Source: Frankia casuarinae
GTDB taxonomy: Bacteria > Actinomycetota > Actinomycetes > Frankiales > Frankiaceae
Assembly (NCBI RefSeq): GCF_000013345.1
Contig: NC_007777.1
Location: forward strand, 2,294,001-2,358,000
Length of the DNA stretch: 64,000 nt
Direction: 5' to 3'
The position numbers were made by a program, and so were the translations under genes. The notes beneath the pieces were generated by a model. The model had not been told where the DNA came from. It worked only from the letters and a program-made list of their open reading frames with translations, and made no database searches. Every line of letters starts with the position of its first letter. The stretch's first letter is position 1. This document shows, one piece after another, positions 1 through 64,000 of this stretch.

Positions 1-295
1 CCGTCCCAGCCCTTGGTCTGGCGCTCGCTCCGCACCTCGGGGCTGCCCGCATGGGGTCCGACGACACGAACGGCCATTCCATGAATGGAGGCAGGAAACG
101 GTGACCATGCCGGCAAAAAACGGCGTGGGCGTTTCCTGTGAAACATTCCCATCCGCGCGAAATGCCTGCATGGTGTGGATCTTCAGGGTCTTATGGATGG
201 TGGAAGGTAAGTGAATAGGCGGCCCGGAGTGGTGTTACCAGCACCAATCTCCGGGCCTTGATCCCAAATCCTGCGTGAACAGGAGTGTGGAACCC

Positions 296-601
296 ATGGC
301 CATGGTGCCATATGGGCCGATCGGTGGCGGTAACCGGTCGGTGACGAGCGTGGATCTCCAGGTGCATCCGGCGGAGTCGGCGGATGTGCATCTTCCGATG
401 CCGGGTCCTCGGTTCTCGGTGATGCGTCCGACCCTGCTGCTTCCGGCCGGGGTGCGGGTGAGCGTGGCCGGTGACATGCCGTATGACGTGGCGGCGCGCT
501 GGTGGGACTCGCTGACGGTCGCGGGGTCGGCGGCGAGCCAGTGGTACTACTCGCAGATCAACGGCTGGCCCGGTGGTCATCGTCGGGACGGGGGCCGGTG
601 A
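296..601 (+). CDS. small hypothetical protein
   Basis: A protein of about 101 residues that I do not recognise. I chose the ATG at 296 because AGGAG lies at 281-285, ten bases upstream; an in-frame GTG at 275 is an alternative but has no better ribosome site. The protein is rich in Val, Pro and Gly and has no signal peptide, membrane segment or metal motif. Its stop shares a base with the next start (TGATG at 599-603), so the two are probably translationally coupled. Function unknown. The coupling and codon bias make it a likely real gene. Confidence 0.55.
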   Translation: MAMVPYGPIGGGNRSVTSVDLQVHPAESADVHLPMPGPRFSVMRPTLLLPAGVRVSVAGDMPYDVAARWWDSLTVAGSAASQWYYSQINGWPGGHRRDGGR

Positions 602-988
602 TGGCGGGCTCGCTGCGGGCGTTGCACTTCATCCGTCAGGATGCCGGCGGCTACGGCGACCTGGCAGACCAGCGGGCGGTGTTCGCGGTGGCATGTACGG
701 CGCGCGGCTGGCGGGCCGGGGGTGCGGTCCGCCAGATCGGGTCCGCACGCCTGGTCGGCGGTCGTCCGGCTGGTCGGGTCGGGGGCGTACGGCGTGGTCG
801 TGGTCGACACGCTGGAACGGCTCGCGGCCACCGAAACCGGGCGGATGGCGGTCCTGGGCCTGCTGCGCCGGACGGGGGTGCGGCTGCTGGTCGCACGCGA
901 ACCCCTCGACACCGGCGACGCGATCGGCCGTGCCCTCGCCGATTCCCTGCTCGACCCGGAGGAACAGCGGACACCGCTCGCGGCATGA
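601..988 (+). pseudogene. frameshifted small resolvase-like protein
   Basis: Two overlapping reading frames read as one protein if a one-base shift is placed near 735-745. The first half begins MAGSLRALHFIRQDAGGY from the ATG at 601. The second half continues in the next frame through VVVVDTLERLAATETGRM and LLRRTGVRLLVARE. That second half resembles the catalytic-domain pattern of serine resolvases, in which a strand ending D-x-L-x-R-L is followed by a helix and a G-V-x-L strand, but the match is weak. At about 129 residues with no DNA-binding domain it would not be a complete recombinase. It could also be an actinobacterial hypothetical protein whose frame is broken by sequencing error. Confidence 0.4.
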
Positions 989-1435
989 CCTGACCCACGG
1001 CTGAGCAAACCCGGGTTCGGGGGCTTCCACGCCACCCGACCCGGGTTTTGATCTTTCACAGAGCCCCGGCTGAGCTGATCTCCTCCGTCGGTCGGGCGGC
1101 GGAGGCGATCAGCGGACGTGCCGCGCCTTCCCCCTCCTCCAGAGTGAGGGCCGGGGTTTGGGGCGGAGCCCCAACAACCAGCAACGGCATTACCCTCGCC
1201 GGACCTCGCTCGACCCGTCGACCATCCGCGTGGACCAGCGGCACCCTGACCGCCGATCGTCACGGTCGTCACGGACCCCCTGGCGGGGGTCTGACGGGCC
1301 GACGGGCCGACGGGCCCACGGGGCGACGCTCCGGCCGGGGTGCCGACCGGAGGGAGGCGGGGCCCCGGCCGGGTGTGGCGATCCCGTAGGCGCGGCGCGC
1401 ACGGCGACGCGCGGCGCGTGCGGCAGGCCCCCCGC

Positions 1436-1452
1436 GGCGGCCGAAGGCCGCC
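1436..1452 (-). terminator. GC hairpin beyond the XRE-type regulator gene
   Basis: GGCGGCC, a GAA loop and GGCCGCC form a perfect 7-bp stem 31 bases beyond the stop of the minus-strand regulator. There is no U-tract, as is usual in high-GC actinobacteria. The rest of the non-coding stretch 989-1482 shows only GC-rich low-complexity sequence, including a short gacgggcc-type repeat near 1291, and no gene I can support. Confidence 0.35.
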
Positions 1453-1482
1453 CTTGACGGGGTAGAGAACATTGGCGACGAT

Positions 1483-2895
1483 CTAGATGGTTGGGCCTGC
1501 TGGGAGCGCACGGCGCTCAGATGAGACCTGTTCACCCAGGTCGCGGACGGGTTCGAGCCGTGCCCACTCCTCGTTGCGGGCGAGGGTGCGCCAAATACCG
1601 GCGGCCCGGTTGAAGGTCGGGCCGTTGGTCACTTCCTTGCCGTCAACGATCATGAGGGCGTCGCTTGCTGCGGTGGCTGCCTGTTCGGGGTCCGGGTGGG
1701 TGCGGTGGATGAAGGCCCGTGCGAGTGCGAGATGGGTGCCGGCGGTGCTGACGTACCGTCCGGTTCCGCTGAGCATCGCCAACGATGCGCGGGCGTGTGG
1801 CTCGGCTTCGTCACCCTTGCCGAGATAGCCGAGTACCACCGCATTGAAAGCTTCGCTGGACTCTTCGTCAATCGGTGAAGGTCCTGGCAGGCGGTTGCCG
1901 GTCCAGACATGATCATTCATGGTCCGCAAGGCGGTTAGTGCTTCGTCTTCGCGGCTGGTGATGGCGTAGGCGCGGGCCTGTGCGCAGGCGAGGAGCGGGA
2001 CGATATAGGGGTGCGCCTGCGGCTGGGCCTGGGCGGCGATGTCCGCAGCGGTCTCGAACTCGCGGGCGAAGAAGGCCACGGCGGAGCGCATGGCGGCAAC
2101 CGATCCGGCAAGTAGTGGGTTACCGGCTGCCTGGGCGTGTTGAGCGGCGAGGACGAAGAACGTCAACGCGCCGTCGTCATCGCCCATGTCGAAGGCGAGT
2201 CGACCACGGTAGAAGGCGTATTGGCCGGCGAGGAGTTCGAGGTCGCGACGGTCGGTGCCGGTGACTCTGGTTTCCAACCGGGCTTCCGCATCGTCCCACG
2301 CCTGTTCGACGGGTCCGAGTAGATCCGCGTGCGGTGTCGTGGAGTAGATCCGGGTGAGGCGTTGGATGCCCTGGTGGAGCTGGGCGACACTGAGGGGGTC
2401 CGGGGTGGACGCGGCGATGGCGCGGGAGATCTGCGCGGCGCGGCTGGTGGCGCCAGTCGTGGCGGTGCTGGCGGCAAGAAGGATGCCGGTGCCGAGTAGG
2501 TCACGGCGGCGCGACGGACTCACCTCCTCGCGGGGCGGCCCGCTGCCGGGCTCCGCCTGAGCGGGAACCATGACGGGACGTGGTAGCACGGGCGGCGGGG
2601 CTACGGCCTGTGTCTCACGGTAGCGAGTGGGATTCCGGGTCAGCAAATCTTCCACGGAAACGTGAAACATCTCCTCCAACACCCGGCATGCCGCCGGATA
2701 GGGCCTGGTGGCGACCTGGCCGGCGATCCACCGTTTCGCCTGCCGGTCGCTGAGTGGCCCCGGCACCCGAAGATCGTTGTTTTCCCGGCTGAGTGTGCGG
2801 GCGGTGGTGTCGAAGACACGGCGGAAGTCGTCGCAACTCCAGTTCCGATCATGAAGTAGTCGGGCGAGCATCGTGTCGCTGCGGGGCGGGGCCAT
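1483..2895 (-). CDS. XRE-like transcriptional regulator with TPR-like C-terminal region
   Basis: A protein of 470 residues. The first 90 residues hold a helix-turn-helix-like segment (LSDRQAKRWIAGQVATRP, residues about 48-65) followed by a FHVSVEDLL motif, the arrangement seen in actinobacterial XRE-family regulators. From about residue 150 to the end it is Ala-rich and helical, with repeated A-x-x-A-x-x-L segments resembling TPR or SARP-like bacterial transcriptional activation regions. There is no signal peptide; a short hydrophobic stretch near residue 135 (LLGTGILLAASTATTG) is probably a linker, though a membrane anchor cannot be excluded. It is divergent from the five-gene chain starting at 3227 and may control it. 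An alternative start nine residues in (MLARLL) is possible. Confidence 0.7.
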   Translation of the reverse strand: MAPPRSDTMLARLLHDRNWSCDDFRRVFDTTARTLSRENNDLRVPGPLSDRQAKRWIAGQVATRPYPAACRVLEEMFHVSVEDLLTRNPTRYRETQAVAPPPVLPRPVMVPAQAEPGSGPPREEVSPSRRRDLLGTGILLAASTATTGATSRAAQISRAIAASTPDPLSVAQLHQGIQRLTRIYSTTPHADLLGPVEQAWDDAEARLETRVTGTDRRDLELLAGQYAFYRGRLAFDMGDDDGALTFFVLAAQHAQAAGNPLLAGSVAAMRSAVAFFAREFETAADIAAQAQPQAHPYIVPLLACAQARAYAITSREDEALTALRTMNDHVWTGNRLPGPSPIDEESSEAFNAVVLGYLGKGDEAEPHARASLAMLSGTGRYVSTAGTHLALARAFIHRTHPDPEQAATAASDALMIVDGKEVTNGPTFNRAAGIWRTLARNEEWARLEPVRDLGEQVSSERRALPAGPTI

Positions 2896-3226
2896 CAGCG
2901 GTCCTTCCGACTGTCTGGCGGGGTCTGAGGTCCTGGTCAGGTGCCATGTTCCGACCGCCGGCCTCGAATGTCACGGGATGGCATCAGGAAGGCACGGATG
3001 GCATGCGGATGCCGTGCCGTGCCGTCATGGTGGCGGCGTTCCCCTGCGCCCCGACGGTCACTGTGATGCCTGGTTCGGTGGCCGATAGTGATGCCCGGCG
3101 GTTCTGGTCGGGTTGGCCTTCGTGTCCTCGGCGGGCGCCGTGAACGGTTCCGGGCGGGCTGTTCCACGCAGGTGGGGCCTGCCCGGGGCCACCTTGTTGT
3201 GATCACGAGACGAGGGGGGTCCTGGC
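2896..3226. other. intergenic region between divergent transcription units
   Basis: About 330 bases separating the minus-strand XRE-type regulator from the plus-strand chain of small genes. I see no supported gene. GAGGGGGG at about 3212-3219 is the probable ribosome site for the GTG at 3227. Promoters for both directions must lie here but no clear -10/-35 pair stands out. Confidence 0.4.
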
Positions 3227-3568
3227 GTGGGCCGGTGGGAGGACGAGCACTTTGCCCGGTTGGAGTGTGAGGTGCCGGTGCGGGGCCGGGATCGTCTGGC
3301 CTGGTGGCGGACGGCGCGGGCTGGCCTGGGGGCGGTGGAGGTGGCCGCGGTGCCGGTCGGGACGCTCGGGCTGCTGGATGCCCCGGGGGTGGCGGTGCGG
3401 CACGGCCGGGTTCCGGCGGGGGCGGGGTTGCTGTTCGAGGCCGGGGAGTGGGCGGTGTTCCTGGCCGGGGTGGGTCGGGGTGAGTTCGGGTTCGCCCGGT
3501 TGGCGGCGTTGCCGGTTCCCTCGGTGCCGGTTCCCCCGGCTGCCGGGGCGGGGGCCGGTGATGGGTGA
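3227..3568 (+). CDS. hypothetical protein, first of a coupled five-gene chain
   Basis: A protein of 113 residues starting at GTG 3227 behind a GAGGGGGG ribosome site. It opens with a polar stretch (MGRWEDEHFARLECEVPV) and then becomes rich in Gly, Ala and Val (AGLGAVEVAAVPVGTLGLL), predicted mostly beta and probably cytoplasmic. I recognise no family. It overlaps the next gene by 8 bases, and the following genes overlap by 4 bases each, so the whole set is probably one mRNA with translational coupling. It ends in a Pro/Ala/Gly tail. Confidence 0.6.
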   Translation: MGRWEDEHFARLECEVPVRGRDRLAWWRTARAGLGAVEVAAVPVGTLGLLDAPGVAVRHGRVPAGAGLLFEAGEWAVFLAGVGRGEFGFARLAALPVPSVPVPPAAGAGAGDG

Positions 3569-3863
3569 GCAGGCCTGCGCCGGGGGCGGGGCGATGTCCG
3601 GTGCCAGGGCTGGTCGGGGGGAACACCCGGGCTGGTCGGAGGCGTGGTCGCGGATCCTGGCCGGTACGGGGGCGGATCAGGCGGCCACGGTGTGGGTGGT
3701 GGCGGTGGTCGACGGGCCGGAGCGGGACGTGGACGGGGTGGTGGGTTACTTCGCCACCCCCCGGGACGCGGACCGGCATGCCCGTGCCCACGGATACGGG
3801 GAGTGGCTGGTGGTGCCGGCGTTGGTGCTGCACCGGCCGGATGATCCGGTGGTGATCCTGTGA
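3561..3863 (+). CDS. hypothetical protein, second of the chain
   Basis: A protein of about 100 residues from ATG 3561, overlapping the upstream gene by 8 bases. After a disordered Gly/Ala-rich start it contains a compact region: WSRILAGTGADQAATVWVV, then a V-V-D-G-P-E strand, then GYFATPRDADRHARAHGYGEW. This last part looks like a small alpha/beta fold with a histidine-rich turn. I do not recognise the family. Its stop (TGA 3861-3863) overlaps the GTG start of the next gene at 3860. Confidence 0.6.
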   Translation: MGEQACAGGGAMSGARAGRGEHPGWSEAWSRILAGTGADQAATVWVVAVVDGPERDVDGVVGYFATPRDADRHARAHGYGEWLVVPALVLHRPDDPVVIL

Positions 3864-4141
3864 CCGGATGGCCGTTGCTGGTCCTGGACGGCGACGGCGT
3901 ACTGATCACCAGCTTTCCGCGGGCGGAGTTCGACCGGGCGCACCGGTGGGCGCATGCCCGGGCCGGGGAACCGGTGGTGGAACTGCCCATTCTGGTGGAA
4001 GACCTGCTGGTACGGGTGACATGGACGATCGGCCGCACCTCGTGCACGGCAACCCGCTGGGGAGTGCTGCCGGACGGGCCGGCGGCACGGCTGGGCTGTC
4101 TGCTCCACGGTGGCGCCCGGTCGGGACGGGAGACACGGTGA
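3860..4141 (+). CDS. hypothetical protein, third of the chain
   Basis: A protein of 93 residues starting at GTG 3860, in a GTGA overlap with the previous stop. It begins TGWPLLVLDGDGVLITSF, with a strand ending D-G-D-G. The first Asp-x-Asp pair recalls the HAD phosphatase motif I, but no other HAD motif is present and the protein is far too short, so I do not call it a phosphatase. The middle, ELPILVEDLLVRVTWT, is probably beta. The function is unknown, and a GTGA overlap leads into the next gene. Confidence 0.55.
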   Translation: MTGWPLLVLDGDGVLITSFPRAEFDRAHRWAHARAGEPVVELPILVEDLLVRVTWTIGRTSCTATRWGVLPDGPAARLGCLLHGGARSGRETR

Positions 4142-4611
4142 CCCGGCTGTGGGACGTGCAGGCCGGCAACGTTCCAGACGTGGAGCTCCCCGGTGGCGAC
4201 GGGCTGCTTCTGGCCGGGCCGGTGCTGGACGTGGACTGTAACCGCGCTGTGCAGGTGAGGGTCCGGCCGGTGGAGGACGGGCCGTTGCTGCCCGCGGCGG
4301 TGGCGGCCACGGCACAGGACGGGGTGGCCACGGTGACGGCGCACCCCCGGACCTGCCCGCCGGGGAACACCCGGCTGGCGTTTCTGCTCGGCCGGTACAT
4401 CCACGGGGACCGGGTGGCGGCCGGGGTGGACATGCCGGTGGTCACGGTCGGCTGTGCGCTGCGACCCGAAGAGTTCGGGGGGGTCGGCATCATGCCGGTG
4501 TCGCATCGGGTTCGCCTGCTGGACGGCGGTGGCCGGTGGGTGGAACACACGATGTGGGAAGTGATGTCCCTGCCCCGGTACGCGGCCTTGGCCAGAGAGA
4601 ACCGGCTATGA
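4138..4611 (+). CDS. hypothetical protein, fourth of the chain
   Basis: A protein of 157 residues starting at GTG 4138, overlapping the previous stop by 4 bases. It has a regular alternation of short strands (GLLLAGPVLDVDCNRAVQVRV, split here by turns) and a conserved-looking C-terminal segment around HRVRLLDGGGRWVEHTMWEV. There are no membrane segments. The predicted all-beta character suggests a small barrel or binding domain, but I recognise no family. Its stop overlaps the next ATG (ATGA at 4608-4611). Confidence 0.6.
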   Translation: MTRLWDVQAGNVPDVELPGGDGLLLAGPVLDVDCNRAVQVRVRPVEDGPLLPAAVAATAQDGVATVTAHPRTCPPGNTRLAFLLGRYIHGDRVAAGVDMPVVTVGCALRPEEFGGVGIMPVSHRVRLLDGGGRWVEHTMWEVMSLPRYAALARENRL

Positions 4612-5135
4612 GCCCAGACGCGAGGAACGGCGATCCGCCAGGCCGGGTGTGGACGATCAAGCAGGGCAGGATTCCCCGGTGGGGCCGCTGTCTCGGCGGC
4701 CGGACGGGCGACGGGTTTCTCATCGCCCGGCCGGTCCGTAGCTCTGCGGCGGGCAGCCGGCTGCGCATGGCGTTCTACCCGGCGGGATTGAAGCCGCTGG
4801 CGATGGAAGCGCTCGGGGCTGCGATCGCGGCGCCGGATGTGCGGGGCACGGTGACCATCCATACCCGGGGGTGTGCGGTAGAGGCCACGGGGTTGGCGGT
4901 AGTGATCGGTCTGCGGCTACGGGCACAGCACCCCAAGGATGATCTTGGGGTGATCACGATGGGGGGTGAGGTTCCCGACCGGTACGACGGGATGCCGGGT
5001 GAGTGGGTGCCGCATCGGGTCCGGGTGGTGGGCACGGAGGGCCGGGCGCGGCTGCGCACCGGGTGGGAACTCGTCCCCACCCGGAAGATCCGGGATCTTG
5101 CCGCCCGGGTGCGAAGGGACGGCATCCGCCTGTGA
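4608..5135 (+). CDS. hypothetical protein, last of the chain
   Basis: A protein of 175 residues from ATG 4608. It contains two alpha/beta stretches: MAFYPAGLKPLAMEALGAAI followed by a strand TVTIHTRGCAVEATG, and later WVPHRVRVVGTEGRARL. Basic residues cluster at the C-terminus (RKIRDLAARVRRDG), which could bind nucleic acid, but this is only a guess. No recognised domain. It closes the chain, and a strong hairpin terminator follows 38 bases after the stop. Confidence 0.6.
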   Translation: MSPDARNGDPPGRVWTIKQGRIPRWGRCLGGRTGDGFLIARPVRSSAAGSRLRMAFYPAGLKPLAMEALGAAIAAPDVRGTVTIHTRGCAVEATGLAVVIGLRLRAQHPKDDLGVITMGGEVPDRYDGMPGEWVPHRVRVVGTEGRARLRTGWELVPTRKIRDLAARVRRDGIRL

Positions 5136-5173
5136 GCCCGTGACGGGTAGAGGTCCGCCTGCCTGTCACTGCG

Positions 5174-5217
5174 GGGAGGACCCTGCCCTGCCCCCAACCA
5201 CCGGGCGGGGTCCTCCC
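5174..5217 (+). terminator. strong hairpin terminator after the five-gene chain
   Basis: GGGAGGACCCTGCCC (5174-5188) pairs with GGGCGGGGTCCTCCC (5203-5217), giving a 15-bp stem with one G-U wobble and a 14-base loop. It lies just downstream of the last stop at 5135 and ahead of the IS3-type element, so it probably ends transcription of the coupled genes. No other feature is visible between 5136 and 5423. Confidence 0.65.
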
Positions 5218-5423
5218 ACCCTGAAGACGTGGCCGGCAGGCCTGCGCTTCCCTGCCGGTCACCTGACCGGCCTCAGATCCGGGTTGCGCCCCCTCGCGCC
5301 CGGTTCGGGGTCTTCTCGTATACGGCGGGGACGGTAGTGCTCTACCGGTGGTGGGGATGCTTGGGGCTGGCTGGCAACGGCGGCGGAACCTGTCAAGATT
5401 TTTGAGGCAAGATTCTTTGTGGA

Positions 5424-6500
5424 CTAGCCTGCGTTCGATCCCTGTTTCGATCTCTGTCGAGGGATGACCTCCGATCGTTCGGGGGCACCGTCGGTGACCG
5501 GCTCGGCCTGGTCGTCGGGCTTCGTGTTGATCCCGGCGGGCTTCGGCAGCGGCGGCGGGACCGGCCGCCGGTTCACGAACCGCTCCGGGTGCGCGGCGTA
5601 GGCCGCGTCAAGCACCCGGGCCCGCGCGGCGTGCGCCTGCCCGGCCAGGCCGAAGTAGACGGCCGCCGGCGAGAGATAGCCGATCCCGGAGTGCTTGTGC
5701 GCGGTGTTGTACCAGGTGAAGAACCCACGGCAGAACCGGCGTGCCTGCTCGATCGAGTCGAAACGGTCAGGGAACTCGGGCCGGTACTTCAACGTCTTGC
5801 ACTGCGATTCGGAGAACGGGTTGTCGTTCGAGACCCGCGGTCTGGAATGCGACCGGACGATGTCGAGGTCGGCCAGCAGCAGCGCGAGGGTCTTCGACGT
5901 CATCGACGAGCCACGGTCGGCGTGCACCGTCAGCCCCGACGTGTCGACGCCGTACTTCTCGCACGTCTGGCTGACCAGCTCCTTCGCGAGTTCCCCGGAC
6001 TCGTTCGGCGCAAGCAGCCAGCCCACGACATACCGGCTGTAGACGTCGAGAATGACGTACAGGTAGTAGTACTCGTGTTTCGACCTGCCCTTGAGCTTGG
6101 TGATGTCCCACGTCCACACCTGGTTCGGTGCGCACACGAGCAGCTCGGGCTTCACGTGCGACGGGTGCGACGCCTGGGCGCGGCGCTCCCCGGTCTGCCC
6201 CGCCGCGGCCAGGATCCGGTAGAACGTCCGCCACGACGCCAGGTAGCCCCCCTCGTCGAGCAGAGTCGCCCACACGTGCGCCGGCGAGGCGTCCCGGAAC
6301 CGCTCCGAGTTCAACACCTCCAGCACCCGTTCCCGCTCCCGCGCGGACAACGCCCGCGGCTGGACCCGCTCCCGGTGCGGCTTCGGGACCGGCCGCGGCG
6401 GCACCGAAGCCGGCGGACGATGACGCCGGTAGAACGTCGCCCGCGACCGGCCCGTTAACTCGCAGGCCTTCTTCACCCCGACAACCCCGGCCAACTCCAC
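5424..6500 (-). CDS. IS3-type transposase OrfB (DDE integrase core)
   Basis: A protein of 358 residues that looks complete. The N-terminal helix-turn-helix reads KKACELTGRSRATFYRRH. An HTH_21-like segment follows around ERFRDASPAHVWATLLDEG. The rve integrase core has its first Asp in VWTWDITKLKG, its second in TVHADRGSSMTS and the Glu in NPFSESQCKTLKY. It pairs with the OrfA fragment just upstream at 6515-6720, so both belong to one element whose other end was removed. The outer end is probably near 5389 (tgtcaagattt), but the partner inverted repeat is missing so this cannot be confirmed. Without a full OrfA the element is probably immobile. Confidence 0.85.
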   Translation of the reverse strand: MELAGVVGVKKACELTGRSRATFYRRHRPPASVPPRPVPKPHRERVQPRALSARERERVLEVLNSERFRDASPAHVWATLLDEGGYLASWRTFYRILAAAGQTGERRAQASHPSHVKPELLVCAPNQVWTWDITKLKGRSKHEYYYLYVILDVYSRYVVGWLLAPNESGELAKELVSQTCEKYGVDTSGLTVHADRGSSMTSKTLALLLADLDIVRSHSRPRVSNDNPFSESQCKTLKYRPEFPDRFDSIEQARRFCRGFFTWYNTAHKHSGIGYLSPAAVYFGLAGQAHAARARVLDAAYAAHPERFVNRRPVPPPLPKPAGINTKPDDQAEPVTDGAPERSEVIPRQRSKQGSNAG

Positions 6501-6514
6501 CGCGCAGGCGTCAG

Positions 6515-6720
6515 CTATCCGTTCTCCTTCGGCGACGACTCCCGGGAAATCTCGGGAATGCTTTCGGAGAGCGCCTCCAAAAGCGCGTTGGCTTTTCCCA
6601 TGATGCCCACCACGCGCCGGGACGCCTCAAGCTCCTTGTCCTTCCGGGCCAGCTCCGCCCGCAACTGCTCGATCTCCCTGTCCCGCGGGTCCGCCGCCGG
6701 CCGGCCACGCTTCCTAAAGG
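6515..6720 (-). pseudogene. IS3-type OrfA, N-terminal part lost
   Basis: The surviving part reads RKRGRPAADPRDREIEQL and continues through an E-L-x-x-K-D-K-E-L leucine-zipper-like helix to GIMGKANALLEALSES, the typical OrfA C-terminus. The frame stays open upstream but homology stops at 6720, where the IS110-type element begins. The helix-turn-helix half of OrfA is not found on the far side of the IS110-type element, so the event was more than a simple insertion: the missing half was deleted. Confidence 0.75.
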
Positions 6721-8156
6721 GAAAACAGGGTGACCGTTGATCGGGACGTACCCACATGGGGCGTGCCGCCTCAGCGCCGTGGCGGGGCTGGGTCGGGTGG
6801 TGTGGTGGTCCGCTGCCTCGGGTCACGCGGCCTTGGTGTCGGTGGGCTGGTCGGTTCGTCTGGTGATGACCGCGTCGTAGCCGAGGGCGTCGAGCTGGCT
6901 GATCAGGCGTTGGGCGTGGCGGTTGGGGTCGCGGCGTCGGGTGAAGTAGTCGGCGCCGAGGTCGTGGTAGGGCTCGCCTCGGTCGAGCATGTGGAAGGCG
7001 GCGACGAGGATCGAGTGCTCGACGGCGACCCTGGCTTTGGCGGGGCCGCGGCGGGCTTTGATCCGGTGATATTGGGCGTTGAGGTAGCTGTTCTTGGTGC
7101 GGCTGGCGGCGCGGGCGGCGTCGTGCAGGTAGATCCGCAGCCATTTCGACCCTTTGCGGGTCCGGCCGCCTTTGGACTTGCCGGCGGACTCGTGCTGGCC
7201 GGGGCAGCGGCCCGCCCAGGAGGCGAGCCGTTCGGCGGAGCCGAAGACGGTCATGTCGACGCCGATCTCGGCGATCAGGCATTCGGCCATGCGGCGGTCG
7301 ACCCCGGGGATCGTGTCCAGCAGGGCGACCTCATCCGCGAAAGGGGCGATCACCCGGTCGATCTCGGTCGAGAGCCGGTCGATGGCCTCGTCCAGGTAGT
7401 CCAGCTTGGACAGGATCTCCCCGATGATGATCGCGTGATGGCCGGTGAAGAACGCGGTCAGCGCCTCTTGCAGCGCCGGGATCTTCTTACGGAGCTGGCC
7501 CTTGGCGAGCTCGGCGAGCACGACCGGGTCGGTGGTCCCCGCGACCAGCGCGTCGAGGATCGCCCGCCCGGACTTCCCGAGCACATCCGACGCGACCGAC
7601 GACAGCTTGATCCCCGCGTCCTGGAGGACCTTGTCGAGGCGCTGCGCCTCCCGGGTCCGCTCGTCGATCTGCGCGCGGCGATACCGGGTCAGGTCACGTA
7701 GTTCCCGGATCGGCTGGGGCGGCACGAACGACGGGCGGACCAGGCCGTACTCGACCAGCTCCGCGATCCACGCCGCGTCCGCCGCATCCGTCTTACGGCC
7801 CGGCACGTTGCGCAGATGCCGGGCATTGAGCAGCCAGCACTCGGCGACCGCGTCCTCCAGAATGTGGAACGGCGCCTTCCAGAAAACCCCGGTCGACTCC
7901 ATCCCGACCCGGGTCACGCCCAGCCCCGTCAGCCAGTCCCGCAACGCCAACAGCTCACGCGTCGTCGTCCCGAACGTGTGCAACTCGACCCGGCCAGGCC
8001 CACCCGGATCGGAGATCCGCGCACAGGCGACGATCTCGTCCTTGTGCACGTCCAGACCGGCGCACCGCGCCACCTGCCGCTCCACCAGACCCCCTCATAC
8101 ATCGAGACAGACCAGGCGGCCGACCGGGGGGATCAGATGATCAAAGAGTCTAAAGG
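6721..8156 (-). mobile_element. IS110-type insertion sequence (boundaries approximate)
   Basis: The element carries a complete IS110-type transposase on the minus strand. The seven bases CTAAAGG occur at 6714-6720, exactly where IS3 homology ends, and again at 8150-8156 upstream of the transposase. This fits the short core repeat expected at IS110 ends and gives an element of about 1.44 kb, typical for the family. IS110 members lack terminal inverted repeats, so the ends rest on this short repeat alone. The non-coding stretch upstream of the transposase (8086-8156 and possibly further) is where IS110-group elements encode their bridge RNA. Confidence 0.6.
6823..8085 (-). CDS. IS110-type transposase (DEDD)
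   Basis: A protein of 420 residues, full length for the family. The N-terminal RuvC-like DEDD domain starts ARCAGLDVHKDEIVACA (first Asp) and continues with VGMESTGVFWKAP (Glu) and the conserved GRKTDAADAAWIAEL (two Asp). A helical linker leads to the Transposase_20 domain with DTIPGVDRRMAECLIAEIG and the ERLASWAGRCPGQHESAGK stretch bearing the catalytic-serine region. It has no frameshift and looks functional. It lies directly beyond the truncated IS3-type OrfA. Confidence 0.92.
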   Translation of the reverse strand: MERQVARCAGLDVHKDEIVACARISDPGGPGRVELHTFGTTTRELLALRDWLTGLGVTRVGMESTGVFWKAPFHILEDAVAECWLLNARHLRNVPGRKTDAADAAWIAELVEYGLVRPSFVPPQPIRELRDLTRYRRAQIDERTREAQRLDKVLQDAGIKLSSVASDVLGKSGRAILDALVAGTTDPVVLAELAKGQLRKKIPALQEALTAFFTGHHAIIIGEILSKLDYLDEAIDRLSTEIDRVIAPFADEVALLDTIPGVDRRMAECLIAEIGVDMTVFGSAERLASWAGRCPGQHESAGKSKGGRTRKGSKWLRIYLHDAARAASRTKNSYLNAQYHRIKARRGPAKARVAVEHSILVAAFHMLDRGEPYHDLGADYFTRRRDPNRHAQRLISQLDALGYDAVITRRTDQPTDTKAA

Positions 8157-8542
8157 TCGCGCTCGAAGCAGCAGTCCCACGTGCCTGAAGATCCCCACGT
8201 CACACTAGAAGACGGGCTCCACCTACGGCACCAAGGCAGCCCGACGTCGACCGGCCGACCACCAGCGATTTTCCATCGCCCCACGTGGCCGGCCAGTAGC
8301 CGCGTGAGGTCGATGCGGTGACGCTCGATCGCATCAGCGCCATCCCGGTGGTACTTCGATAGCCGCAGATAGAGCCAGATCGGCCGCGTCCCTGACCGAA
8401 CCTCGACGCCGTAGGACCGAAAGGGCGGATAGACCACGGCCCGTGTGCGTCGGCCTGGGCGACGCAGGAACGGGTGTTCTTCGCCTGTTTCGGGGTTGAT
8501 GGCGATGCCTTCGACCGTTCCGTCACTTAGTTCGCGTTCCAT
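8150..8542 (-). CDS. hypothetical protein, C-terminus probably altered by an IS end
   Basis: A protein of about 130 residues starting MERELSDGTVEGIAINP at 8542. The region ETGEEHPFLRR, then YPPFRSYGVEVRSGTRPIWL and YHRDGADAIERHRIDLTRLL, has good actinobacterial codon use and looks like real protein. The last 30 residues (CRRWSPSSSVTWGSS and onward) look like random translation and end at the CTAAAGG repeat, so they are probably read from the mobile-element end. No recognised domain. An AT-rich stretch at 8540-8600 upstream is a likely promoter. Confidence 0.45.
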   Translation of the reverse strand: MERELSDGTVEGIAINPETGEEHPFLRRPGRRTRAVVYPPFRSYGVEVRSGTRPIWLYLRLSKYHRDGADAIERHRIDLTRLLAGHVGRWKIAGGRPVDVGLPWCRRWSPSSSVTWGSSGTWDCCFERDL

Positions 8543-8614
8543 AGGGTGTACTTTAGTTTGCACGACTCAGCGCTTAATAATGTACTTTGGCAGGCTATAG
8601 TGGGCCATGCCCTG

Positions 8615-9001
8615 CTACGCGGCACGCAGGTAGCCACGATCGTTGTCGAGTATCGCGACCGGTTCGGCCGGTTCGGCGTCGAGTATGTCGACGCCGACCT
8701 TGCCGCGTCCGGCCGCCGGCTGCTGGTCGTCGACCCCGCCGGGGTGGATGAGGACCCCGCCGGGGTGGATGACGATCTGGTCGGGGACGTGACCGAGATC
8801 CTGACGTCGCTGTGCTTCCGGCTGTATGGTCGGGAGGCCGCCGCGGACCGGGTCCGGCGCGCGGTCGCAGCCGCCGTCGAGGAAGCCCGTGAGGGTCCTC
8901 CAGGCGTATCGGGTTCGCTCTTGACCCGGAACGACGCCCAGCTCGCCGACCTGCGCCGGTATGCCAGCGCAGGTCGGTTCGTTTACAAACGGAACCTATA
9001 G
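8615..9001 (+). pseudogene. IS607-type serine recombinase remnant running into a TnpB start
   Basis: The reading frame is open from 8546 but homology begins near TQVATIVVEYRDRFGRFG, the D-R-F-x-R-F motif of IS607-type serine recombinases. It continues through DADLAASGRRLLVVDP and DDDLVGDVTEILTSLCFRLYG, matching the family C-terminal half of the catalytic domain. The helix-turn-helix and catalytic-serine N-terminus are gone. The end, LADLRRYASAGRFVYK, resembles the N-terminal motif of TnpB, the usual partner gene. A 21-bp direct duplication (8732-8773) adds seven residues, PAGVDED. Nothing here should be active. Confidence 0.65.
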
Positions 9002-9114
9002 CTCGACGAAGCCGGACACGCAGGTGATCGTGTCGCCGCCGATCCAGACCGTGCCGTCCGCATCAGCGGAGATGTGCACCCGTCCGGTCCGGTGGAGCAG
9101 TGTTCCCTGGCTCA

Positions 9115-9124
9115 CCGTGTAGGG
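9115..9124. repeat. 10-bp target duplication, left copy
   Basis: CCGTGTAGGG at 9115-9124 is repeated exactly at 10760-10769. The two copies flank the ISAs1-type element and both lie in the phzF coding sequence, so they are the target site duplication. Confidence 0.9.
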
Positions 9125-10759
9125 CAGGGTGACCCGCAAAGTCTGTTTGTGCAGGTAGACGGTGTGAGACGGGGTGCGGGGGGCTGGGGCCGGTGGTGGT
9201 GTGAGGATCCGGGCCCGGCTGCTGTTTCGTCGCTGTGAGTAGCGCGTGTGAGGGTGGGTTCCGGCGCCGGCGGAAACGCCACCGATGACGTTCTGTGACA
9301 GCCGGTGGGGTGGGTGGGGCGGTGGGGCCGTGGGGTCCGGGGGAACAACGGCGGGCCACCACGGTGAGGGTGGCTGCGGTGAGGCAACGGGGTCCCGGTA
9401 GGACGGGGATTGCCTAGATCACCAGCCGTAGGGAGCCCCGTTGCCGGTCCAGTCTCGCATGCCCGTCACTCCCACCGATCTCGGACAGGCCGGGTCGGGG
9501 CAGCTGGTCCGGATGCGGCGGTCGCTGCGGGTCCTGGGGGCGCACGGCGGTGAGGTGCAGGGGCTCGCCGACGTACTCGCCGGGGTGCCTGACCCGCGGG
9601 ACCCGCGAGGGATACGTCACCGGCTCCCGGTGATCCTGGGACTGTCCGCCGCAGCGGTCGCCGCGGGGGAGAAGTCGGTGGAGGAGATCGCGGCCTGGGC
9701 TGCGCACGCCCCGACGCAGGTCCTGACCGCTCTCGGGGCGCGGGTCCATCCGGTGACCGGGCAGCCGCAGGCACCGTCGGTGGACACGATGATCCGGGTC
9801 CTGTCCGCGGTGGACAGCTCGGCGCTGGCGAGGGCGGTCGGGATGTTCGCCGCGGCCCGCGCCCGCCAGGCCCGTGGTGGTGGGCGGCGGGTGGTCGCGG
9901 TCGACGGGAAGACCCTGCGTGGCGCGGCTGGGCCTGAGGGGCGGGCACCGCACCTGCTCGCGGTCGCCGAACACGGCACGGGTGTGGTGCTCGCCGAGCA
10001 TGAGGTCGGCGCGAAGACGAACGAGGTCACCGCGTTCGCACCGCTGCTCCGCGAACTGCATTCCCATGATCCGCTGGATGGGGTGGTGGTAACCGCTGAT
10101 GCGTTGCACACGACCCGCGCCCACGCCGACCTGATCGTCACCGAGCTGGGAGCGCACTTCGTGTTCACGGTGAAGGCGAACACCCCGGCGTTGTCGGTCG
10201 ACTGCCACCAGGCGACCGACTGGACGAAGATCCCGATCGGGCACAGCGCCGAGGGCAGGGCCCATGGACGGTTCGAACGACGCACCATCCAGCTGGCCCA
10301 GGCCAGCGAGGCGATCCGTGCCCGCTATCCCCATGCCCGCACCGTGGCGCGGATCCGCCGTCATGTCCGGCGGACCGTGACCACCGGCACGGGCCGGGCC
10401 CGGGTCACCCGGACGATCCCGAGCACTGTCACGGTCCACGTCCTGACGAGCCTCACCCTCGACGCGGTCACACCCGCTGATCTCGCGGGCTACGCCCGAG
10501 GGCATTGGACGATCGAGAACAAGGTCCACTGGGTGCGCGATGTGACGTTCCGTGAGGATGCCTCGCGGGTTCGGACCGGCCCACTGCCCCGCATCATGAC
10601 CACGCTCCGTAACCTGATCATCGGGCTGATTCGCCTCGCTGGCCATAACCGCATCGCCCCGACCATCCGCAGAATCCGACACGACAACGCCCTGCTCCTG
10701 GCCATCCTCACTCTCGACAACCCCGCTGACCTGCATCAATGACTTTGCGGGTCACCCTG
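9125..10759 (+). mobile_element. ISAs1-type insertion sequence, complete
   Basis: A 1,635-bp element bounded by a perfect 19-bp inverted repeat: CAGGGTGACCCGCAAAGTC at 9125-9143 and its complement at 10741-10759. It is flanked by 10-bp direct repeats (9115-9124 and 10760-10769), within the 8-10 bp duplication typical of this family. It carries one transposase gene; the stop codon of that gene lies inside the right inverted repeat. The 300 bases between the left end and the transposase start hold no other gene that I can support. The perfect ends and duplication suggest a recent insertion. Confidence 0.92.
9441..10742 (+). CDS. ISAs1-type transposase
   Basis: A protein of up to 433 residues. 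The N-terminal part matches the DDE_Tnp_1-associated domain (LADVLAGVPDPRDPRGIRH, then VEEIAAWAAHAP). The catalytic region has VAVDGKTLRGAAG (first Asp), VVVTADALHTTRAHADL (second Asp) and a C-terminal ARGHWTIENKVHWVRDVTF segment with the Glu. This is the complete order for the family. The start may be TTG 9441 behind GGGAG or ATG 9459. No frameshift. It interrupts phzF. Confidence 0.9.
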   Translation: MPVQSRMPVTPTDLGQAGSGQLVRMRRSLRVLGAHGGEVQGLADVLAGVPDPRDPRGIRHRLPVILGLSAAAVAAGEKSVEEIAAWAAHAPTQVLTALGARVHPVTGQPQAPSVDTMIRVLSAVDSSALARAVGMFAAARARQARGGGRRVVAVDGKTLRGAAGPEGRAPHLLAVAEHGTGVVLAEHEVGAKTNEVTAFAPLLRELHSHDPLDGVVVTADALHTTRAHADLIVTELGAHFVFTVKANTPALSVDCHQATDWTKIPIGHSAEGRAHGRFERRTIQLAQASEAIRARYPHARTVARIRRHVRRTVTTGTGRARVTRTIPSTVTVHVLTSLTLDAVTPADLAGYARGHWTIENKVHWVRDVTFREDASRVRTGPLPRIMTTLRNLIIGLIRLAGHNRIAPTIRRIRHDNALLLAILTLDNPADLHQ

Positions 10760-11620
10760 CCGTGTAGGGTGCGCTCGCTCGCCCGGTCCGGAGCAGCCAT
10801 TGGGCGACGGACGCGTTGAGGCTTCCGGTTACCGGATCCTCCCTCGTCGTGCCGTTCACGGGGAAGAAGGCCCGAACTTCGAACGTCTCGGTCGACTCGG
10901 GCGGATACGGGCCGAGCACGCCGAGATGCAGGTCGACGATGCCCGGTTGCAACGCGAGGACCGCCTCGGCGCTGTCGAGTAGAACAGCAATCCATCCCGG
11001 CCCGTTATCCGCCCACTCGGCGGCCACGATGTCATCGCGGGCGATGCCCAGCGCCGTGCCGATGCGCTGGACGAGGGCCTCCTTAACCGGCCCCGAGCGT
11101 CGCAGCGGGGGTGCGGCGAACGCGAGTCCGTCCGCGGTCCGCCGGACGGGAACGAGCCCGGCACCACACTCCTGAACGACCACATCGCCCCGTTCGGCCG
11201 GAGGCCGGGTGGTCAGCCAGGCGTGGCAGGTACCCAGCGTGGGATGCCCTGCGAAGGCCAGCTCGGCACCGGGTGTGAAGATCCGGACCCGGTAGTCGGC
11301 GTCCGATGAGGTGGGCGGCAGGATGAAGGTAGTCTCCGAGAGGTTCGTCCACCGGGCGAACCGCTGCATCTCCTCCGGGTCGAGTCCCGATCCGTCGAGC
11401 ACGACGGCTACCGGATTGCCCTGATACGGGGATCTTGAGAAGACATCGATCTGTTGGAAGGGACGCGGCATCGGCCCAGTGTCCCGCGGGCCGCCGGCTG
11501 ACCGCGCGGATGCAGGTGAGGAATTCCTGGATTCCGATCGCCAGGCGGCTGGAGGCGATGGAGCGTCACCAGGAGCGGGCCGGCGCGGGAACGCATCCGG
11601 GTGCATATCAGCATGAAGGC

Positions 11621-12157
11621 ATGAGTTCCTCCGCCGACACCCATGGCCGACCCCGTCACGCCGAAGCGGGTGGCCGCCCGCATCCGCGTATTTCCAACGA
11701 GCGGATCGCCTTCGCCCGGATGCGCACCTCGCAGGACCGCGGGGCGGATCTGATCACCTCCTTCGCGGGATCGCTGCCCTTCGTCTACCTGCATGCGGTC
11801 TGGTTCGGCGGCTGGATCCTGTTGAACGAGGGCGTGTTCGGCGAGGGCGCCGTCTTCGACCGCTACCCGTTCGGCCTCCTGACGATGATCGTCAGCTTGG
11901 AGGCGATCTTCCTATCGACGTTCGTGATGGTCAGCCAGAACCGTGAGGCCGCCCGGCAGAACCTCCGTGCCGAACTCGACTTCGAGACCAACCTGCGGTC
12001 CGAGGTGTGGTCGGTCCACATCGGGCGGGCGCTCGGGCTTGACCCCGACGAGGTGGAACGGGACGTCCAGGAGCTCGTCGCGCACGCCCGCGCGGAGATC
12101 CGTAACGGCCAGGCCCAGCCGATGGGTCCGGGAGTGATGGATCCGGGAGTGTCGTGA
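11621..12157 (+). CDS. DUF1003-type membrane protein
   Basis: A protein of 178 residues from ATG 11621. The conserved DUF1003 core begins ISNERIAFARMRTSQDRGAD and has two membrane helices: FVYLHAVWFGGWILLNEG and FGLLTMIVSLEAIFLSTFVM. After them comes the cytosolic signature SQNREAARQNLRAELDFE, the usual N-R-x-x-x-x-x-R-x-x-x-D-x-x-x-N family pattern. The end (EVERDVQELVAHARAE) is a short helix. The function of the family is unknown. It is divergent from phzF, sharing a short upstream region. A longer in-frame start at 11435 overlaps phzF and is unlikely. Confidence 0.8.
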   Translation: MSSSADTHGRPRHAEAGGRPHPRISNERIAFARMRTSQDRGADLITSFAGSLPFVYLHAVWFGGWILLNEGVFGEGAVFDRYPFGLLTMIVSLEAIFLSTFVMVSQNREAARQNLRAELDFETNLRSEVWSVHIGRALGLDPDEVERDVQELVAHARAEIRNGQAQPMGPGVMDPGVS

Positions 12158-12247
12158 CGCCTCAGGTTCATCGTCGGCGACGACGCGAATCCGGTGCCTG
12201 GTGCCCGGCGCCGGGCGTGTGGGGCCGGGTCAACCGAGCGCGACGAT

Positions 12248-13450
12248 TCAGTCGAGCGTGACGACGAGGCCGCGCAGCTCGTAGGCCGCGATCTCGTCCC
12301 GGAGGGTGACCTGGGGTGGGCTGGCCATGTGCAGGCCGTCGAGCATGAACAGCTTGTGCAGGAAGATGTCGGTTTCGTGGATGGCGACGTGTGCGCCGGG
12401 GCATTTGTGGGGGCCGTCGCCGAAGCTCAGCCCCGCCGGACTCACGCCGTCGCCGATCGGGCGGGCGGGGCGGACTGTGTACGGGTCGGCGCCGATGGCC
12501 TGCGTGTCGATGTTGGTGCTGCTCACCGCGATGTCGATCTGGGCGCCGGCTGGGATCGTTAGCGGGCCGTGCGGGCCCGGTAGCTGGATGTCGGCCGTCG
12601 TGCGCCGTTTGAGAGTGGAGATGACCGGTTCCAAGCGCAGGAACTCGTGCAGGATCGCGATCCGTTCGGTCTGGTCAGCGTCGTGGTAGCGGGCGCGCAG
12701 TGTGTCGTCGGTGAACAGGTGCCAGGCGGCGACGTTGATGAACTCCCGGGTGGTGATCATTCCTGCGGGTGCGAAGGTGACGCACTCGGCGAAGATTTCG
12801 GCATTGGTGCAGCCTTGGTCGATCATGTGTGAGATGAGGTCATCCGTGCGTCGCCGACGGCGGGCGCGTACCGCGGGGCGCACGTCGGCGAGGTAGAAGG
12901 CGAGGGCGTGGCGGTTCTGCCGGATGAACTGCCTGATGCCGCGGATGCTGGTGACATTCGGCGGTCCGAGGTCTCCCTGGGCGAACCGTTCCAGGCGGGC
13001 GGCCATGCCGGGGCGGCTGTTGGTGAGGCCGATCACCGCGGCGGCGACCTCGACGGCGAGGGCGAAGCTGAGCTCGGACAGGTCGACGCTCCGCTCGCGG
13101 CGCAACCGGTCGATCTGCTCGTCGGCGACGCGGTGCATCAGCTCGCGGTAGTGCTCGTCGACCCTGCGTAGAGTGAAGAATCGTGCGGTCAGCCGGCGGC
13201 GTTCCCGGTGCTCGGGGCCGTCGCTGTGCAGCACCGGTCGGCGGATCCGCTTGGGAATCGCCTTAGATGCGTCGATACCGAGGCCGGCCTGCTTGGTTTC
13301 CAAGCTGCGCAGCACCGCCTGCCCGGCGGCGTACCCGCTGATCCGCCATACGCCGTCGGCGCCCTGTACGACCGGGCATCCGCCGTTCGGGTCTTCGCGG
13401 TCGATCTTGCGTGCCGACGTCCCGACGTCGGTCACCACGGGATCCGCCAT
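12248..13450 (-). CDS. cytochrome P450
   Basis: A protein of 400 residues starting MADPVVTDV, preceded by the strong ribosome site GGAAGGAG at 13456-13463; longer in-frame starts exist but lack this. Class I bacterial P450 features are present: the K-helix ExxR in LHEFLRLEP and the haem-binding loop LSFGDGPHKCPGAHVA with the axial Cys. The I-helix reads FAPAGMITTREF, so the usual acidic residue before the conserved Thr is Ile, which may alter proton delivery or signal an unusual reaction. Redox partners are not encoded nearby. Substrate unknown; a hydroxylase of a small natural product or lipid is likely. Confidence 0.88.
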   Translation of the reverse strand: MADPVVTDVGTSARKIDREDPNGGCPVVQGADGVWRISGYAAGQAVLRSLETKQAGLGIDASKAIPKRIRRPVLHSDGPEHRERRRLTARFFTLRRVDEHYRELMHRVADEQIDRLRRERSVDLSELSFALAVEVAAAVIGLTNSRPGMAARLERFAQGDLGPPNVTSIRGIRQFIRQNRHALAFYLADVRPAVRARRRRRTDDLISHMIDQGCTNAEIFAECVTFAPAGMITTREFINVAAWHLFTDDTLRARYHDADQTERIAILHEFLRLEPVISTLKRRTTADIQLPGPHGPLTIPAGAQIDIAVSSTNIDTQAIGADPYTVRPARPIGDGVSPAGLSFGDGPHKCPGAHVAIHETDIFLHKLFMLDGLHMASPPQVTLRDEIAAYELRGLVVTLD

Positions 13451-13998
13451 GGATTCTCCTTCCCAGGGCACTCCGGAAACCGGCCGGGGCGCGGCTTCAG
13501 GGCCGTCATGACTGACCGGTGCGGCGATGGAGTGCTGCTGATGCCTATCGAATCGTTGGTGGATGCGAGGGAAAGCCGCCGCCGCCGCCCCTGCGGCTGG
13601 CTTGTTCGGGTAACGGCTCGAGGCGGAGTCGGGTGGCATCGGAGGAAGCCGTCGGCCGGACGCCTGAAACCTCTTGCAACCACTTGTGAGCCGGCAATGA
13701 TGCCCCCTGCGCGGGGAATCCGTGACGGTCCCGGCCATGACGGCCCGCCGGGTTCGGCGGCATTCCTCAACGGTTCTGGCCGCTTTTCACGCTCCGCTTT
13801 TCACGCTCCGCGTCCGGGTCCGGGTCCCGTCCGACTTTACCGGAAGGATTGGGAGGGCCGGCTCATTCGTGCCCTCATTCGTGCCCTCCGGGGCGCAGCA
13901 GCGGGCCGTGATCTGACTACCCAATTGTGTCAGTTGGTGGGCGGGGCGTTCACGCCGAGCGTGGTCACGGCGCTTTTTCGGAAGCTCGCCGTCATGGT
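13451..13998. other. intergenic region with short tandem duplications
   Basis: No supported gene in 548 bases between the P450 and the tnpB pseudogene. Two perfect tandem duplications stand out: a 14-bp unit cttttcacgctccg at 13783-13810, and a 12-bp unit ctcattcgtgcc at 13862-13885. Neither length is a multiple of three, consistent with non-coding DNA. Confidence 0.6.
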
Positions 13999-14811
13999 CT
14001 ACGGCAGACCCGGCAAGGCGATCGCGACGGGAATCACGTGTCGCGCCCTTCCGTGCCGCGTGAAGGATTTCACGCCGACCGGGACGCCCTCCGTGTCCCG
14101 CCGTGTCCCGCCGTACTTCCCGCCGGATGCCACCTCGGTGGTGCGGGTGACGCTCTTCCCGGCCATGGCCGTGCCGGGTTCCCGCTTCACAGCCACCCGC
14201 CCACCAGGGTGGGTCTTACGGTCGGCTCCACGGGCGTTTATCGTCTCCGACGTACTGGCGGCGACGAGGTGACGCAGGTTGACCGCGGCGTTGGCGTCGC
14301 GGTCGGCCACCAGCCCGCAGGACGGGCAGGTGAAGATGCGGTCCGGCAGGGTCAGGTTTGGGTTTCGCCCGCCACAGCCGGAACAGGTCTTGCTCGAGGG
14401 GTACCAGCGGTCCGCGACCACCAGGGTCGATCCGTACCAGAGGGTTTTGTAGGCGAGCTGGCGGCGGACCTCGGCCATGCCGGTATCGGACACGGCACGG
14501 GCGAGGCGGCGGTTACGGACCATTCCGGCCACGGGCAGGTCTTCCACCACGATCGTTTCGTGGGACGTCGCGAGCCGGGTGGTGAGCTTGTGCGGCCCGT
14601 CGCGGCGCAGCTTCCGCAGCGACCGGGCCAGCGGCTTCGGGTTCGCCACGGTCTCACCGGTCGACAGGACGGCGAGGTGGCGCACCCCGAGGTCGACACC
14701 GACCGTCACGGCGGCACGCTGCCGCCGTGACGGGCCGGTGGGAACCTCCCGCTCGACCTCGACGGTGAACGATACGAACCAGCGGCAGGCCGTGCGCGAC
14801 ACCGTGGCGCC

Positions 14812-16383
14812 TAGTGGTCGTCGCTGCAAGTTCGCCGGTTATGCGGCGAGGGCGAGGCCGCTGGCGGTCTTGAGGAGATCGGCGCGGGTGTACTTCCAGT
14901 CGAACGGGGCCGCGGTCTGGTTGTAGAGGTCCTGGAAGCCCATGACCCGGTCGCCGAGTGCGTCGAGGTCGGCGAAGTCCCCGCGTTCGATGGCCTTGCG
15001 CTGCAGGATCGAGAAGTAGATCTCCACCTGGTTCAACCAGGAGGCGTGGACCGGGAGGTGGACGAGCGTCGCGGTCGGATGGGCCGCGCTCATCCGGCGG
15101 ATCGAGGTCTGGCCGTTGTGGGAGGAGCCGTTGTCGACGACCCAGAACACCCTGCGTGCCGAGGCGTAGGGCTCGGCCGTCATGACCTGGTCGACGAGCC
15201 GGTGAAACGGGGCGATGCCGGTGGTCGGCTCGATCCGGCCGATGACGTGGGCATGGTGGACGTCGTAGGCGGCGAAGTAGGCCAGGGTGCCGCCGCGTTG
15301 GTACTCGAACTCGACGCGCGGTCCGTGACGGGCCTGGGCGGGCGCGGTCGGGTGGCAGCGGCGCAGTGCCTGCAGTTGGGACTTCTCATCGGCTGAGATC
15401 ACATAGTCGTTCTCGCCGAGTGGTGCACCGTCCCAGATCCGAGCGTAGAGATCGAGGACCCGGGAGGCCTTCGCGACGAACGCCGGATCCCTGGGGAAGA
15501 TCCACGAGCGGTGCTGCCAGGGGCGGATCGCATCCCGGGCCAGCCAGCGTCCGACCGACGACGCTGACACGCCCGCCACGATGCCCTCCCGGGCCGCGTG
15601 GCGGGCGAGTTCGGCGTTCGACCAGCGTTCCAGCGGCGCACCGACGTCCGCGGGCCGGGTGCACGCCAACGCCTTGACCTCGGCGACCTGCACCGCGGTG
15701 AACCGGGCCGGCCGACCCGAACGGGGCCGGTCCACCAGCCCGGCGAGCCCTTCACGGGCGAACCGGCCCCGCCACTTGCCCACGGTGTCCTCGCAGACAC
15801 CGAGATCGGTGGCGATCGTCGTGTTGCTCGCACCGTCGGCGGCGGCGAGCACGATCGCCGCGCGCAGCCAGTCACGGCGCGGCACCGTCAACGAACGGGC
15901 ACGGCCCGCCAGAACGGCACGGACGTCGCAGGTCAGGGTGATCGCGGTGGCACGGCGGGACACCCTCCCGGTCCTACCGGGCCAGCCACGCCCCCAAGGC
16001 ACACCACGATCAACCCCCGGCCACAATCAGACCGTGGCGGGTATCCCGGAATCGACGAAGATCTCCTTGCGGCAGCGTCTCGTCGCGCATGCCGCCACGA
16101 ACTGGCCCGGGATCAGCGTGTCCACCCGCTACCGGGGTCGGTTCGCCTACGTCACCGCGACCGATCCCGACGGCGACGACCAGCCCCTGTGCCGGCTCCG
16201 CTACGGCGGCTACGCCAACCAGTGGGGCTTCGCGATCTGGCGCGCCAGCCACGACGACTACGCCGACTCCGTCCTGGCCGACGGCTCACCGACCGGCACC
16301 GCCGAAGCAGCCCTCGACCTCGCCGCCGGCCTCTACCTACCCGCCACCACCCATCACCGACGAACTAACGGCGGCGACCACTA
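14812..16383 (-). mobile_element. IS630-type element with a passenger gene, inserted in tnpB
   Basis: The ends are imperfect inverted repeats, 19 of 23 positions matching over 14813-14835 and 16361-16383: the left end begins AGTGGTCGTCGCTGCAAG and the right end finishes GGCGGCGACCACT. TA dinucleotides at 14812-14813 and 16382-16383 are the duplicated target expected for IS630/mariner elements. Excision with one TA restores the tnpB frame exactly (ARL-L-GATVS). The element holds a transposase on the minus strand and a divergent 116-codon gene. It is about 1.57 kb, longer than a one-gene IS630. Confidence 0.88.
14839..15963 (-). CDS. IS630-type transposase
   Basis: A protein of about 374 residues from the GTG at 15963 (longer in-frame starts reach 16026). 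The N-terminal helix-turn-helix reads ASNTTIATDLGVCEDTVGKW and GLAGLVDRPRSGRPARF, followed by a winged segment ending ASSVGRWL. The DDE domain has VISADEKSQLQALRR (Asp), VFWVVDNGSSHNG (Asp) and HASWLNQVEIYFSILQRK (Glu), the canonical IS630 pattern. The frame is intact. It should be able to mobilise the element, including the passenger gene. Confidence 0.92.
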   Translation of the reverse strand: MSRRATAITLTCDVRAVLAGRARSLTVPRRDWLRAAIVLAAADGASNTTIATDLGVCEDTVGKWRGRFAREGLAGLVDRPRSGRPARFTAVQVAEVKALACTRPADVGAPLERWSNAELARHAAREGIVAGVSASSVGRWLARDAIRPWQHRSWIFPRDPAFVAKASRVLDLYARIWDGAPLGENDYVISADEKSQLQALRRCHPTAPAQARHGPRVEFEYQRGGTLAYFAAYDVHHAHVIGRIEPTTGIAPFHRLVDQVMTAEPYASARRVFWVVDNGSSHNGQTSIRRMSAAHPTATLVHLPVHASWLNQVEIYFSILQRKAIERGDFADLDALGDRVMGFQDLYNQTAAPFDWKYTRADLLKTASGLALAA

Positions 16384-16384
16384 G
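16034..16384 (+). CDS. passenger protein inside the IS630-type element
   Basis: A protein of 116 residues from GTG 16034, divergent from the transposase with about 70 bases between starts. It reads AGIPESTKISLRQRLVAHA, RYRGRFAYVTATDPDGD, LCRLRYGGYANQWGFAIW and EAALDLAAGLYL. This resembles small conserved actinobacterial proteins of unknown function that occur as free-standing genes. Its stop codon TAG (16382-16384) is made from the terminal TA target duplication plus the next host base, so its end depends on where the element inserts. A role in transposition or a captured host gene are both possible. Confidence 0.7.
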   Translation: MAGIPESTKISLRQRLVAHAATNWPGISVSTRYRGRFAYVTATDPDGDDQPLCRLRYGGYANQWGFAIWRASHDDYADSVLADGSPTGTAEAALDLAAGLYLPATTHHRRTNGGDH

Positions 16385-16544
16385 GAGGCGGGCCCGACCA
16401 TTCGCCAGCCGCCCGGTCAGCGCGCCCATCGGCTCGCGGACCTTCACCCGGCCGATCCGGGGCAGCTTCACATGCCGGTCGTCGGCCGGCACGCTGGTTG
16501 TTGTTCGGGTCGAGCGCGAACCGGTACGCCCGCAACGCCTTCAC

Positions 16545-17110
16545 GCCGGTCGTCCTTCGTCCACCTGAACACGGTGCCCGTCGGGTTGGCCCGAACGGAG
16601 AAGTAGCACGTGATCAACCCGCCGAGGCCGGTCCTGAATGAGGGCTCCGCGTAGGTCTCCTCGTAAGTGTCCTACCAGGGGAAGGCCAACCGGCGGGGTG
16701 CCCTGTCGAGGACGCTGGGTGCCCGGTCGAGGACAACACGGCCGGCGAACGTGATGACCGCCAACACTCACGAGCGTTCACGAGGTCAGGTCCCAGATTC
16801 GCCGGCCGAAGGCCAGTCGAAGGATCGTGGTCACCGCAGGAGCGGGTGCGGTGGGAGGCCGGCGCACGGTTTACACGGTCTGCGTAGTTCGTGCGGTCAG
16901 CGCGGGGTGAGAGGACCGCCGCTACCGCCGCCGGCCTGCCGTGGCCGTCTCGCTGGCCGTCTCGACCGTGTATAACCAGCCAACCGCTGGACCGTTTTCC
17001 GGTCAACGAGAACGATCAGATCACCGCCGTACCGGACCGGGAGATGGCCACCCTCGCCATGGCCACCCTCGCCGTCACCCTCCGCGGGTTCACCTCCGTG
17101 ATCTCGGGTG
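16545..17110. other. intergenic region with no clear gene
   Basis: No intact gene is supported. On the minus strand a short fragment ETYAEPSFRTGLGGLIT followed by RWTKDDR (about 16560-16670) looks protein-like, but I cannot assign it; it may be a scar left by the IS607-type element. Two short tandem duplications occur: a 12-bp unit at 16942-16965 (11 of 12 identical) and a perfect 15-bp unit atggccaccctcgcc at 17044-17073. Confidence 0.45.
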
Positions 17111-18010
17111 TCAGATCCGGTGTTCGGTGAGTACCTCGGCGGTGAGTTCCTGGGCTTTCTGGGCGCGGTCGGGTTGCGCGAGGTGGACGGCCACGAACAG
17201 GGCGTCGAGGACCGTCGCGTGGATGATGCGGCTGCTCATGGCCTCGACTCGATAGTTTGTTTCGCTGCTGCCGGCGACGAGGGCTACGTCGGCCAGCCTC
17301 GTCAGGGGGGATCGGAAGAAGCTGGTGAGGGCTATGGTCGTGGCCCCTGCCGCGCGCGCCGCGGCGGCGCCGGCCAGGGTTTCGCGGGTCTGCCCGGTGT
17401 GGCTGATGGCCAGGCAGGCGGAGGCGGGAGGCAGCAGGCGCGCGGCCACGTGTTGGACGTGGGCGTCGGCGGGGGCTTCGGCGAGCAGGCCGAGAGTGCG
17501 GAAGCGGTAGGCGGCGTCCTGGGCGAGCGGGGCGGACGTCCCCGCGCCGATGAGCAGGACCCGGTCAGCGCATTGCAGGGCGTCGACCGCGCGGGTGAAT
17601 GCCGCGCGGTCGACGGTGCGGGTGGTCTCGGACAGGGCCGACTCGGTGCTGTGGAGGATCTTTTCCAGGATGGTGGCAGGGGAGTCGGCGTGGGTGACGG
17701 CCTCGTGGAGGCCGCGTTCGGGAGGAATCGCTTCGCCGGCGAGACGAATTTTGAGGTCGGCGAAGCCCTTGAGGCCGAGATCCTGACAGAACCGGACCAC
17801 GGTCGCGACGGAGGTGCCGGTCCGGTCGGCGAGATCGGTGACGGTGAGGTGAACGATCTCCCTCGGGTCGTCGAGGATCAGCTGGCCGATCTTGCGACCG
17901 CTGGGAGTGAGAGTCGGCAGGCAGGCGCGTAGGTGCGCGATGGTGCCGCCCGGCCCGGGGGTGGGTTGGGCGGGCTCGTCGATCGTCTCGACGGCCGTCG
18001 GTCCGGTCAT
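17111..18010 (-). CDS. MurR/RpiR-family transcriptional regulator
   Basis: A protein of 299 residues starting MTGPTAVET, chosen because GGGAGAG lies six bases upstream and the length fits the family; in-frame starts to 18124 are possible. The N-terminal HTH_6 domain contains LTVTDLADRTGTSVATVVRFCQ and LGLKGFADLKIRLA. The C-terminal SIS sugar-phosphate domain contains VLLIGAGTSAPLAQDAAYRF and CLAISHTGQTRETLAGAA. Such proteins sense phosphorylated sugars or related metabolites. It is divergent from a broken metE-like gene, with a 13-bp perfect palindrome between them, so it probably once controlled that gene. Confidence 0.88.
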   Translation of the reverse strand: MTGPTAVETIDEPAQPTPGPGGTIAHLRACLPTLTPSGRKIGQLILDDPREIVHLTVTDLADRTGTSVATVVRFCQDLGLKGFADLKIRLAGEAIPPERGLHEAVTHADSPATILEKILHSTESALSETTRTVDRAAFTRAVDALQCADRVLLIGAGTSAPLAQDAAYRFRTLGLLAEAPADAHVQHVAARLLPPASACLAISHTGQTRETLAGAAAARAAGATTIALTSFFRSPLTRLADVALVAGSSETNYRVEAMSSRIIHATVLDALFVAVHLAQPDRAQKAQELTAEVLTEHRI

Positions 18011-18120
18011 GGTCTCTCCCAACGTCGTCACCATCCTCGCGCTTTTCGGCTTCCAGCTTGCCGGTGGTGCGCTGTCATCTGCCGCATGGGCCGGATGAAG
18101 ATCTGTTCCTTTGGTAGAAA

Positions 18121-18133
18121 TCATACTGTATGA
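18121..18133. promoter_or_regulatory. palindromic operator candidate between rpiR and the metE-like pseudogene
   Basis: TCATAC-T-GTATGA is a perfect palindrome in an AT-rich patch, flanked further out by TAGAA (18115-18119) and TTCTA (18137-18141). It lies 111 bases upstream of the chosen rpiR start and 110 bases upstream of the pseudogene start, the right place to control both. A related sequence, TCATTATGTATGT (10 of 13 positions), occurs at 46602-46614 upstream of the intact metE-like gene. Confidence 0.45.
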
Positions 18134-18243
18134 AAATTCTATCCATCTAATGCATTCCGTTAAGAGGATGTTTCCTTCTGTCTCCGTCTCTCAGCCCTGC
18201 CCCCGCTGAGCCCGTTGACCGTCTGCCGTAAGCGAGGAGAGAT

Positions 18244-18540
18244 ATGAAGCTGAGCACCGACCGCATCGTGACCGCCCACGTCGGCAGCCTGCCGTGCCCA
18301 GGATGCTGGCCGAAGAGGTGCTCCAGCGGGAGCATCACGACCCGACCCCGGAGCGGGCACAGCGGCTGCCGGGAACCATCCGCCAGGCGGCCGCCGAGGC
18401 GGTGCGCCGCCATGCCGAGGTCGGCATCGACGTCGGCAACGATGGCGAGATGATCAAGATTGTCTATGCCACCTACGTCAAGGAGCGGCTGAGTGCCTGA
18501 GCGCCTGAGTGGCTTCGACGCGACCGCCGGGGCCAGGCCC
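18244..18540 (+). pseudogene. broken MetE-like (cobalamin-independent methionine synthase family) gene
   Basis: The start MKLSTDRIVTAHVGSLP matches the intact paralogue at 46804 (MKLSSDRILTTHTGSLP). A one-base frameshift near 18295 then continues PRMLAEEVLQREH, and later VGIDVGNDGEMIKIVYATYV ending KERLS. A stop follows, apparently created by a small repeat of ctgag units; after it LSGFDATAGARPIPP resumes the family sequence. The remaining two thirds, including the zinc site, is missing. A ribosome site (GAGGAGAG) is still present at 18233-18240. It is a dead copy of the gene that heads the 46.8-kb operon. Confidence 0.8.
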
Positions 18541-19310
18541 ATCCCGCCGAAGGCACCCGATCATGACCAGCGTCCCGCCGCCAACCGGGCCGTTCCCCGC
18601 ACCCGACGCGTACTGCGACTCACCCGCTGAGCATCGACCGCATCGCGGCCGAGTTCGGGGGACGGCCACCGTGGCGGACGGGTCCCTGCTGCCGTGTCGG
18701 TCGTACAGTTCCGATCCGGAACTGTACTCGGGAGAACAGCACCTGACCGGGCACAACCCGGGCCGTCGCCAACTCCAGGGTCTGGCGAGTACTGCACACC
18801 GACCACCGGCGTCCGCTCCCGACCCGTCGGACGGAATTCTCCGTGATCTGGGCGCTCTATTTCTATTCCCCGAGTTCTGCGTAGCCCTCCTTATCACCCT
18901 CCTGGTTCTGGCGGTGCCGGGTGGACCCGGCCCAGGCCGACCTCGTTTACCGCACCCACCATTCCGGCGCGCTGGCGGCCATCGTCCTGCACACCACATC
19001 CGCGTACCTGGCCCGTTCGGAGAGCCCGACATAATCGTATCGCCGTCCTCACCTGTCCTGGTGAGGACAGGTGAGTCGGAAGATACCGGCCGAACAACTT
19101 TCGCCGGCGCCTCCTGGTGGGTACGAAAAAATCCTCTGCACACACGGCACGGACGGACCGTCCGCGCCCGGTTCCCGCCGCCGTGTTAGCCCGGACGGGG
19201 TACCTGGTGAGATCGTGCGGGGTAGCACGAGGACGTCGCAGAGTACTGTCGCCAGGGCGATTCAACGTACACGTACGCCGATAAATTACGCAGGGAAGGG
19301 GCGTCCCGCC
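18541..19310. other. intergenic region, no supported gene
   Basis: About 770 bases. Several frames stay open but have the composition of random high-GC translation and no recognisable motif. The last part, 19225-19300, is less GC-rich (acgtacacgtacgccgataaattacg) and is a likely promoter and leader region for the secreted protein at 19311; its ribosome site is GGGAAGGGG. Confidence 0.45.
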
Positions 19311-20273
19311 ATGCGCTCGCGAAAAATGTATTTTGCCGCCGTCGGTGCTGCCGGCGCCCTGGCCGCCGCCGTGGCCGGTCCAGCCGGTGCCGCGTTCCCC
19401 GACGGGGTGCCCGGTTCCAGTCAGGTCACGCTCCCGGGCGGCTTCGCCCTGCGGCCAGATCTCGACGTGAGTATCGACAACGTCGTCGTCAACCCGACCC
19501 CGCCTCATATCGTCGCGCAGATCAACCCGTTGTTCCGCGCCTACTCGATCGGGGCGGCCGACATCAACCGGATCCAGAGCCACCTGCGGTCGCTCGACCT
19601 GCGATCGGCAGGCGGGCACGGCATGGTCTCGTGGACGCTGAAGAACGTCACCGATCATCCGGTCGCCTTCGGCTGGTTCTCGAAGGAGGGGCGGGGCGGC
19701 AACGGGGTGCTGGCGGCGGGTGCCTCGCGCACCTTGGACACGCATTCCTCCCTCGTCGTGGCCCGCGTGTTCGACCAGTCGTGGAACCCCTCACCCCAGC
19801 TGCCGACGATCGGTGTGTCGACCCACGGTCGGCCGGTGCCGGCCAGCGGACAGGGCCCGTCGACCGCGGCCACCACTACCGGCCTTACCGGCACCGGTCC
19901 TACCGGCACCGGCCCCGTCGCCCCGGGAGCCGGTATCGTGCCGGGCACGCGGGGCGAGGCGCCCTCGTACCCGCAGGCCTCTGGTGGCGGACAGGCCTCT
20001 GGTGGCGGACAGGCCTCTGGTGGCGGACAGGCCTCTGCTGGCGGACAGACTCCCGGTACTGGGGAGTCGACCGGTGGCGGACAGATCCCCGGTACCGCGA
20101 AGGCTCCCGGAACGGGAGAAGCCCCGGCCCAGGAGACGGGCTCGACATCACCCGTAACCAGCGGCACGACACCACAGGGCTCGCCCGGGCAGCAGGGCGG
20201 CACCGGCACCAGTACCGGCACGACGGTACCGGCGACGCCGATCACGACGAACACCGTCCCCTTCACGGGATGA
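19311..20273 (+). CDS. secreted repeat-containing protein
   Basis: A protein of 320 residues from ATG 19311, behind GGGAAGGGG. A clear signal peptide (MRSRKMYFAAVGAAGALAA, cleavage probably after AGA near residue 27) is followed by a folded part. That part includes VTLPGGFALRPDLDVSIDN, INPLFRAYSIGAADINRI and WTLKNVTDHPVAFGWF, which looks like an Ig-like beta domain. The last 130 residues are low complexity: Gly, Thr, Ser and Pro with four ASGGGQ-type hexapeptides. There is no sortase motif or membrane anchor. It is probably an extracellular or wall-associated protein of unknown function, next to a peptidoglycan cross-linking enzyme. Confidence 0.75.
   Translation: MRSRKMYFAAVGAAGALAAAVAGPAGAAFPDGVPGSSQVTLPGGFALRPDLDVSIDNVVVNPTPPHIVAQINPLFRAYSIGAADINRIQSHLRSLDLRSAGGHGMVSWTLKNVTDHPVAFGWFSKEGRGGNGVLAAGASRTLDTHSSLVVARVFDQSWNPSPQLPTIGVSTHGRPVPASGQGPSTAATTTGLTGTGPTGTGPVAPGAGIVPGTRGEAPSYPQASGGGQASGGGQASGGGQASAGGQTPGTGESTGGGQIPGTAKAPGTGEAPAQETGSTSPVTSGTTPQGSPGQQGGTGTSTGTTVPATPITTNTVPFTG
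19974..20045 (+). repeat. four tandem 18-bp units
   Basis: caggcctctggtggcgga is repeated four times in frame (19974-19991, 19992-20009, 20010-20027, 20028-20045, the last with one change), encoding QASGGG units in the disordered tail of the secreted protein. Confidence 0.95.
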
Positions 20274-20286
20274 CCGGCTCTATGGG

Positions 20287-21120
20287 ATGACAGAGGTGAC
20301 GGACGCGGGCACCCGGCGGCCTCGACCACCCGCCGGCTTGTCGGCGCCGCGCGCGTCGGCCGCGCTGATGGTCGCCGTGTGCGGGCTGCTGTTCCCGGCC
20401 GCCTGCGCGGTCGGTGGTGAGGGCATCGGCGCCGGCTCTTCGGCCACCGGTATGTCTTCGGCCATCCCCAGGTCTTCGGTAACCGCCAGGTCTTCTCGCG
20501 GCGCGGCGGCCGAGCCGGAGGCGGTGAACACGATTCTGACCGCGACCGTCGCCGGCGTGGACGTCTACCCAACGCCCATGTCCACCTGGCCCGCGTCGCG
20601 GCTGAGTAACCCGAATGAGGCGGGCGCGCCACGGGTCTTTCTCGTCACGGCGAGACTGCCCGGATGGTGGCAGGTCCTGCTGCCGATATGGCCCAACGGC
20701 AGCCGCGGATGGATCAGGGACGACCAGGTCCGCGCCAGCACCACCGCCTATCACCTGCAGGTCGTCCGCGGAGCCCACCAGTTGCGGCTGTATCGCGGGA
20801 ACACGCTCATATCCCTGTTCGTGGTGGCGGTCGGAACCACGGACACGCCGACCCCCGGGGGGCGGTACTACCTGACCGAACTGCTGCGGCCGCGGAATCC
20901 GACCGGACCCTACGGGCCCTTCGCCTTCGGCCTCTCGGGCTTCTCCACCTCACTGGCCTCCTTCGAAGGCCATGCTCCGATTATCGGTCTGCATGGCACC
21001 GACCAGCCCCACACGCTGGGGCGTGACGTCAGCCACGGCTGCATCCGCCTGAGTAACAGCGACATCACCTGGTTGGCGGGCATGCTGCCCCTGGGCACGC
21101 CGGTCGACATCGTCGCCTGA
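20287..21120 (+). CDS. L,D-transpeptidase lipoprotein (YkuD domain)
   Basis: A protein of 277 residues. A hydrophobic segment ALMVAVCGLLFPAAC ends in a lipobox-like PAAC, so it is probably a lipoprotein outside the membrane. Residues about 80-155 form an SH3-like region (VYPTPMSTWPASRL, then GWWQVLLPIWPNGSRGWI). The YkuD domain follows with GTDQPHTLGRDVSHGCIRLS, holding the catalytic S-H-G-C-x-R motif. It would make 3-3 cross-links in peptidoglycan or attach proteins to it. It starts 14 bases after the secreted protein and is probably co-transcribed. A strong hairpin terminator follows. Confidence 0.9.
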   Translation: MTEVTDAGTRRPRPPAGLSAPRASAALMVAVCGLLFPAACAVGGEGIGAGSSATGMSSAIPRSSVTARSSRGAAAEPEAVNTILTATVAGVDVYPTPMSTWPASRLSNPNEAGAPRVFLVTARLPGWWQVLLPIWPNGSRGWIRDDQVRASTTAYHLQVVRGAHQLRLYRGNTLISLFVVAVGTTDTPTPGGRYYLTELLRPRNPTGPYGPFAFGLSGFSTSLASFEGHAPIIGLHGTDQPHTLGRDVSHGCIRLSNSDITWLAGMLPLGTPVDIVA

Positions 21121-21140
21121 CCGGTCCCATCTCGACCTCG

Positions 21141-21172
21141 TCGGGGTCTGTCGCGGATGCGACAGACCCCGA
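21141..21172 (+). terminator. perfect 14-bp hairpin terminator
   Basis: TCGGGGTCTGTCGC, loop GGAT, GCGACAGACCCCGA. The 14-bp stem is perfect and begins 21 bases after the L,D-transpeptidase stop. Confidence 0.85.
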
Positions 21173-21189
21173 TGCCGATCTTGAATTAC

Positions 21190-21836
21190 TCAAGGCTGAA
21201 CCGGCAGCCCGGCAGCCCGGCAGCGGCTGGCCGCGGGGCAGAGCCGGTTCTGCGGGGTCGGCTGGGTGGATGCCGGCGCAGGAGCGCGAAGCCGAGGGTG
21301 GCGATCCATACTCCACCAGAGTGTGGAGCCGAGGAAGCCCGCCGATTCCCATGCGGGGACCCCGGGGATCGCGGTGGTCAGGATGTCGCCCTGGTTGAGC
21401 AGGTAGATGGCGCTTGCGACCAGGCCCAGCATGCCCACAGCGGCGGGAAGCAGACGGCGGCGGAGGATGATCACGGAGATCGTCGTCGACCAGGCGATGG
21501 CGAGCGTCTGGCCGAGGTGCTCGCCAAGCAGGGCGCCGCCGAGCTGGTGTTGTGCGAGCCAGGCGGCGTCGACGGCTGCTCGGGTCGTCGTGTCGCCGGC
21601 CATGTACTGCCGTGCCAGCGGCGGCACGACGAAAACCCAGCGCAGGAATCCGGCGAGCGCGAGCACGATCGCGGCGGAGCCGACCCAGGTCGCGGCGCGC
21701 AGGACGGGATCGTCCCGGCGACCGAGGGCCGTGGGCAGCAGCAGCGTCGGCGGTAGTAGCAGAGCGTAGGTCCAGCCGGTCGCGAACCAGGTCCAGACCA
21801 GGCCGGTGCCGCCTCGATGGAAGGACGGAAGGACGA
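21190..21836 (-). pseudogene. truncated membrane protein
   Basis: The minus-strand frame reads GLVWTWFATGWTYALLLPP, then ATWVGSAAIVLALAGFLRW, then LGQTLAIAWSTTISVII and AAVGMLGLVASAIYLLN: at least four hydrophobic helices with the look of DUF4386-like integral membrane proteins, though the assignment is tentative. It lacks an N-terminus: homology starts abruptly at about 21836, a few bases from where the TetR fragment on the other strand begins. The C-terminal 40 residues are Pro/Ala-rich and probably not native. A three-copy ggcagccc repeat at 21204-21225 lies in that tail. Confidence 0.5.
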
Positions 21837-21848
21837 CTCGGTGGCCCG

Positions 21849-22184
21849 ATGGACGGCCCCAACGCGCTCGCGCTCAACGAGCGGCTGCTCGCGGCGCTGG
21901 CCGACGGCGGGGTAGCGGCGGCGAACGCGGCCCGGTCCGCATATCTGCTGATCGTGTACGTGCTGGGCGCCATCGCGTTGGAGGCCGCCGAGCCGCACGA
22001 GCCGGGAACCACCGAGGCGGAGCGGATCGCCGCCCGCCGTGACGCGTTCGCGGCCGTGCCCGTCGAGCATTACCCACGCACCGCCAGCCAGATTGACGTG
22101 CTGGCCGCCTACGTCACCACCGAGCAGTTCAGCTGGGGCCTCGACCGTGTCCTTGACGGCATCGAACGCCTCATTGACCCCTGA
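21849..22184 (+). pseudogene. TetR-family regulator, C-terminal domain only
   Basis: 111 residues: LNERLLAALADGGVAAANAA, then a hydrophobic helix SAYLLIVYVLGAIALEAAEP, then EHYPRTASQIDVLAAYV and FSWGLDRVLDGIERLI. This is the ligand-binding half of a TetR/AcrR protein with the characteristic final F-x-x-G-L-D-x-x-L-D-G. The DNA-binding half is absent, and a membrane-protein fragment abuts on the other strand, so a deletion has joined two genes. Without a DNA-binding domain it cannot act as a repressor. It is not likely to control the NRPS downstream. Confidence 0.7.
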
Positions 22185-22612
22185 GCGCGGGCAGTTCGTC
22201 GGCGCGGAGTCAAGGCTGTGGGATATTTTCAGTGGCGCTTCTCGCGCGTCCGCATCGAAAATCTTGTCGGGATTTCAGCGGTACCTCCTGGCCGGGCGGT
22301 GAACGGCCAATGAATCGGTCGGAATGGCGTCGGAATGGCGTCGGAATGAAGGTGGATAAAGCCGCTGTTCGGTGCTGCTCGATCGCCATCTCGAATGAAT
22401 CGATAGCGCTGTGTAATAAGTGTTGACGACCTTCGTGGCGTGGGCCACAGTACCGGTTGAAAGTGGTGCTCGGCAGGTTGACCTGCTCGTGGCGACGAGA
22501 GGAAGCCGTTTCGAATTCCAGTAGTCTGGGCCAGGTCGGCTTTCCACATAGCCTCGCCGTGGGGCCAGACCTCCGGTCGGAAAAGTCGACCCAACGTTAC
22601 GAGAGGCTCGAT

Positions 22613-25600
22613 ATGCACAACCCGGAAGGGCGCGGCACCTCGCCAGGTCCGGTGGCGCCGACGAGCGCGCGCCGCCTCGGGTCGGGAGCCGTGCGGTCGG
22701 GCGGAGACGTGGAAAGGATTCCGCTGTCGGCGGTGCAGCACGCAATGCTGTTGCACAGTGGCAGCGCTCCCGGCGAGGGATTCTACGTTCTGCAGAAGTT
22801 GTTCACGTTGCGGGAGCAGCTGAATCTGGCGGTGTTCGAGCAGGCACTGCGGGACCTGTTCGACTGGCATCCGATGCTGCGGACCAGGCTTCTGCTGGAC
22901 CATCCGGACGGTCCGAGCCAGGTGGTCAGCAGTGATGTCGATGTGTCCTTGCCCGCGCGGGACTGGAGGCAGTTGGACAGCGCAACTCGGCAACAGAGCC
23001 TGCGCGAATACCTCGACGATGACAAGCGCCGGTCCTTCGATTTCGCGGCCGGGCCCCCGATGCGGTTCGCGGTCTTCCGCATGGATAATCATGAATACGA
23101 GTTCGTCTGGACGACCCATCATGCACTGATGGACGGGCGCTCCCTTTTCATGGTGAGCGCGGAACTCTTCGAACGGTACGATCACCTGCTCGTCGGGCGC
23201 CGGGCCGAGCGTCCCCGTCCGCGCCCGTACCGGGACTACGTCGCCTGGCTGGCCGAGCAGGACCTTGTCGCAGCGGAGTCGTTCTGGCGTGCCGATCTGG
23301 CTGGTGTTACGGAGCCCACGCCATTCGTCGTCGACGTGGTCCGCGTCCCCGACCCCGGTGAGAACGTCCTGACGGCCGTGGAGACCGAGCTTTCGGAAGA
23401 GATGACCAGGGCACTGGAACTCCTGGTCCGTGAGCAACAGGTAACCGCTAATAACGTCGTGCAGGCGGCGTGGACGGTCCTCCTGCAACAGCTCAGTGGC
23501 CGCCATGACGTAGTATTCGGTACAACCCGGGCATGTCGCGGATTCCTGGACGGCGCCCAGGACATGCTTGGTCTCTTTCTCAATACGCTGCCATTCCGCG
23601 TCGTCGCCCCGAGCACGATGACCGTGATCGAGCTGCTGAAGCGGCTGCGACGGCATCAGCTGGCGCTGCGAGAGTTTGAGCACACCTCGCCGACCCGTAT
23701 CCACACCTGGAGTGATATTCCGGCCTCGCTCCCGATGTTCGAGAGTCTGCTCATCTTTGAGAACTACCTGCCTGCTACCCGGCTGCGGTCGCTGGGGGGT
23801 TCCTGGCGGCACCGGGAATTCCGTCTGGAGGAGCAGACGAATTACCCGCTCACTCTCTATGCGAACCACGACCACCGCCTCATCCTCAGGATCGGTTATG
23901 ACCGCCGCCGTTTCACCGACAAGACGGTAGAACGGATGGGATCCCAGGTTCGGCGGTTGTTGGAGGCGATGGTTGCCGCCCCGGAGGTCCCCCTCGGTGC
24001 GCTTCCGAAACTTGCCCCGGAGGAGCTGGCCGGCCGGCGGACGAAGGGACTGGCCGGGCCGGTCGGACCGGTTGAGCCGGTTGAGCCGGGGGAGCCGGCT
24101 GGAGTTGTCGAGCACGAGACCGACTGGGTACGGCGCCTGATGTCCGTCGAGCCGCTCGACCTCCCGCGCCGTAATCCGGTCGCGGATCCGCCGCACCGGT
24201 ACCGGGATATCCGATTCCCCGTCCCCGCTGATCTCGCCGGCGTGGAGGAGAAGATGGCCGCACGGGATGGTGACGGCCGGGGGCGCGATAGGTCCGAATG
24301 GTTGCTCACGGTGCTGCTGGCCTTCCTGGTTCGATTCAGCGGTGCGGACGGTCCGGACGTCGACCTGTCGTGGGAAGCCGAATCCGACGCCTCGGGCGGG
24401 GATGGCATACCGCTTGCCCGCCATCGGCCGTTCCGGGTGCCCTCGCTCAACGAGAGCCGGGGTTTCCTGGAGTTCCGCCGTGAGGTGGCCAGGCAGCTCC
24501 GCCTGTTCAGCGGGCGTAGCGGCCACCCCCGCGACCTAGGGGTTCGTCACGCGGAGCTACGTGCGTGCGCGCCATGGGCCGAGCGCGGCATGCCGGTCGC
24601 CGTCGAGCTGGTTGACAATCTCGATGTCGCTGCCGAGCCGCGGTCCGCGACCGTGCTGTTCGCGCAGATCCCGCGAGACGGTGAGGGATGCCGCTGGCTC
24701 ATCGCCGAGAACGTCCTGCAAACTGGTGCGGCCGACACGATGCGCTCCATGTTCGTCGCGTTCCTCGAGGCCCTCACGGGCTCCGCGACGGCCGATCTGA
24801 CCCAGCTCCCGCTATTGTCGCCCGAGGACACGCAACGTGTGCTTGTCACCTGGAACGACACGGACGCCGACTACCCGCGCGACCTGTGCGCGCATCAGTT
24901 GTTCATACGGCAGGCACGTAGCCGTCCCGAGGCACCCGCCGTCGTCTGCTCTGATCGCAGTCTCTCGTACGGCGAACTTGATCGACGGTCGACGCGCCTC
25001 GCCGCGTTCCTCGGTCGCCACGGCATCGGTCCCGGCAGCCTTGTCGGCATCTACCTCGAGCGGTCGGAAGAAATTGTTGTCGCTGTACTCGGCGTGATGA
25101 AATCCGGAGCGGCCTTTGTGCCGTTGGATCCGGTGTATCCACCCGACCGCATCACTCAGATGCTCACCAGTTCGGGGTCGACACTGCTGCTCACCCGGAC
25201 GAGTTTGGAGCCCGATGTCCGGGACTGCCCGGCGACCGTCGTCACGCTCGATCAGTACTGGGATGTGATCGCGACAGCCGGGGGCGGTCCGGGCGAGGAA
25301 CATGACGAGGAATCTGACGAGGAAAAATATGACCGAGGGTCACCGGAGGGTCGTGCTTATGTAATCTACACGTCGGGGTCGACCGGCCGGCCCAAGGGGG
25401 TGGATGTCGGCCACCGGGCCCTGACGAACCTTCTGTGCTCGATGGCGCGGACTCCAGGATTTACCGAGTACGACCGCCTGCTGGCGGTGACCACGGTCTG
25501 CTTTGACATCGCCTACCTCGAGCTTCTCCTGCCGCTGGTGACAGGCGGGCAGGTCGAGGTGGTACCCGCCGATGTCGCCAGTGACGGGTTCGAACTGCGG

Positions 25601-26812
25601 AGACGGATCGAGCGGAGCCGCCCGACGGTCATGCAGGCGACCCCGGCGACCTGGCGGATGCTGATCGCCGCGGCCTGGGAGGGTGACCGTGGCCTGACGG
25701 CCCTGTGCGGAGGCGAACAGCTGCCTCGCGACCTCGCTGACGGCCTTCTCGCGCGGGTTGCGAAGGTGTGGAACCTCTACGGCCCGACCGAGACGACGAT
25801 CTGGTCCTCGGTCGACCGCGTGGAGCCGGGTCGGCAGGTTACGATCGGGCGACCGATCGCCAATACCCGGTTTTACGTCCTCGACAGATGGCTTCAGCCG
25901 GTGCCGCCCGGGGTACCCGGCGAGCTGTACATCGGTGGGGACGGGGTGGCCGCGGGCTATCTCGGCGAGCCGGAGCTCACCCGGGAAAGGTTCGTCCGAG
26001 ACCCGTTCGGACCAGACGAGTCCGCCGTCATGTACCGGACCGGGGACATCGTGCGCCACTTGCCCGACGGCCGGATTGACTACCTCCACAGGGTCGACAA
26101 CCAGGTCAAGCTGCACGGATATCGCATCGAACCCGGTGAGATCGAAGAAGCTCTGCGCCGGCATGACGGCATCGCTGAGGCGGTGGTCTGCCCACGCGAC
26201 ATCGCCCCCGGTAACCGCCAGCTGGTGGCCTACCTCGTCTCGGCCGAATCCGGCCTCGGCGCGCGGCCGGAGGAACTCCGGCGGTACCTACGTACCCGAC
26301 TACCTCCCTACATGATCCCGGCTGCGTTCGTGACCGTGACACGTCTGCCGCTGACAGCCAACGGCAAGATCGATCGTCGGTCCCTACCGGGGCCGCCTGA
26401 GGTTCTCCCGCCCGCAGGCGGAGAGCGGGTCCTGCCCCGTAGCGAGCTCGAGGCGGCAGTCGCCAGCATCTGGCGGGGTGTCCTGGGGGTGCCGGAGGTC
26501 GGAATCGACGAGAACTTCTTCGACGCCGGCGGTAACTCGTTGCTGCTCATGCAGGTTCTGATCCGGCTTCAGGCGGAGCTGTCCGAGTCGCTTACGCGGG
26601 TCGACATGTTCGCCTATCCGACTGTCCGGGGACTGGCGGCATACTTGTCCACCGCTGCGCCACGCCGGTCCGGTGACGCCGGATCCGGCGCGCCACACCC
26701 TCCCGGACGAGCTGGGGCACCCGAAGAATCCGGGGGGCGTTCCCGGTCAGCACTCGCGGGCCTCAGGCGCAGACGTGGTGGTCTCAGCTCCCGCCAGCCA
26801 CCCGGCGCATGA
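22613..26812 (+). CDS. non-ribosomal peptide synthetase, C-(half C)-A-T
   Basis: A protein of 1,399 residues from ATG 22613 (ribosome site GAGAGG; a longer frame to 22457 exists). The condensation domain (about 30-450) has the intact HHALMDG motif at residues 169-175. Residues about 490-740 resemble only the C-terminal half of another condensation domain, without a second HHxxxDG. The adenylation domain (about 750-1240) has YVIYTSGSTGRPKGV, NLYGPTETTIW, MYRTGD and LTANGKIDRRSL; its A4 region is FDIAYLEL, so the amino-acid-binding Asp is present. The carrier domain has FFDAGGNSLLLM with Ser1309. There is no thioesterase. It activates one amino acid and condenses it with an upstream acyl or aminoacyl partner. 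Confidence 0.93.
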   Translation: MHNPEGRGTSPGPVAPTSARRLGSGAVRSGGDVERIPLSAVQHAMLLHSGSAPGEGFYVLQKLFTLREQLNLAVFEQALRDLFDWHPMLRTRLLLDHPDGPSQVVSSDVDVSLPARDWRQLDSATRQQSLREYLDDDKRRSFDFAAGPPMRFAVFRMDNHEYEFVWTTHHALMDGRSLFMVSAELFERYDHLLVGRRAERPRPRPYRDYVAWLAEQDLVAAESFWRADLAGVTEPTPFVVDVVRVPDPGENVLTAVETELSEEMTRALELLVREQQVTANNVVQAAWTVLLQQLSGRHDVVFGTTRACRGFLDGAQDMLGLFLNTLPFRVVAPSTMTVIELLKRLRRHQLALREFEHTSPTRIHTWSDIPASLPMFESLLIFENYLPATRLRSLGGSWRHREFRLEEQTNYPLTLYANHDHRLILRIGYDRRRFTDKTVERMGSQVRRLLEAMVAAPEVPLGALPKLAPEELAGRRTKGLAGPVGPVEPVEPGEPAGVVEHETDWVRRLMSVEPLDLPRRNPVADPPHRYRDIRFPVPADLAGVEEKMAARDGDGRGRDRSEWLLTVLLAFLVRFSGADGPDVDLSWEAESDASGGDGIPLARHRPFRVPSLNESRGFLEFRREVARQLRLFSGRSGHPRDLGVRHAELRACAPWAERGMPVAVELVDNLDVAAEPRSATVLFAQIPRDGEGCRWLIAENVLQTGAADTMRSMFVAFLEALTGSATADLTQLPLLSPEDTQRVLVTWNDTDADYPRDLCAHQLFIRQARSRPEAPAVVCSDRSLSYGELDRRSTRLAAFLGRHGIGPGSLVGIYLERSEEIVVAVLGVMKSGAAFVPLDPVYPPDRITQMLTSSGSTLLLTRTSLEPDVRDCPATVVTLDQYWDVIATAGGGPGEEHDEESDEEKYDRGSPEGRAYVIYTSGSTGRPKGVDVGHRALTNLLCSMARTPGFTEYDRLLAVTTVCFDIAYLELLLPLVTGGQVEVVPADVASDGFELRRRIERSRPTVMQATPATWRMLIAAAWEGDRGLTALCGGEQLPRDLADGLLARVAKVWNLYGPTETTIWSSVDRVEPGRQVTIGRPIANTRFYVLDRWLQPVPPGVPGELYIGGDGVAAGYLGEPELTRERFVRDPFGPDESAVMYRTGDIVRHLPDGRIDYLHRVDNQVKLHGYRIEPGEIEEALRRHDGIAEAVVCPRDIAPGNRQLVAYLVSAESGLGARPEELRRYLRTRLPPYMIPAAFVTVTRLPLTANGKIDRRSLPGPPEVLPPAGGERVLPRSELEAAVASIWRGVLGVPEVGIDENFFDAGGNSLLLMQVLIRLQAELSESLTRVDMFAYPTVRGLAAYLSTAAPRRSGDAGSGAPHPPGRAGAPEESGGRSRSALAGLRRRRGGLSSRQPPGA

Positions 26813-26830
26813 GGCACCCGGCGCATGAGG
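26799..26830 (+). repeat. 16-bp tandem duplication across the NRPS stop codon
   Basis: cacccggcgcatgagg occurs twice (26799-26814 and 26815-26830). The NRPS stop TGA lies in the first copy, so the second copy is a non-coding duplicate that lengthens the gap to the PP-loop gene. Confidence 0.9.
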
Positions 26831-26877
26831 CGGGCCCGGCGGCGACGCGTTCGAAAACTCGGCTGGGAAGGTGAGGA

Positions 26878-28011
26878 ATGGTCCGCTGCAAGATCTGTTC
26901 ACTGAACGCTGGTCATCCGGGAATATCACTTGACAATGACGGCGTGTGCAACCTGTGTAGCCTCGACGTCGCGGTCGAGATGTTCGAGAACTTCACCTAC
27001 GTGTCCAGAACCTACGAGGAGTTCGCGAACAGCGGGCCGAACGAGCGTGGTCCCTACGACTGCCTGCTGATGTACAGCGGTGGCAAGGACAGCACGTACA
27101 TGCTGGACAAGTTCGTGAACGAGTACCATAAAAGAGTCGTCTCCTACACCTTCGAAATTCCCTTCGAGAGCAGCCATGCCGCAGCGAACATGCGGCTTGC
27201 CCAGGAGAGGATCCCGGCCACCTTCGTCACCGACCGGTCCGACAAGATAAAGGACATGATGAGGGAGGTGTTCAACCGACCGGTCCCGGAGCGGCCGGGT
27301 AAGTACCTGGACGAGAAACTTCCCTGTGTCTCGTGCCGGTCATTCTTTGTCATCCGGGCAATCCTGCACGCGTGGCGGAACAACATCCCCTACATCATCC
27401 TGTGCGCGGACCCGCAACAGACGCTCACGATGGAGTCGAACGTCCGGAAGATCGTTAAGAACTTCTACCAGATCTTCGGCCGGGACCGGACCGGCGAGTT
27501 CTTCTCGGGCGGGCTGGAGGAACTACTGTTCGCCGACGAGCGTGAGCTGCCGAAGATTGTCTTTCCCTTCGTCGCCCTACGCGACGAATACGACCCCGAC
27601 CGGATCGTCGCGGAGCTGAAGGCGAAAGGAATTTACGAATCCTCGCCATTCGAGACCCACTGCACGCTTTTTCCGCTACTCAACTACTACTCGTTCAGGA
27701 ATTGGGGCTGTATGTTCTACAAGCTGAACGCGTCGAGTTATGTGCGGGCGGTCAACCGAAACAAGGACTACGACCGGTCCACCTACAGTGTCAAGTTCCC
27801 CCGATCGGTCGATGTGGCCGAGGTCGAGGACCGACTCAGGGCGATCGTGTTCGAGATCGCGGCAGGGGAGGGGGACCCCGGCGCGCACGAGGAGGCCCTC
27901 GTCGAGGTGTTCAAGCAGCTTGATGCCGGCGAGGACGCCGCCCGGTATGTCGCCCGTAGTTTCCTCGACCTGCGTACCGTGGCCGCGGACATGGGCATCC
28001 GACTCGACTGA
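26878..28011 (+). CDS. PP-loop ATPase of the N-acetyl-sugar amidotransferase type
   Basis: A protein of 377 residues behind a GGGAAGGTGAGG ribosome site. A zinc-ribbon-like start has C4-x-x-C7 and C24-x-x-C27 (GVCNLCSLDV). The PP-loop SGGKDS lies at residues 67-72, followed by an adenine-nucleotide alpha-hydrolase fold. A further C-V-S-C-R motif and a single Cys in NWGCMFYKLN may be catalytic or metal-binding. Family members adenylate a carbonyl or amide oxygen and replace it with nitrogen (WbpG-like) or sulfur (tRNA thiolases). Lying between an NRPS and a PKS gene, it may form an amidine or thioamide on a carrier-bound intermediate. Compared with its neighbours its sequence uses more AT-ending codons, hinting at separate origin. 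Confidence 0.85.
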   Translation: MVRCKICSLNAGHPGISLDNDGVCNLCSLDVAVEMFENFTYVSRTYEEFANSGPNERGPYDCLLMYSGGKDSTYMLDKFVNEYHKRVVSYTFEIPFESSHAAANMRLAQERIPATFVTDRSDKIKDMMREVFNRPVPERPGKYLDEKLPCVSCRSFFVIRAILHAWRNNIPYIILCADPQQTLTMESNVRKIVKNFYQIFGRDRTGEFFSGGLEELLFADERELPKIVFPFVALRDEYDPDRIVAELKAKGIYESSPFETHCTLFPLLNYYSFRNWGCMFYKLNASSYVRAVNRNKDYDRSTYSVKFPRSVDVAEVEDRLRAIVFEIAAGEGDPGAHEEALVEVFKQLDAGEDAARYVARSFLDLRTVAADMGIRLD

Positions 28012-28035
28012 GAGTCTGCGCTGAAGGGGGAGACG

Positions 28036-30816
28036 ATGGAACGACCAGACGACGTCCGGGATTCCGACATCGCTATTATCGGGATGGCGTGCCGTTTTCC
28101 CGGGGCCGATACCGTCGAGGAATTCTGGCAGAATCTGTGTGACGGGCGTGAGACCACCACCTTCTTCACCGAGGCCGAACTGCTGGCAGCCGGCGTCGGC
28201 CCCGCACTCGTGGCGGACCCGCGCTATGTGCGGGCCGGGCAGATACTGGCCGACATCGAGATGTTCGACGCCGAGGTCTTCGGGATCACGAGCGAGGAGG
28301 CGGAGCTCCTGGACCCACAGCAACGGCACTTCCTCGAATGCGCGCTCACGGCGCTTGAGAACGCCGGTTACAACCCGGACACCTGCCCCGGACCGATCGG
28401 TATCTATGCCGGCGCCGGGCTGAACACCTACCTTCTACGCAACCTCTCCGGCCGTTTCCGCCACGGGTCGACGCTGGAACGTTACCGGCTGATGATAGGC
28501 AACGACAAGGACTTCCTGGCGACGCGCGTGGCCTACAAGCTGAACCTGCGGGGCCCGGCGGTGAACGTGAACACCGCCTGCTCCACTTCGCTGGTGGCCG
28601 TCAATCTGGCCTGCCTGAGCCTGCTGGGCGGAGAGTGCGATCTTGCGTTGGCCGGAGCGGCCCATATCAAGGTGCCACAGGCCGAGGGCTACCTTTTCCA
28701 GGAGGGAATGATCCTGTCGCCGGACGGCCGGTGCCGGGCTTTCGACGCCCGAGCGCAGGGCACGATCCTCGGCAGCGGTGTCGGCATCGTGGTCCTGAAG
28801 CGGTTGGCCGACGCGCTCGCCGACGGCGACTGGATTCACGCGGTCATCAAGGGAAGCGCGGTCAACAACGACGGCGGCGCGAAGACCGGCTACACGGCTC
28901 CCAGCGTGCAGGGCCAGGCCGCCGTGATCGCCGAGGCTCAGGCTCTTGCCGGTTGCGCCGCCGAGACGATCACCTATGTCGAGGCCCACGGTACCGGCAC
29001 CCCGCTCGGGGACCCGGTCGAGCTCGCCGCCCTGACCGACGTGTTCCTGCGGCAGGACGTGTTCCTGCGGCAGACAGGGGCAGGCGCCCGGTGCGCCATC
29101 GGTTCGGTCAAGACCAACATCGGCCACCTGGACGCGGCGTCCGGGATCGCCGGACTGATCAAAACCTCGCTGATGCTGCGACACCGGCGGATCGTGCCGA
29201 GCCTGCACTTCGAAAAACCCAATCCCGACATCGACTTCGACGCCAATCCCTTCCGCGTCGCCACGGAGTCCCAGGAGTGGCCGGCATCGGGCACAGCCCC
29301 GCGACGTGCCGGCGTGAGCTCGTTCGGCATTGGCGGCACGAACGCCCATGTGATTCTTGAGGAGCCGCCGCCCCGCGAACGCGAGCCCGGGGTGCCGCCT
29401 TCGGACGGCTGGCAGTTGCTGATGATCTCTGCCGGCTCGGTCGCGGCGCTCGAGGAGGCAACGGAGAATCTGGCGCGTCATCTGCGCGTGCACCGCGAGA
29501 CGCTCGACCTCGCCGACGTGGCGTACACGCTCGCGGTGGGACGCCGGGCACGTGCGTACCGACGGGCGCTGGTGTGCCGGGACGTCCACGACGCCGCACT
29601 GACGCTCGCGCTCGGGGAGCCCGACCGCGTGTCCACCGGGCAGGTTGCCGACGGCGAGGCCGACGTAGTCTTCGTTTTCGCGCACCGTCTTATGGAGAAC
29701 GGCGACGACACCCCTCTCGCCGGCCTGTACCGCGACGCCGCCGTATACCGCGACGTCGCTGTGTTCCGCGACGCGGTCGACCGGTGCGCGGTGGCCCTCA
29801 AGACTCTCGGGGTGAGGCCGCGGACACCCGACCCGGCGTCGTTGTTGCGTGCGCGGCATGGCGACGCCGTCGCCGCCTTCGTCGGGCAGTACGCTCTCGC
29901 CGAGCTCTGGACGGCATGTGGTGTGCGTCCGAGCGCGCTGGTGGGGTTCGGCTCGGGCGATCTGGTCGCCGCCTGCCTCGCCGGGATCTTCCCCCTCGAG
30001 TCCGCGCTCGGGCTGGCCTGGGCGCAGGCGCACGGCGAGCCGGCCGGCAACCTCACGCCAGCGGCCCCCCGGTACCCCGTGTGGTCCGCGGCAGTCAACG
30101 GTTGGCTGGACGTGGGTGCGCCGGTGCCGTCGGCGGGCTGGGTCGGGCCGCGTGACGAGACTCCCGACGCCGAGGAACGTCTCGCCCTCCTGCTCGACGG
30201 TCGGCGCGAGACATCATCCGGGCGGAAGGTTGTGCCATTGGAGATGGACCCGCGCGGCACCCGTCCCGACGACGGCACCCGTCCCGACGACGACGCCCGA
30301 CACGTGTGGCTGGCGACCGCGGGGCGCCTGTGGACAAGCGGCGTCAGCCTCGACTGGTCGGCGTTGCATGCTGGCCAGGGACATCGGCGCGTGCCCCTGC
30401 CGACCTACCCGTTCCAGCGCAGGCGCTACTGGGTCGAGGCGGACGAGCACGCGTTTCCGGCGACTGCCGGAGGAACCGATGCCGGCCCCGCGCCGGCGGA
30501 GGGGACGCTGCGCGACCGAGTGGAGACGGCACGGGACGCCGAGAGACCCGCACTTGTCATCGATTTCATCCAACATCAGGTCGCGGAAATGCTCGGACTG
30601 GACGATGCGGCACAGGTGGACCCGGATCAGAACCTCTTCACGCTGGGGCTGGACTCGCTGAATCTGATCGAGATCGCGGCACGGCTGGGTGCCGAGCTGG
30701 AGCAGGACGTCCGGGCCTCGGTCTTCACCGATCATCCGACTATCCGCGCCTACGTGGAAAAGCTGGCGGCATCGCAGGACCTGCCCGGCACCGGCCCAGG
30801 CACCCTGACGGGGTAG
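28036..30816 (+). CDS. polyketide synthase, KS - degenerate AT - ACP
   Basis: A protein of 926 residues, 24 bases after the PP-loop gene, ribosome site GGGGGAG. The ketosynthase (about 12-430) is intact: NTACSTSLVAVN with Cys182, VEAHGTGTPLGDP, and KTNIGHLDAASG. The region that should be an acyltransferase is short, and its active-site motif reads GFGSGD (residue 637 onward) instead of GHSxGE, so the catalytic Ser is lost. A post-AT linker (LPTYPFQRRRYW) is followed by an ACP with LGLDSLN, Ser874. There are no KR, DH or ER domains. Two in-frame 18-bp duplications occur (29041-29076 and 30256-30291). An acyltransferase must act in trans. Confidence 0.93.
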   Translation: MERPDDVRDSDIAIIGMACRFPGADTVEEFWQNLCDGRETTTFFTEAELLAAGVGPALVADPRYVRAGQILADIEMFDAEVFGITSEEAELLDPQQRHFLECALTALENAGYNPDTCPGPIGIYAGAGLNTYLLRNLSGRFRHGSTLERYRLMIGNDKDFLATRVAYKLNLRGPAVNVNTACSTSLVAVNLACLSLLGGECDLALAGAAHIKVPQAEGYLFQEGMILSPDGRCRAFDARAQGTILGSGVGIVVLKRLADALADGDWIHAVIKGSAVNNDGGAKTGYTAPSVQGQAAVIAEAQALAGCAAETITYVEAHGTGTPLGDPVELAALTDVFLRQDVFLRQTGAGARCAIGSVKTNIGHLDAASGIAGLIKTSLMLRHRRIVPSLHFEKPNPDIDFDANPFRVATESQEWPASGTAPRRAGVSSFGIGGTNAHVILEEPPPREREPGVPPSDGWQLLMISAGSVAALEEATENLARHLRVHRETLDLADVAYTLAVGRRARAYRRALVCRDVHDAALTLALGEPDRVSTGQVADGEADVVFVFAHRLMENGDDTPLAGLYRDAAVYRDVAVFRDAVDRCAVALKTLGVRPRTPDPASLLRARHGDAVAAFVGQYALAELWTACGVRPSALVGFGSGDLVAACLAGIFPLESALGLAWAQAHGEPAGNLTPAAPRYPVWSAAVNGWLDVGAPVPSAGWVGPRDETPDAEERLALLLDGRRETSSGRKVVPLEMDPRGTRPDDGTRPDDDARHVWLATAGRLWTSGVSLDWSALHAGQGHRRVPLPTYPFQRRRYWVEADEHAFPATAGGTDAGPAPAEGTLRDRVETARDAERPALVIDFIQHQVAEMLGLDDAAQVDPDQNLFTLGLDSLNLIEIAARLGAELEQDVRASVFTDHPTIRAYVEKLAASQDLPGTGPGTLTG

Positions 30817-30983
30817 CCGGCGGTCCGTGGCGCGGATGCCTCCGGGACAGGCCGCCGGTGTCGTTCGACGTGTCGTGTCTCGGCATCCCGAGAGCCAACC
30901 CGCACCCGCAAGGGTGGCTCATCTGCTGGGTGGGAAGGTCGATGGTAACGGCTTGGGCGGGGCGACGATAGCCGGCTACGGGC

Positions 30984-31198
30984 GAGGCGGCCCTGGTGGA
31001 GGTTGCCGCGCATCCGGTGGACGCCGTTCTGCTCGACCTGATGTTGCCGGGTATGGATGGTTTGGAGGTGTGCCGTCGCCTGCGTACCTCAGGGGACCTG
31101 CCGGGCCTGGTGAGCCGCGGGCGCTGACCGTCGGCCCCCTGGAGATCCGTTGCGCGGAGGGGGTGGTCCTTCGGGACGGCCGCGACGCGCGCCTCACC
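30984..31198 (+). pseudogene. scar of an OmpR-type response regulator
   Basis: The first piece reads EAALVEVAAHPVDAVLLDLM and continues LPGMDGLEVCRRLR: the phospho-acceptor Asp and following loop of a receiver domain. About 15 bases later and in another frame comes ALTVGPLEIRCAEGVVLRDG, the start of a winged-helix Trans_reg_C domain. Everything before, between and after is missing. It is a deletion product of a two-component regulator, lying between the PKS gene and a membrane protein gene. Confidence 0.7.
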
Positions 31199-31236
31199 TG
31201 TGGGTCAGCCGGGCAGCTGACGGGCATCTCCTGGCC

Positions 31237-32493
31237 ATGCTGTCCGCGCGGCAACAAGGCATGTGGCGGTCCCGCGCGCGCCGGCTGTGGACCAGCTTCT
31301 GGACGATTCCGGCCCTGTGTACCGCCTTGGCGGTTGGTCTTGCCGTTTCGGTTCCCTGGCTGGATGAGCGGGGGCTGTCCGCCGCGCTGCCGTTCCTGTT
31401 CAGCGGCGGGCCGGACGGTGCACGATCCGTGTTGTCCGCGGTCGCCTCCTCCATGATCTCGTTTACCGCGCTGGTGTTCTCGATCACGATCGTGACGCTG
31501 CAGCTGACCAGTGGCCAGTTCTCGCCTCGGGTGCTGCGGACCTTCCTTCAGGATCGCCTCACCCAACTGGCACTGGGTGTCTTCGTTGCGACTTTCGTCT
31601 ATGCGCTGGCGGTCCTGCGCTCGGTCCGCGGCGCGGACACGGCCCGGTCGTTTGTGCCGCGGACGGCTGTCACTCTGTCGGTTCTGCTGGTACTCATCAG
31701 CGTTGTGCTCTTCATCGCTTATATCCACCACGTGACCAATGCGGTCCGGGTGTCGCAGATCTTGGCCTCGATCGGCACGCAGACCCGCCGATGCATCGCT
31801 CGCCGCTTCGATGGCGTCGGCTCCGTATCCTCGGTACCTCTGCCGACGGCCGCGCGCAGCCCAAGATATAAGATCATAAGCGCCCCGCGGAACGGTATTA
31901 TCGCCGTGGTGCGAGACCGACCGGTGGTTCGGGCTGCCTCGCAGGCTAATTGTCTGGTTGTGCTCGTGCCAAAGATCGGTGATTTCGTTGCTGCCGGGAT
32001 GCCGCTGTTCACCGTGCACGATGGCCCCGCCGACGGCCTCCGCGGAGACCTCGACCGGCAGGCCGTGATTGACGCGGTGGATATCGAGATCGAGCGGAGC
32101 ATGGAGCAGGACATTGCGTTCGGCTTCCGGCAGCTGGCCGATATCGCGGAACGCGCCCTGTCACCAGCCATGAACGACCATACGACCGCGGTGGCGGCGG
32201 TCGATCAGGTGCATGATCTGCTACGCCGGCTTGTCACGCGGCACCTGACGCCCCGGGCCCATACTGACCGGGACGGCCAGCCGCGGCTCGTGGTGCCGGA
32301 ACCCGATCTCGAGGACTACCTGCGGATCGGCGTGGACGACATTAGCCGGTGGGCGCAGGACTCCCCACGGGTGCTCTCCCGGCTGCGCCTCATGCTGCGC
32401 GACGTGTACGAGCAGGCTCGGCCTGAGCACCGGGCGCGCATCGCTTGCCGCGTCACCCGCTTGGAGCGCCGCCTCGCCGCCAGGAAAGGCTGA
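31237..32493 (+). CDS. DUF2254-type membrane protein
   Basis: A protein of 418 residues from ATG 31237. It has four hydrophobic segments near the N-terminus: FWTIPALCTALAVGLAVSV, VLSAVASSMISFTALVFSIT, LALGVFVATFVYALAVLRS and VTLSVLLVLISVVLFIAYI. The family signature is clear: VTLQLTSGQFSPRVLRTFLQD, then the cytosolic DIAFGFRQLADIAERALSPAMND with DHTTAVAAVDQVHDLL. Members are predicted inner-membrane proteins of unknown function. An earlier in-frame start at 31150 runs into the response-regulator scar and is less likely. Confidence 0.85.
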   Translation: MLSARQQGMWRSRARRLWTSFWTIPALCTALAVGLAVSVPWLDERGLSAALPFLFSGGPDGARSVLSAVASSMISFTALVFSITIVTLQLTSGQFSPRVLRTFLQDRLTQLALGVFVATFVYALAVLRSVRGADTARSFVPRTAVTLSVLLVLISVVLFIAYIHHVTNAVRVSQILASIGTQTRRCIARRFDGVGSVSSVPLPTAARSPRYKIISAPRNGIIAVVRDRPVVRAASQANCLVVLVPKIGDFVAAGMPLFTVHDGPADGLRGDLDRQAVIDAVDIEIERSMEQDIAFGFRQLADIAERALSPAMNDHTTAVAAVDQVHDLLRRLVTRHLTPRAHTDRDGQPRLVVPEPDLEDYLRIGVDDISRWAQDSPRVLSRLRLMLRDVYEQARPEHRARIACRVTRLERRLAARKG

Positions 32494-32825
32494 CCGGGAC
32501 GGCTAGATGTCCCGTTGCATCCCCTCCCGTGACTGCCCAGACGTCACCTTCTCACCGCCGGTGAACGTCGCCGATGGGTGTGCTGATGGATGAGGTGTGC
32601 GATCGGGGATGCTTGGCGGTTGCCGCGGTCAGTGGTGGCGGTCCTCGTACTGCGCGGCTGTGGTGACGTCTCGGGGATAGGTGCGTAGCGCCCGGAGACC
32701 GACGAGGCCGGCGGCCACCATGGGAGCCATCATGATCAGGAAGGTGAGTTGCAGGCCCCGGCGGGGCGGGGGCGCGAGCTCGTCCGGAGGGGCCGGGATA
32801 CAGCCAGCCGCGGGAACGGCGCCGA

Positions 32826-33996
32826 ATGCCCGCGACCGATGCCTTCTTCCTCGAGGTGGAAGGCCCCCGCAGCCCGCAGCAGGTCGGGGGCGTCGCGGTT
32901 CTGAGACTCCTCCCCGGCAGCTCCTCGCCCACGCTCGCCGACATCCGCGCCCATGTCGCTCGGCGCCTGGCGGATATTCCCCCGATGTTGCGACGAGTCG
33001 TGTCGCCGGGGCCGTTGTCCGGCTACAGATGGGAACTGGCCCGGAGTATCGACCTGTCCTGGCATGTCCGCGAGGTGACCCGGCAGCCCGGAGCCGTGCG
33101 GCCGGATTCGCTGTCCGCCTCGCCCGCGCCCGCGCGATGGGCGGCCGTGACCACCGGCATGGTGCGGCTCGGGCTGGACGGAGCCGCGCCCCCCTTCCCC
33201 TGGTCTGGGCGATCGGGACCGGCTCGCCGGGTGCGGATGGTGCGGCTGCGACTGCCCGAGGTTCGGGCAGTCGCGCGGGCCGCGAACGCCCGCGTGACCG
33301 ACGTCCTGCTCGCCATGGTGGCACAGGCTGGCCCAGCTGCTGGCCGAGCAGGGCCAGCCGTGCGGTGCGGCGGTCCGTGCCATCACGCCGATCTCTCTGC
33401 GCACGACAGGCACCGCCATCGGCGACGACCTGGGTAACGCGACCACGGCGGTGCAGCTTGACCTGCCGCTCGACCCGATGCCAGTGTCCTGGCGGTTGCG
33501 GGCGATTACCGCCGGTGGCCGGCGGGCGCGGCGCCCGGGGCGGATCCTCGCGGCCGGCGCGGCCCTGCGGGTGATAGGTGCCCTGCCGGCGCCGCTGCGC
33601 GGACCCGCGGCTCGCAGCGTCTATCAGGGTCGGCATATTGGAATGATCATATCGAACCTTCCAGGCGCGGCGGGCCCGCGGGAGTTCGTCGGCCTGCCAC
33701 TGCTCGACACCTACCCGCTGGTCCCCCTCGCCGAAGGCGTGCCGCTTGCGGTGGGGGCACTCGGCTGGCAGGACGAACTCTGCCTCTCGGTGACGACGGA
33801 TCCCAGCCTTGTGCCGCCGACGGCGGACCTGGCCGGGCGGCTGTCCGCCGGGCTGGACCAGCTGCGTCGCGAGGTGAGCGCCCCGGCGCGCGCCCCTGGG
33901 ACGGGGTCCGCCTCGGCCGGCTACCAGGGGCGCCCAATCTCGATCGAGTGGGCTGGCCGCGGCTGGCGTCGCCCGGGCGATGCCGGTGACCCGTAA
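32826..33996 (+). pseudogene. wax ester synthase / diacylglycerol acyltransferase, frameshifted and lacking its active site
   Basis: It begins MPATDAFFLEVEGPRSPQQV, the usual WS/DGAT start, and continues RRLADIPPMLRRVV and WELARSIDLSWHVREV. The next section, which should contain the catalytic HHxxxDG, is absent: the sequence jumps from VTRQPGAVRPDS to a Pro/Ala linker. A one-base frameshift near 33328 moves the rest into another frame: LAQLLAEQGQPCGAAVRA, GDDLGNATTAVQLDLPL and GMIISNLPGAAGPREF, the family C-terminus. With both a frameshift and no catalytic His it cannot be active. Confidence 0.8.
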
Positions 33997-34203
33997 GGAC
34001 GGCGTGTAGCCGGGAGCGGCCGTGGGTGGGGGCGGATGGTTGGCCGGTCGCCGGTGCGGGAATGGCCGAGGCGGTGGCCTGTCGAGTGCCTGACGGAGAG
34101 TGCCTGACGGAGAGTCGGTGCGGGACGCTCGCAGGAGAGGGGTGGGTATGCGCGACTTCCCGATCGACCTGGGGATCAGGCCTGGCGCGGGAATGGGCGC
34201 GGG

Positions 34204-37200
34204 GTGGCCGATATGACCGCGGTCCGGCTTCCTGACCCGGTACGGCGGGTCCGGGCGATGCGTTCTGGTGGTGTGAGCGCGGCGGCGTTGGAGCGGGATC
34301 TGGCGGCGCGGGTGGATGGTGAGGTGCGGTTCGACGCCGGCACCCGGGGGGCGTATTCGACGGACGCGTCCAATTTCCGGCAGCTGCCGATCGGGGTGGT
34401 GGTACCGAGGTCGGTGGAGGCGGGTGCCGAGGCGGTCGCGGTGTGCCGGGAGCATGACGCGCCGGTGCTGTCGCGGGGTGGGGGGACGAGCCTGGCGGGG
34501 GAGTCGACGAACGCGGCGGTGATGATTGACTGGTCGAAGTACTGCACCGGGCTGTTGTCGGTGGATCCGGATGGCCGGCGGTGCGTGGTGGAGCCGGGCG
34601 TTGTACTGGACCATCTCAACGACCTGCTGTCGCCGCATGGGCTGCGGTTCGGGCCGGAGCCGGCCACGCACAACCACTGCACCCTCGGCGGGATGATCGG
34701 GAACAACTCGTGCGGGTCGACGGCACAGCGGGCCGGCAAGGTGGTGGACAACATCGCCCGCCTGGAGGTGCTGCTGTATGACGGGACCCGGATGTGGGTG
34801 GGGGAGACATCCGACGATGAGTATGTCGAGACCGTGCGTGCGGGAGGCCGTCGGGCGCAGGTGTACCGGCAGGTGCGGGAGCTGCGGGACCACTATCTGG
34901 CCGAGATCCGGCGGTGCTATCCGGAGGTGCCGCGGCGGGTGTCCGGCTACAACCTGGACAGCCTGCTGCCAGAAAAGCACTTCCATGTCGCGCGGGCCTT
35001 GGTCGGCAGCGAGTCGACGTTGGTCACGGTGCTGCGGGCCGAGCTGGAACTGGTGCCGGTGGTGCCGGCACAGTCGCTGGTCGTGCTCGGCTACCCGGAC
35101 ATCGCCGCGGCCGGGGACGCGGTACGGCGGGTGCTGCCGCACGACCCGATCGCGTTGGAGGGCCTGGACGACAGGCTGATCCACTTCGAGCGGGAGAAGC
35201 ACCTGTACCCGGAGGCGTTGGCGCTGCTGCCCGAGGGATCGGCCGGCTGGCTGCTCGTGCAGTTCGGCGGCCAGACAACCGAGGAGGCCGACCGCAAGGC
35301 CCGGGCGATGCTGGACGACCTGTGCTCCTCGCCGCATCCGCCGGTGGCGTCGTTCTTCGACGACCCGGCCCGGGAGGCCGAGCTGTGGGAGGTGCGGGAG
35401 GCGGGACTGGGCGCGACTACCCGGGTGCCGGGCCTGCCGGATACCTGGCCCGGGTTCGAGGACAGCGCGGTCAGCCCGGACCGGCTCGGCGACTACCTGC
35501 GCGACCTACGCAAGCTGTACGGCGAGTTCGGGTTCTCCGAGGCGTCGCTCTACGGCCATTTCGGGCAGGGCTGCGTGCACAGCCGGATCCCGTTCGACCT
35601 GGTCACCGCCTCTGGGGTGGGCAGCTATCGGGAGTTCTTGGAACGGGCCGCGGACCTGGTCGCCTCCTATGGTGGGTCGCTGTCCGGGGAGCACGGCGAC
35701 GGCCAGCAGCGCGGCGAGCTGCTGCCGAAGATGTTCGGCGCGGACATCGTCCGCGCGTTCGGTCAGTTCAAGGCGATTTTCGATCCGGGGAACCGGATGA
35801 ACCCCGGCAAGGTCGTGGCTCCCTATCCGATTGACGACAAACTGCGGCTGGGCGCGGACTGGGAACCCGCCGAGACGGAGACCTTCTTCCGCTACCCACA
35901 TGACGGGGGCAGTTTCAGCCGGGCGGTGCTGCGCTGCGTCGGGGTCGGCCGCTGCCGCCGCGAGGGCGGCGGTGTGATGTGCCCGTCCTACATGGTCACC
36001 CGGGAGGAGGAGCATTCGACTCGGGGCCGAGCCCGGCTGCTGTTCGAGATGCTGGCGGGCCACCCGGACTCGCCGATCCGCGACGGCTGGCGCTCGACAG
36101 CGGTGCGCGACGCGCTCGACCTGTGCCTGGCCTGCAAGGGCTGCAAGAGCGACTGCCCGGTGAACGTGGACATGGCCACCTACAAGGCCGAGTTTCTGGC
36201 CCACCACTATGCGGGGCGCATCCGGCCGCTGGCTCATTACTCGATGGGATGGCTGCCGCTGGCCGCCAGGCTCGCTTCCCTGGCGCCCCGGACGGTGAAC
36301 GCGCTCGCGACCGCGCCCGGGCTCACCGACCTGGTGAAGCTCGCCGGCGGGGTGGCCCGGGCACGGGCCATCCCGCCGTTCGCGTCCGAGTCCCTGCAGG
36401 CCTGGTACGCCCGGCGCGGGCCGCGAGGATCCGGCCGGCGGGGCGAGGTGGTGCTCTGGCCGGACACCTTTACCAACCGCTTCCACCCGCACATCGGGCA
36501 GGCGGCGATCGAGGTGTTGGAGGACGCCGGCTGGCGGGTCGTGACGCCCGGCGGGACGGTGTGCTGCGGCCTGACCTGGATCTCCACGGGCCAGCTGGCC
36601 ACCGCGCAGCGGGTGCTGCGGCGCACGACCCGGCTGCTGCATCCGTACCTGCGGGCCGGGACGCCGATCGTCGGGCTCGAACCGAGCTGTACGGCGGTCT
36701 TCCGCTCAGACGCCGAGGAACTGTTCCCGCGCGACCCCGACGTCTCCCGGCTGCGCCAGCAGACCCTGACCTTCGCCGAGCTGCTGTACGACCGAACGCC
36801 CGGCTGGCAACCTCCGTCGCTGGGCCGGCCCGCGATGGTCCAGACCCACTGCCACCAGCACGCGGTGCTGGGTTTCAACGCGGACACCGCGCTGATGCGC
36901 GAGATGGGGATGGACCCGCGGGTGCTGGACTCGGGCTGCTGCGGACTCGCGGGCAACTTCGGCTTCGAGCGGGGCCACTACGACGTGTCACAGGCCTGCG
37001 GGGAGCGGGTGCTGTTTCCCGCCCTGCGCGACGCGCCCGACGGCGCCTTGGTCTTGGCGGACGGCTTCAGCTGCCGCACACAGATCGAGCAGGGCGAGGC
37101 CGGTGGGCGGCAGGCCGTCCATCTCGCCGAAGTGGTGGCCATGGCCCGGTTCGGCGACGTGCCGGCAGCCCGGCCGGAGCAGGCTGTCGAGCGGCCCTCG

Positions 37201-37308
37201 TCGCCACGGGCCGCGTCGCTGGCGGTATTGCCCGGTCTCGGCGTTGCCGCGGCGGCCGCAGGCGGCCTGGCCGCCCGCGCCGCGGGACAGCGGATCCGTG
37301 ACCACTGA
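34204..37308 (+). CDS. FAD-linked oxidase with Fe-S and CCG domains (GlcD/D-lactate dehydrogenase type)
   Basis: A protein of 1,034 residues starting at GTG 34204 (ATG 34213 also possible). The FAD_binding_4 domain has SRGGGTSLAGES and CTLGGMIGNNSCGS. The FAD-oxidase C-terminal domain ends HGDGQQRGELLPKMFG and NPGKVV. A ferredoxin-like part carries CVGVGRCRREGGGVMCPS and CLACKGCKSDCPVN, two 4Fe-4S cysteine sets. Two CCG domains follow (VCCGLTWIS and CCGLAGNFGFE). It probably oxidises a 2-hydroxy acid such as glycolate or D-lactate and passes electrons to the respiratory chain. A second protein of this type begins at 62343. Confidence 0.9.
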   Translation: MADMTAVRLPDPVRRVRAMRSGGVSAAALERDLAARVDGEVRFDAGTRGAYSTDASNFRQLPIGVVVPRSVEAGAEAVAVCREHDAPVLSRGGGTSLAGESTNAAVMIDWSKYCTGLLSVDPDGRRCVVEPGVVLDHLNDLLSPHGLRFGPEPATHNHCTLGGMIGNNSCGSTAQRAGKVVDNIARLEVLLYDGTRMWVGETSDDEYVETVRAGGRRAQVYRQVRELRDHYLAEIRRCYPEVPRRVSGYNLDSLLPEKHFHVARALVGSESTLVTVLRAELELVPVVPAQSLVVLGYPDIAAAGDAVRRVLPHDPIALEGLDDRLIHFEREKHLYPEALALLPEGSAGWLLVQFGGQTTEEADRKARAMLDDLCSSPHPPVASFFDDPAREAELWEVREAGLGATTRVPGLPDTWPGFEDSAVSPDRLGDYLRDLRKLYGEFGFSEASLYGHFGQGCVHSRIPFDLVTASGVGSYREFLERAADLVASYGGSLSGEHGDGQQRGELLPKMFGADIVRAFGQFKAIFDPGNRMNPGKVVAPYPIDDKLRLGADWEPAETETFFRYPHDGGSFSRAVLRCVGVGRCRREGGGVMCPSYMVTREEEHSTRGRARLLFEMLAGHPDSPIRDGWRSTAVRDALDLCLACKGCKSDCPVNVDMATYKAEFLAHHYAGRIRPLAHYSMGWLPLAARLASLAPRTVNALATAPGLTDLVKLAGGVARARAIPPFASESLQAWYARRGPRGSGRRGEVVLWPDTFTNRFHPHIGQAAIEVLEDAGWRVVTPGGTVCCGLTWISTGQLATAQRVLRRTTRLLHPYLRAGTPIVGLEPSCTAVFRSDAEELFPRDPDVSRLRQQTLTFAELLYDRTPGWQPPSLGRPAMVQTHCHQHAVLGFNADTALMREMGMDPRVLDSGCCGLAGNFGFERGHYDVSQACGERVLFPALRDAPDGALVLADGFSCRTQIEQGEAGGRQAVHLAEVVAMARFGDVPAARPEQAVERPSSPRAASLAVLPGLGVAAAAAGGLAARAAGQRIRDH

Positions 37309-37348
37309 ATATCCCGGCACTGGACGTATCGCGGCACTGGACGGAGGG

Positions 37349-38392
37349 ATGATGCGGAGATCAGCTGACCAGCCGGGCGGCCGGCGCGGAGTGGTGGTGG
37401 TCACCGGGGGTTCGGCGGGGCTCGGTCGGGCGATCGTCCGGCAGTTCGCGCGCCGCGGCTACGACGTGGGTGTCCTGGCCCGTGGCGAGGATGGTCTGGC
37501 CGGTGCGGTAGCGGACGTGGCGGCGGCGGGCCGGCGCGGCCTCGCGCTGCCCGCGGACGTCGCCGACGCCGCGGGCGTGCAGGAGGCCGCCGAGCGGGCG
37601 CGCGCGGAGCTGGGGCCGGTCGACGTCTGGGTCAACAACGCGATGGCCAGCGTCTTCGCTCCCTTTCCCCAGATCACCCCGGAGGAGTTCGAACGCGCCA
37701 CAGTCACCACCTACCTGGGCCATGTCAACGGAACCCGTGCGGCGCTGCGGCACATGATGGCACGTGACCACGGGGTGATCATCCAGGTGGGTTCCGCCCT
37801 CGCCTTCCGCGGTATCCCGTTGCAGTCGGCCTACTGCGGCGCCAAGCACGCCATCGTCGGCTTCACCGAGTCGGTGCTGACCGAACTGCTGCACGACGGC
37901 AGCAACGTGCGGGTTGTGATGGTACACATGCCCGCGCTCAACACCGTCCAGTTCAACTGGGTGTGCTCCCGGCTGCGTCACCACCCGCGGCCCGTCCCGC
38001 CGATCTACCAGCCCGAGGTGGGCGCGCGTGCGGTGGTCCACGCGGCCGAGCACCCACGGCGCAGCATGTGGGTCGGCGTCTCCACCGTCGCCACCATCCT
38101 TGGCAACCGGATCGCGCCCGCCCTGCTGGACCGCTACCTCGCCCGCACCGGCTACGCCAGCCAGCAGGCACCCGACGACCACAACCCGATGCTCGGCGAG
38201 AACATCTTCTACCCGGTGCCCGGCGACCACGGCGCGCACGGCGATTTCGACGACCGCGCCCACGCCCACAGCCCGGAACTCTGGCTCAGCCAGCACCGCC
38301 GCGGGGTGCTCGCCGCCGTGGTCACCGCGGCCGGCATGGGAGTCGGGGCCGGCATGGGAGTCGGGGCCGACCGGATGCCCCGGCACCGGTAG
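37349..38392 (+). CDS. short-chain dehydrogenase/reductase
   Basis: A protein of 347 residues. The Rossmann motif is VVTGGSAGLGRAIVRQF, the second conserved site VNNAMASVF, and the catalytic site SAYCGAKHAIVGF (Tyr and Lys) with the Ser in QVGSALAF. The C-terminal third is longer than in a classical SDR (IGHNxx-type end replaced by PELWLSQHRRGVLAAVVT), as in a group of actinobacterial SDRs. A perfect 18-bp duplication (38333-38368) gives GMGVGAGMGVGA at the tail. It is close behind the FAD/Fe-S gene and may be co-transcribed. Confidence 0.88.
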   Translation: MMRRSADQPGGRRGVVVVTGGSAGLGRAIVRQFARRGYDVGVLARGEDGLAGAVADVAAAGRRGLALPADVADAAGVQEAAERARAELGPVDVWVNNAMASVFAPFPQITPEEFERATVTTYLGHVNGTRAALRHMMARDHGVIIQVGSALAFRGIPLQSAYCGAKHAIVGFTESVLTELLHDGSNVRVVMVHMPALNTVQFNWVCSRLRHHPRPVPPIYQPEVGARAVVHAAEHPRRSMWVGVSTVATILGNRIAPALLDRYLARTGYASQQAPDDHNPMLGENIFYPVPGDHGAHGDFDDRAHAHSPELWLSQHRRGVLAAVVTAAGMGVGAGMGVGADRMPRHR

Positions 38393-38571
38393 GGGGCCGG
38401 CGACGGGCGCGCCGGGCCAGCCTGTTGATCTTTCGGTTGCCTGACGAATCCCAGCGGTAGGGGAGAACGTCCGCCCAGGTGGGAACGCTTACCTTGGCGG
38501 CCCGTGCAGATCGGCCGCCGTAGGTGGCACCAAGATTGCCAAAAAAGTCAGTCAGGAGGGAACACTCACTC

Positions 38572-38778
38572 ATGGGCGCATTCGAAGAGGCGAAAGGCAA
38601 GATCAAGAAAGCGGCAGCCGATGTGACCGGCAGCGAAGGGCTGCGGCAGGAGGGGCAGCAGCAGGAGGAGAAGGGCCGGGAGCAGCGCGAGGCGGAAGAG
38701 GCCCGGGCTCAGGCTCAGGCCCACGAGAGGGAAGCCGAAGGCCACGAGCAGCGGGAGCGGTCCGAACAGGGGACCTGA
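38572..38778 (+). CDS. CsbD-like stress protein
   Basis: A protein of 68 residues starting MGAFEEAKGKIKKAAADVTG, typical of the CsbD family, behind a ribosome site GGAGGG at about 38557. The rest is Glu/Gln/Arg-rich and predicted to be disordered or coiled (QQQEEKGREQREAEEARAQ). Such small proteins are induced by general stress in bacteria. No partner is obvious. Confidence 0.85.
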   Translation: MGAFEEAKGKIKKAAADVTGSEGLRQEGQQQEEKGREQREAEEARAQAQAHEREAEGHEQRERSEQGT

Positions 38779-38901
38779 CCACGGTACGGATCGTGGCAAC
38801 CGAGGCGGTGTCCCGCGGCCTGGAACCAGCCGCGGGACCAACAATGTGCGGGACCAACAATGTGGCGGATCGGTCGGACCGGGTGGGCGGCGCTCAGGGC
38901 C

Positions 38902-39303
38902 ATGCGGACCGGGTGGGGGATCCTGCTGGTGGCGCAGCCCGGGCTGGTTCTGCGGGCCGCGGGCGGCCACTCCTCCAGCCGCGCCCGGCCGGCAGCCGTG
39001 CGGGTGCTGGGAGCCCGCCATCTCGTCCAGAGCCTGCTACCGCCGGGCCGGCTTGGCGTCGCTGCGGACTGCCTGCATGCCGCGAGCATGCTCGCTTTCG
39101 CCGCGGCCGTTCCCGGGCACCGCCGGCTGGCCTTGGCCGACTCCGTGGTGGCGTCGGCGTTCGCGGCGTCAGCGTTCGCGGCCGAGCAGCCAACCCTGCA
39201 GGAGGTCTCCGCGGCGAGGGGACGGGCCGCGCGGGGTGCGGGCGACGGCCCCGGCCAGACCGAGGGCGCAGCCGCCCAGCATCGGCGCTGCCGCCAGCCA
39301 TAG
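38902..39303 (+). CDS. small hypothetical membrane-like protein
   Basis: About 133 residues from ATG 38902 (an in-frame ATG at 38860 lies next to a 16-bp duplication at 38832-38863). Segments GWGILLVAQPGLVLRAAGG, LHAASMLAFAAAVPG and LALADSVVASAFAASAFAA are moderately hydrophobic and could be membrane helices. The pair SAFAASAFAA reflects a 15-bp near-repeat. It resembles small actinobacterial proteins found near CsbD genes, but I cannot name a family. Its Gly/Arg-rich tail is probably disordered. Confidence 0.45.
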   Translation: MRTGWGILLVAQPGLVLRAAGGHSSSRARPAAVRVLGARHLVQSLLPPGRLGVAADCLHAASMLAFAAAVPGHRRLALADSVVASAFAASAFAAEQPTLQEVSAARGRAARGAGDGPGQTEGAAAQHRRCRQP

Positions 39304-39655
39304 CCAGCCTGTCCGGATCTGGCTGATCAGACTGGCCTGCAAGTCTCGCAGTACCGCCTGGGCGCTCGCCGGCAGAGCCGGCACCGCCCTGGTGACTCGG
39401 TCCCGCCGAAGGCTGGTGCGGCTGCCGCCGGTGCCTTGAGGTGACCGGCGGGTCGCGGGGGCCGAGGTTGTCTCCTGGCTTCGCCAGCCAAGGTGAACGT
39501 TCGGAGGAGGATTTCGTGCCGGAGGGCCGCCCAGCCCCGCGAGCCTGGCGGATCTTCCGTGGCCACGGAAGCCAACCTCGCCCACCCCGTCCCGGGGCAG
39601 CAGCCTGGGCGACCGGGTAGGCGTGGCGGGCCGCGGTTTCGGGGAGACAGCAGGC

Positions 39656-40747
39656 ATGCCAGCGGTTGAGAGCGTGGAGGTCGCCGCCTACCTGGTGCCG
39701 ACCGAGCAGCCCGAGTCGGACGGGACGCTGGAGTGGGGTTCCGTCACCCTGGTGGTGGTGACGGTCCGGACCGGCGGCCAGGCCGGTCTGGGCTACACCT
39801 ACTGCCATCTCGCTGCCGCGGATGTCGTCGCGGGAAAGTTGGCGGCGGTGGTGACTGGCCGGGACGCGTTGCGGGTCGGTGCCTGCTGGTCGGCGATGCA
39901 GGCGGCGGTGCGGAACATCGGCCGTCCCGGCATGGCCGCAGAGGCGATCTCGGCGGTGGACATAGCGCTGTGGGATCTCAAGGCGCGGCTGCTCGGTGTC
40001 CCGCTGGTGGTGGCGCTGGACGCGGTGCACGACCGGGTCCCGATCTACGGCAGTGGCGGCTTCACGTCCTATCCGGACAGCCAGCTCTGCGATCAGTTGT
40101 CGGGTTGGGCGGCGGCGGGTATCCCGCGGGTGAAGATGAAGGTCGGCCGGGACCCGGCGGAGGACCGGAAGCGGGTGGCTGTGGCCCGGCGGGCAGTCGG
40201 ATCCGACGTCGAGCTCTATGTGGACGCGAACGGGGCGTACAGCCGCAAGCAGGCGTTGATGCTGGCGGAGATCTTCGCGGAGCAGGATGTGCGCTGGTTC
40301 GAGGAGCCGGTCAGCTCCGACGACCTGGAGGGGTTGCGGCTGCTGCGGGACCGCGGCCCGGCGGGGATGGACATCGCGGCCGGCGAGTACGGCTACACGT
40401 TGTCCGGTCTGGAACGGATGCTGGCCGCGGGTGCTGTCGACTGCCTGCAGGTGGACGTCACCCGCTGCGGCGGCATCAGCGGGTTCCTGCGGGCGGCGGC
40501 GCTGTGCGACGCGCGGGGGATCGACCTGTCCGCCCACTGTGCGCCGCAGGTCAGCGTGCACGCCTGCACCGCGGTGTGGCATCTGCGGCACCTCGAGTAC
40601 TTCCACGACCACGTCCGGGTCGAACATCTGCTGTTCGACGGGGTCCTCGATGCGCGGCCGGACGGGACGCTGGTCCCGGATCGGTCGCGGTGCGGCCTGG
40701 GCCTGTCGGTGCGGCAGCGGGACGCCGAACGGTTCCGGGTCCGATGA
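39656..40747 (+). CDS. enolase-superfamily (mandelate racemase-like) enzyme
   Basis: A protein of 363 residues from ATG 39656 behind GGGGAGA. The MR-type active site is visible: VKMKVG (base Lys pair), YVDANGAYSR (metal Asp), RWFEEPVSSDDL (metal Glu), AGEYGYTLSG (third metal acid) and SAHCAPQVSVHA (His). It would abstract a proton next to a carboxylate, as in sugar-acid dehydratases or racemases. The substrate is unknown; the lid loop near residues 20-30 (EQPESDGTLEWG) would set specificity. It sits alone between a small protein and an HtrA gene. Confidence 0.88.
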   Translation: MPAVESVEVAAYLVPTEQPESDGTLEWGSVTLVVVTVRTGGQAGLGYTYCHLAAADVVAGKLAAVVTGRDALRVGACWSAMQAAVRNIGRPGMAAEAISAVDIALWDLKARLLGVPLVVALDAVHDRVPIYGSGGFTSYPDSQLCDQLSGWAAAGIPRVKMKVGRDPAEDRKRVAVARRAVGSDVELYVDANGAYSRKQALMLAEIFAEQDVRWFEEPVSSDDLEGLRLLRDRGPAGMDIAAGEYGYTLSGLERMLAAGAVDCLQVDVTRCGGISGFLRAAALCDARGIDLSAHCAPQVSVHACTAVWHLRHLEYFHDHVRVEHLLFDGVLDARPDGTLVPDRSRCGLGLSVRQRDAERFRVR

Positions 40748-40847
40748 CCGCGGCGTACGGCGAGGCGGACCACAGCACCGGGCCGGACGGGTCGATGCGC
40801 TGGGCTGTGTGCGCCGGCCCCGCCCGCTGTGCGTTCGGGCTGTTCTG

Positions 40848-41930
40848 ATGGGTATGGCAGGAGCTTCTGGCGGGTATGGCAGGAGCGTGAGCCGGTTGAC
40901 CGGCTGGATCAGTGGGATCGTCGCCGCTGCCGCGATGCTGGTGGGCGCCACCGGCTGCGGTACTGGCGGCGGGCCCGGCTCGCCGACGGCGGACCGGGCC
41001 GCCGCCGCGGACAGAGCCGGGCTCGGCGCCGTTGCGGGCATCGTCTCCGACGTCGAGCCGTCCGTTGTCACCATCCTGGTCGGGAACGAGCTGGGCAGCG
41101 GCATCGTCTACCGCGCCGACGGTGTCATCGTCACCAACCAGCATGTGATTGCCCAGGCATCCGGTGGAAAGGCCGAGGTGGCCTTCGCCGACGGCCGCCG
41201 GGTGGCCGGTCGGGTACAGGCCGCCGATGAGATCAGCGACATCGCCGTGGTGAAGGTGAACCGGACCGGCCTACCCGCCGCGACGTTCCGTAAGGATCTG
41301 CCCCAGGTGGGCGAGTTGGCGGTGGCGATCGGCAGCCCGCTGGGATTCGAGAACAGCGTCACCGCCGGGATCATCTCCGGCGTGAACCGGAACCTGCCCG
41401 TATCCGGTCAGCAGGGTGGGCAGGGGCGGCCGCTGGTGGACCTTATCCAGACCGATGCGGCGATCTCGCCCGGTAACTCCGGCGGGGCGCTGCTGGACAG
41501 CCAGGGCCGGGTCGTGGGCATCAACGAGGCCTACATCCCACCGTCGACCGGAGCCTCGTCGCTGGGCTTCGCGATACCGTCCGCGACCGCGGTTGACGCC
41601 GTTGAGCAGTTGCTGCGCACCGGGACCGTGAAGCACGCCTTCGTTGGCGTCCAGCTCGCCACCCTCACCTCGGCGATCGCTGAGCGGCTCGGACTGGACG
41701 TGCGTGCCGGGGCGCTCGTGCTGGCCGTCGTGCGCGGCGGGCCCGCGGGCAAGGCAGGTGTTCTACCCGGTGATGTCATCCGTAGCTTTAACGGCAAGTC
41801 GGTCGCCTCCGCCGGGGAGTTCTCCGCCAGGCTGCGCGAGGTATCCCCGGGTGACATGGTGACGCTAGGCGTCCACCGAGACGGCAGGGACCACACAGTG
41901 CAGGTCAGGGTGTCCGACCGGCCCGGCTGA
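40848..41930 (+). CDS. HtrA/DegP-type serine protease, exported
   Basis: A protein of 360 residues. The start is uncertain: ATG 40848 is used here, GTG 40887 is an alternative. A hydrophobic segment (GWISGIVAAAAMLVGATGC) precedes a Cys that could be lipidated, although the lipobox is weak. The trypsin-like domain has VTNQHVIAQ (His), SDIAVVKV (Asp) and SPGNSGGALL (Ser). A PDZ domain follows with GPAGKAGVLPGDVIRSFNG. It should act outside the membrane in protein quality control. The first 40 bases contain a 22-bp near-duplication (gggtatggcaggagc at 40850 and 40872), which confuses the start. Confidence 0.88.
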   Translation: MGMAGASGGYGRSVSRLTGWISGIVAAAAMLVGATGCGTGGGPGSPTADRAAAADRAGLGAVAGIVSDVEPSVVTILVGNELGSGIVYRADGVIVTNQHVIAQASGGKAEVAFADGRRVAGRVQAADEISDIAVVKVNRTGLPAATFRKDLPQVGELAVAIGSPLGFENSVTAGIISGVNRNLPVSGQQGGQGRPLVDLIQTDAAISPGNSGGALLDSQGRVVGINEAYIPPSTGASSLGFAIPSATAVDAVEQLLRTGTVKHAFVGVQLATLTSAIAERLGLDVRAGALVLAVVRGGPAGKAGVLPGDVIRSFNGKSVASAGEFSARLREVSPGDMVTLGVHRDGRDHTVQVRVSDRPG

Positions 41931-42038
41931 GAGCTTCGCCGCCGATGCGGCGTCCCACCTCGGGGCTCGGCCCGGGGCTTCCGAGGATGCATCGACGCGC
42001 CGTCACGCGCCTGGGGACAGCGGGTTCGTGGACGAGAT

Positions 42039-44207
42039 CTAGGTGAAGATTTCCGGGCCGGTGTCAGTGCCGGTGTCGAGTTGGCACCAGACCGTCTTGC
42101 CGGAGTGGGTAGGGCGGGTGCCCCACCGGGCAGCGAGTGCATCGACGAGGATCAGGCCACGACCGTGTTCTTCCTGCTCGTTGGGGTGGAGGACACGGGG
42201 GAGGTGACTGTCGCTGTCGGAGACCTCGATGTAGAGGGCCGTCGGGACGCTGCGGAGCACGAGTTCGCCGGGGACTCGGGAATAGCGGATCGCATTGGTG
42301 ACGATCTCGCTCACCAGTAGTTCCGCGGTCTCGATGGTTTCGGGCTGCTGCCAGCGACGCAGCGCGGCGTTGACGGCGTGGCGAGCCTGTCCGACGGCCC
42401 TGAGGTCGAGGGTGAGAGGGATGGTAAGGGTGCGAGTGTTGATGGCCGCGGCGGCCCGGACGAGCAGGAGCGCCACGTCGTCGTCTCGATTGGCCTGATC
42501 GACCAGGCGCATCAGCCGGTCGGCGGTGGCGTCCGCGGTGCCGGCGTCCGCGAGAGCGTGCTGTAGCCGGCCGATTCCCTGGAAGATATCGATATCGCGT
42601 GACTCGACGAGGCCGTCGGTGTAGAGCGCGAGCGTCGCCCCGACGGGGAACGGGTAGCAGGTCTGGACGAAAACTTGCCCGCCGATACCGAGAAACGCGC
42701 CGCCCCCGCCGGTCAGGAGGCGGACCCGGCCATCGGGATCACGCAGGGCGGGAGGGGGGTGGCCGGCGTTGGCGAGGACTATCGTCGCGGTGGTGGGCTC
42801 AAAGATCGCGTAGACGCAGCTCGCCAAGGCACCGTCAGGCCCTGCCCCGATGGTCTGGGCAAGGTTGTCCAGGTGGGTGAGTACGTCGTCGGCGGGCAGA
42901 TCGAGTGAGGCGAACGCCCGGCTGGCGGTGCGGAGTTGACCCATGACGGCGGCGGCGGTCACACCGCGGCCGGCCACGTCTCCGATGACGAGAGCTACCC
43001 GACCCGCCGAGAGCGGGATGAGGTCGAACCAGTCCCCGCCCACCTCGGCGTCGATCGGCGGACCCGGCTCGGCGCAGGGCGACCGGCCGGGAAGGGAGCC
43101 CGGCTCGTACCGCCAGGCGATGTCCATTCCGGCCACGGCCGGGATGTCGGGTGCAAGCAGGCTGCGCTGCAGCGTGACAGAAACCTCCCGCTCGCGAGCG
43201 TACGCGCGGGCATTGGCGATGGCGGCTGAGATACGTCCACCAAGGTTGGCGGCCATCTCGACGTCGTCGTCGGTGTAGGTACGCCCGGAAACGCCGACAT
43301 GTACAACCATGACCCCATGAAAGTAGCGCCCCACCAGCAGGGGCACCGCGATCCCCCAACGCAGCAGCAGCCGCCGGAAGTAGTCGAGGAATCCAGGAGT
43401 CTGATATCCGCTGATCAACGATTCATCGTCGGCCGCGTGGTGAAACGGGCGACCCGACGCAAAGGCTTGGTAGATCGGAGAGTTTCGGTGGCAGTAAAGG
43501 ATCTCTCCGGCGGCTGAGAACGGGATGTCGCAACTTTGCAGGGGCGGACCGGAAACGCGTGTTTTTATGGCGCGCCGCAATTCCAACAGCTCCGGTCGGG
43601 CGTCTGTGTCAAGGGGTTCGTCGAGCAGGTACACGCTGCAGGTGTCGGCGAATTCCGGTACCATAAAATCGGCTATACTCGCCAGTGTGGCGTCCAGTTC
43701 CAGGGATCGCCCGACGAGTGTGCTCGCCCGGGTGAGCAGCCGCAGTCGCCGCTCTGCTTCCGCATGCTTCCGCTCGGCACGGCGCTGATCCGTCACATCG
43801 ACCAGCGTCACGCCAACCGCCGCGGGCACCCCCTCACGGTCCCGGAGCGGAAAGTGCGAAAAGCGCCAGGTGCGTTCCTCCTGCGGGAAAGCCACGCTCC
43901 TGCCGATGATCTCCGTGTCTTCAACTGATTCACCGCTGGCCAGGACCCACCGGGCAAGCTTCCACACCCGCGGGTCCATATCCGGCAGCAGCTCGGGGAT
44001 GGATGTTCCCGCCAGTTGCTCGGGAGACAGGCCGTATATTTCCCGAAAGGACCGGTTGCTCCGTCGCACCCGCAGATCCGGATCGATAATTACCATCGCC
44101 GTCGGACTGAAATCGATCAGTTGCGTGCCCAGTAGCGAATCGAAACCGGCATCCAGTGCGTAGTCCGACGAAACGTCCGACAAGGTTCTCCTCGGCTCAG
44201 ACGTCAT
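42039..44207 (-). CDS. PAS-GAF-SpoIIE phosphatase with anti-sigma-type kinase domain
   Basis: A protein of 722 residues. Order: a PAS domain (about 28-135, FSPTAMVIIDPDLRVRRSN and a linking coil DQRRAERKHAEAERRLRLL); a GAF-like domain (about 160-340); a PP2C/SpoIIE domain (about 360-575, with AEVGGDWFDLIPLSAGRV and VIGDVAGRGVTAAAVMGQL and TDGLVESRDIDI); and a HATPase_c domain of RsbW type (about 610-715, LLVSEIVTNAIRYSRVPGE and HGRGLILVDALAARWG). This is a fused partner-switching regulator, sensing a signal and dephosphorylating an anti-anti-sigma factor. It is typical of Streptomyces and Frankia. Confidence 0.92.
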   Translation of the reverse strand: MTSEPRRTLSDVSSDYALDAGFDSLLGTQLIDFSPTAMVIIDPDLRVRRSNRSFREIYGLSPEQLAGTSIPELLPDMDPRVWKLARWVLASGESVEDTEIIGRSVAFPQEERTWRFSHFPLRDREGVPAAVGVTLVDVTDQRRAERKHAEAERRLRLLTRASTLVGRSLELDATLASIADFMVPEFADTCSVYLLDEPLDTDARPELLELRRAIKTRVSGPPLQSCDIPFSAAGEILYCHRNSPIYQAFASGRPFHHAADDESLISGYQTPGFLDYFRRLLLRWGIAVPLLVGRYFHGVMVVHVGVSGRTYTDDDVEMAANLGGRISAAIANARAYAREREVSVTLQRSLLAPDIPAVAGMDIAWRYEPGSLPGRSPCAEPGPPIDAEVGGDWFDLIPLSAGRVALVIGDVAGRGVTAAAVMGQLRTASRAFASLDLPADDVLTHLDNLAQTIGAGPDGALASCVYAIFEPTTATIVLANAGHPPPALRDPDGRVRLLTGGGGAFLGIGGQVFVQTCYPFPVGATLALYTDGLVESRDIDIFQGIGRLQHALADAGTADATADRLMRLVDQANRDDDVALLLVRAAAAINTRTLTIPLTLDLRAVGQARHAVNAALRRWQQPETIETAELLVSEIVTNAIRYSRVPGELVLRSVPTALYIEVSDSDSHLPRVLHPNEQEEHGRGLILVDALAARWGTRPTHSGKTVWCQLDTGTDTGPEIFT

Positions 44208-44342
44208 TAAATCACATCCCCCTGTGTGGAATGATCATCTCCTGGTCTAATACCCAGGAACTTAGGATCAAATCAGGCCTGGGACTACGGTGGGTGGCGG
44301 TCCCGCGGGTAGGTGCCAGAATTCGGTTGCGGATGGCGCTGG

Positions 44343-46556
44343 TCATGAGGCAGACCGCGATGCCGGACCGGCAAGCATGGGGCGGGTTGCGGTGGCGTTG
44401 ATGTCGAGCAGGTGAACGACCGCGTCGGTGCTGAGCACGACGAGGGTGTTCGATCCGAGCAGGACAGGCTGGGTGGTGACGGGCGCCGCGACGTCGCCGA
44501 CCAGCAGCGGACCAGCGGGGCTGTCCAGTTGCCAGATACTGCCATCGAGCAGCACGATCATCGGTCCGAGTGGGGTATGGACGGCAGTGGTGGGCGCGCC
44601 GGTACCAGTGGACCGGTAGGGACCGTAGGCGGGGCGCAGCCCGTGCAGGTGCTGGCGGTCGAGGATGCCGCCGTGATCCGGGTCGAGCCGGTGCGCGATG
44701 CCGTCGCCGGTGACGAGCACGATTGCCTCGTCGGTGACCAGGGGAGCGGCTGTGGAGAAGCGGCCGGTCAGGGTGGTGCGCCACCGAGTCTGGCCGGTGG
44801 AGAGGTTCAGCCGCTCGAGGGTGGGTCCGGCGGTACGGAGCAGCAGCGCATCGGTCCCGTCAATGGCGACCAGCGAGCTGGAGGGCGGTGGTGTGCCGGG
44901 CGGATCGGTCCAGGTGATGGTGCCGTCGCGCAGGTCCAGGGCGGTCAGGCCCGGGGTGGGGCCGCCGAGGGGCAGCACGGCCAAGCGGTCGGTGGCCAGA
45001 CCGGTTCCGTAGGTGAGCAGGGTGTCGACCTGGCCGAGCTGGTCGCGGTGCCAGGCGATATCCCCGGTGTCGAGGTCCAGGCAGGTGACGCCGCCGACGT
45101 CACCGACGATCAGCCGGCCCGCCGCGGTGAGGATGGGGGTGGCTAGCAGCCGGCGTCGCTGCCGGTGTGGGAGGTGTCGGGTCCAATGGGGTGCGCCGGT
45201 GGCTGGGGCGAGCGCGGTGAGGGTGCCCGCATGGCTGCACGCCAGGATCTGGTCATGGCCGGCGAGAACGCCGGTGATGGGGTCGTCTGCGGCGCGCACC
45301 GTCCACAGCACGTCGACTCGGCTGTCGTTACTGCCGGTGTTGGAGGGGTGTAGGCGGGTCAGGTGTCCTGCGCCGTGGGTGTCGGTGCTCGGTGCGATGA
45401 CGGTGCCGGCGATGGTCGCGAGGGTGCCCAGATGTTGATGGGCGCCGATCGAGTGGCTGGTGGTGCGGGGCGAGGCCGGGGCATCGGCGCGAGACGTGGT
45501 CGGTGACCGTGGCGGTTTCGGTAGCGCCGGGATCGTGTCGTGCCGTAGATCCATAGTTCTCAAGCCGGGGGTGAGGGTGATGAGGCGGAGCTGCGGTGGT
45601 GACCAGTCCAGTCCGCCGAAGCTGGCTGCGGGCGTGCTGAGCAGGTGACAGCCGCCGACGTTGCGCTGCGCGTCGGCATGCCAATGTCCCGACAGGACGG
45701 CGAGGAGGCTGTCGGGTGCGGCACTGTAGCGGATCAGTTCGAGTGTGTCGTGGTCGGGCTGGTCGTGGGTGAGCACGACGACTGGCAGCCCGGGGGTTCG
45801 GGTGGCGAGATCGGTGATTATGAAGCGTTGCTGATCGGTGTCATCGATCGCGCACCAGGCGCTGAACCAGTCCAGGGCGAGGAGGTGCACGCCGGCCAGG
45901 TCAGCTGACCACCAGCGCGGGCCCATGGCCTGCTCGTAGCGGGTGAGGGTAGCCGCGCCGAGAAACCCGCCACCGTGGGGGGTGTCGCTGGGGTGGGGTT
46001 GGTGGCGGTGGCCGTAATGGTCGTGGTTACCCGGCACGATCTCTACCGGCAGCGGCGCTGCGGCGAGGGAGTCGAGTACGCGCCTGAACTCTTCGGGTGT
46101 GCCGTGGTCGGTGAGGTCACCGGTGATCACGGCGAATGCCGCGCCGTGGTCGGCTGCGGTCCGCAGCGCGTGGTGCAGGCCGCTGGTGGTGTCCGTCTGG
46201 TCGCCGTAGCGGGCGGCGAGCTCGACCGCCTGGGACGGGTCGCCGTCGATCGCGCTGACATGCGTGTCCGTGATGTGCGCGAATCGCAGCTCCCCTGAGG
46301 GAGCCGAGGGTGGTTGTGGATCGCTGCCGGTGCGGCTTGGGTGCAGCTGAAACAGCACCGGCTCCCCCGCTGCCGGGTGCTGCCACCAGCGGCCCGTCCA
46401 GCCGTTGGGGCGCCGGGCCCAGACCGGGCGCCCCGGCACGGTGCGGAGGCTGAACGAGCCGTCGTCGCGAGTGAATGTCCAGGTCCGCCCGTCGCTTACC
46501 GCGATCCCTGCGAGCGCGTTGCCGTGGATGGTGAGCACGGCGCCGATGATCTGCAT
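44343..46556 (-). CDS. metallophosphoesterase fused to a PQQ-like beta-propeller
   Basis: A protein of 737 residues from MQIIGAVLT at 46556. A small carboxypeptidase-regulatory-like Ig domain comes first (about 1-75). The calcineurin-like phosphoesterase domain follows with all five motifs: FAHITDTHVS, VITGDLTDHGTPEEF, VPGNHDHYG, VLTHDQPDH and VLSGHWHADAQ. From about residue 370 the protein has repeated W-x-x-x-L and D-x-x-T-G-x-x-x-W blades (TGAPHWTRHLPHR, DTGDIAWHRDQLG, STGQTRWRTTLTG), a PQQ-like propeller. No signal peptide was seen, so it is probably cytoplasmic. It is divergent from the metE-like operon and shares its control region, suggesting a linked role in phosphorus metabolism. Confidence 0.88.
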   Translation of the reverse strand: MQIIGAVLTIHGNALAGIAVSDGRTWTFTRDDGSFSLRTVPGRPVWARRPNGWTGRWWQHPAAGEPVLFQLHPSRTGSDPQPPSAPSGELRFAHITDTHVSAIDGDPSQAVELAARYGDQTDTTSGLHHALRTAADHGAAFAVITGDLTDHGTPEEFRRVLDSLAAAPLPVEIVPGNHDHYGHRHQPHPSDTPHGGGFLGAATLTRYEQAMGPRWWSADLAGVHLLALDWFSAWCAIDDTDQQRFIITDLATRTPGLPVVVLTHDQPDHDTLELIRYSAAPDSLLAVLSGHWHADAQRNVGGCHLLSTPAASFGGLDWSPPQLRLITLTPGLRTMDLRHDTIPALPKPPRSPTTSRADAPASPRTTSHSIGAHQHLGTLATIAGTVIAPSTDTHGAGHLTRLHPSNTGSNDSRVDVLWTVRAADDPITGVLAGHDQILACSHAGTLTALAPATGAPHWTRHLPHRQRRRLLATPILTAAGRLIVGDVGGVTCLDLDTGDIAWHRDQLGQVDTLLTYGTGLATDRLAVLPLGGPTPGLTALDLRDGTITWTDPPGTPPPSSSLVAIDGTDALLLRTAGPTLERLNLSTGQTRWRTTLTGRFSTAAPLVTDEAIVLVTGDGIAHRLDPDHGGILDRQHLHGLRPAYGPYRSTGTGAPTTAVHTPLGPMIVLLDGSIWQLDSPAGPLLVGDVAAPVTTQPVLLGSNTLVVLSTDAVVHLLDINATATRPMLAGPASRSAS

Positions 46557-46601
46557 GCCTGAGTCTAGTCTCCGACAATAGATCATTTACAACCCTTCGC
46601 A

Positions 46602-46634
46602 TCATTATGTATGTAATTTCCTTACGGAAGTAAG
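46602..46634. promoter_or_regulatory. operator/promoter region of the metE-like operon
   Basis: In the AT-rich gap between the divergent phosphoesterase and metE-like genes, TCATTATGTATGT (46602-46614) resembles the perfect palindrome beside rpiR at 18121, with 10 of 13 positions identical. Next to it CTTAC-GGAA-GTAAG (46621-46634) is a perfect 5-bp inverted repeat. Either may be a regulator site. Below this the leader to the ATG at 46804 shows only a ribosome site, GGAGGAA. Confidence 0.4.
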
Positions 46635-46803
46635 ATGTTGTTTAGATAAAGTTTCCCTTGGCCTGTCAGTGTCACCGCCATGACCCCACCCGGCCTCGCG
46701 CTGCCACCGCAGTCACAGGGGGCGGCCTCGACGAGGCTGTCCGGGTGGCCGGTGCTGTCCGGAACCGTCTGTACCGCTTAGTCCACTTGATGGAGGAACT
46801 GTC

Positions 46804-47976
46804 ATGAAACTCAGCAGCGACCGCATCCTGACCACGCACACCGGCAGCCTGCCCCGACCGGCCGGGCTGGCCGAGCTGATCCGGGCCCGGGAACAGGAGA
46901 CCCTCTCGGTCGCGGACGCCGAGTACCTGCCCGAGCGGATCGCGGACGCGGTTGGCGTGGTCGTCGGCCATCAGGCGCAGGTCGGGCTGGACGTGATCAG
47001 CGATGGCGAAATGAGCAAGATCGGGTACGCCACCTACGTCAAAGAACGCCTCACCGGTTTCGACGTGGACGTTGCCGTTCCCGAGGGCGGCGGCCTGTCG
47101 ATCGCTGATCTGGACGACTACCCTGGCATGGCCGAACGTTCCCTGGCCGGCTTGGAGACCGCGACACCGACCTGTACCGGTCCGATCAGCTACACCGGCA
47201 CCGCCTTGCTCGATACCGATCTGGCCAACTTCGCAGCCGGCGTCAGCTCAATCTCGGCAGGATCGGGTCAGCCGACCGAGCGGTTCATGAATGCCGCGTC
47301 ACCTGGAGTTATCGCGCTCTATCTTCCGAACCAGTTCTATGCCAGTTTGGATGAGTACCTGTTCGCGTTGGCCGAAGGAATGAGGGCCGAGTACGAGGCG
47401 ATCACCGCAGCCGGGCTGGTCCTGCAGATCGACGCCCCGGATCTGGCGATGGGTCGGCACATCCAGTACGCGCACCTGTCCGAGCAGGGATTCCTGGACC
47501 GGCTGCGCGTGCACGTTGAGGCGATCAACCACGCGCTACGCAATATCGACCCGGCGAGGGTGCGGGTGCACCTGTGCTGGGGCAACTACCAGGGCCCGCA
47601 CCACAAGGACGTCGGCCTGGACGTCATCCTGGACACGATCATTCAGCTCAAGGCCGATGGGCTGGTATTCGAGGCCGCCAATCACCGCCACGCACATGAA
47701 TGGCAGGTGCTGGCCGACGCGAAGATTCCCGAGCAGAAGGTCCTCATCCCGGGTGTCATCGACACCTCCAGCGTCTACGTCGAACACCCCGAACTCATCG
47801 CCCAGCGCATCACCCGCTTCGCCGACATCGTCGGCCGCGAGCGCGTCATCCCCGGAACCGACTGCGGCTTCGCGTCCTTCGCCACCTTCCTCGCCGTCGA
47901 CGAGAGCCTGGCCTGGGCGAAACTCGAATCCCTCACCGCCGGCGCTCGACTGGCCAGCGATCGACTGTGGTCATGA
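46804..47976 (+). CDS. MetE-like zinc methyl/alkyl-transferase family protein
   Basis: A protein of 390 residues behind GGAGGAAC. It is the single catalytic domain of the cobalamin-independent methionine synthase family: start LTTHTGSLPRPAGL, VGLDVISDGEMSKIGYATY, and the zinc site His256 and Cys258 (VHLCWG), Glu290 and Cys354 (PGTDCGF). The family also contains epoxyalkane:coenzyme M transferases of about this size, so the thiol and the alkyl donor are uncertain. Its stop overlaps the next start (ATGA). As first gene of an operon with a PhyH/PhnZ-like pair it may process a methylated or alkyl group released there. A broken paralogue lies at 18244. Confidence 0.88.
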   Translation: MKLSSDRILTTHTGSLPRPAGLAELIRAREQETLSVADAEYLPERIADAVGVVVGHQAQVGLDVISDGEMSKIGYATYVKERLTGFDVDVAVPEGGGLSIADLDDYPGMAERSLAGLETATPTCTGPISYTGTALLDTDLANFAAGVSSISAGSGQPTERFMNAASPGVIALYLPNQFYASLDEYLFALAEGMRAEYEAITAAGLVLQIDAPDLAMGRHIQYAHLSEQGFLDRLRVHVEAINHALRNIDPARVRVHLCWGNYQGPHHKDVGLDVILDTIIQLKADGLVFEAANHRHAHEWQVLADAKIPEQKVLIPGVIDTSSVYVEHPELIAQRITRFADIVGRERVIPGTDCGFASFATFLAVDESLAWAKLESLTAGARLASDRLWS

Positions 47977-48812
47977 CCAGCACCACCCCGACCCACAGCA
48001 CGACCGAGCACGACGCGGCGCTGCCGGTGCTCGACCTGCGCGAGTTCGACCCTGGCACTGATCCCGCGGTGCGCAGCCGGTTCCTTGAGCGACTGCGCGA
48101 GACCTGCCATGACGTGGGTTTCTTCTACCTGGTGGGGCACGGCATCGGTGACACCCTGTTCCGGGAGGTCGAGGAGGTCACCCGAGCGTTCTTCGCTCTG
48201 CCCGAAGCCGATCGAATGGCGATCGCGATGACCCGGTCGCCACACTTCCGTGGCTACACCCCACTGGGTGGTGAACTCACGAACGGTCGGGCCGACCGGC
48301 GCGAGGAGATCGACCTCGGCGAGGCCACCATCAAAGCCATCCACTACCCTCCGTCCGGACCTGGCTGCGATCATCAAGGCGTTGGCACCCACCGGGACTT
48401 CGGGCTGCTCACCTTCGTCCTGCAAGACGCCGTCGGTGGACTGCAGGTGGAGCGCGACGGATGCTTCTTCGACGTCCCGCATCTGCCCGGCGCCCTGGTC
48501 GTCAATCTCGGCGAAATGCTGCAGCTCGCCACCCACGGCTACCTCAAGGCCACCGTCCACCGCGTCATCAGCCCACCCGCTGGCGTGCGGCGATTCTCGG
48601 TTATCTACTTCTTCAACCCGCGCCTGGACGCCACCCTCACTCCCATCGACCTGCCCGCCGAACTTGCCGCCCAGGCAACGGGCGGACACAGCGCTGACCC
48701 GGACAACCCCATCCTCGCTACCTACGGCGAGAACATCCTCAAGGTGCGGCTGCGTGCCCACGCCGACGTCGCGCAACTCCACCACGCAGATTTGCTCGCC
48801 GCCGAGAGCTGA
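47973..48812 (+). CDS. isopenicillin N synthase-like 2-oxoglutarate/Fe(II) dioxygenase
   Basis: A protein of 279 residues in a 4-base overlap with the MetE-like gene. The DIOX_N part has LPVLDLREFDPGTDPA, then ETCHDVGFFYLVGHGI and RAFFALPEADRMAIAM. The core has GTHRDFGLLTFVLQD (His and Asp ligands), HRVISPPAGVRRFSVIYFF (second His and the R-x-S motif). About 60 residues that usually lie between the DRRE-E-x-D-x-G motif and the L/I-H-Y-P-P motif are missing; here DRREEIDLGEATIKAIHYPP runs straight on. This makes it short for the family and could change the substrate pocket or reflect a deletion. Confidence 0.85.
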   Translation: MTSTTPTHSTTEHDAALPVLDLREFDPGTDPAVRSRFLERLRETCHDVGFFYLVGHGIGDTLFREVEEVTRAFFALPEADRMAIAMTRSPHFRGYTPLGGELTNGRADRREEIDLGEATIKAIHYPPSGPGCDHQGVGTHRDFGLLTFVLQDAVGGLQVERDGCFFDVPHLPGALVVNLGEMLQLATHGYLKATVHRVISPPAGVRRFSVIYFFNPRLDATLTPIDLPAELAAQATGGHSADPDNPILATYGENILKVRLRAHADVAQLHHADLLAAES

Positions 48813-48920
48813 CCTGATCCACCGGCACACCGCAACCCGCCTTCGTGCTGGCCCGCGCGCCCCGCGCCCCACGGCTCCCACGCGCGCCCAGTCATCCCCT
48901 GAACAGAAAGGCGATCCGCC

Positions 48921-49586
48921 ATGACCGTTGATGCCCCGCCCGCATCGGTGGCAACGCATGTACCGCTACTGACCGAGGCCGAAACCCCGCCCGACCCACC
49001 GGTCACGAACCCGCTGCGAGGCAACCCCGGCATCGTCGGCATCCCGATTACCATCGCTGGCGCGCTCGGACTCGGCTTGGTCGACGCCGGCTACGTGCCC
49101 GCCGAGGCCGCCGCCGCCGGCATCCCGACCATCCTCGCCGCAACCTCGATCGGGCTGCTGCTGGCTACCGTCTGGGCCGCCGCGCTCGGGCAAAATGCCT
49201 CGGCTAGCCTGTTCGCCGTTTTTTTCGGCTTCTACGCCAGCTACGCCGCACTCGCCCTCGGACTCGGGCACAACTGGTACGGCATCCCCGATGCCCAGAT
49301 CGTGCACACGCAAGCCATCTGGCTGATCTGCTGGCTGGTCACCATTGCCATGCTCACTCTGGTCACCATACGGCTACCTTGGAGCTTCACCCTGCTCCTC
49401 GGCCTGGTCGACGTCGCCCTCGTCCTGCTGCTCGTCGGCACCCTGGAGGCCAACACCACCTTCATCCATCTCGGCGGGTACGTGGTCTTCGCCTTCGTTG
49501 CCGTCGCCGTCTACCTGTATGTCGATCTTATGTGGAGCGAGACCGGTGGCCGTGGACTTCCTCTCGGTAAGCCTCTCGTATCTTGA
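48921..49586 (+). CDS. GPR1/FUN34/YaaH-type transporter
   Basis: A protein of 221 residues. After a polar N-terminus the first helix follows the family N-P signature (NPLRGNPGIVGIPITIAGA). Six membrane helices are predicted: GIPITIAGALGLGLVDAGYV, AAATSIGLLLATVWAAALG, ASLFAVFFGFYASYAALALG, IWLICWLVTIAMLTLVTIR, LLLGLVDVALVLLLVGTL and IHLGGYVVFAFVAVAVYLYV. The IHLGGY-type motif in the last helix is typical. Family members move acetate, succinate or ammonium-like solutes. Here it may import or export the substrate or the small carboxylate product of the neighbouring oxygenases. Confidence 0.78.
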   Translation: MTVDAPPASVATHVPLLTEAETPPDPPVTNPLRGNPGIVGIPITIAGALGLGLVDAGYVPAEAAAAGIPTILAATSIGLLLATVWAAALGQNASASLFAVFFGFYASYAALALGLGHNWYGIPDAQIVHTQAIWLICWLVTIAMLTLVTIRLPWSFTLLLGLVDVALVLLLVGTLEANTTFIHLGGYVVFAFVAVAVYLYVDLMWSETGGRGLPLGKPLVS

Positions 49587-49679
49587 CTCGGTCGCTGTAA
49601 CAAAGTTGCATCACAGCGTCTCTTCTTGATACAAGAGTTACACAGACGTTCTGGTTGACCGGCTCCTCGGAGGCTCACG

Positions 49680-50459
49680 TTGCTGACCGATTCCCTTGAC
49701 CTCACGACCTGGCAGGCCAGTGGCGTTCTTCTCATGGACGGCTTCCTTGGCCCGGAGCGCCTGCGGGAGGTGCGACGCTGGGTCGATGAGATCGAGGCCC
49801 TGCCGGGCCGCGAGGACGGTCTGCTGCAGTACGACGAGACCACCGGGGACGGATTCTCGGTGCGGTGCCGCACCGAGAACATCGTGCCCTTCCATGACGG
49901 CATGCGTGCCTTGCTCACCCGGGGCACGCTGCTCGACATTGCCAGCATGTTGCTCGGCGAGCCCGCCGTCCTCTACAAAGAAAAGATCAACTATAAGGAA
50001 CCCGGCGGCGCCGGGTTCGCCCCACACCAGGACGCGCCCGCCTACCCCTTTGTCCGGTCCACCATCACCTGCATGATCGCTATCGACGATTCCACCACCG
50101 ACAATGGCTGCCTGGACGTCGTCGAAGGCATGCACCACGAGCCGCTCCCCACCGACGATGTCGGCTGCATCCCCGCCAGTCTCGCCGAGACCCTCCTCTG
50201 GAAACCCGTCCCCGTCCGCGCTGGGTCGTTGCTCTGGTTCAACTGGTACGTCCCGCACCGCTCCGGAGTCAACACCTCACCACATCGTCGCCGGGCCATC
50301 TACCTCACCTACAACGCAGCCTCCGACGGTGACCACCGCCACCACTACTACCAGGAAAAGCAGCACCGCCTAGCCGCCGGCACCGACCGAATCAGCCTCA
50401 TCGGCCACTTCACCGGCGACAGCCACGTCAGCGCCCGGGGCGCCGAGGAATCTGCATGA
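49680..50459 (+). CDS. PhyH-type 2-oxoglutarate/Fe(II) dioxygenase, PhnY/TmpA-like
   Basis: A protein of 259 residues from TTG 49680 behind CGGAGG. Metal ligands are His116 and Asp118 (GFAPHQDAPAYPF) and His193 (YVPHRSGVN); Arg204 would bind 2-oxoglutarate. The motif KINYKEPGGAGFAPHQD is characteristic of the PhyH group that hydroxylates the alpha carbon of organophosphonates. Its stop overlaps the start of the HD-oxygenase gene (ATGA at 50456-50459), the normal arrangement for phnY-phnZ and tmpA-tmpB pairs. The substrate (2-aminoethylphosphonate, its N-methyl derivatives or another phosphonate) cannot be told from sequence. Confidence 0.82.
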   Translation: MLTDSLDLTTWQASGVLLMDGFLGPERLREVRRWVDEIEALPGREDGLLQYDETTGDGFSVRCRTENIVPFHDGMRALLTRGTLLDIASMLLGEPAVLYKEKINYKEPGGAGFAPHQDAPAYPFVRSTITCMIAIDDSTTDNGCLDVVEGMHHEPLPTDDVGCIPASLAETLLWKPVPVRAGSLLWFNWYVPHRSGVNTSPHRRRAIYLTYNAASDGDHRHHYYQEKQHRLAAGTDRISLIGHFTGDSHVSARGAEESA

Positions 50460-51058
50460 ATACCGACCGGCTCCTCCACGGCACCTTCACTGGCGCGGAC
50501 GAGTTCTGCGATGAACTGTTCGCCTACCTCACCGCCGTTGGCCAAAGTCAATACGACGAAACCGTCACCCAACTCGAACACGCCCGGCAAACCGCCGCCC
50601 TCGCCGAAGCCGACGGCTATGACCAGGCCGCGCAGGTCGCCGCGCTGCTGCACGATATCGGCCATCTCCTCCTCGACGAACACGACGCGCACCACAATTT
50701 CCTCGCCGAAGACCTCCATCACGAAATCGTCGGAGCACGCTACCTGACCCGATGGTTCGGCCCCGATATCGGCACTCCGGTCGCGCTGCACGTCAAAGCC
50801 AAGCGCTATCTCGTGGCCACCGACCCCGCCTACGCCAACAGCCTGTCCGTAGCCTCCACCCGAAGCCTACGCGTCCAAGGCGGCCCGATGACTGGCAGAG
50901 AAGTCGATGCCTTCCTTTGCCTGCCACATGCCGACCTCGCCATCGCGTTGCGTCGATGGGACGACAACGCCAAGCGAGCCGGCGTCGCGGTACCGGAACT
51001 TGACCATTGGCGTCCGGCTGTCTGCCGGCTGGTCAATGAGGCTTCCGCGGTGGTTTGA
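50456..51058 (+). CDS. HD-domain mixed-valent diiron oxygenase, PhnZ/TmpB-like
   Basis: A protein of 200 residues. The HD-domain ligands are visible: His42 (QLEHARQT), His66-Asp67 (ALLHDIGHLL), His89 (LHHEIVGARYL), His112 (ALHVKAKRYL) and an Asp at 169 or 170 (RRWDDNAK). Tyr33 and Glu35, just before the first helix, occupy the positions used in this group to guard the iron site. The block SVASTRSLRVQGGPMTGREV is the PhnZ-type signature. Such enzymes cleave the C-P bond of alpha-hydroxy phosphonates with O2, releasing phosphate. It follows its PhyH partner with a 4-base overlap and ends the operon. Confidence 0.85.
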   Translation: MNTDRLLHGTFTGADEFCDELFAYLTAVGQSQYDETVTQLEHARQTAALAEADGYDQAAQVAALLHDIGHLLLDEHDAHHNFLAEDLHHEIVGARYLTRWFGPDIGTPVALHVKAKRYLVATDPAYANSLSVASTRSLRVQGGPMTGREVDAFLCLPHADLAIALRRWDDNAKRAGVAVPELDHWRPAVCRLVNEASAVV

Positions 51059-51085
51059 CAGGCGGGTATGGCCCCTGACCGCCCG

Positions 51086-51265
51086 TCATCCGTGAAGGCG
51101 AGGAACGCGTACTGTTCTGTGCGGGTCAGGCCCGTGCCGCGGGCGATACTCGTGCCCGCCGACGCGGAAGTCCAGCTCGTGATGGGCTGTCCCCGGCTCG
51201 TTGGGTAGATGGAACCAGCGCTTTCGTATTGCGAAGTCAGCGAAATCGGCCAAGATATGACTTGG
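51086..51265 (-). pseudogene. AHSA1/SRPBCC-domain fragment
   Basis: ADFAIRKRWFHLPNEPG followed by HHELDFRVGGHEYRPRHG matches the central part of AHSA1-type START-fold proteins (K-x-x-W-F then x-x-L-D-F-R-V-G-G). A second frame carries a following piece, RTEQYAFLAFTDDG, so a frameshift is also present. The start and end of the domain are missing. Such genes are normally paired with ArsR regulators; none is here. Confidence 0.55.
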
Positions 51266-51332
51266 CGCTGCCGCCAGGTGCGGGCCAGGGTGAACAACCC
51301 GTGAATGAGGGGTGAGCCTGCCGCCGTTGATA

Positions 51333-51468
51333 CGGTGTCGCTGTCCGCTTCGCCGGTGAACTCGGCAAGGGTCGCGCCAAAGTCGGCGCACACGCCGCGC
51401 ATCGTCCGTTCGCAGGCGTCGAGCATCGCCTCATCGAACACGCCACGCCGGTACTTCGTCTGGACCCG
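51333..51468 (-). pseudogene. IS200/IS605-type transposase fragment
   Basis: TKYRRGVFDEAMLDACERTM and RGVCADFGATLAEFTGEAD match the N-terminal part of Y1 transposases (K-Y-R-R-x-V-F, then a helix, then E-F-x-G-E-A-D before the HUH motif). The sequence breaks immediately before the expected HUH, so the metal site and the catalytic Tyr are absent. Confidence 0.6.
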
Positions 51469-51472
51469 GCTG

Positions 51473-52486
51473 TTACGGGGCGAGTTCGTCGGCACGCCCA
51501 CTCGCTCGGCGCGGGCGGCCCTGGTAGGAGGCGCGGTAGGCGGACGGCGTGTTGGCGGCGTCGCGGGCGAGGTGGATCCGCAGGTTGGCGGCGGTCCCCA
51601 GTCCGCAACGGGCGGCGATCCGATCCACCGGCAGGTCGGTCACCTCGAGCAGCAGCCGCGCCTCGGCGATCCGGTGGGCGAGCAGCCACTGCCTGGGCGT
51701 GACGCCGTACTCGGCGATGAAGCGCCGGGCGAACGTGCGCGTCGCGTAGCCAGCGTGGCCGGCGAGATCAGCGACGGACAGTGGCTCGGCGAGCCGTTCC
51801 AGCGCCCAGTCGCAGGTCGCGGCCAGCCTGCCAGGACCGCCAGAGCCGGGCTTTGGACCGGGCACCGGGCGGCGTAACAGCTGGGCTTGGCCGCCTGCGC
51901 GATGGGGCGCCACCACCAGCCGGCGGGCGACGCGGGTGGCGACGGCACTGCCGAGGTCGCGCCGCAGTATGTGCAGACACAGGTCGATCCCCGCGCACAC
52001 TCCGGCGCTGGTGAGGATCCGCTCCCCGTCGACGTAGAGAACGTTCGGGTCCACCTGCACCGTCGGATGGCGGGCGGCGAGGTCGCCCGCGTCCTCCCAG
52101 TGGGTGGTGGCCCGCTGACCGTCGAGTAGCCCGGCGGCAGCGAGGGCGAACGCTCCGGTGCACACCGACATCAGTCTGACGCCGCGGTCGGCAGCCGCGC
52201 GCAGCGCGTCGAGCACCCCTGGTGCGGGTGTGACCAGTGGGGCGTACCCGGGGACGACGACGGTGTCAGCGGCATCCAGCGCGGCGAGCCCGTGCGCCAC
52301 CTCCAAGGCGAAGCCGGTGGTGGTGGGCAGCGAGCCAGGCTGCTCCGTGCACAGCGTGAACGTGTAATGCTCGGCCAGGTCCAGGTGGCCGAACACCTGG
52401 GCCGGGATCGCGAGGTCCATCGCGACGGTGGCCGGGACCGCGAGGGCCACCACGGCGTGGCGAGTGGCCGTTTCCTTATGCAGCAC
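51473..52486 (-). CDS. GlxA-type regulator (DJ-1/PfpI plus AraC HTH)
   Basis: A protein of 337 residues from the GTG at 52486. The DJ-1/PfpI-like domain covers about 10-180: VVALAVPATVAMDLAIPAQV, then LMSVCTGAFALAAAGLLDG and ATTHWEDAGDLAARHP. The C-terminal AraC domain reads LSVADLAGHAGYATRTFARR and ATGVTPRQWLL-type sequence (EYGVTPRQWLLAHRIAEARL), with the second helix pair IAARCGLGTAANLRIHLARD. Such proteins activate nearby genes in response to small metabolites. It is divergent from the MFS gene at 52537 with only about 50 bases between starts, so it very probably controls it. Confidence 0.9.
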   Translation of the reverse strand: MLHKETATRHAVVALAVPATVAMDLAIPAQVFGHLDLAEHYTFTLCTEQPGSLPTTTGFALEVAHGLAALDAADTVVVPGYAPLVTPAPGVLDALRAAADRGVRLMSVCTGAFALAAAGLLDGQRATTHWEDAGDLAARHPTVQVDPNVLYVDGERILTSAGVCAGIDLCLHILRRDLGSAVATRVARRLVVAPHRAGGQAQLLRRPVPGPKPGSGGPGRLAATCDWALERLAEPLSVADLAGHAGYATRTFARRFIAEYGVTPRQWLLAHRIAEARLLLEVTDLPVDRIAARCGLGTAANLRIHLARDAANTPSAYRASYQGRPRRASGRADELAP

Positions 52487-52536
52487 GGCAGAACAGCCTA
52501 TTCCGCTGCGCACTCGGCGCCCGGCACTCTGGCCTC

Positions 52537-53889
52537 GTGTCCAGCAAGCCGCTGCCCCGCCGGGCCGACCCGAAGGATGCGGACCCGATGACGACTCGAG
52601 ACGCCGCCGACGCACCTGAAGTCGCGTCCCCTGCTGGTCGTAGCCGGCGGAACACGGCGCTGATTTTCGCCGCGACGCTCGCGTTCACGCTGTCGCTGGC
52701 CGGGTCGGCGTTGAAGAACACGATTCAAGTGGACTTCTCGCCGATCGCAGTGGACCTTGGTGTCAGCCGCGGGACGTTCGCCTGGTCGACGACGGTCTTC
52801 GCTGTGGTCATCGCGGTGGCGAGCCCGGTCGTCGGGGTGCTGGCCGATCGGTTCGGCGGCGCGGCCGTGCTGGTCAGCGGAACGGTGCTCGCCGGTGCCG
52901 CCTTCCTGATCTGCGCGGCGGCGCCGGGGGTGTCGCTGTTCGCGTCCGTCTACGGCGTGCTCGGCGCCTTCGCCTTCACGATGCTCTCGTACGTTCCATT
53001 GGGAAAGCTTGCCAGCGAGCTGTTCACCGCCCGCGGGGAGGGCCTGGCGTACGCGGTCATGACGAACGGCCCGGCTGTCGGGTTCATCGTGCTGGTGCCG
53101 CTGTGGGTGTGGCTCGGCGCGTTCGCGTCCTGGCGGGCCGTCTTCGTCGTCGCCGGTCTGTCGATGCTCCTCGTGCTGACCCCACTTGCGCTGCTGCTGT
53201 ATCGGCTGTCCGGCCAGGACGAGCCGGCGCCTACGGCGACGCCGGGCACACCCGGGACCGCGGACGACGCGCGGCTCGGCTTCGGGGACCGGTTGCGGCT
53301 GGCAGCCGCCAACCCTGTGTTCCTGGCGCTGACCGTCGCGTTCACCGGCTGTGGGATCACGATGGCGTTTGTCGACGTTCACCTGGTCACCGATCTGCAC
53401 GAACATGGCATGAGCCCGGGTGTCGTCAGTGGCACCCTCGCCATGCTGGGCGTCTTCGAGATCCTTGGCTCACTGGCCGCCGGCCGAAGGTGTGACCGGG
53501 GCCGGGTCCGGCAGACCCTGCTTGTCGGTTACGCGCTGCGCGGCGGGGCGATGGTGCTCGTCGCCTTCGACGCGACCGTAACCGCCTCGCTGGCCTTCGG
53601 GGTCATCTTCGGGGCGAGCTATCTGGCGACGGTGGTCGCGACCACGCTGTGGATTGGCCGGGTGCTGCCCGAGGGCGCCCGGGCCACCGGCCTCGGTCTG
53701 CTGTGGACGCTGCACAGCATCGGCGCCGCTCTCTCCAGCCAGCTGGGCGCGCTGGTCGCCGACTCGTACAACTCCTATACGCAGGTCGCGATGGGCGAGG
53801 CGCTGCTGGTCGGGGTGTCGTTCCTGCTGATCGCCCGGCTGCCCGCGCCACGCCCGGCGGCCGTCCCCGCCGGCGCTTCCCGGCAATGA
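52537..53889 (+). CDS. MFS transporter, 12-helix
   Basis: A protein of 450 residues with a polar N-terminus of 35 residues. About twelve membrane segments are visible, beginning ALIFAATLAFTLSLAGSAL, VVIAVASPVVGVLADRFGG (the GxLADRFG loop 2-3 motif) and VLVSGTVLAGAAFLICAAA. A cytosolic loop (GQDEPAPTATPGTPG) separates the halves. It resembles the monocarboxylate/oxalate-formate-type or drug-exporter MFS groups. With a GlxA regulator on one side and a four-gene amino-acid operon on the other, it may export the product of that operon. Confidence 0.85.
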   Translation: MSSKPLPRRADPKDADPMTTRDAADAPEVASPAGRSRRNTALIFAATLAFTLSLAGSALKNTIQVDFSPIAVDLGVSRGTFAWSTTVFAVVIAVASPVVGVLADRFGGAAVLVSGTVLAGAAFLICAAAPGVSLFASVYGVLGAFAFTMLSYVPLGKLASELFTARGEGLAYAVMTNGPAVGFIVLVPLWVWLGAFASWRAVFVVAGLSMLLVLTPLALLLYRLSGQDEPAPTATPGTPGTADDARLGFGDRLRLAAANPVFLALTVAFTGCGITMAFVDVHLVTDLHEHGMSPGVVSGTLAMLGVFEILGSLAAGRRCDRGRVRQTLLVGYALRGGAMVLVAFDATVTASLAFGVIFGASYLATVVATTLWIGRVLPEGARATGLGLLWTLHSIGAALSSQLGALVADSYNSYTQVAMGEALLVGVSFLLIARLPAPRPAAVPAGASRQ

Positions 53890-54169
53890 GCGGTCTGCGT
53901 GGCACCCTGTCGAGCCCTGGAAAAACCGGGATCACACGCCGTGGCGTTTCGGGCCGGGCCGCCGACTTATGGTCTCCAGCAACACCCGCTTCTCCGGCGT
54001 CAGCATGATCGGGAATCGGTGCCCGGCGAGCCGGGCAAGCACCGCGGCCAGCTTCGTCACGGCGTTGTCCGGGGCGCCGGCGGACCAGGTAGCCGGCACC
54101 GAGGGCTCCGCGCACCGAGTACCTGCTCATCGAACTGGCCTGGCGCCTGCGGGGCTGTCGGCTGCGGGT

Positions 54170-55399
54170 TCATCGGGCGCGGGCCCCGGCAGGCCTGGTC
54201 GCTGCGAACGCCCGGGCCAGATCGGCGACGATGTCCTCGACGTCCTCCAGGCCGACCGATAGGCGCAGCAGGCCGTCGGTGACGCCGGCGGAGTCGCGCT
54301 GTGCCGGCGTGAGCCGGCCGTGGGTGGTGCTTGCCGGATGGGTGATCATCGACTTGGTGTCCCCGATGTTTGTCGTGTTCGACACGAGCTCAAGCCGGTC
54401 GACAAACGACCAGCTGGCCTGCTGGCCGCCGTACAGCTCGAAGCTGATCACTCCGCCGTGCCCGGACTGTTGGGCGGCTACCAGCTCCCGCTGCGGGTGA
54501 TCCGCGCTGCCGGTGTAGTGCACCGCCCGTACGTCCGGTTGGTCGGCTAGCCAGGCAGCCACCACCGCCGTGTTGGCGTCGTGCGCCCGCATCCGCACCG
54601 GCAGCGTCTCCAGGCTCTTCAGGAAGATCCACGCGTTGAACGGGCTGAGGCTCGGGCCCGCGGTGCGCAGCACACCGTGCAGCTCGGAGATCAGGCCCGC
54701 GCGGCCGGCGACAACGCCGCCGCCGCAGCGGCCCTGACCGTCGATGTACTTGCCGGCGGAGTGCAGAACGAGGTCTGCGCCAAACACGATCGGTTGCTGG
54801 AACACCGGGGTGCACAGGGTGTTGTCGACCAGCAGCAGCGCGCCGGCGGCATGTGCGAGCTCTGCGAGGTACCTGATGTCGGCCACGGCCATTACCGGGT
54901 TCGTGGGGCTCTCAACGACGAGCATCCTGGTCTGCGCACGCATTGCGCGCGCCCAGGCGGCCGGGTCGGTCACCGGAACGACGGTCGTCATGACGCCGAA
55001 CCGGTCCAGATAGTGAGCATAGAGCCGGGTCGTGGTGCCGAAGACACCCTCCGCAAGCAGGACATGGTCCCCGCCGCGCAGCAGCCCGAGCGACACCGCC
55101 AAGAATGCGGCCATCCCGGACGCGGTCGCTACGGCGGACTCGGCACCCTCCAGCCGCGCGACGCGCTCCTCGAACGCGCGCACCGTCGGGTTCGTGAACC
55201 GGACGTAGACGTTGCCGGGGCGCCGCTGCGCGAACTTCTCCGCCGCGTCGTGCGAGTCGTCGAACAGGTAGCTCGACGTGAGTACCAGCGCCTCGCTGTG
55301 CTGGTCGTCAACGGACTGGCGATGGCCGGCACGCACCGCCTCCGTCGCCAGTCCGCGGCGGGTGCCGGAGGCCGTACGGTTGGAGGACGGAGGCGTCAT
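54170..55399 (-). CDS. Cys/Met-metabolism PLP enzyme, MetZ-like
   Basis: A protein of 409 residues. The fold-type I PLP site is complete: YVRFTNPTVRAFEERVARLE, ATASGMAAFLAVSLGLL, LVVESPTNPVM, LLVDNTLCTPVFQQP and HSAGKYIDGQG with the PLP Lys217. The family performs gamma-replacement or gamma-elimination on O-acyl-homoserine or related substrates. The start overlaps the stop of the HDO gene (ATGA at 55396-55399), so the two are translationally coupled. In a normal methionine pathway this would be O-succinylhomoserine sulfhydrylase; the coupled diiron oxidase makes a specialised role more likely. Confidence 0.88.
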   Translation of the reverse strand: MTPPSSNRTASGTRRGLATEAVRAGHRQSVDDQHSEALVLTSSYLFDDSHDAAEKFAQRRPGNVYVRFTNPTVRAFEERVARLEGAESAVATASGMAAFLAVSLGLLRGGDHVLLAEGVFGTTTRLYAHYLDRFGVMTTVVPVTDPAAWARAMRAQTRMLVVESPTNPVMAVADIRYLAELAHAAGALLLVDNTLCTPVFQQPIVFGADLVLHSAGKYIDGQGRCGGGVVAGRAGLISELHGVLRTAGPSLSPFNAWIFLKSLETLPVRMRAHDANTAVVAAWLADQPDVRAVHYTGSADHPQRELVAAQQSGHGGVISFELYGGQQASWSFVDRLELVSNTTNIGDTKSMITHPASTTHGRLTPAQRDSAGVTDGLLRLSVGLEDVEDIVADLARAFAATRPAGARAR

Positions 55400-56118
55400 G
55401 CGGGCAGCAGCCGTCCGGCCAGGTATTCCTGGTAGATGCCCTCGTACATGCCGTAGAACAGCTCGCAGGTATGCGCTACGGCGTAGAGCGCCTCCTGCTG
55501 CATCTGCTCCGTCGTGCACAGGTCTGCGACGAGGTCGAGGCCCTGCTGAGTGTGGGTGATGTCCTCGACCTGGTGCACCGAGAAGAACAGCAGGTCCCTC
55601 GGCTCGAGCCCGTACACCCGACCGAACAGGATGTCGCGGCTCTCGCTGCCTAGCTTCTCCAGGTTCTGCCCCTCGCTCGCGATGGTGACCGCGGCGGCAC
55701 CGACGTGATAGCGATCCGGATCCTTCACCGCCGCGAGCCGGTAGTCGATCAGCTCCTGGGTCGTCGGCAGCGCGACGGCGGCATCCCGGGTCTCGTCGTC
55801 GATCCCGATCGCTAGCAGGAAGTCCTGCATCAGCTTGACGTGGTTCCGCGTCTTCGAGATCCGCCCGGTCTCCTCCTCGTAGAGGTTGTGCAGCAGGCGC
55901 CGCTTGTGCCGGGGGAGCGGGCAGTAGAAGAACAGGTGCTCGACGTAGGTAAGGAAGTGCTTGGTGAGCTGGTAGCCCTGTAGCGCTACCTGCTGGAGGA
56001 AACGCGGCTGAGGGTTGTCCGCGTCCAGTAGAAGCCCGAACACCGGGTGGGCGATGGTGAGGTGCTGGTGCAGGGTCTCCTCCAGGGACGCCCTGAACCT
56101 GTCCCGCGGGAGCGTCAT
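55396..56118 (-). CDS. haem-oxygenase-like diiron oxidase (HDO) family protein
   Basis: A protein of 240 residues, all helical, in a 4-base overlap with both neighbours. It has the ligand pattern of HDO/TenA-like iron enzymes: Glu82 or Glu83 and His93 (YEEETGRISKTRNHV), Glu149 (TIASEGQNLEKLG), and His182, Asp186, His189 (SVHQVEDITHTQQG). The N-terminal helix LQGYQLTKHFLTYVEHLFF is typical of the 'iron-containing redox enzyme' group. Relatives include BesC, which cleaves a chlorinated lysine, UndA and SznF. Its substrate is probably an amino acid given the PLP partner. Confirmation needs structural comparison. Confidence 0.85.
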   Translation of the reverse strand: MTLPRDRFRASLEETLHQHLTIAHPVFGLLLDADNPQPRFLQQVALQGYQLTKHFLTYVEHLFFYCPLPRHKRRLLHNLYEEETGRISKTRNHVKLMQDFLLAIGIDDETRDAAVALPTTQELIDYRLAAVKDPDRYHVGAAAVTIASEGQNLEKLGSESRDILFGRVYGLEPRDLLFFSVHQVEDITHTQQGLDLVADLCTTEQMQQEALYAVAHTCELFYGMYEGIYQEYLAGRLLPA

Positions 56119-56759
56119 CGGCTCGTCCTCTCTGCGATGGCGGCTTGTGGGGTGGTGTGGCGGCGAGTGGGATCGGCACGACGGGCCAGCCGGTCGGCCG
56201 TGACGGCCTGTAGCTCGGACACGGCGTGAGTCATGTAAAGGCCGCGGTGGCTGATGCCCCGCACTCGGCTGTAGTCGTCCAGCACGCCGTAGGTGGTGAA
56301 CCCGAAGCCGCTCCAGACCCGGTGGGCTGGGGAGCCTTCGCGGACGTCGATGAGAACGCGCTCCACCCCGACGTCGGCGAGTCGCTCGCAGACGGCGAAC
56401 ACGAGCTCGATCACCGCACCGGTGCGACGGATCCGGGGACGCAGGTATGCCTTGCTGACCTCGCTGAGATGCCGGCAGTTCGGCATCGAGTTCAGGGCGA
56501 CGACGCACATCGCGCAGACGCCCTCGTCGTCCTGGCCGAGCAGGACGAGCGCTTCGCCTGTGCCGACCCGACGGGCGAGGTCCTCCGCGAAGCCCACGCC
56601 CTGGGCCGGCGTAACCGGCTCGGTGAAGCCGAGGATGCCGTCATCGATCACGCTCGCGGCCAGCATCGAGGCGAGGTCCGTACTGTACGGACGAACATCC
56701 GTTGGCCAGGACCAGGTCATCCTGGTGCCGTCCGGCGGCTGGTCGGGTAGGTGGGTCAT
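56115..56759 (-). CDS. GNAT-family acetyltransferase
   Basis: A protein of 214 residues from the ATG at 56759, behind GGGAGGATCA. It has a GNAT core: ALVLLGQDDEGVCAMCVVAL, HLSEVSKAYLRPRIRRTGAV (acetyl-CoA loop), ELVFAVCERLADVGVERVLI, and a C-terminal SGFGFTTYGVLDDYSRV. The Q/R-x-x-G-x-G/A loop is altered to RPRIRRTGAV. It overlaps the upstream MetA-like gene by about 119 bases, an unusually long same-strand overlap, and its stop overlaps the HDO start. It may acetylate the pathway amino acid, either as a biosynthetic step or for self-protection. Confidence 0.8.
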   Translation of the reverse strand: MTHLPDQPPDGTRMTWSWPTDVRPYSTDLASMLAASVIDDGILGFTEPVTPAQGVGFAEDLARRVGTGEALVLLGQDDEGVCAMCVVALNSMPNCRHLSEVSKAYLRPRIRRTGAVIELVFAVCERLADVGVERVLIDVREGSPAHRVWSGFGFTTYGVLDDYSRVRGISHRGLYMTHAVSELQAVTADRLARRADPTRRHTTPQAAIAERTSR

Positions 56760-57681
56760 TGATCCTCCCGGTGGATCCGTCGGCGACCCTGCGGATCCAG
56801 TTCGCGGTCATGGCGGTCGCCTCCGCGGTCCACCGCCGGGCGACGTCAGGCAGCGGCCCGACAGTGGGCAGCTGTGTGGCCAGCGTGGGAGAGCGCTGGC
56901 TGCGGGCGCGCCGGGCGAACGCGGCGAGCCGCCGGCTTGCGGTATCGGCCAGGTAGCCCTCCGGGATCGGCGGGTACGGCGCGTCAGGGTCCGTGAGGAA
57001 GACCCGGACGTCGCGGCGGTACTCCCGCAGCAGCATGTCGGGCAGGTACTCCGGGTGACCTTGGACGAAGACCTGACGGACCCCGTCCTGACTGGTCGCT
57101 ACCGCCCAGTCAGAGCCACCGGTAAGCAGCTCCAGGCGCACGCCGCAGGCGACGAGTTCGTCACGGTCCACAGTGTTCCATCGGGAATGCGGCATGGTGA
57201 CGACGTCGGGCAGCCCGACGGTGAGCGGGCCGCGTCGTGCGACGGTCTGATGGTCGAGCACGCCGACCCTCTTGTGTGCCAGTCGGCGGCGCTGCACGCC
57301 GCACATCTGGTGGAGGGCTAAATGCGCAGACAGACAGGAGAACACAGTGAAGAAATTCCGTCTCCGGCTGAGGTCGAGAATCCGCTCGATCACCGGATAG
57401 CCCGGGTCCTTCTCTGGGTGGGAATTCTGTGGCTGTGCGCCGGTCACCACCAGAGCATCGAATGATGCTATTCGCTGCCAATCGCTTCGTGACCCCGGAA
57501 GATGGGGATGGCTGGTCGTCGGGTCGAGGTCCACCACATCGACGTGGACTGCCACTCTGGCGCTGTTCGCCGCGTTTCTTATCAGCCGGTCGAACTGCTG
57601 CCCTCCTGTTCCTCGGCCGGTGGCCGCCATGAGGTCAACGACTCCGACACGGAGGGATCCATGAGGTGGCTTCTCCGGCAT
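56641..57681 (-). CDS. homoserine O-acyltransferase-like protein, MetA type
   Basis: A protein of 346 residues behind GGGAAGGAAAG. It has the glutamine-amidotransferase-like fold of MetA: VVTGAQPQNSHPEKD, FTVFSCLSAHLALHQMCG with catalytic Cys116, VTMPHSRWNTVDRDEL, and VFVQGHPEYLPDMLLREYR with His209 and Glu211. These match the MetA Cys, His and Glu triad. Residues SCLSAHL replace the usual SCWGAQA, so substrate preference may differ. It heads the operon and would supply an O-acylhomoserine-like substrate to the MetZ-like enzyme. Its last 40 residues overlap the GNAT gene and may not be essential. Confidence 0.85.
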   Translation of the reverse strand: MPEKPPHGSLRVGVVDLMAATGRGTGGQQFDRLIRNAANSARVAVHVDVVDLDPTTSHPHLPGSRSDWQRIASFDALVVTGAQPQNSHPEKDPGYPVIERILDLSRRRNFFTVFSCLSAHLALHQMCGVQRRRLAHKRVGVLDHQTVARRGPLTVGLPDVVTMPHSRWNTVDRDELVACGVRLELLTGGSDWAVATSQDGVRQVFVQGHPEYLPDMLLREYRRDVRVFLTDPDAPYPPIPEGYLADTASRRLAAFARRARSQRSPTLATQLPTVGPLPDVARRWTAEATAMTANWIRRVADGSTGRINDPPTRPAAGRHQDDLVLANGCSSVQYGPRLDAGRERDR

Positions 57682-57890
57682 CTTTCCTTCCCCTGTTCGA
57701 CCGCAAGAATAGCCCCGCGCCGCTGCTCGCGGCCAGCTGTCGACGTGTCAGTTAGTTGATATAAACATTGCGTGCCGCGCGGTCCTCGCCGCACATCATG
57801 ACGCACGCATGATGAGAGATGACATGATCGTTTCCGTCGAACATGTCACCCCACTCACGATGTGGATAGGCGCACCGGTTCTTCGCGCGG

Positions 57891-58113
57891 GCGGTCTGGT
57901 CGCCCGACCGGGTCGGCCTGGCACTCGCCCGCGTCGTCGTCGACCGGCTGCTCCCGGCCGGGCCGCTGACTGTCGTGGTCGATGACACCCTGTTCCACCG
58001 GGCGGGGAAGAAGGTGTGGGCCGCCGGCTGGTTCCACGACGGCTCCGCGAAGGGGCAACCGGCAGGTCGGCTTTGGCGACAACTGGGTCATCGTCGGCCT
58101 CGTCTTCTCTTGA
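57891..58113 (+). pseudogene. IS701-type transposase fragment
   Basis: AVWSPDRVGLALARVVVDRL leads to VVVDDTLFHRAGKKVWAAG and WFHDGSAKG, the DDE_5 domain segment holding the first catalytic Asp. A frameshift after it continues NRQVGFGDNWVIVGLVF and stops. Only about 75 codons remain. The upstream stretch 57682-57890 is less GC-rich and is the likely promoter region of the MetA-like operon. Confidence 0.65.
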
Positions 58114-58573
58114 TCACTTGTTGGCTCCCGCGACCCCAGTCGGCCGCCGCGACACCGATCGCCCCAGTTCCGCGTGCGCGCGTAGTTGATATCGATTTCA
58201 GGATCAACCTTCCGTAAACAGAAATGACCGGCACGCGTCTCGCTATGGTCGACCAGTTTTCGATCATCTGCGACTCGATCGACGCCAAGACCAGGATCGA
58301 CGAAGGTGGATGAAGTGAACGATAGGCAAAATCAAGATCTGTTAATTAAGTGGCACTAGTGGAGGTCTGCGGTCCAAATTTCCCTCTTGCTCCACAATGG
58401 GGAGCCTACACCCAGCCTTCATGAACTCTCAAGCCCTTTGGCTGAAGGTGCGGAAATTTGTTGGCAAGCAGTCCGGGCGGTCGCGGTAGGGACCGTCCTT
58501 GCCCTCTCTGTCGGGGTTGAGTGAGACACCCTCGTGGGTGTGAGCTGGCTACGGAGGGCGTGATCGGAGATCC
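58114..58573. other. intergenic region with lower GC content
   Basis: About 460 bases with no supported gene. The segment 58318-58420 (gataggcaaaatcaagatctgttaattaag and following, quoted in part) is much more AT-rich than the surroundings, which suggests foreign DNA or the end of the IS3-type element that follows. No clear inverted repeat was found. Confidence 0.4.
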
Positions 58574-59250
58574 ATGATGTTCATGGAGCCTGAGTCGCAG
58601 GAGGCTCCGGCCGGGTCACCGCAGGCGCGGGACCCGGCGCCGCGTCCGTCGCGGCGGGTGTTCAGCACGGCGTACAAGCTGCGGATCGTCGCGGAGTACG
58701 AGAACGCCCCGCACGGCGAGAAGGGTGCGATCCTGCGCCGGGAGGGTTTGTTCTCCTCGCATGTGGTGGAGCGGACCCGGGCACGTGACGCGGGGGCGCT
58801 GGGAAGAGCAGGCGTCCCGGCCCGCGCTCCGGGGAAGAATCCGGGGAAGTCGGCGGAACAGATCGAGTTGGAGCGTCTGCGCCGCGAGAACGAACGGTTG
58901 AAAGCGAAACTTGCGACGGCAGAAACCGCGCTGGCTTTTATGGGAAAAGCACGCGCTCTCTCTTGCGGCAGGTCTCCGAGAGAGCGGACTCCGAGTACCG
59001 GATCGTCCGGGCGGCGGGGCAGACCAGGGAACGCCGTGCGCAGGCGACCCACCCGCCGCGGGTCCGCCCCGAGCTGTCCGCGACCGGACCGTCACAGGTC
59101 TGGTCGCGGGATATCACCGCGTTGAAAGGACCCGAGAAAGGCGTCTGGTACCGGCTGTACGTCATCATCGATATCTACTCCCGGTATGTGACCGGCTGGC
59201 TTGTCGCTGCCGCCGAGGACGCGGTGGTCGCGAAGGATTTCCTTCTACCC
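58574..59250 (+). pseudogene. IS3-type element remnant: OrfA followed by a fused, truncated OrfB
   Basis: OrfA reads SRRVFSTAYKLRIVAEYENA, GLFSSHVVERTRARDAGAL and ERLRRENERLKAKLATAETA, nearly complete. After FMGKARAL the frame changes and OrfB resumes only at about LLRQVSERADSEYRIVRAAG, missing its N-terminal helix-turn-helix region. The integrase core starts QVWSRDITALKG (first Asp) and VIIDIYSRYVTGW, then stops at AAEDAVVAKDF near 59245. The second Asp and the Glu are lost. It differs from the IS3-type copy at 5424. The deletion end lies about 25 bases from the MFS gene stop. Confidence 0.75.
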
Positions 59251-59275
59251 CGTCCCCGACGGCTGGCCCCGGCGG

Positions 59276-60796
59276 TTACTGTCCCGCGGCCGGCACCCCC
59301 GCCGGCTGCGTCGGGTCGTCGGTCTCGGCTGGGTGGGCGTCGGCGGTCCGTGCGCTGTCGGCGGCCCGCGACTGGCCGGGCGGGCGCAGGACGAACAGGG
59401 CGACGAGGACGGCCGCGGCGACCAGGGCCGCGCTCACCGCGTAGGCGAGGTGGAACCCGCCGGTGAGGGCGGTGGTGGTGCTCCTGCCGTGGTCGAGCAG
59501 CGAGTCGGTGCGGGAGGCGGCAAGGGTGGCCAGGATCGCGGTGCCGAGCGCGGCGCCGATCTGCTGGGTGGTGTTGGCCACCCCGGATGCGACGCCGGCC
59601 TCGGCGGGGTCGGAGACCGCCATCGCCTGGCCGATCAGTGCGGGCATCGCCGCGCCGAAACCGATACCCAGCAGGACGAACACCGGGGCGATGTCGCTCG
59701 CGTAGCTGCCGTCAGCCGGTAGCCGGGCCAACAGTAGGAGCGCCGCGGCGACCAGCAGCAGCCCGACGACGATCACCGGCCTGGGGCCGAACCGGGTGTT
59801 CAGCGGCGACGCGAGGCCCAGCGAGACGGCCGCGATGGTTAGCGGGGCCGGCAGGAACGCCAGCCCGGTGCGCAGCGCGTTGTAGCCGAGCACGTCCTGC
59901 AGGTACAGGGCGGTGCAGAACTGGTAGCCGAACAGGCCGGCCACCATCAGGGTCAGGATGATGTTCGCTCCCCCGACCGCGCGGGAGCGGAAGATGCGCA
60001 GCGGCAGCAGTGGCTTGGCCGCTCTGGCCTGGCGGCCCACGAAGGCGGCGAGCAGGAGCAGCGAGGCGGCGAGCGACCCCAGCGTCCCGCCGTCGCTCCA
60101 GCCGTCCGCCCCGCCCCGGACGACGGTGTAGACGCCGAGCATCAGCCCGGCGGTCACCAGCCCGGCGCCGAGAACGTCCGCGCTCTCGCGCAGCCCGAGC
60201 CCGGCGATCGGGGGCAGCACCCACAGGGCGAGCACCACCGCGAGGACACCCAGCGGCACGTTGACGTAGAAGACCCACGGCCAGCTGAGACTCTTGGTCA
60301 GCACGCCGCCGAGGATGAGCCCGATCGATGAGCCGGCCGCGGCGACGAAGGCGTAGCAGGCCAGTGCCTTGGCCCGCTCCCGGCTGTCAGGGAAGATCGT
60401 GACTATCATGCCGAGTGCCACCGCGGAGGCCAGCGCCCCCCCGGCGCCCTGCAGGAAGCGGAACGTGATCAGGAGGCCGCCGGTGTTGGCCAGGCCGCAG
60501 GCCAGCGAGGCTGCCGTGAACAGGCCGAGCCCCCCGATGAAGACGGGCCGGCCGCCCAGCAGGTCACCCAGCCGCCCGGACAGCAGCAGCAGGCCAGCAA
60601 AGGCGATCAGGTATCCGTTCACAACCCAGGCCAGGTTCGCCTGGGAGAAGCCGAGGTCCTGCTGGATGGTCGGCAGCGCGACCGTAACGATCGAGCTGTC
60701 CAGGATGGCCATCAGGTTGCTGGTGCAGAGCACCCCGAGGGCGAGCCAGCGGGACGGGAGCGCCGGGGGCGGGGCCGGGGGAGTCGAGTCGGTCAA
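59276..60796 (-). CDS. MFS transporter, DHA2 (EmrB/QacA) 14-helix type
   Basis: A protein of 506 residues from TTG 60796, with GGAAGA upstream. The 14-helix drug:H+ antiporter features are present: SNLMAILDSSIVTVALPTIQ (motif D1, with the helix-1 Asp), SGRLGDLLGGRPVFIGGL (loop 2-3 motif A), RFLQGAGGALASAVALGMI and a motif C region SSIGLILGGVLTKSLSWPW. Its Pro/Ala tail is disordered. A HxlR regulator is divergent, 156 bases away, and probably represses it. Likely a multidrug or natural-product exporter. Confidence 0.9.
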   Translation of the reverse strand: MTDSTPPAPPPALPSRWLALGVLCTSNLMAILDSSIVTVALPTIQQDLGFSQANLAWVVNGYLIAFAGLLLLSGRLGDLLGGRPVFIGGLGLFTAASLACGLANTGGLLITFRFLQGAGGALASAVALGMIVTIFPDSRERAKALACYAFVAAAGSSIGLILGGVLTKSLSWPWVFYVNVPLGVLAVVLALWVLPPIAGLGLRESADVLGAGLVTAGLMLGVYTVVRGGADGWSDGGTLGSLAASLLLLAAFVGRQARAAKPLLPLRIFRSRAVGGANIILTLMVAGLFGYQFCTALYLQDVLGYNALRTGLAFLPAPLTIAAVSLGLASPLNTRFGPRPVIVVGLLLVAAALLLLARLPADGSYASDIAPVFVLLGIGFGAAMPALIGQAMAVSDPAEAGVASGVANTTQQIGAALGTAILATLAASRTDSLLDHGRSTTTALTGGFHLAYAVSAALVAAAVLVALFVLRPPGQSRAADSARTADAHPAETDDPTQPAGVPAAGQ

Positions 60797-60952
60797 CAGT
60801 CTTCCTTGACGTCGAGGAGGCCGGACGGGCCGCGGCGGCGGGCCGGTCGCGGCCGCCAGCCAGGTGCGGCGGTTCCAGCCGCCGCATGGGGCATGCCTTG
60901 TTACGGAAGCCATCATGTGTGACTGTGGGAGTGGCCGGAAGGAGGCACTTTC

Positions 60953-61357
60953 ATGTTTCAGGGGAACAGCGATGTGATCGACTCCCCCGGCCACGAGGCC
61001 GAGGCCTGCACCGTCTTGGAGGTGCTGAACCGGATCAGTGGCAAGTGGGCCATCGGCATCCTGCTGCGGATCAGCGACGGACCGGTCCGGTTCACCGAGC
61101 TGCAGCGGTCGATCAGCGGCATCAGCCGGCGGATGCTCACCCTCACACTGCGTAACCTGGAACGTGATGGGCTGCTGACGCGGGTCGTCTACCCCACGGT
61201 GCCGCCGAAGGTCGAGTACCAGGCCACCGATATGGCCCGGGAGCTGTATGCCACGCTGCGGACGCTCACATCGTGGGCCGAACGGCACCGCGACGACATC
61301 GCCGTGGCCCGCGCGGCCTACGACCGCAACCACGGCCCCCAGGGTGGGGTCGAGTAG
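60953..61357 (+). CDS. HxlR-family transcriptional regulator
   Basis: A protein of 134 residues behind GGAAGGAGG. The winged helix is typical: TVLEVLNRISGKWAIGILLR, RFTELQRSISGISRRMLTLT and LRNLERDGLLTRVVYPTVPP, then the VEYQATDMARELYATLRTL helix. The usual N-terminal Cys is in EAEACTVLEVL, a possible redox sensor. It is divergent from the MFS exporter and probably controls it in response to quinones or electrophiles, as an ABM-type monooxygenase also lies nearby. Confidence 0.9.
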   Translation: MFQGNSDVIDSPGHEAEACTVLEVLNRISGKWAIGILLRISDGPVRFTELQRSISGISRRMLTLTLRNLERDGLLTRVVYPTVPPKVEYQATDMARELYATLRTLTSWAERHRDDIAVARAAYDRNHGPQGGVE

Positions 61358-61693
61358 AGCACCCTGGAGGCCATGATGCGAAGATGCATCCGAGTATGAC
61401 GCTGGGTGACTGTCGCTGGGCTGGAGCGATCCCGTCCGGATGCCAGTCCTGGAACAGGGCAGCCCGTACACCATGCGCCAGTGCCCGTACTGGGCGGGAA
61501 CGTCCCGCTACGGTGCCCCGGTCCGCGTCCGCCACCGAATTCCGTCGATCAACTGCCGGCGTGTCCACGTCGGCGGCTGACCCGGTCTCTTCCTCATGCC
61601 GATACGCCGGACCACGGGAATAGCGGCGTCTGGTTGGATGTCACGGAGGTTTCCGACCGGGGCTCCGCCTGTCGTCGCCGGCGGCCCGACCGA
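61358..61693. other. intergenic region, no supported gene
   Basis: About 336 bases between the convergent HxlR and ABM genes. Frames here look like random translation. No strong terminator hairpin was seen by eye. Confidence 0.35.
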
Positions 61694-62020
61694 TCAGTCG
61701 GACACAGCGAGTTCGCCGAGCTCCGACCAGTCGTCCTGCTCCAGAACCGTGTTCACGATGCGCGGCGTCTCGGCGAGGTACTTCGGCAGTGTCTGCCGGG
61801 CGGCCCTGAAGTGGTCGGACTGGACGTGCGCGGCTCCGGCGTCGCCATCCTGGAATGCCTCGACCAGTACGTACTCGGTCGGGCTCTCAATGTTGCGGGA
61901 CCAGTCGAACCATTTGCAGCCCGGCTCAGCGCGGGTCGCCTCGGTGAACGCCCGTGAGATCTCCGGCCACTGGTCGGCATACTCCGGCTTGATCCGGAAC
62001 TTGGCGGTGATAAAGATCAT
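61694..62020 (-). CDS. ABM-domain (YgiN-like) monooxygenase family protein
   Basis: A protein of 108 residues: MIFITAKFRIKPEYADQWPE, FTEATRAEPGCKWFDWSRN, EYVLVEAFQDGDAGAAHVQS and HFRAARQTLPKYLAETP. This is a complete ferredoxin-like ABM fold as in quinol monooxygenases. It would act as a dimer on quinones or similar, or simply be a small dimeric binding protein. The start lies 14 bases after GGAAAGGG. It is near an HxlR regulator, which often controls quinone-related genes. Confidence 0.85.
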   Translation of the reverse strand: MIFITAKFRIKPEYADQWPEISRAFTEATRAEPGCKWFDWSRNIESPTEYVLVEAFQDGDAGAAHVQSDHFRAARQTLPKYLAETPRIVNTVLEQDDWSELGELAVSD

Positions 62021-62342
62021 TATAGACCCTTTCCGAGCTCATGGCTCTTGCTGTGGGCGACGGACCGCCTGGGGTACCGAGCTCCAATGACTGTCTCCAC
62101 ACCATCGACGACGGGTGGCCCCCACGCTCGGCACCTCGCCCATGGTCGTAGCAGTCACAGCCGCCACGGGCAGTCTCGATTTGAGAAATTTCGGGGTCTG
62201 CCGCGGGTTCGTGATCAGGGCTCGATGCGCTGGGTGGCAGGGACGCTGGGTGGCAGGGACGCCGTAGGGCAGCCGAGGTGTCACGACGCAGTGTGGGCGA
62301 ATGTATACTTGTCAGACTTTCCTTGTCCGGGGAGGGCAGGCA
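62021..62342. other. intergenic region with a 16-bp tandem duplication
   Basis: About 320 bases between the divergent ABM and FAD/Fe-S genes. A perfect 16-bp duplication gctgggtggcagggac lies at 62229-62260. A possible promoter for the downstream gene is the patch tgtatacttgtcagac near 62300-62316. The ribosome site GGGGAGGG is at 62330-62337. Confidence 0.55.
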
Positions 62343-64000
62343 ATGAGTCTTGAGGGGCGTCCCACCGGCGCGGAGGTAGCGGGGAGCCGCGGCGGACCTG
62401 GCCAGGGGCCGGCCGTGGCAGGCAGCCCGGTCCTGCGCTACGCGATGGCGCGGGATGCGTCGCACTATCACCTGGTGCCCTCCGCGGTGGAACGTGTTGC
62501 CGGCGTGGGCGATGTGGCGGGGCTGTTTGCGAGATGCCGGCGGAGTGGTTCGTACCTGACGTTCCGCTCGGGCGGAACGAGCCTCAGCGGCCAGGGCGTC
62601 ACCGACGGGATCCTGGTCGACGTGCGACACGGTTTTCAGTCGGCCGAGGTGCTCGACGGTGGTCACCGTTTGCGCGCCGAGCCTGGCGTGACCGTCCGTG
62701 CGGCCAACGCGCGGCTGCGTCCGTACGGGCGGAAGCTCGGCCCCGACCCAGCGAGTGAGGTCGCCTGCACCCTGGGTGGAGTCATTGCCAATAATTCCAG
62801 CGGAATGGCCTGCGGCACCGGGCAGAACGCCTACCAGACGCTTGAGGCGATGACCGTGGTGCTACCCAGCGGATCCGTGATTGACACCGGTGCGCCGGAC
62901 GCGGATGAACGGCTGCGCGCACTGGAACCCGATCTGTATGCGGGCTTGCTGCGGCTCCGCGAGCGGATCTGCCGCAACCCGGCGTCCGTGGCGACGCTGC
63001 GTCGGCAGTTCTCAATGAAGAACACGATGGGCTACAGTCTCAACTCGTTTCTCGACTACGAGCGTCCCGTCGAGATCCTGGCCCATCTGATGGTCGGTAG
63101 CGAAGGCACGCTCGGGTTCGTCGCCTCGGCCACGTTCCGGACGGTGGAGCTCTTTCCCCACGCCTCGACCGGCTTGGCGGTGTTTCGTGACCTCGCCACC
63201 GCGACCGCCGCGTTGCCCGAGCTGGTCGACGTGGGGTTCGCGACGATCGAACTGATGGACGCTCGGTCCCTTGCCGTTGCGCAGACCCTCGGCGCGACAC
63301 CGGCTGAGATCGGCTCGCTGGAGGTGCGTGACCATGTTGCGCTCCTGGTGGAGCTGCAGGCAGCGACCACCGAGGAGCTTGCCGACAAGGTGTCCGGGGC
63401 CGGCGGCGTGTGCGATGGGCTCGAGATCGAGTCGCCCCTGGAGTTGACCTCGGACCCGTGGCGCCGAAAGGACCTGTGGCATGTGCGCAAGGGTCTCTAT
63501 ACGGCCGTCGCGGGAGCGCGCCAGGCGGGGACCACGGCGTTGCTGGAGGATGTGGCGGTTCCGGTGCCGCACCTGCGGGCAGCGTGCCAGGAACTCACGA
63601 AGCTGTTCGACGCGCACGGCTATCAGAACAGTGTCATCTTCGGCCATGCCAAGGACGGCAATATCCATTTTATGCTCACCGAGACCTTCCGGGATCCCGC
63701 GCGGTTGGAACGCTACCACGCATTCACCGAGAAAATGGTTGAGCTGGTGCTCGAGCACAAGGGGACGCTCAAGGCGGAGCATGGCACCGGCCGGATCATG
63801 GCGGGGTATGTCCGTCGCCAGTACGGCGATGAACTGTATGACGTCATGACGGAGGTGAAGCGGCTGTTCGACCCGCTGGGAATCCTCAACCCGGGGGTCG
63901 TGCTGTCCGACGATCCTCGCTCCTATCTGCGCAATCTCAAGGATGTGCCGACGGTCGGCTACGGCGCGGACATGTGCGTGGAGTGCGGGTACTGCGAACC
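62343..64000 (+). CDS. FAD/Fe-S oxidoreductase, D-lactate dehydrogenase type (cut by window end)
   Basis: The first 552 residues of a longer protein, from ATG 62343. The FAD_binding_4 domain has FRSGGTSLSGQGVTDGILVD and CTLGGVIANNSSGMACG, then KNTMGYSLNSFLDYERPVEI. The FAD-oxidase C-terminal domain has IFGHAKDGNIHFMLTETFRD and KAEHGTGRIMAGYVRRQYG. The Fe-S part begins MCVECGYCEP at the window edge. It is the respiratory D-lactate dehydrogenase type, about 930 residues when complete. It is a distant paralogue of the 34204 protein, which has a different substrate loop. Confidence 0.9.
   Translation, partial: MSLEGRPTGAEVAGSRGGPGQGPAVAGSPVLRYAMARDASHYHLVPSAVERVAGVGDVAGLFARCRRSGSYLTFRSGGTSLSGQGVTDGILVDVRHGFQSAEVLDGGHRLRAEPGVTVRAANARLRPYGRKLGPDPASEVACTLGGVIANNSSGMACGTGQNAYQTLEAMTVVLPSGSVIDTGAPDADERLRALEPDLYAGLLRLRERICRNPASVATLRRQFSMKNTMGYSLNSFLDYERPVEILAHLMVGSEGTLGFVASATFRTVELFPHASTGLAVFRDLATATAALPELVDVGFATIELMDARSLAVAQTLGATPAEIGSLEVRDHVALLVELQAATTEELADKVSGAGGVCDGLEIESPLELTSDPWRRKDLWHVRKGLYTAVAGARQAGTTALLEDVAVPVPHLRAACQELTKLFDAHGYQNSVIFGHAKDGNIHFMLTETFRDPARLERYHAFTEKMVELVLEHKGTLKAEHGTGRIMAGYVRRQYGDELYDVMTEVKRLFDPLGILNPGVVLSDDPRSYLRNLKDVPTVGYGADMCVECGYCE

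What the first reader, a model, noticed from the sequence alone, without database searches (positions are those of the whole stretch)
51473..57681. HDO / MetZ-like / GNAT / MetA-like operon: candidate pathway for a modified amino acid
Seen: four minus-strand genes in order MetA-like, GNAT, haem-oxygenase-like diiron protein, MetZ-like PLP enzyme, all overlapping. A GlxA regulator and MFS gene lie at the end. Known: HDO enzymes such as BesC act on amino acids together with PLP enzymes of the Cys/Met family, and MetA/MetZ enzymes activate and replace the gamma position of homoserine. Inference: the operon makes an unsaturated or otherwise altered homoserine-derived amino acid, with GNAT for modification or self-protection and the MFS for export. 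No halogenase is present, so it would differ from the BesA-E route.
Basis: partly seen in the sequence, partly recalled or inferred. Interest (0 to 1): 0.85.

Follow-up and report, generated by a model that had tools for sequence, protein, structure and literature searches.

The report
Mobile gene cassette for unusual amino acid
A small set of genes, shared by distantly related bacteria and apparently moved between them, looks like a kit for making, tolerating and exporting an unusual amino acid whose identity is not known.

Summary
In detail: four overlapping minus-strand genes (MetA-like, GNAT, haem-oxygenase-fold dimetal oxidase = HDO, MetZ-like) at 54170-57681, with a divergent GlxA-type regulator/MFS pair at 51473-53889. 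Of 19 loci with an orthologous HDO (56-83% identity to the window's), MFS is found in 19, GNAT in 18, MetZ in 18, a GlxA-type regulator in 16, MetA in 3. It is rare and scattered over two phyla. It is not the host's methionine route: acetyl-type MetX, MetY and cystathionine gamma-synthase lie elsewhere. Cassette MetZ forms its own clade beside housekeeping MetZ. MetA is carried where the host's MetX is acetyl-type and absent where it is succinyl-type (11 of 11 proteobacterial carriers), so the MetZ substrate is probably O-succinylhomoserine. The HDO keeps six metal-ligand positions but lacks the sacrificial Tyr/Lys of p-aminobenzoate synthases. The GNAT resembles tabtoxin resistance protein, though its acetyl-CoA loop is degenerate. 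One relative has an SbnA-like beta-replacement enzyme and racemase instead of MetZ; another a SyrB2-like gene. Best reading: activation, PLP replacement and HDO oxidation make an exported non-protein amino acid. Product and order of steps are unproven.

The parts
56641..57681 (-). MetA-like homoserine O-acyltransferase (HTS family), first gene; Cys (FSCLSAH) and His-x-Glu (QGHPEY) positions kept; probably makes O-succinylhomoserine (inferred from the host MetX pattern)
   Evidence: PF04204 E 1.4e-38; NF003776 222 bits, below cut-off 358; Cys and His-x-Glu align with solved MetA 7cbe (their catalytic role is recalled); kept in L003 and L004
56115..56759 (-). GNAT of tabtoxin-resistance type, candidate self-protection acetyltransferase; overlaps MetA by 119 bp
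   Evidence: 1GHE E 7.9e-6 alone, 1.2e-13 as a profile; TTR residues Glu92, Lys95, Asp130 align with E/D100, K103, D138; acetyl-CoA loop degenerate
55396..56118 (-). [quoted passage not shown]
   Evidence: PF14518 E 3.1e-24; E82, H93, E149, H182, D186, H189 invariant in the 12 orthologues aligned
54170..55399 (-). MetZ-like PLP enzyme (O-succinylhomoserine gamma-replacement type), clade distinct from housekeeping MetZ; lysine K217 in SAGK
   Evidence: PF01053 E 1.2e-121; NF006003 543 bits; tree; clade-specific residues
52537..53889 (+). MFS transporter, found beside the HDO in 19 of 19 loci; export is inferred
   Evidence: PF07690 E 8.9e-30
51473..52615 (-). GlxA/FtrA-type regulator (DJ-1/PfpI domain plus AraC-type HTH), longest ORF; true start probably nearer the gene
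   Evidence: PF01965 and PF12833; 58% identical in L013, where it also forms a divergent pair with the MFS gene next to MetZ (pair inverted); about 30% in proteobacterial loci

Best explanation
The genes are a horizontally moving cassette for one small non-proteinogenic amino acid. Proposed steps: (1) homoserine becomes O-succinylhomoserine, by the cassette MetA where the host makes only the acetyl ester, or by the host's succinyl-type MetX in proteobacteria; (2) the specialised MetZ replaces the succinyl group at the gamma carbon with a nucleophile, probably not just sulfide; (3) the HDO oxidises the coupled amino acid with O2 (desaturation, N-oxygenation and C-C cleavage all have HDO precedents); (4) the MFS exports the product; (5) the tabtoxin-resistance-like GNAT acetylates it for self-protection; (6) a GlxA-type regulator controls the unit. 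Shown by sequence: gene content, conservation, scattered distribution, ligand and pocket residues, separate methionine genes, the MetA/MetX pattern. Inferred: every reaction, the nucleophile, the order of steps 2 and 3, the direction of transport.
For: 19 loci: MFS 19, GNAT 18, MetZ 18, GlxA-type 16, MetA 3. Scattered: 2 of 348, 3 of 399 and 3 of 390 genomes in three group samples, seeds included, and none of 12 other genomes of the window's genus at orthologue level. One Pseudomonas genome carries two diverged copies. Cassette MetZ (17 rows) and housekeeping MetZ (7 rows) separate in the tree and share no residue at ten positions. MetX is succinyl-type by NCBI's cut-off in 11 of 11 proteobacterial carriers, which lack MetA (0 of 11), and acetyl-type in the window genome and in Kibdelosporangium, which have the cassette MetA. 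GNAT keeps the three TTR residues. L123, which lacks MetZ and MetA, has an SbnA-like beta-replacement enzyme and a racemase beside GNAT-HDO-MFS.
Against: The window MetZ passes NCBI's cut-offs for the ordinary O-succinylhomoserine sulfhydrylase (543 over 522; 513.7 over 510), so homocysteine synthesis is not excluded. The MetA is below all three MetA cut-offs. The glycine of the GNAT acetyl-CoA loop is missing in 5 of 13 members and its last small residue in 13 of 13. MFS hits are weak and include importers. Regulators of proteobacterial loci are only about 30% identical to the window's, and none was found in L003, L004 or L123. The HDO's best family is CADD/PabS, not a natural-product HDO. 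No structure could be predicted; no product is known.
Confidence: 0.58

Rival explanations
1. The HDO works first and makes the nucleophile (for example an N-oxygenated amine), which MetZ then couples to O-succinylhomoserine: a C4 analogue of D-cycloserine synthesis (O-acyltransferase, CysK-like coupling, racemase; recalled).
For: In L123 the HDO is kept (79 of 92 positions invariant in MetZ-type HDOs) while the coupling enzyme is of beta- instead of gamma-replacement type and a racemase is present, as expected if the HDO supplies a common nucleophile.
Against: No arginase-like or ATP-grasp gene in the window unit. In fluopsin synthesis the HDO acts after coupling (PMC11363339, passages). Some invariant residues change in L123, such as Q183 beside ligand H182. 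The variant rests on one locus.
Confidence: 0.2
2. Sulfur scavenging: the MFS imports an organosulfur compound, the HDO releases sulfide or a thiol, and MetZ captures it on O-succinylhomoserine to make homocysteine or methionine; the GNAT detoxifies.
For: MetZ passes the cut-offs for the ordinary sulfhydrylase; the MetA/MetX pattern fits this too; AraC/GlxA regulators often control catabolism (recalled); a MetE-like gene lies about 3.5 kb beyond the regulator gene (46804-47976).
Against: The parts of the HDO review that I read (PMC13108848, part 1 and passages) name no thiol-releasing HDO. Seven of eight proteobacterial carriers have another MetZ. L123 lacks MetZ. The MetE-like protein has no match in the 13 loci; a weak one (22%) lies beside a distant HDO in L103.
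Confidence: 0.12
3. MetA-MetZ is a spare methionine pathway brought by transfer; HDO and GNAT have unrelated roles.
For: MetA and MetZ catalyse two consecutive steps and MetZ passes the equivalog cut-offs.
Against: The host has acetyl-type MetX, MetY and cystathionine gamma-synthase; HDO, GNAT, MFS and MetZ occur together in two phyla; MetA is usually absent (3 of 19).
Confidence: 0.07
4. The HDO is a p-aminobenzoate synthase of the CADD/PabS type and the neighbours are incidental.
For: Best solved matches are 4-aminobenzoate synthases (E 1.5e-19 and 2.6e-9); best NCBIfam model fol_rel_CADD (76 bits).
Against: That model's cut-off is 200. Sacrificial Tyr27 aligns with Phe27 (invariant in the 12 aligned) and Lys152 with Arg161 (read by eye). 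MetZ, GNAT and MFS are conserved around it.
Confidence: 0.03

Closest known systems
Bes pathway (BesA-E; HDO BesC; PLP enzyme BesB, recalled)
   Same: An HDO and a Cys/Met-family PLP enzyme in one amino-acid pathway; the Kibdelosporangium relative also has a SyrB2-like gene
   Different: No halogenase, ligase or 2OG hydroxylase found in the window operon; BesC is only E 0.3 to this HDO profile
Rhizobitoxine pathway (RtxA, RtxC; PMC3222319, passages)
   Same: An O-acetylhomoserine sulfhydrylase-like domain makes dihydrorhizobitoxine, then an oxidation (desaturase RtxC)
   Different: No aminotransferase domain and no RtxC-type desaturase here; an HDO would take that role (inference)
D-cycloserine pathway (recalled; one search found no paper)
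   Same: Acyltransferase plus PLP replacement enzyme; a racemase in the L123 variant
   Different: Homoserine-type rather than serine-type enzymes in the window; no heme N-hydroxylase, arginase-like or ATP-grasp gene in the unit
Fluopsin C pathway (FlcA-E; PMC11363339, passages)
   Same: A coupled amino acid (S-succinylcysteine) is oxidised by an HDO
   Different: FlcB joins cysteine and fumarate; two HDOs; different gene set
CADD/PabS p-aminobenzoate synthases
   Same: Sequence similarity and the six metal-ligand positions
   Different: Sacrificial Tyr and Lys positions are Phe and Arg; different neighbours
Tabtoxin resistance protein TTR (1GHE; PMC3202874, passages)
   Same: GNAT with equivalents of Glu92, Lys95 and Asp130
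   Different: Remote similarity; conserved N-C-R-H motif; degenerate acetyl-CoA loop

Membership tests
HDO (haem-oxygenase-like dimetal oxidase) | 3H/3C metal ligands (PMC13108848) | tested here: met
   E82, H93, E149, H182, D186, H189 invariant in the 12 orthologues aligned and kept in L123. Five align with CADD ligands (E81, H88, H174, D178, H181; CADD numbers recalled, read by eye); E149 falls one residue off E142 in that alignment.
HDO (haem-oxygenase-like dimetal oxidase) | bound dimetal cofactor and O2-dependent oxidation | not testable with these tools
CADD/PabS p-aminobenzoate synthase | sacrificial Tyr27 and amine-donor Lys152 (PMC11965152, passages) | tested here: not met
   Phe27 and Arg161 at these positions, both invariant in the 12 aligned; Phe27 is Val in L123. 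76 bits against cut-off 200.
O-succinylhomoserine sulfhydrylase MetZ | score over the NCBI equivalog cut-off; lysine and YxRxxNP motif | tested here: met
   Window protein 543 over 522 and 513.7 over 510; K217, Y65, R67, N70, P71 invariant in 12. The L009 orthologue is below both cut-offs (504.2, 475.3).
O-succinylhomoserine sulfhydrylase MetZ | groups inside housekeeping MetZ | tested here: not met
   Two sister groups: 17 cassette rows (fork support 91/85) and 7 housekeeping rows (100/99) in 36 rows.
MetA homoserine O-acyltransferase | HTS domain, Cys and His-x-Glu | tested here: met
   PF04204 133 bits over 27; residues align with 7cbe.
MetA homoserine O-acyltransferase | succinyl or acetyl subtype | tested here: inconclusive
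   Below all three MetA cut-offs. Succinyl is inferred from host MetX types.
TTR-type GNAT | pocket residues Glu92, Lys95, Asp130 | tested here: met
   E/D100, K103 and D138 in 13 of 13 members.
TTR-type GNAT | RxxGxG/A acetyl-CoA loop (recalled) | tested here: not met
   R111 in 13 of 13; G114 in 8 of 13; the last position is never Gly or Ala (0 of 13).
Bes pathway | halogenase, HDO, PLP enzyme, ligase and 2OG hydroxylase together (recalled) | tested here: not met
   The window operon has only HDO and PLP enzyme.
Rhizobitoxine pathway | bifunctional RtxA and desaturase RtxC | tested here: not met
   No such domains among the operon genes scanned.

The most novel reading that the evidence does not exclude
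GNAT-HDO-MFS is a module that makes and exports a family of amino-acid antimetabolites whose backbone is set by a swappable PLP enzyme: MetZ-type for a C4 product from O-succinylhomoserine, SbnA-like plus racemase for a C3, possibly D-configured product, and with a SyrB2-like halogenase in Kibdelosporangium. The HDO would do a reaction not yet described for this clade.
Probability: 0.35. Interest if true: 0.82.

Novelty: new variant of a known kind. Interest (0 to 1): 0.62.

Why it matters
HDOs catalyse unusual oxidations, and only about a dozen had been functionally validated by 2026 (PMC13108848). This is a compact, scattered unit with an HDO clade of its own, a duplicated and perhaps redirected methionine enzyme, and a likely self-resistance gene. 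It would be a short path to a new bioactive amino acid and a new HDO reaction, testable with four purified proteins.

Tried and rejected
Folate (PabS) role: disfavoured by the replaced Tyr and Lys. Sole methionine route: rejected on acetyl-type MetX, MetY and cystathionine gamma-synthase elsewhere. Chance adjacency: rejected on MetZ in 18 of 19 loci. Canavanine use: the passages read of PMC10018355 describe another gene set. FVG/gvg vinylglycine cluster: the passages read of PMC8064604 name other markers. PMC7744662 (passages) was not relevant. Plasmid collection: one weak hit (27.6%). Distant HDOs of the phylum sample (20-31% identity) show no MetZ, GNAT or MFS match at E 1e-6 in their short flanks; L103 and L104, with 12-14 kb, show none at 1e-5, but L103 has a weak MetE-like match. 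Ten paper searches of an open-access library gave, among the papers listed (some lists were cut), no title or abstract start describing this gene set; this does not show that it is unpublished. PMC13185094 was read in its first part only.

Limits and dropped rows: presence and absence refer to the flanks read (5-10 kb each side in most, less at contig ends). L014 has the same HDO as L009, so 18 loci are independent. L013 is a MAG contig with a truncated HDO. Left out: L013 and L014 from the HDO and GNAT alignments and from the counts; L006 and L014; L014 and 12 duplicate copies from the tree. In the HDO tree L123 lies among MetZ-type HDOs at support 88/91, below the level starred there, and some outgroup branches are very long. 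The three first-draft points mended after checking: the degenerate GNAT loop is wider than two members, the identities of distant HDOs reach 31%, and the MetX subtype test was added, which moved confidence from 0.55 to 0.58 and the spare-methionine rival from 0.1 to 0.07.
Full report
WHAT IS THERE. The window lies in a 5.43-Mb single-contig genome. On the minus strand a MetA-like gene (56641-57681), a GNAT (56115-56759), an HDO (55396-56118) and a MetZ-like gene (54170-55399) follow each other, with a 119-bp overlap and two 4-bp ATGA overlaps. A GlxA/FtrA-type regulator (51473-52615 at most, minus) and an MFS gene (52537-53889, plus) form a divergent pair next to them.

IT IS A CONSERVED UNIT. 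A genome scan with the HDO gave 13 loci at 61-83% identity: Kibdelosporangium, Streptomyces, a Pseudonocardiales MAG, two Iodobacter, four Pseudomonas, Mitsuaria, Cupriavidus, Azohydromonas, Alcaligenes. In these 13, MetZ is beside the HDO in 13, MFS in 13, GNAT in 12 (not in the MAG, whose HDO is truncated), a GlxA-type regulator in 11 (not in L003, L004), MetA in 2 (L003, L004). Four more loci, from a Pseudomonas family sample and a Burkholderiales sample, all have the regulator, GNAT, HDO, MFS and MetZ. One more (L123) has GNAT-HDO-MFS without MetZ, MetA or regulator in the 19.9 kb read. With the window this makes 19 loci: MFS 19, GNAT 18, MetZ 18, GlxA-type 16, MetA 3. Identity of the HDO to the window's is 56-83% (L013 66% over 185 residues). 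MetA occurs in 3 of 5 actinobacterial and 0 of 14 proteobacterial loci. The 14 proteobacterial loci have the order GNAT-HDO-MFS-MetZ and an oppositely oriented regulator. The HDO of L014 is identical to that of L009, so 18 loci are independent.

IT IS SCATTERED. Orthologues are found in 2 of 348 genomes of a Pseudomonas family sample, 3 of 399 of a Burkholderiales sample and 3 of 390 of the Kibdelosporangium family, in each case with the seed counted. In one search six further genomes match only at E 5e-23 to 6e-21 against 6e-129 or better for orthologues, a clear gap. In the window's phylum sample 45 of 396 genomes have any match, but only the window's reaches orthologue level (next best E 1.3e-14). 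Among 97 relatives only the window's genome and one of 12 others of its genus match, the latter at 25%. One Pseudomonas indoloxydans genome has two diverged copies (HDO 74% identical). Transfer is the natural reading. A transposase remnant with an integrase core lies about 1.3 kb upstream of MetA (58963-59466).

IT IS NOT THE METHIONINE ROUTE. Elsewhere the genome has an O-acetylhomoserine sulfhydrylase (837 bits over 703) beside an acetyl-type MetX (488 over 475), and a cystathionine gamma-synthase (645 over 513); the cassette MetA is its only PF04204 match. Seven of eight proteobacterial carriers searched have another MetZ; the Alcaligenes genome shows only the cassette MetZ at E 1e-60. In a 36-row tree the 17 cassette MetZ (fork support 91/85) and the 7 housekeeping MetZ (100/99) are sister groups. 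The two groups (16 against 7 rows) share no residue at ten positions, among them Gly (Ala in L004) for Thr before the lysine, Ala/Val for Phe/Tyr at 39 and Met for Thr at 351; at some of the ten the cassette residue is that of more distant family members.

WHY METZ PROBABLY USES O-SUCCINYLHOMOSERINE. Of 14 carrier genomes searched, 12 have MetX at E 1e-60, none over the cut-off of the general acetyl model TIGR01392. Scored against NCBI's finer models, MetX is succinyl-type in 11 of 11 proteobacterial carriers (665-703 bits, cut-off 560), and these have no MetA (0 of 11). It is acetyl-type in the window genome and in Kibdelosporangium (516 over 475), which carry the cassette MetA. The Streptomyces genome has no MetX at that threshold, the cassette MetA and a second PF04204 match; the MAG shows neither; the L123 genome was not searched. 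So MetA travels where O-succinylhomoserine would otherwise be lacking. This is a pattern, not an assay, and the MetA itself is below the succinyl model's cut-off.

THE HDO. Six metal-ligand positions are invariant in the 12 orthologues aligned and kept in L123. The nearest solved structures are p-aminobenzoate synthases, but the sacrificial Tyr27 and Lys152 of CADD (PMC11965152, passages) align with Phe27 and Arg161 (read by eye). BesC appears only at E 0.3.

THE GNAT. The best solved match is tabtoxin resistance protein (E 1.2e-13 as a profile; the next, at E 3.6e-4, is another acetyltransferase). TTR's Glu92, Lys95 and Asp130, proposed to help dock the toxin (PMC3202874, passage), align with E/D100, K103 and D138 in 13 of 13 members. 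Against acetyl transfer, the RxxGxG/A loop (recalled) has its glycine in 8 of 13 and never its last small residue. Self-protection is therefore plausible, not established.

VARIANTS THAT BEAR ON FUNCTION. Its HDO keeps 79 of 92 positions invariant in 16 MetZ-type HDOs, against 52 of 143 other positions identical to the window. So the replacement enzyme may change from gamma (C4) to beta (C3) type while the HDO stays. (b) L003, Kibdelosporangium: 20 bp upstream of MetA is a SyrB2/CytC3-like protein (E 7e-22) with Ser where SyrB2 and CytC3 have Ala (DWHQS, DWHQA), so the carboxylate of hydroxylases (recalled) is absent; NRPS genes lie beyond the MFS gene. It is below the chlorinating-enzyme cut-off (129.6 against 226.3), so halogenation is unproven. 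(c) L004, Streptomyces: a PvcA/DIT1-like protein, an unknown protein and an aminotransferase directly precede the HDO on the same strand.

HOW IT MOST LIKELY WORKS. Activation of homoserine, PLP gamma-replacement, HDO oxidation, export, GNAT protection. The order coupling-then-HDO has a precedent in fluopsin C (PMC11363339, passages) and a parallel in rhizobitoxine (PMC3222319, passages: a sulfhydrylase-like domain, then a desaturase). The order HDO-then-coupling resembles D-cycloserine (recalled; one search found no paper). I hold the general reading at 0.58 and assign no product.

NOVELTY. The parts are of known kinds; the combination was not seen in ten searches of an open-access library (listed under Tried and rejected). 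I file it as a new variant of a known kind, HDO-containing amino-acid pathways. It is not a member of the Bes, rhizobitoxine, fluopsin or PabS systems.

Noticed in passing
window 46804-51058 (+): MetE-like protein, 2OG oxygenase, GPR1/YaaH-family protein, PhyH protein (methylphosphonate hydroxylase-like, 246 bits, cut-off 500) and an HD-domain oxygenase over the Phn-HD cut-off (245 over 214.6): a candidate oxidative phosphonate-degradation operon.
   Followed up: partly
window 58574-59466: Transposase remnant; its integrase core (PF00665) is at 58963-59466, about 1.3 kb upstream of the MetA gene.
   Followed up: partly
window 59276-61474 and 60953-61357: A second MFS transporter on the minus strand, and a small plus-strand ORF that looks like a HxlR-type regulator (by eye, no call).
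   Followed up: no
L002 (own genome C1:3880032-3880514): A second PF14518 match (53.6 bits) in an 892-aa open frame, far from the operon.
   Followed up: no
L003:5651-6571: SyrB2-like halogenase-type protein with HxS at the halide site, 20 bp upstream of MetA-GNAT-HDO-MetZ.
   Followed up: yes
L004:3637-7905: PvcA/DIT1-like protein, an unknown 482-aa protein and a PF12897 aminotransferase on the same strand directly before the HDO.
   Followed up: partly
L123:7255-11970: Variant with SbnA-like PLP enzyme and amino-acid racemase and no MetZ.
   Followed up: yes
L098 and L099: Two diverged copies of the five-gene unit in one Pseudomonas indoloxydans genome; the copy in L009/L099 lies just after a threonine synthase gene and a gene that looks like homoserine dehydrogenase (by eye).
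   Followed up: partly
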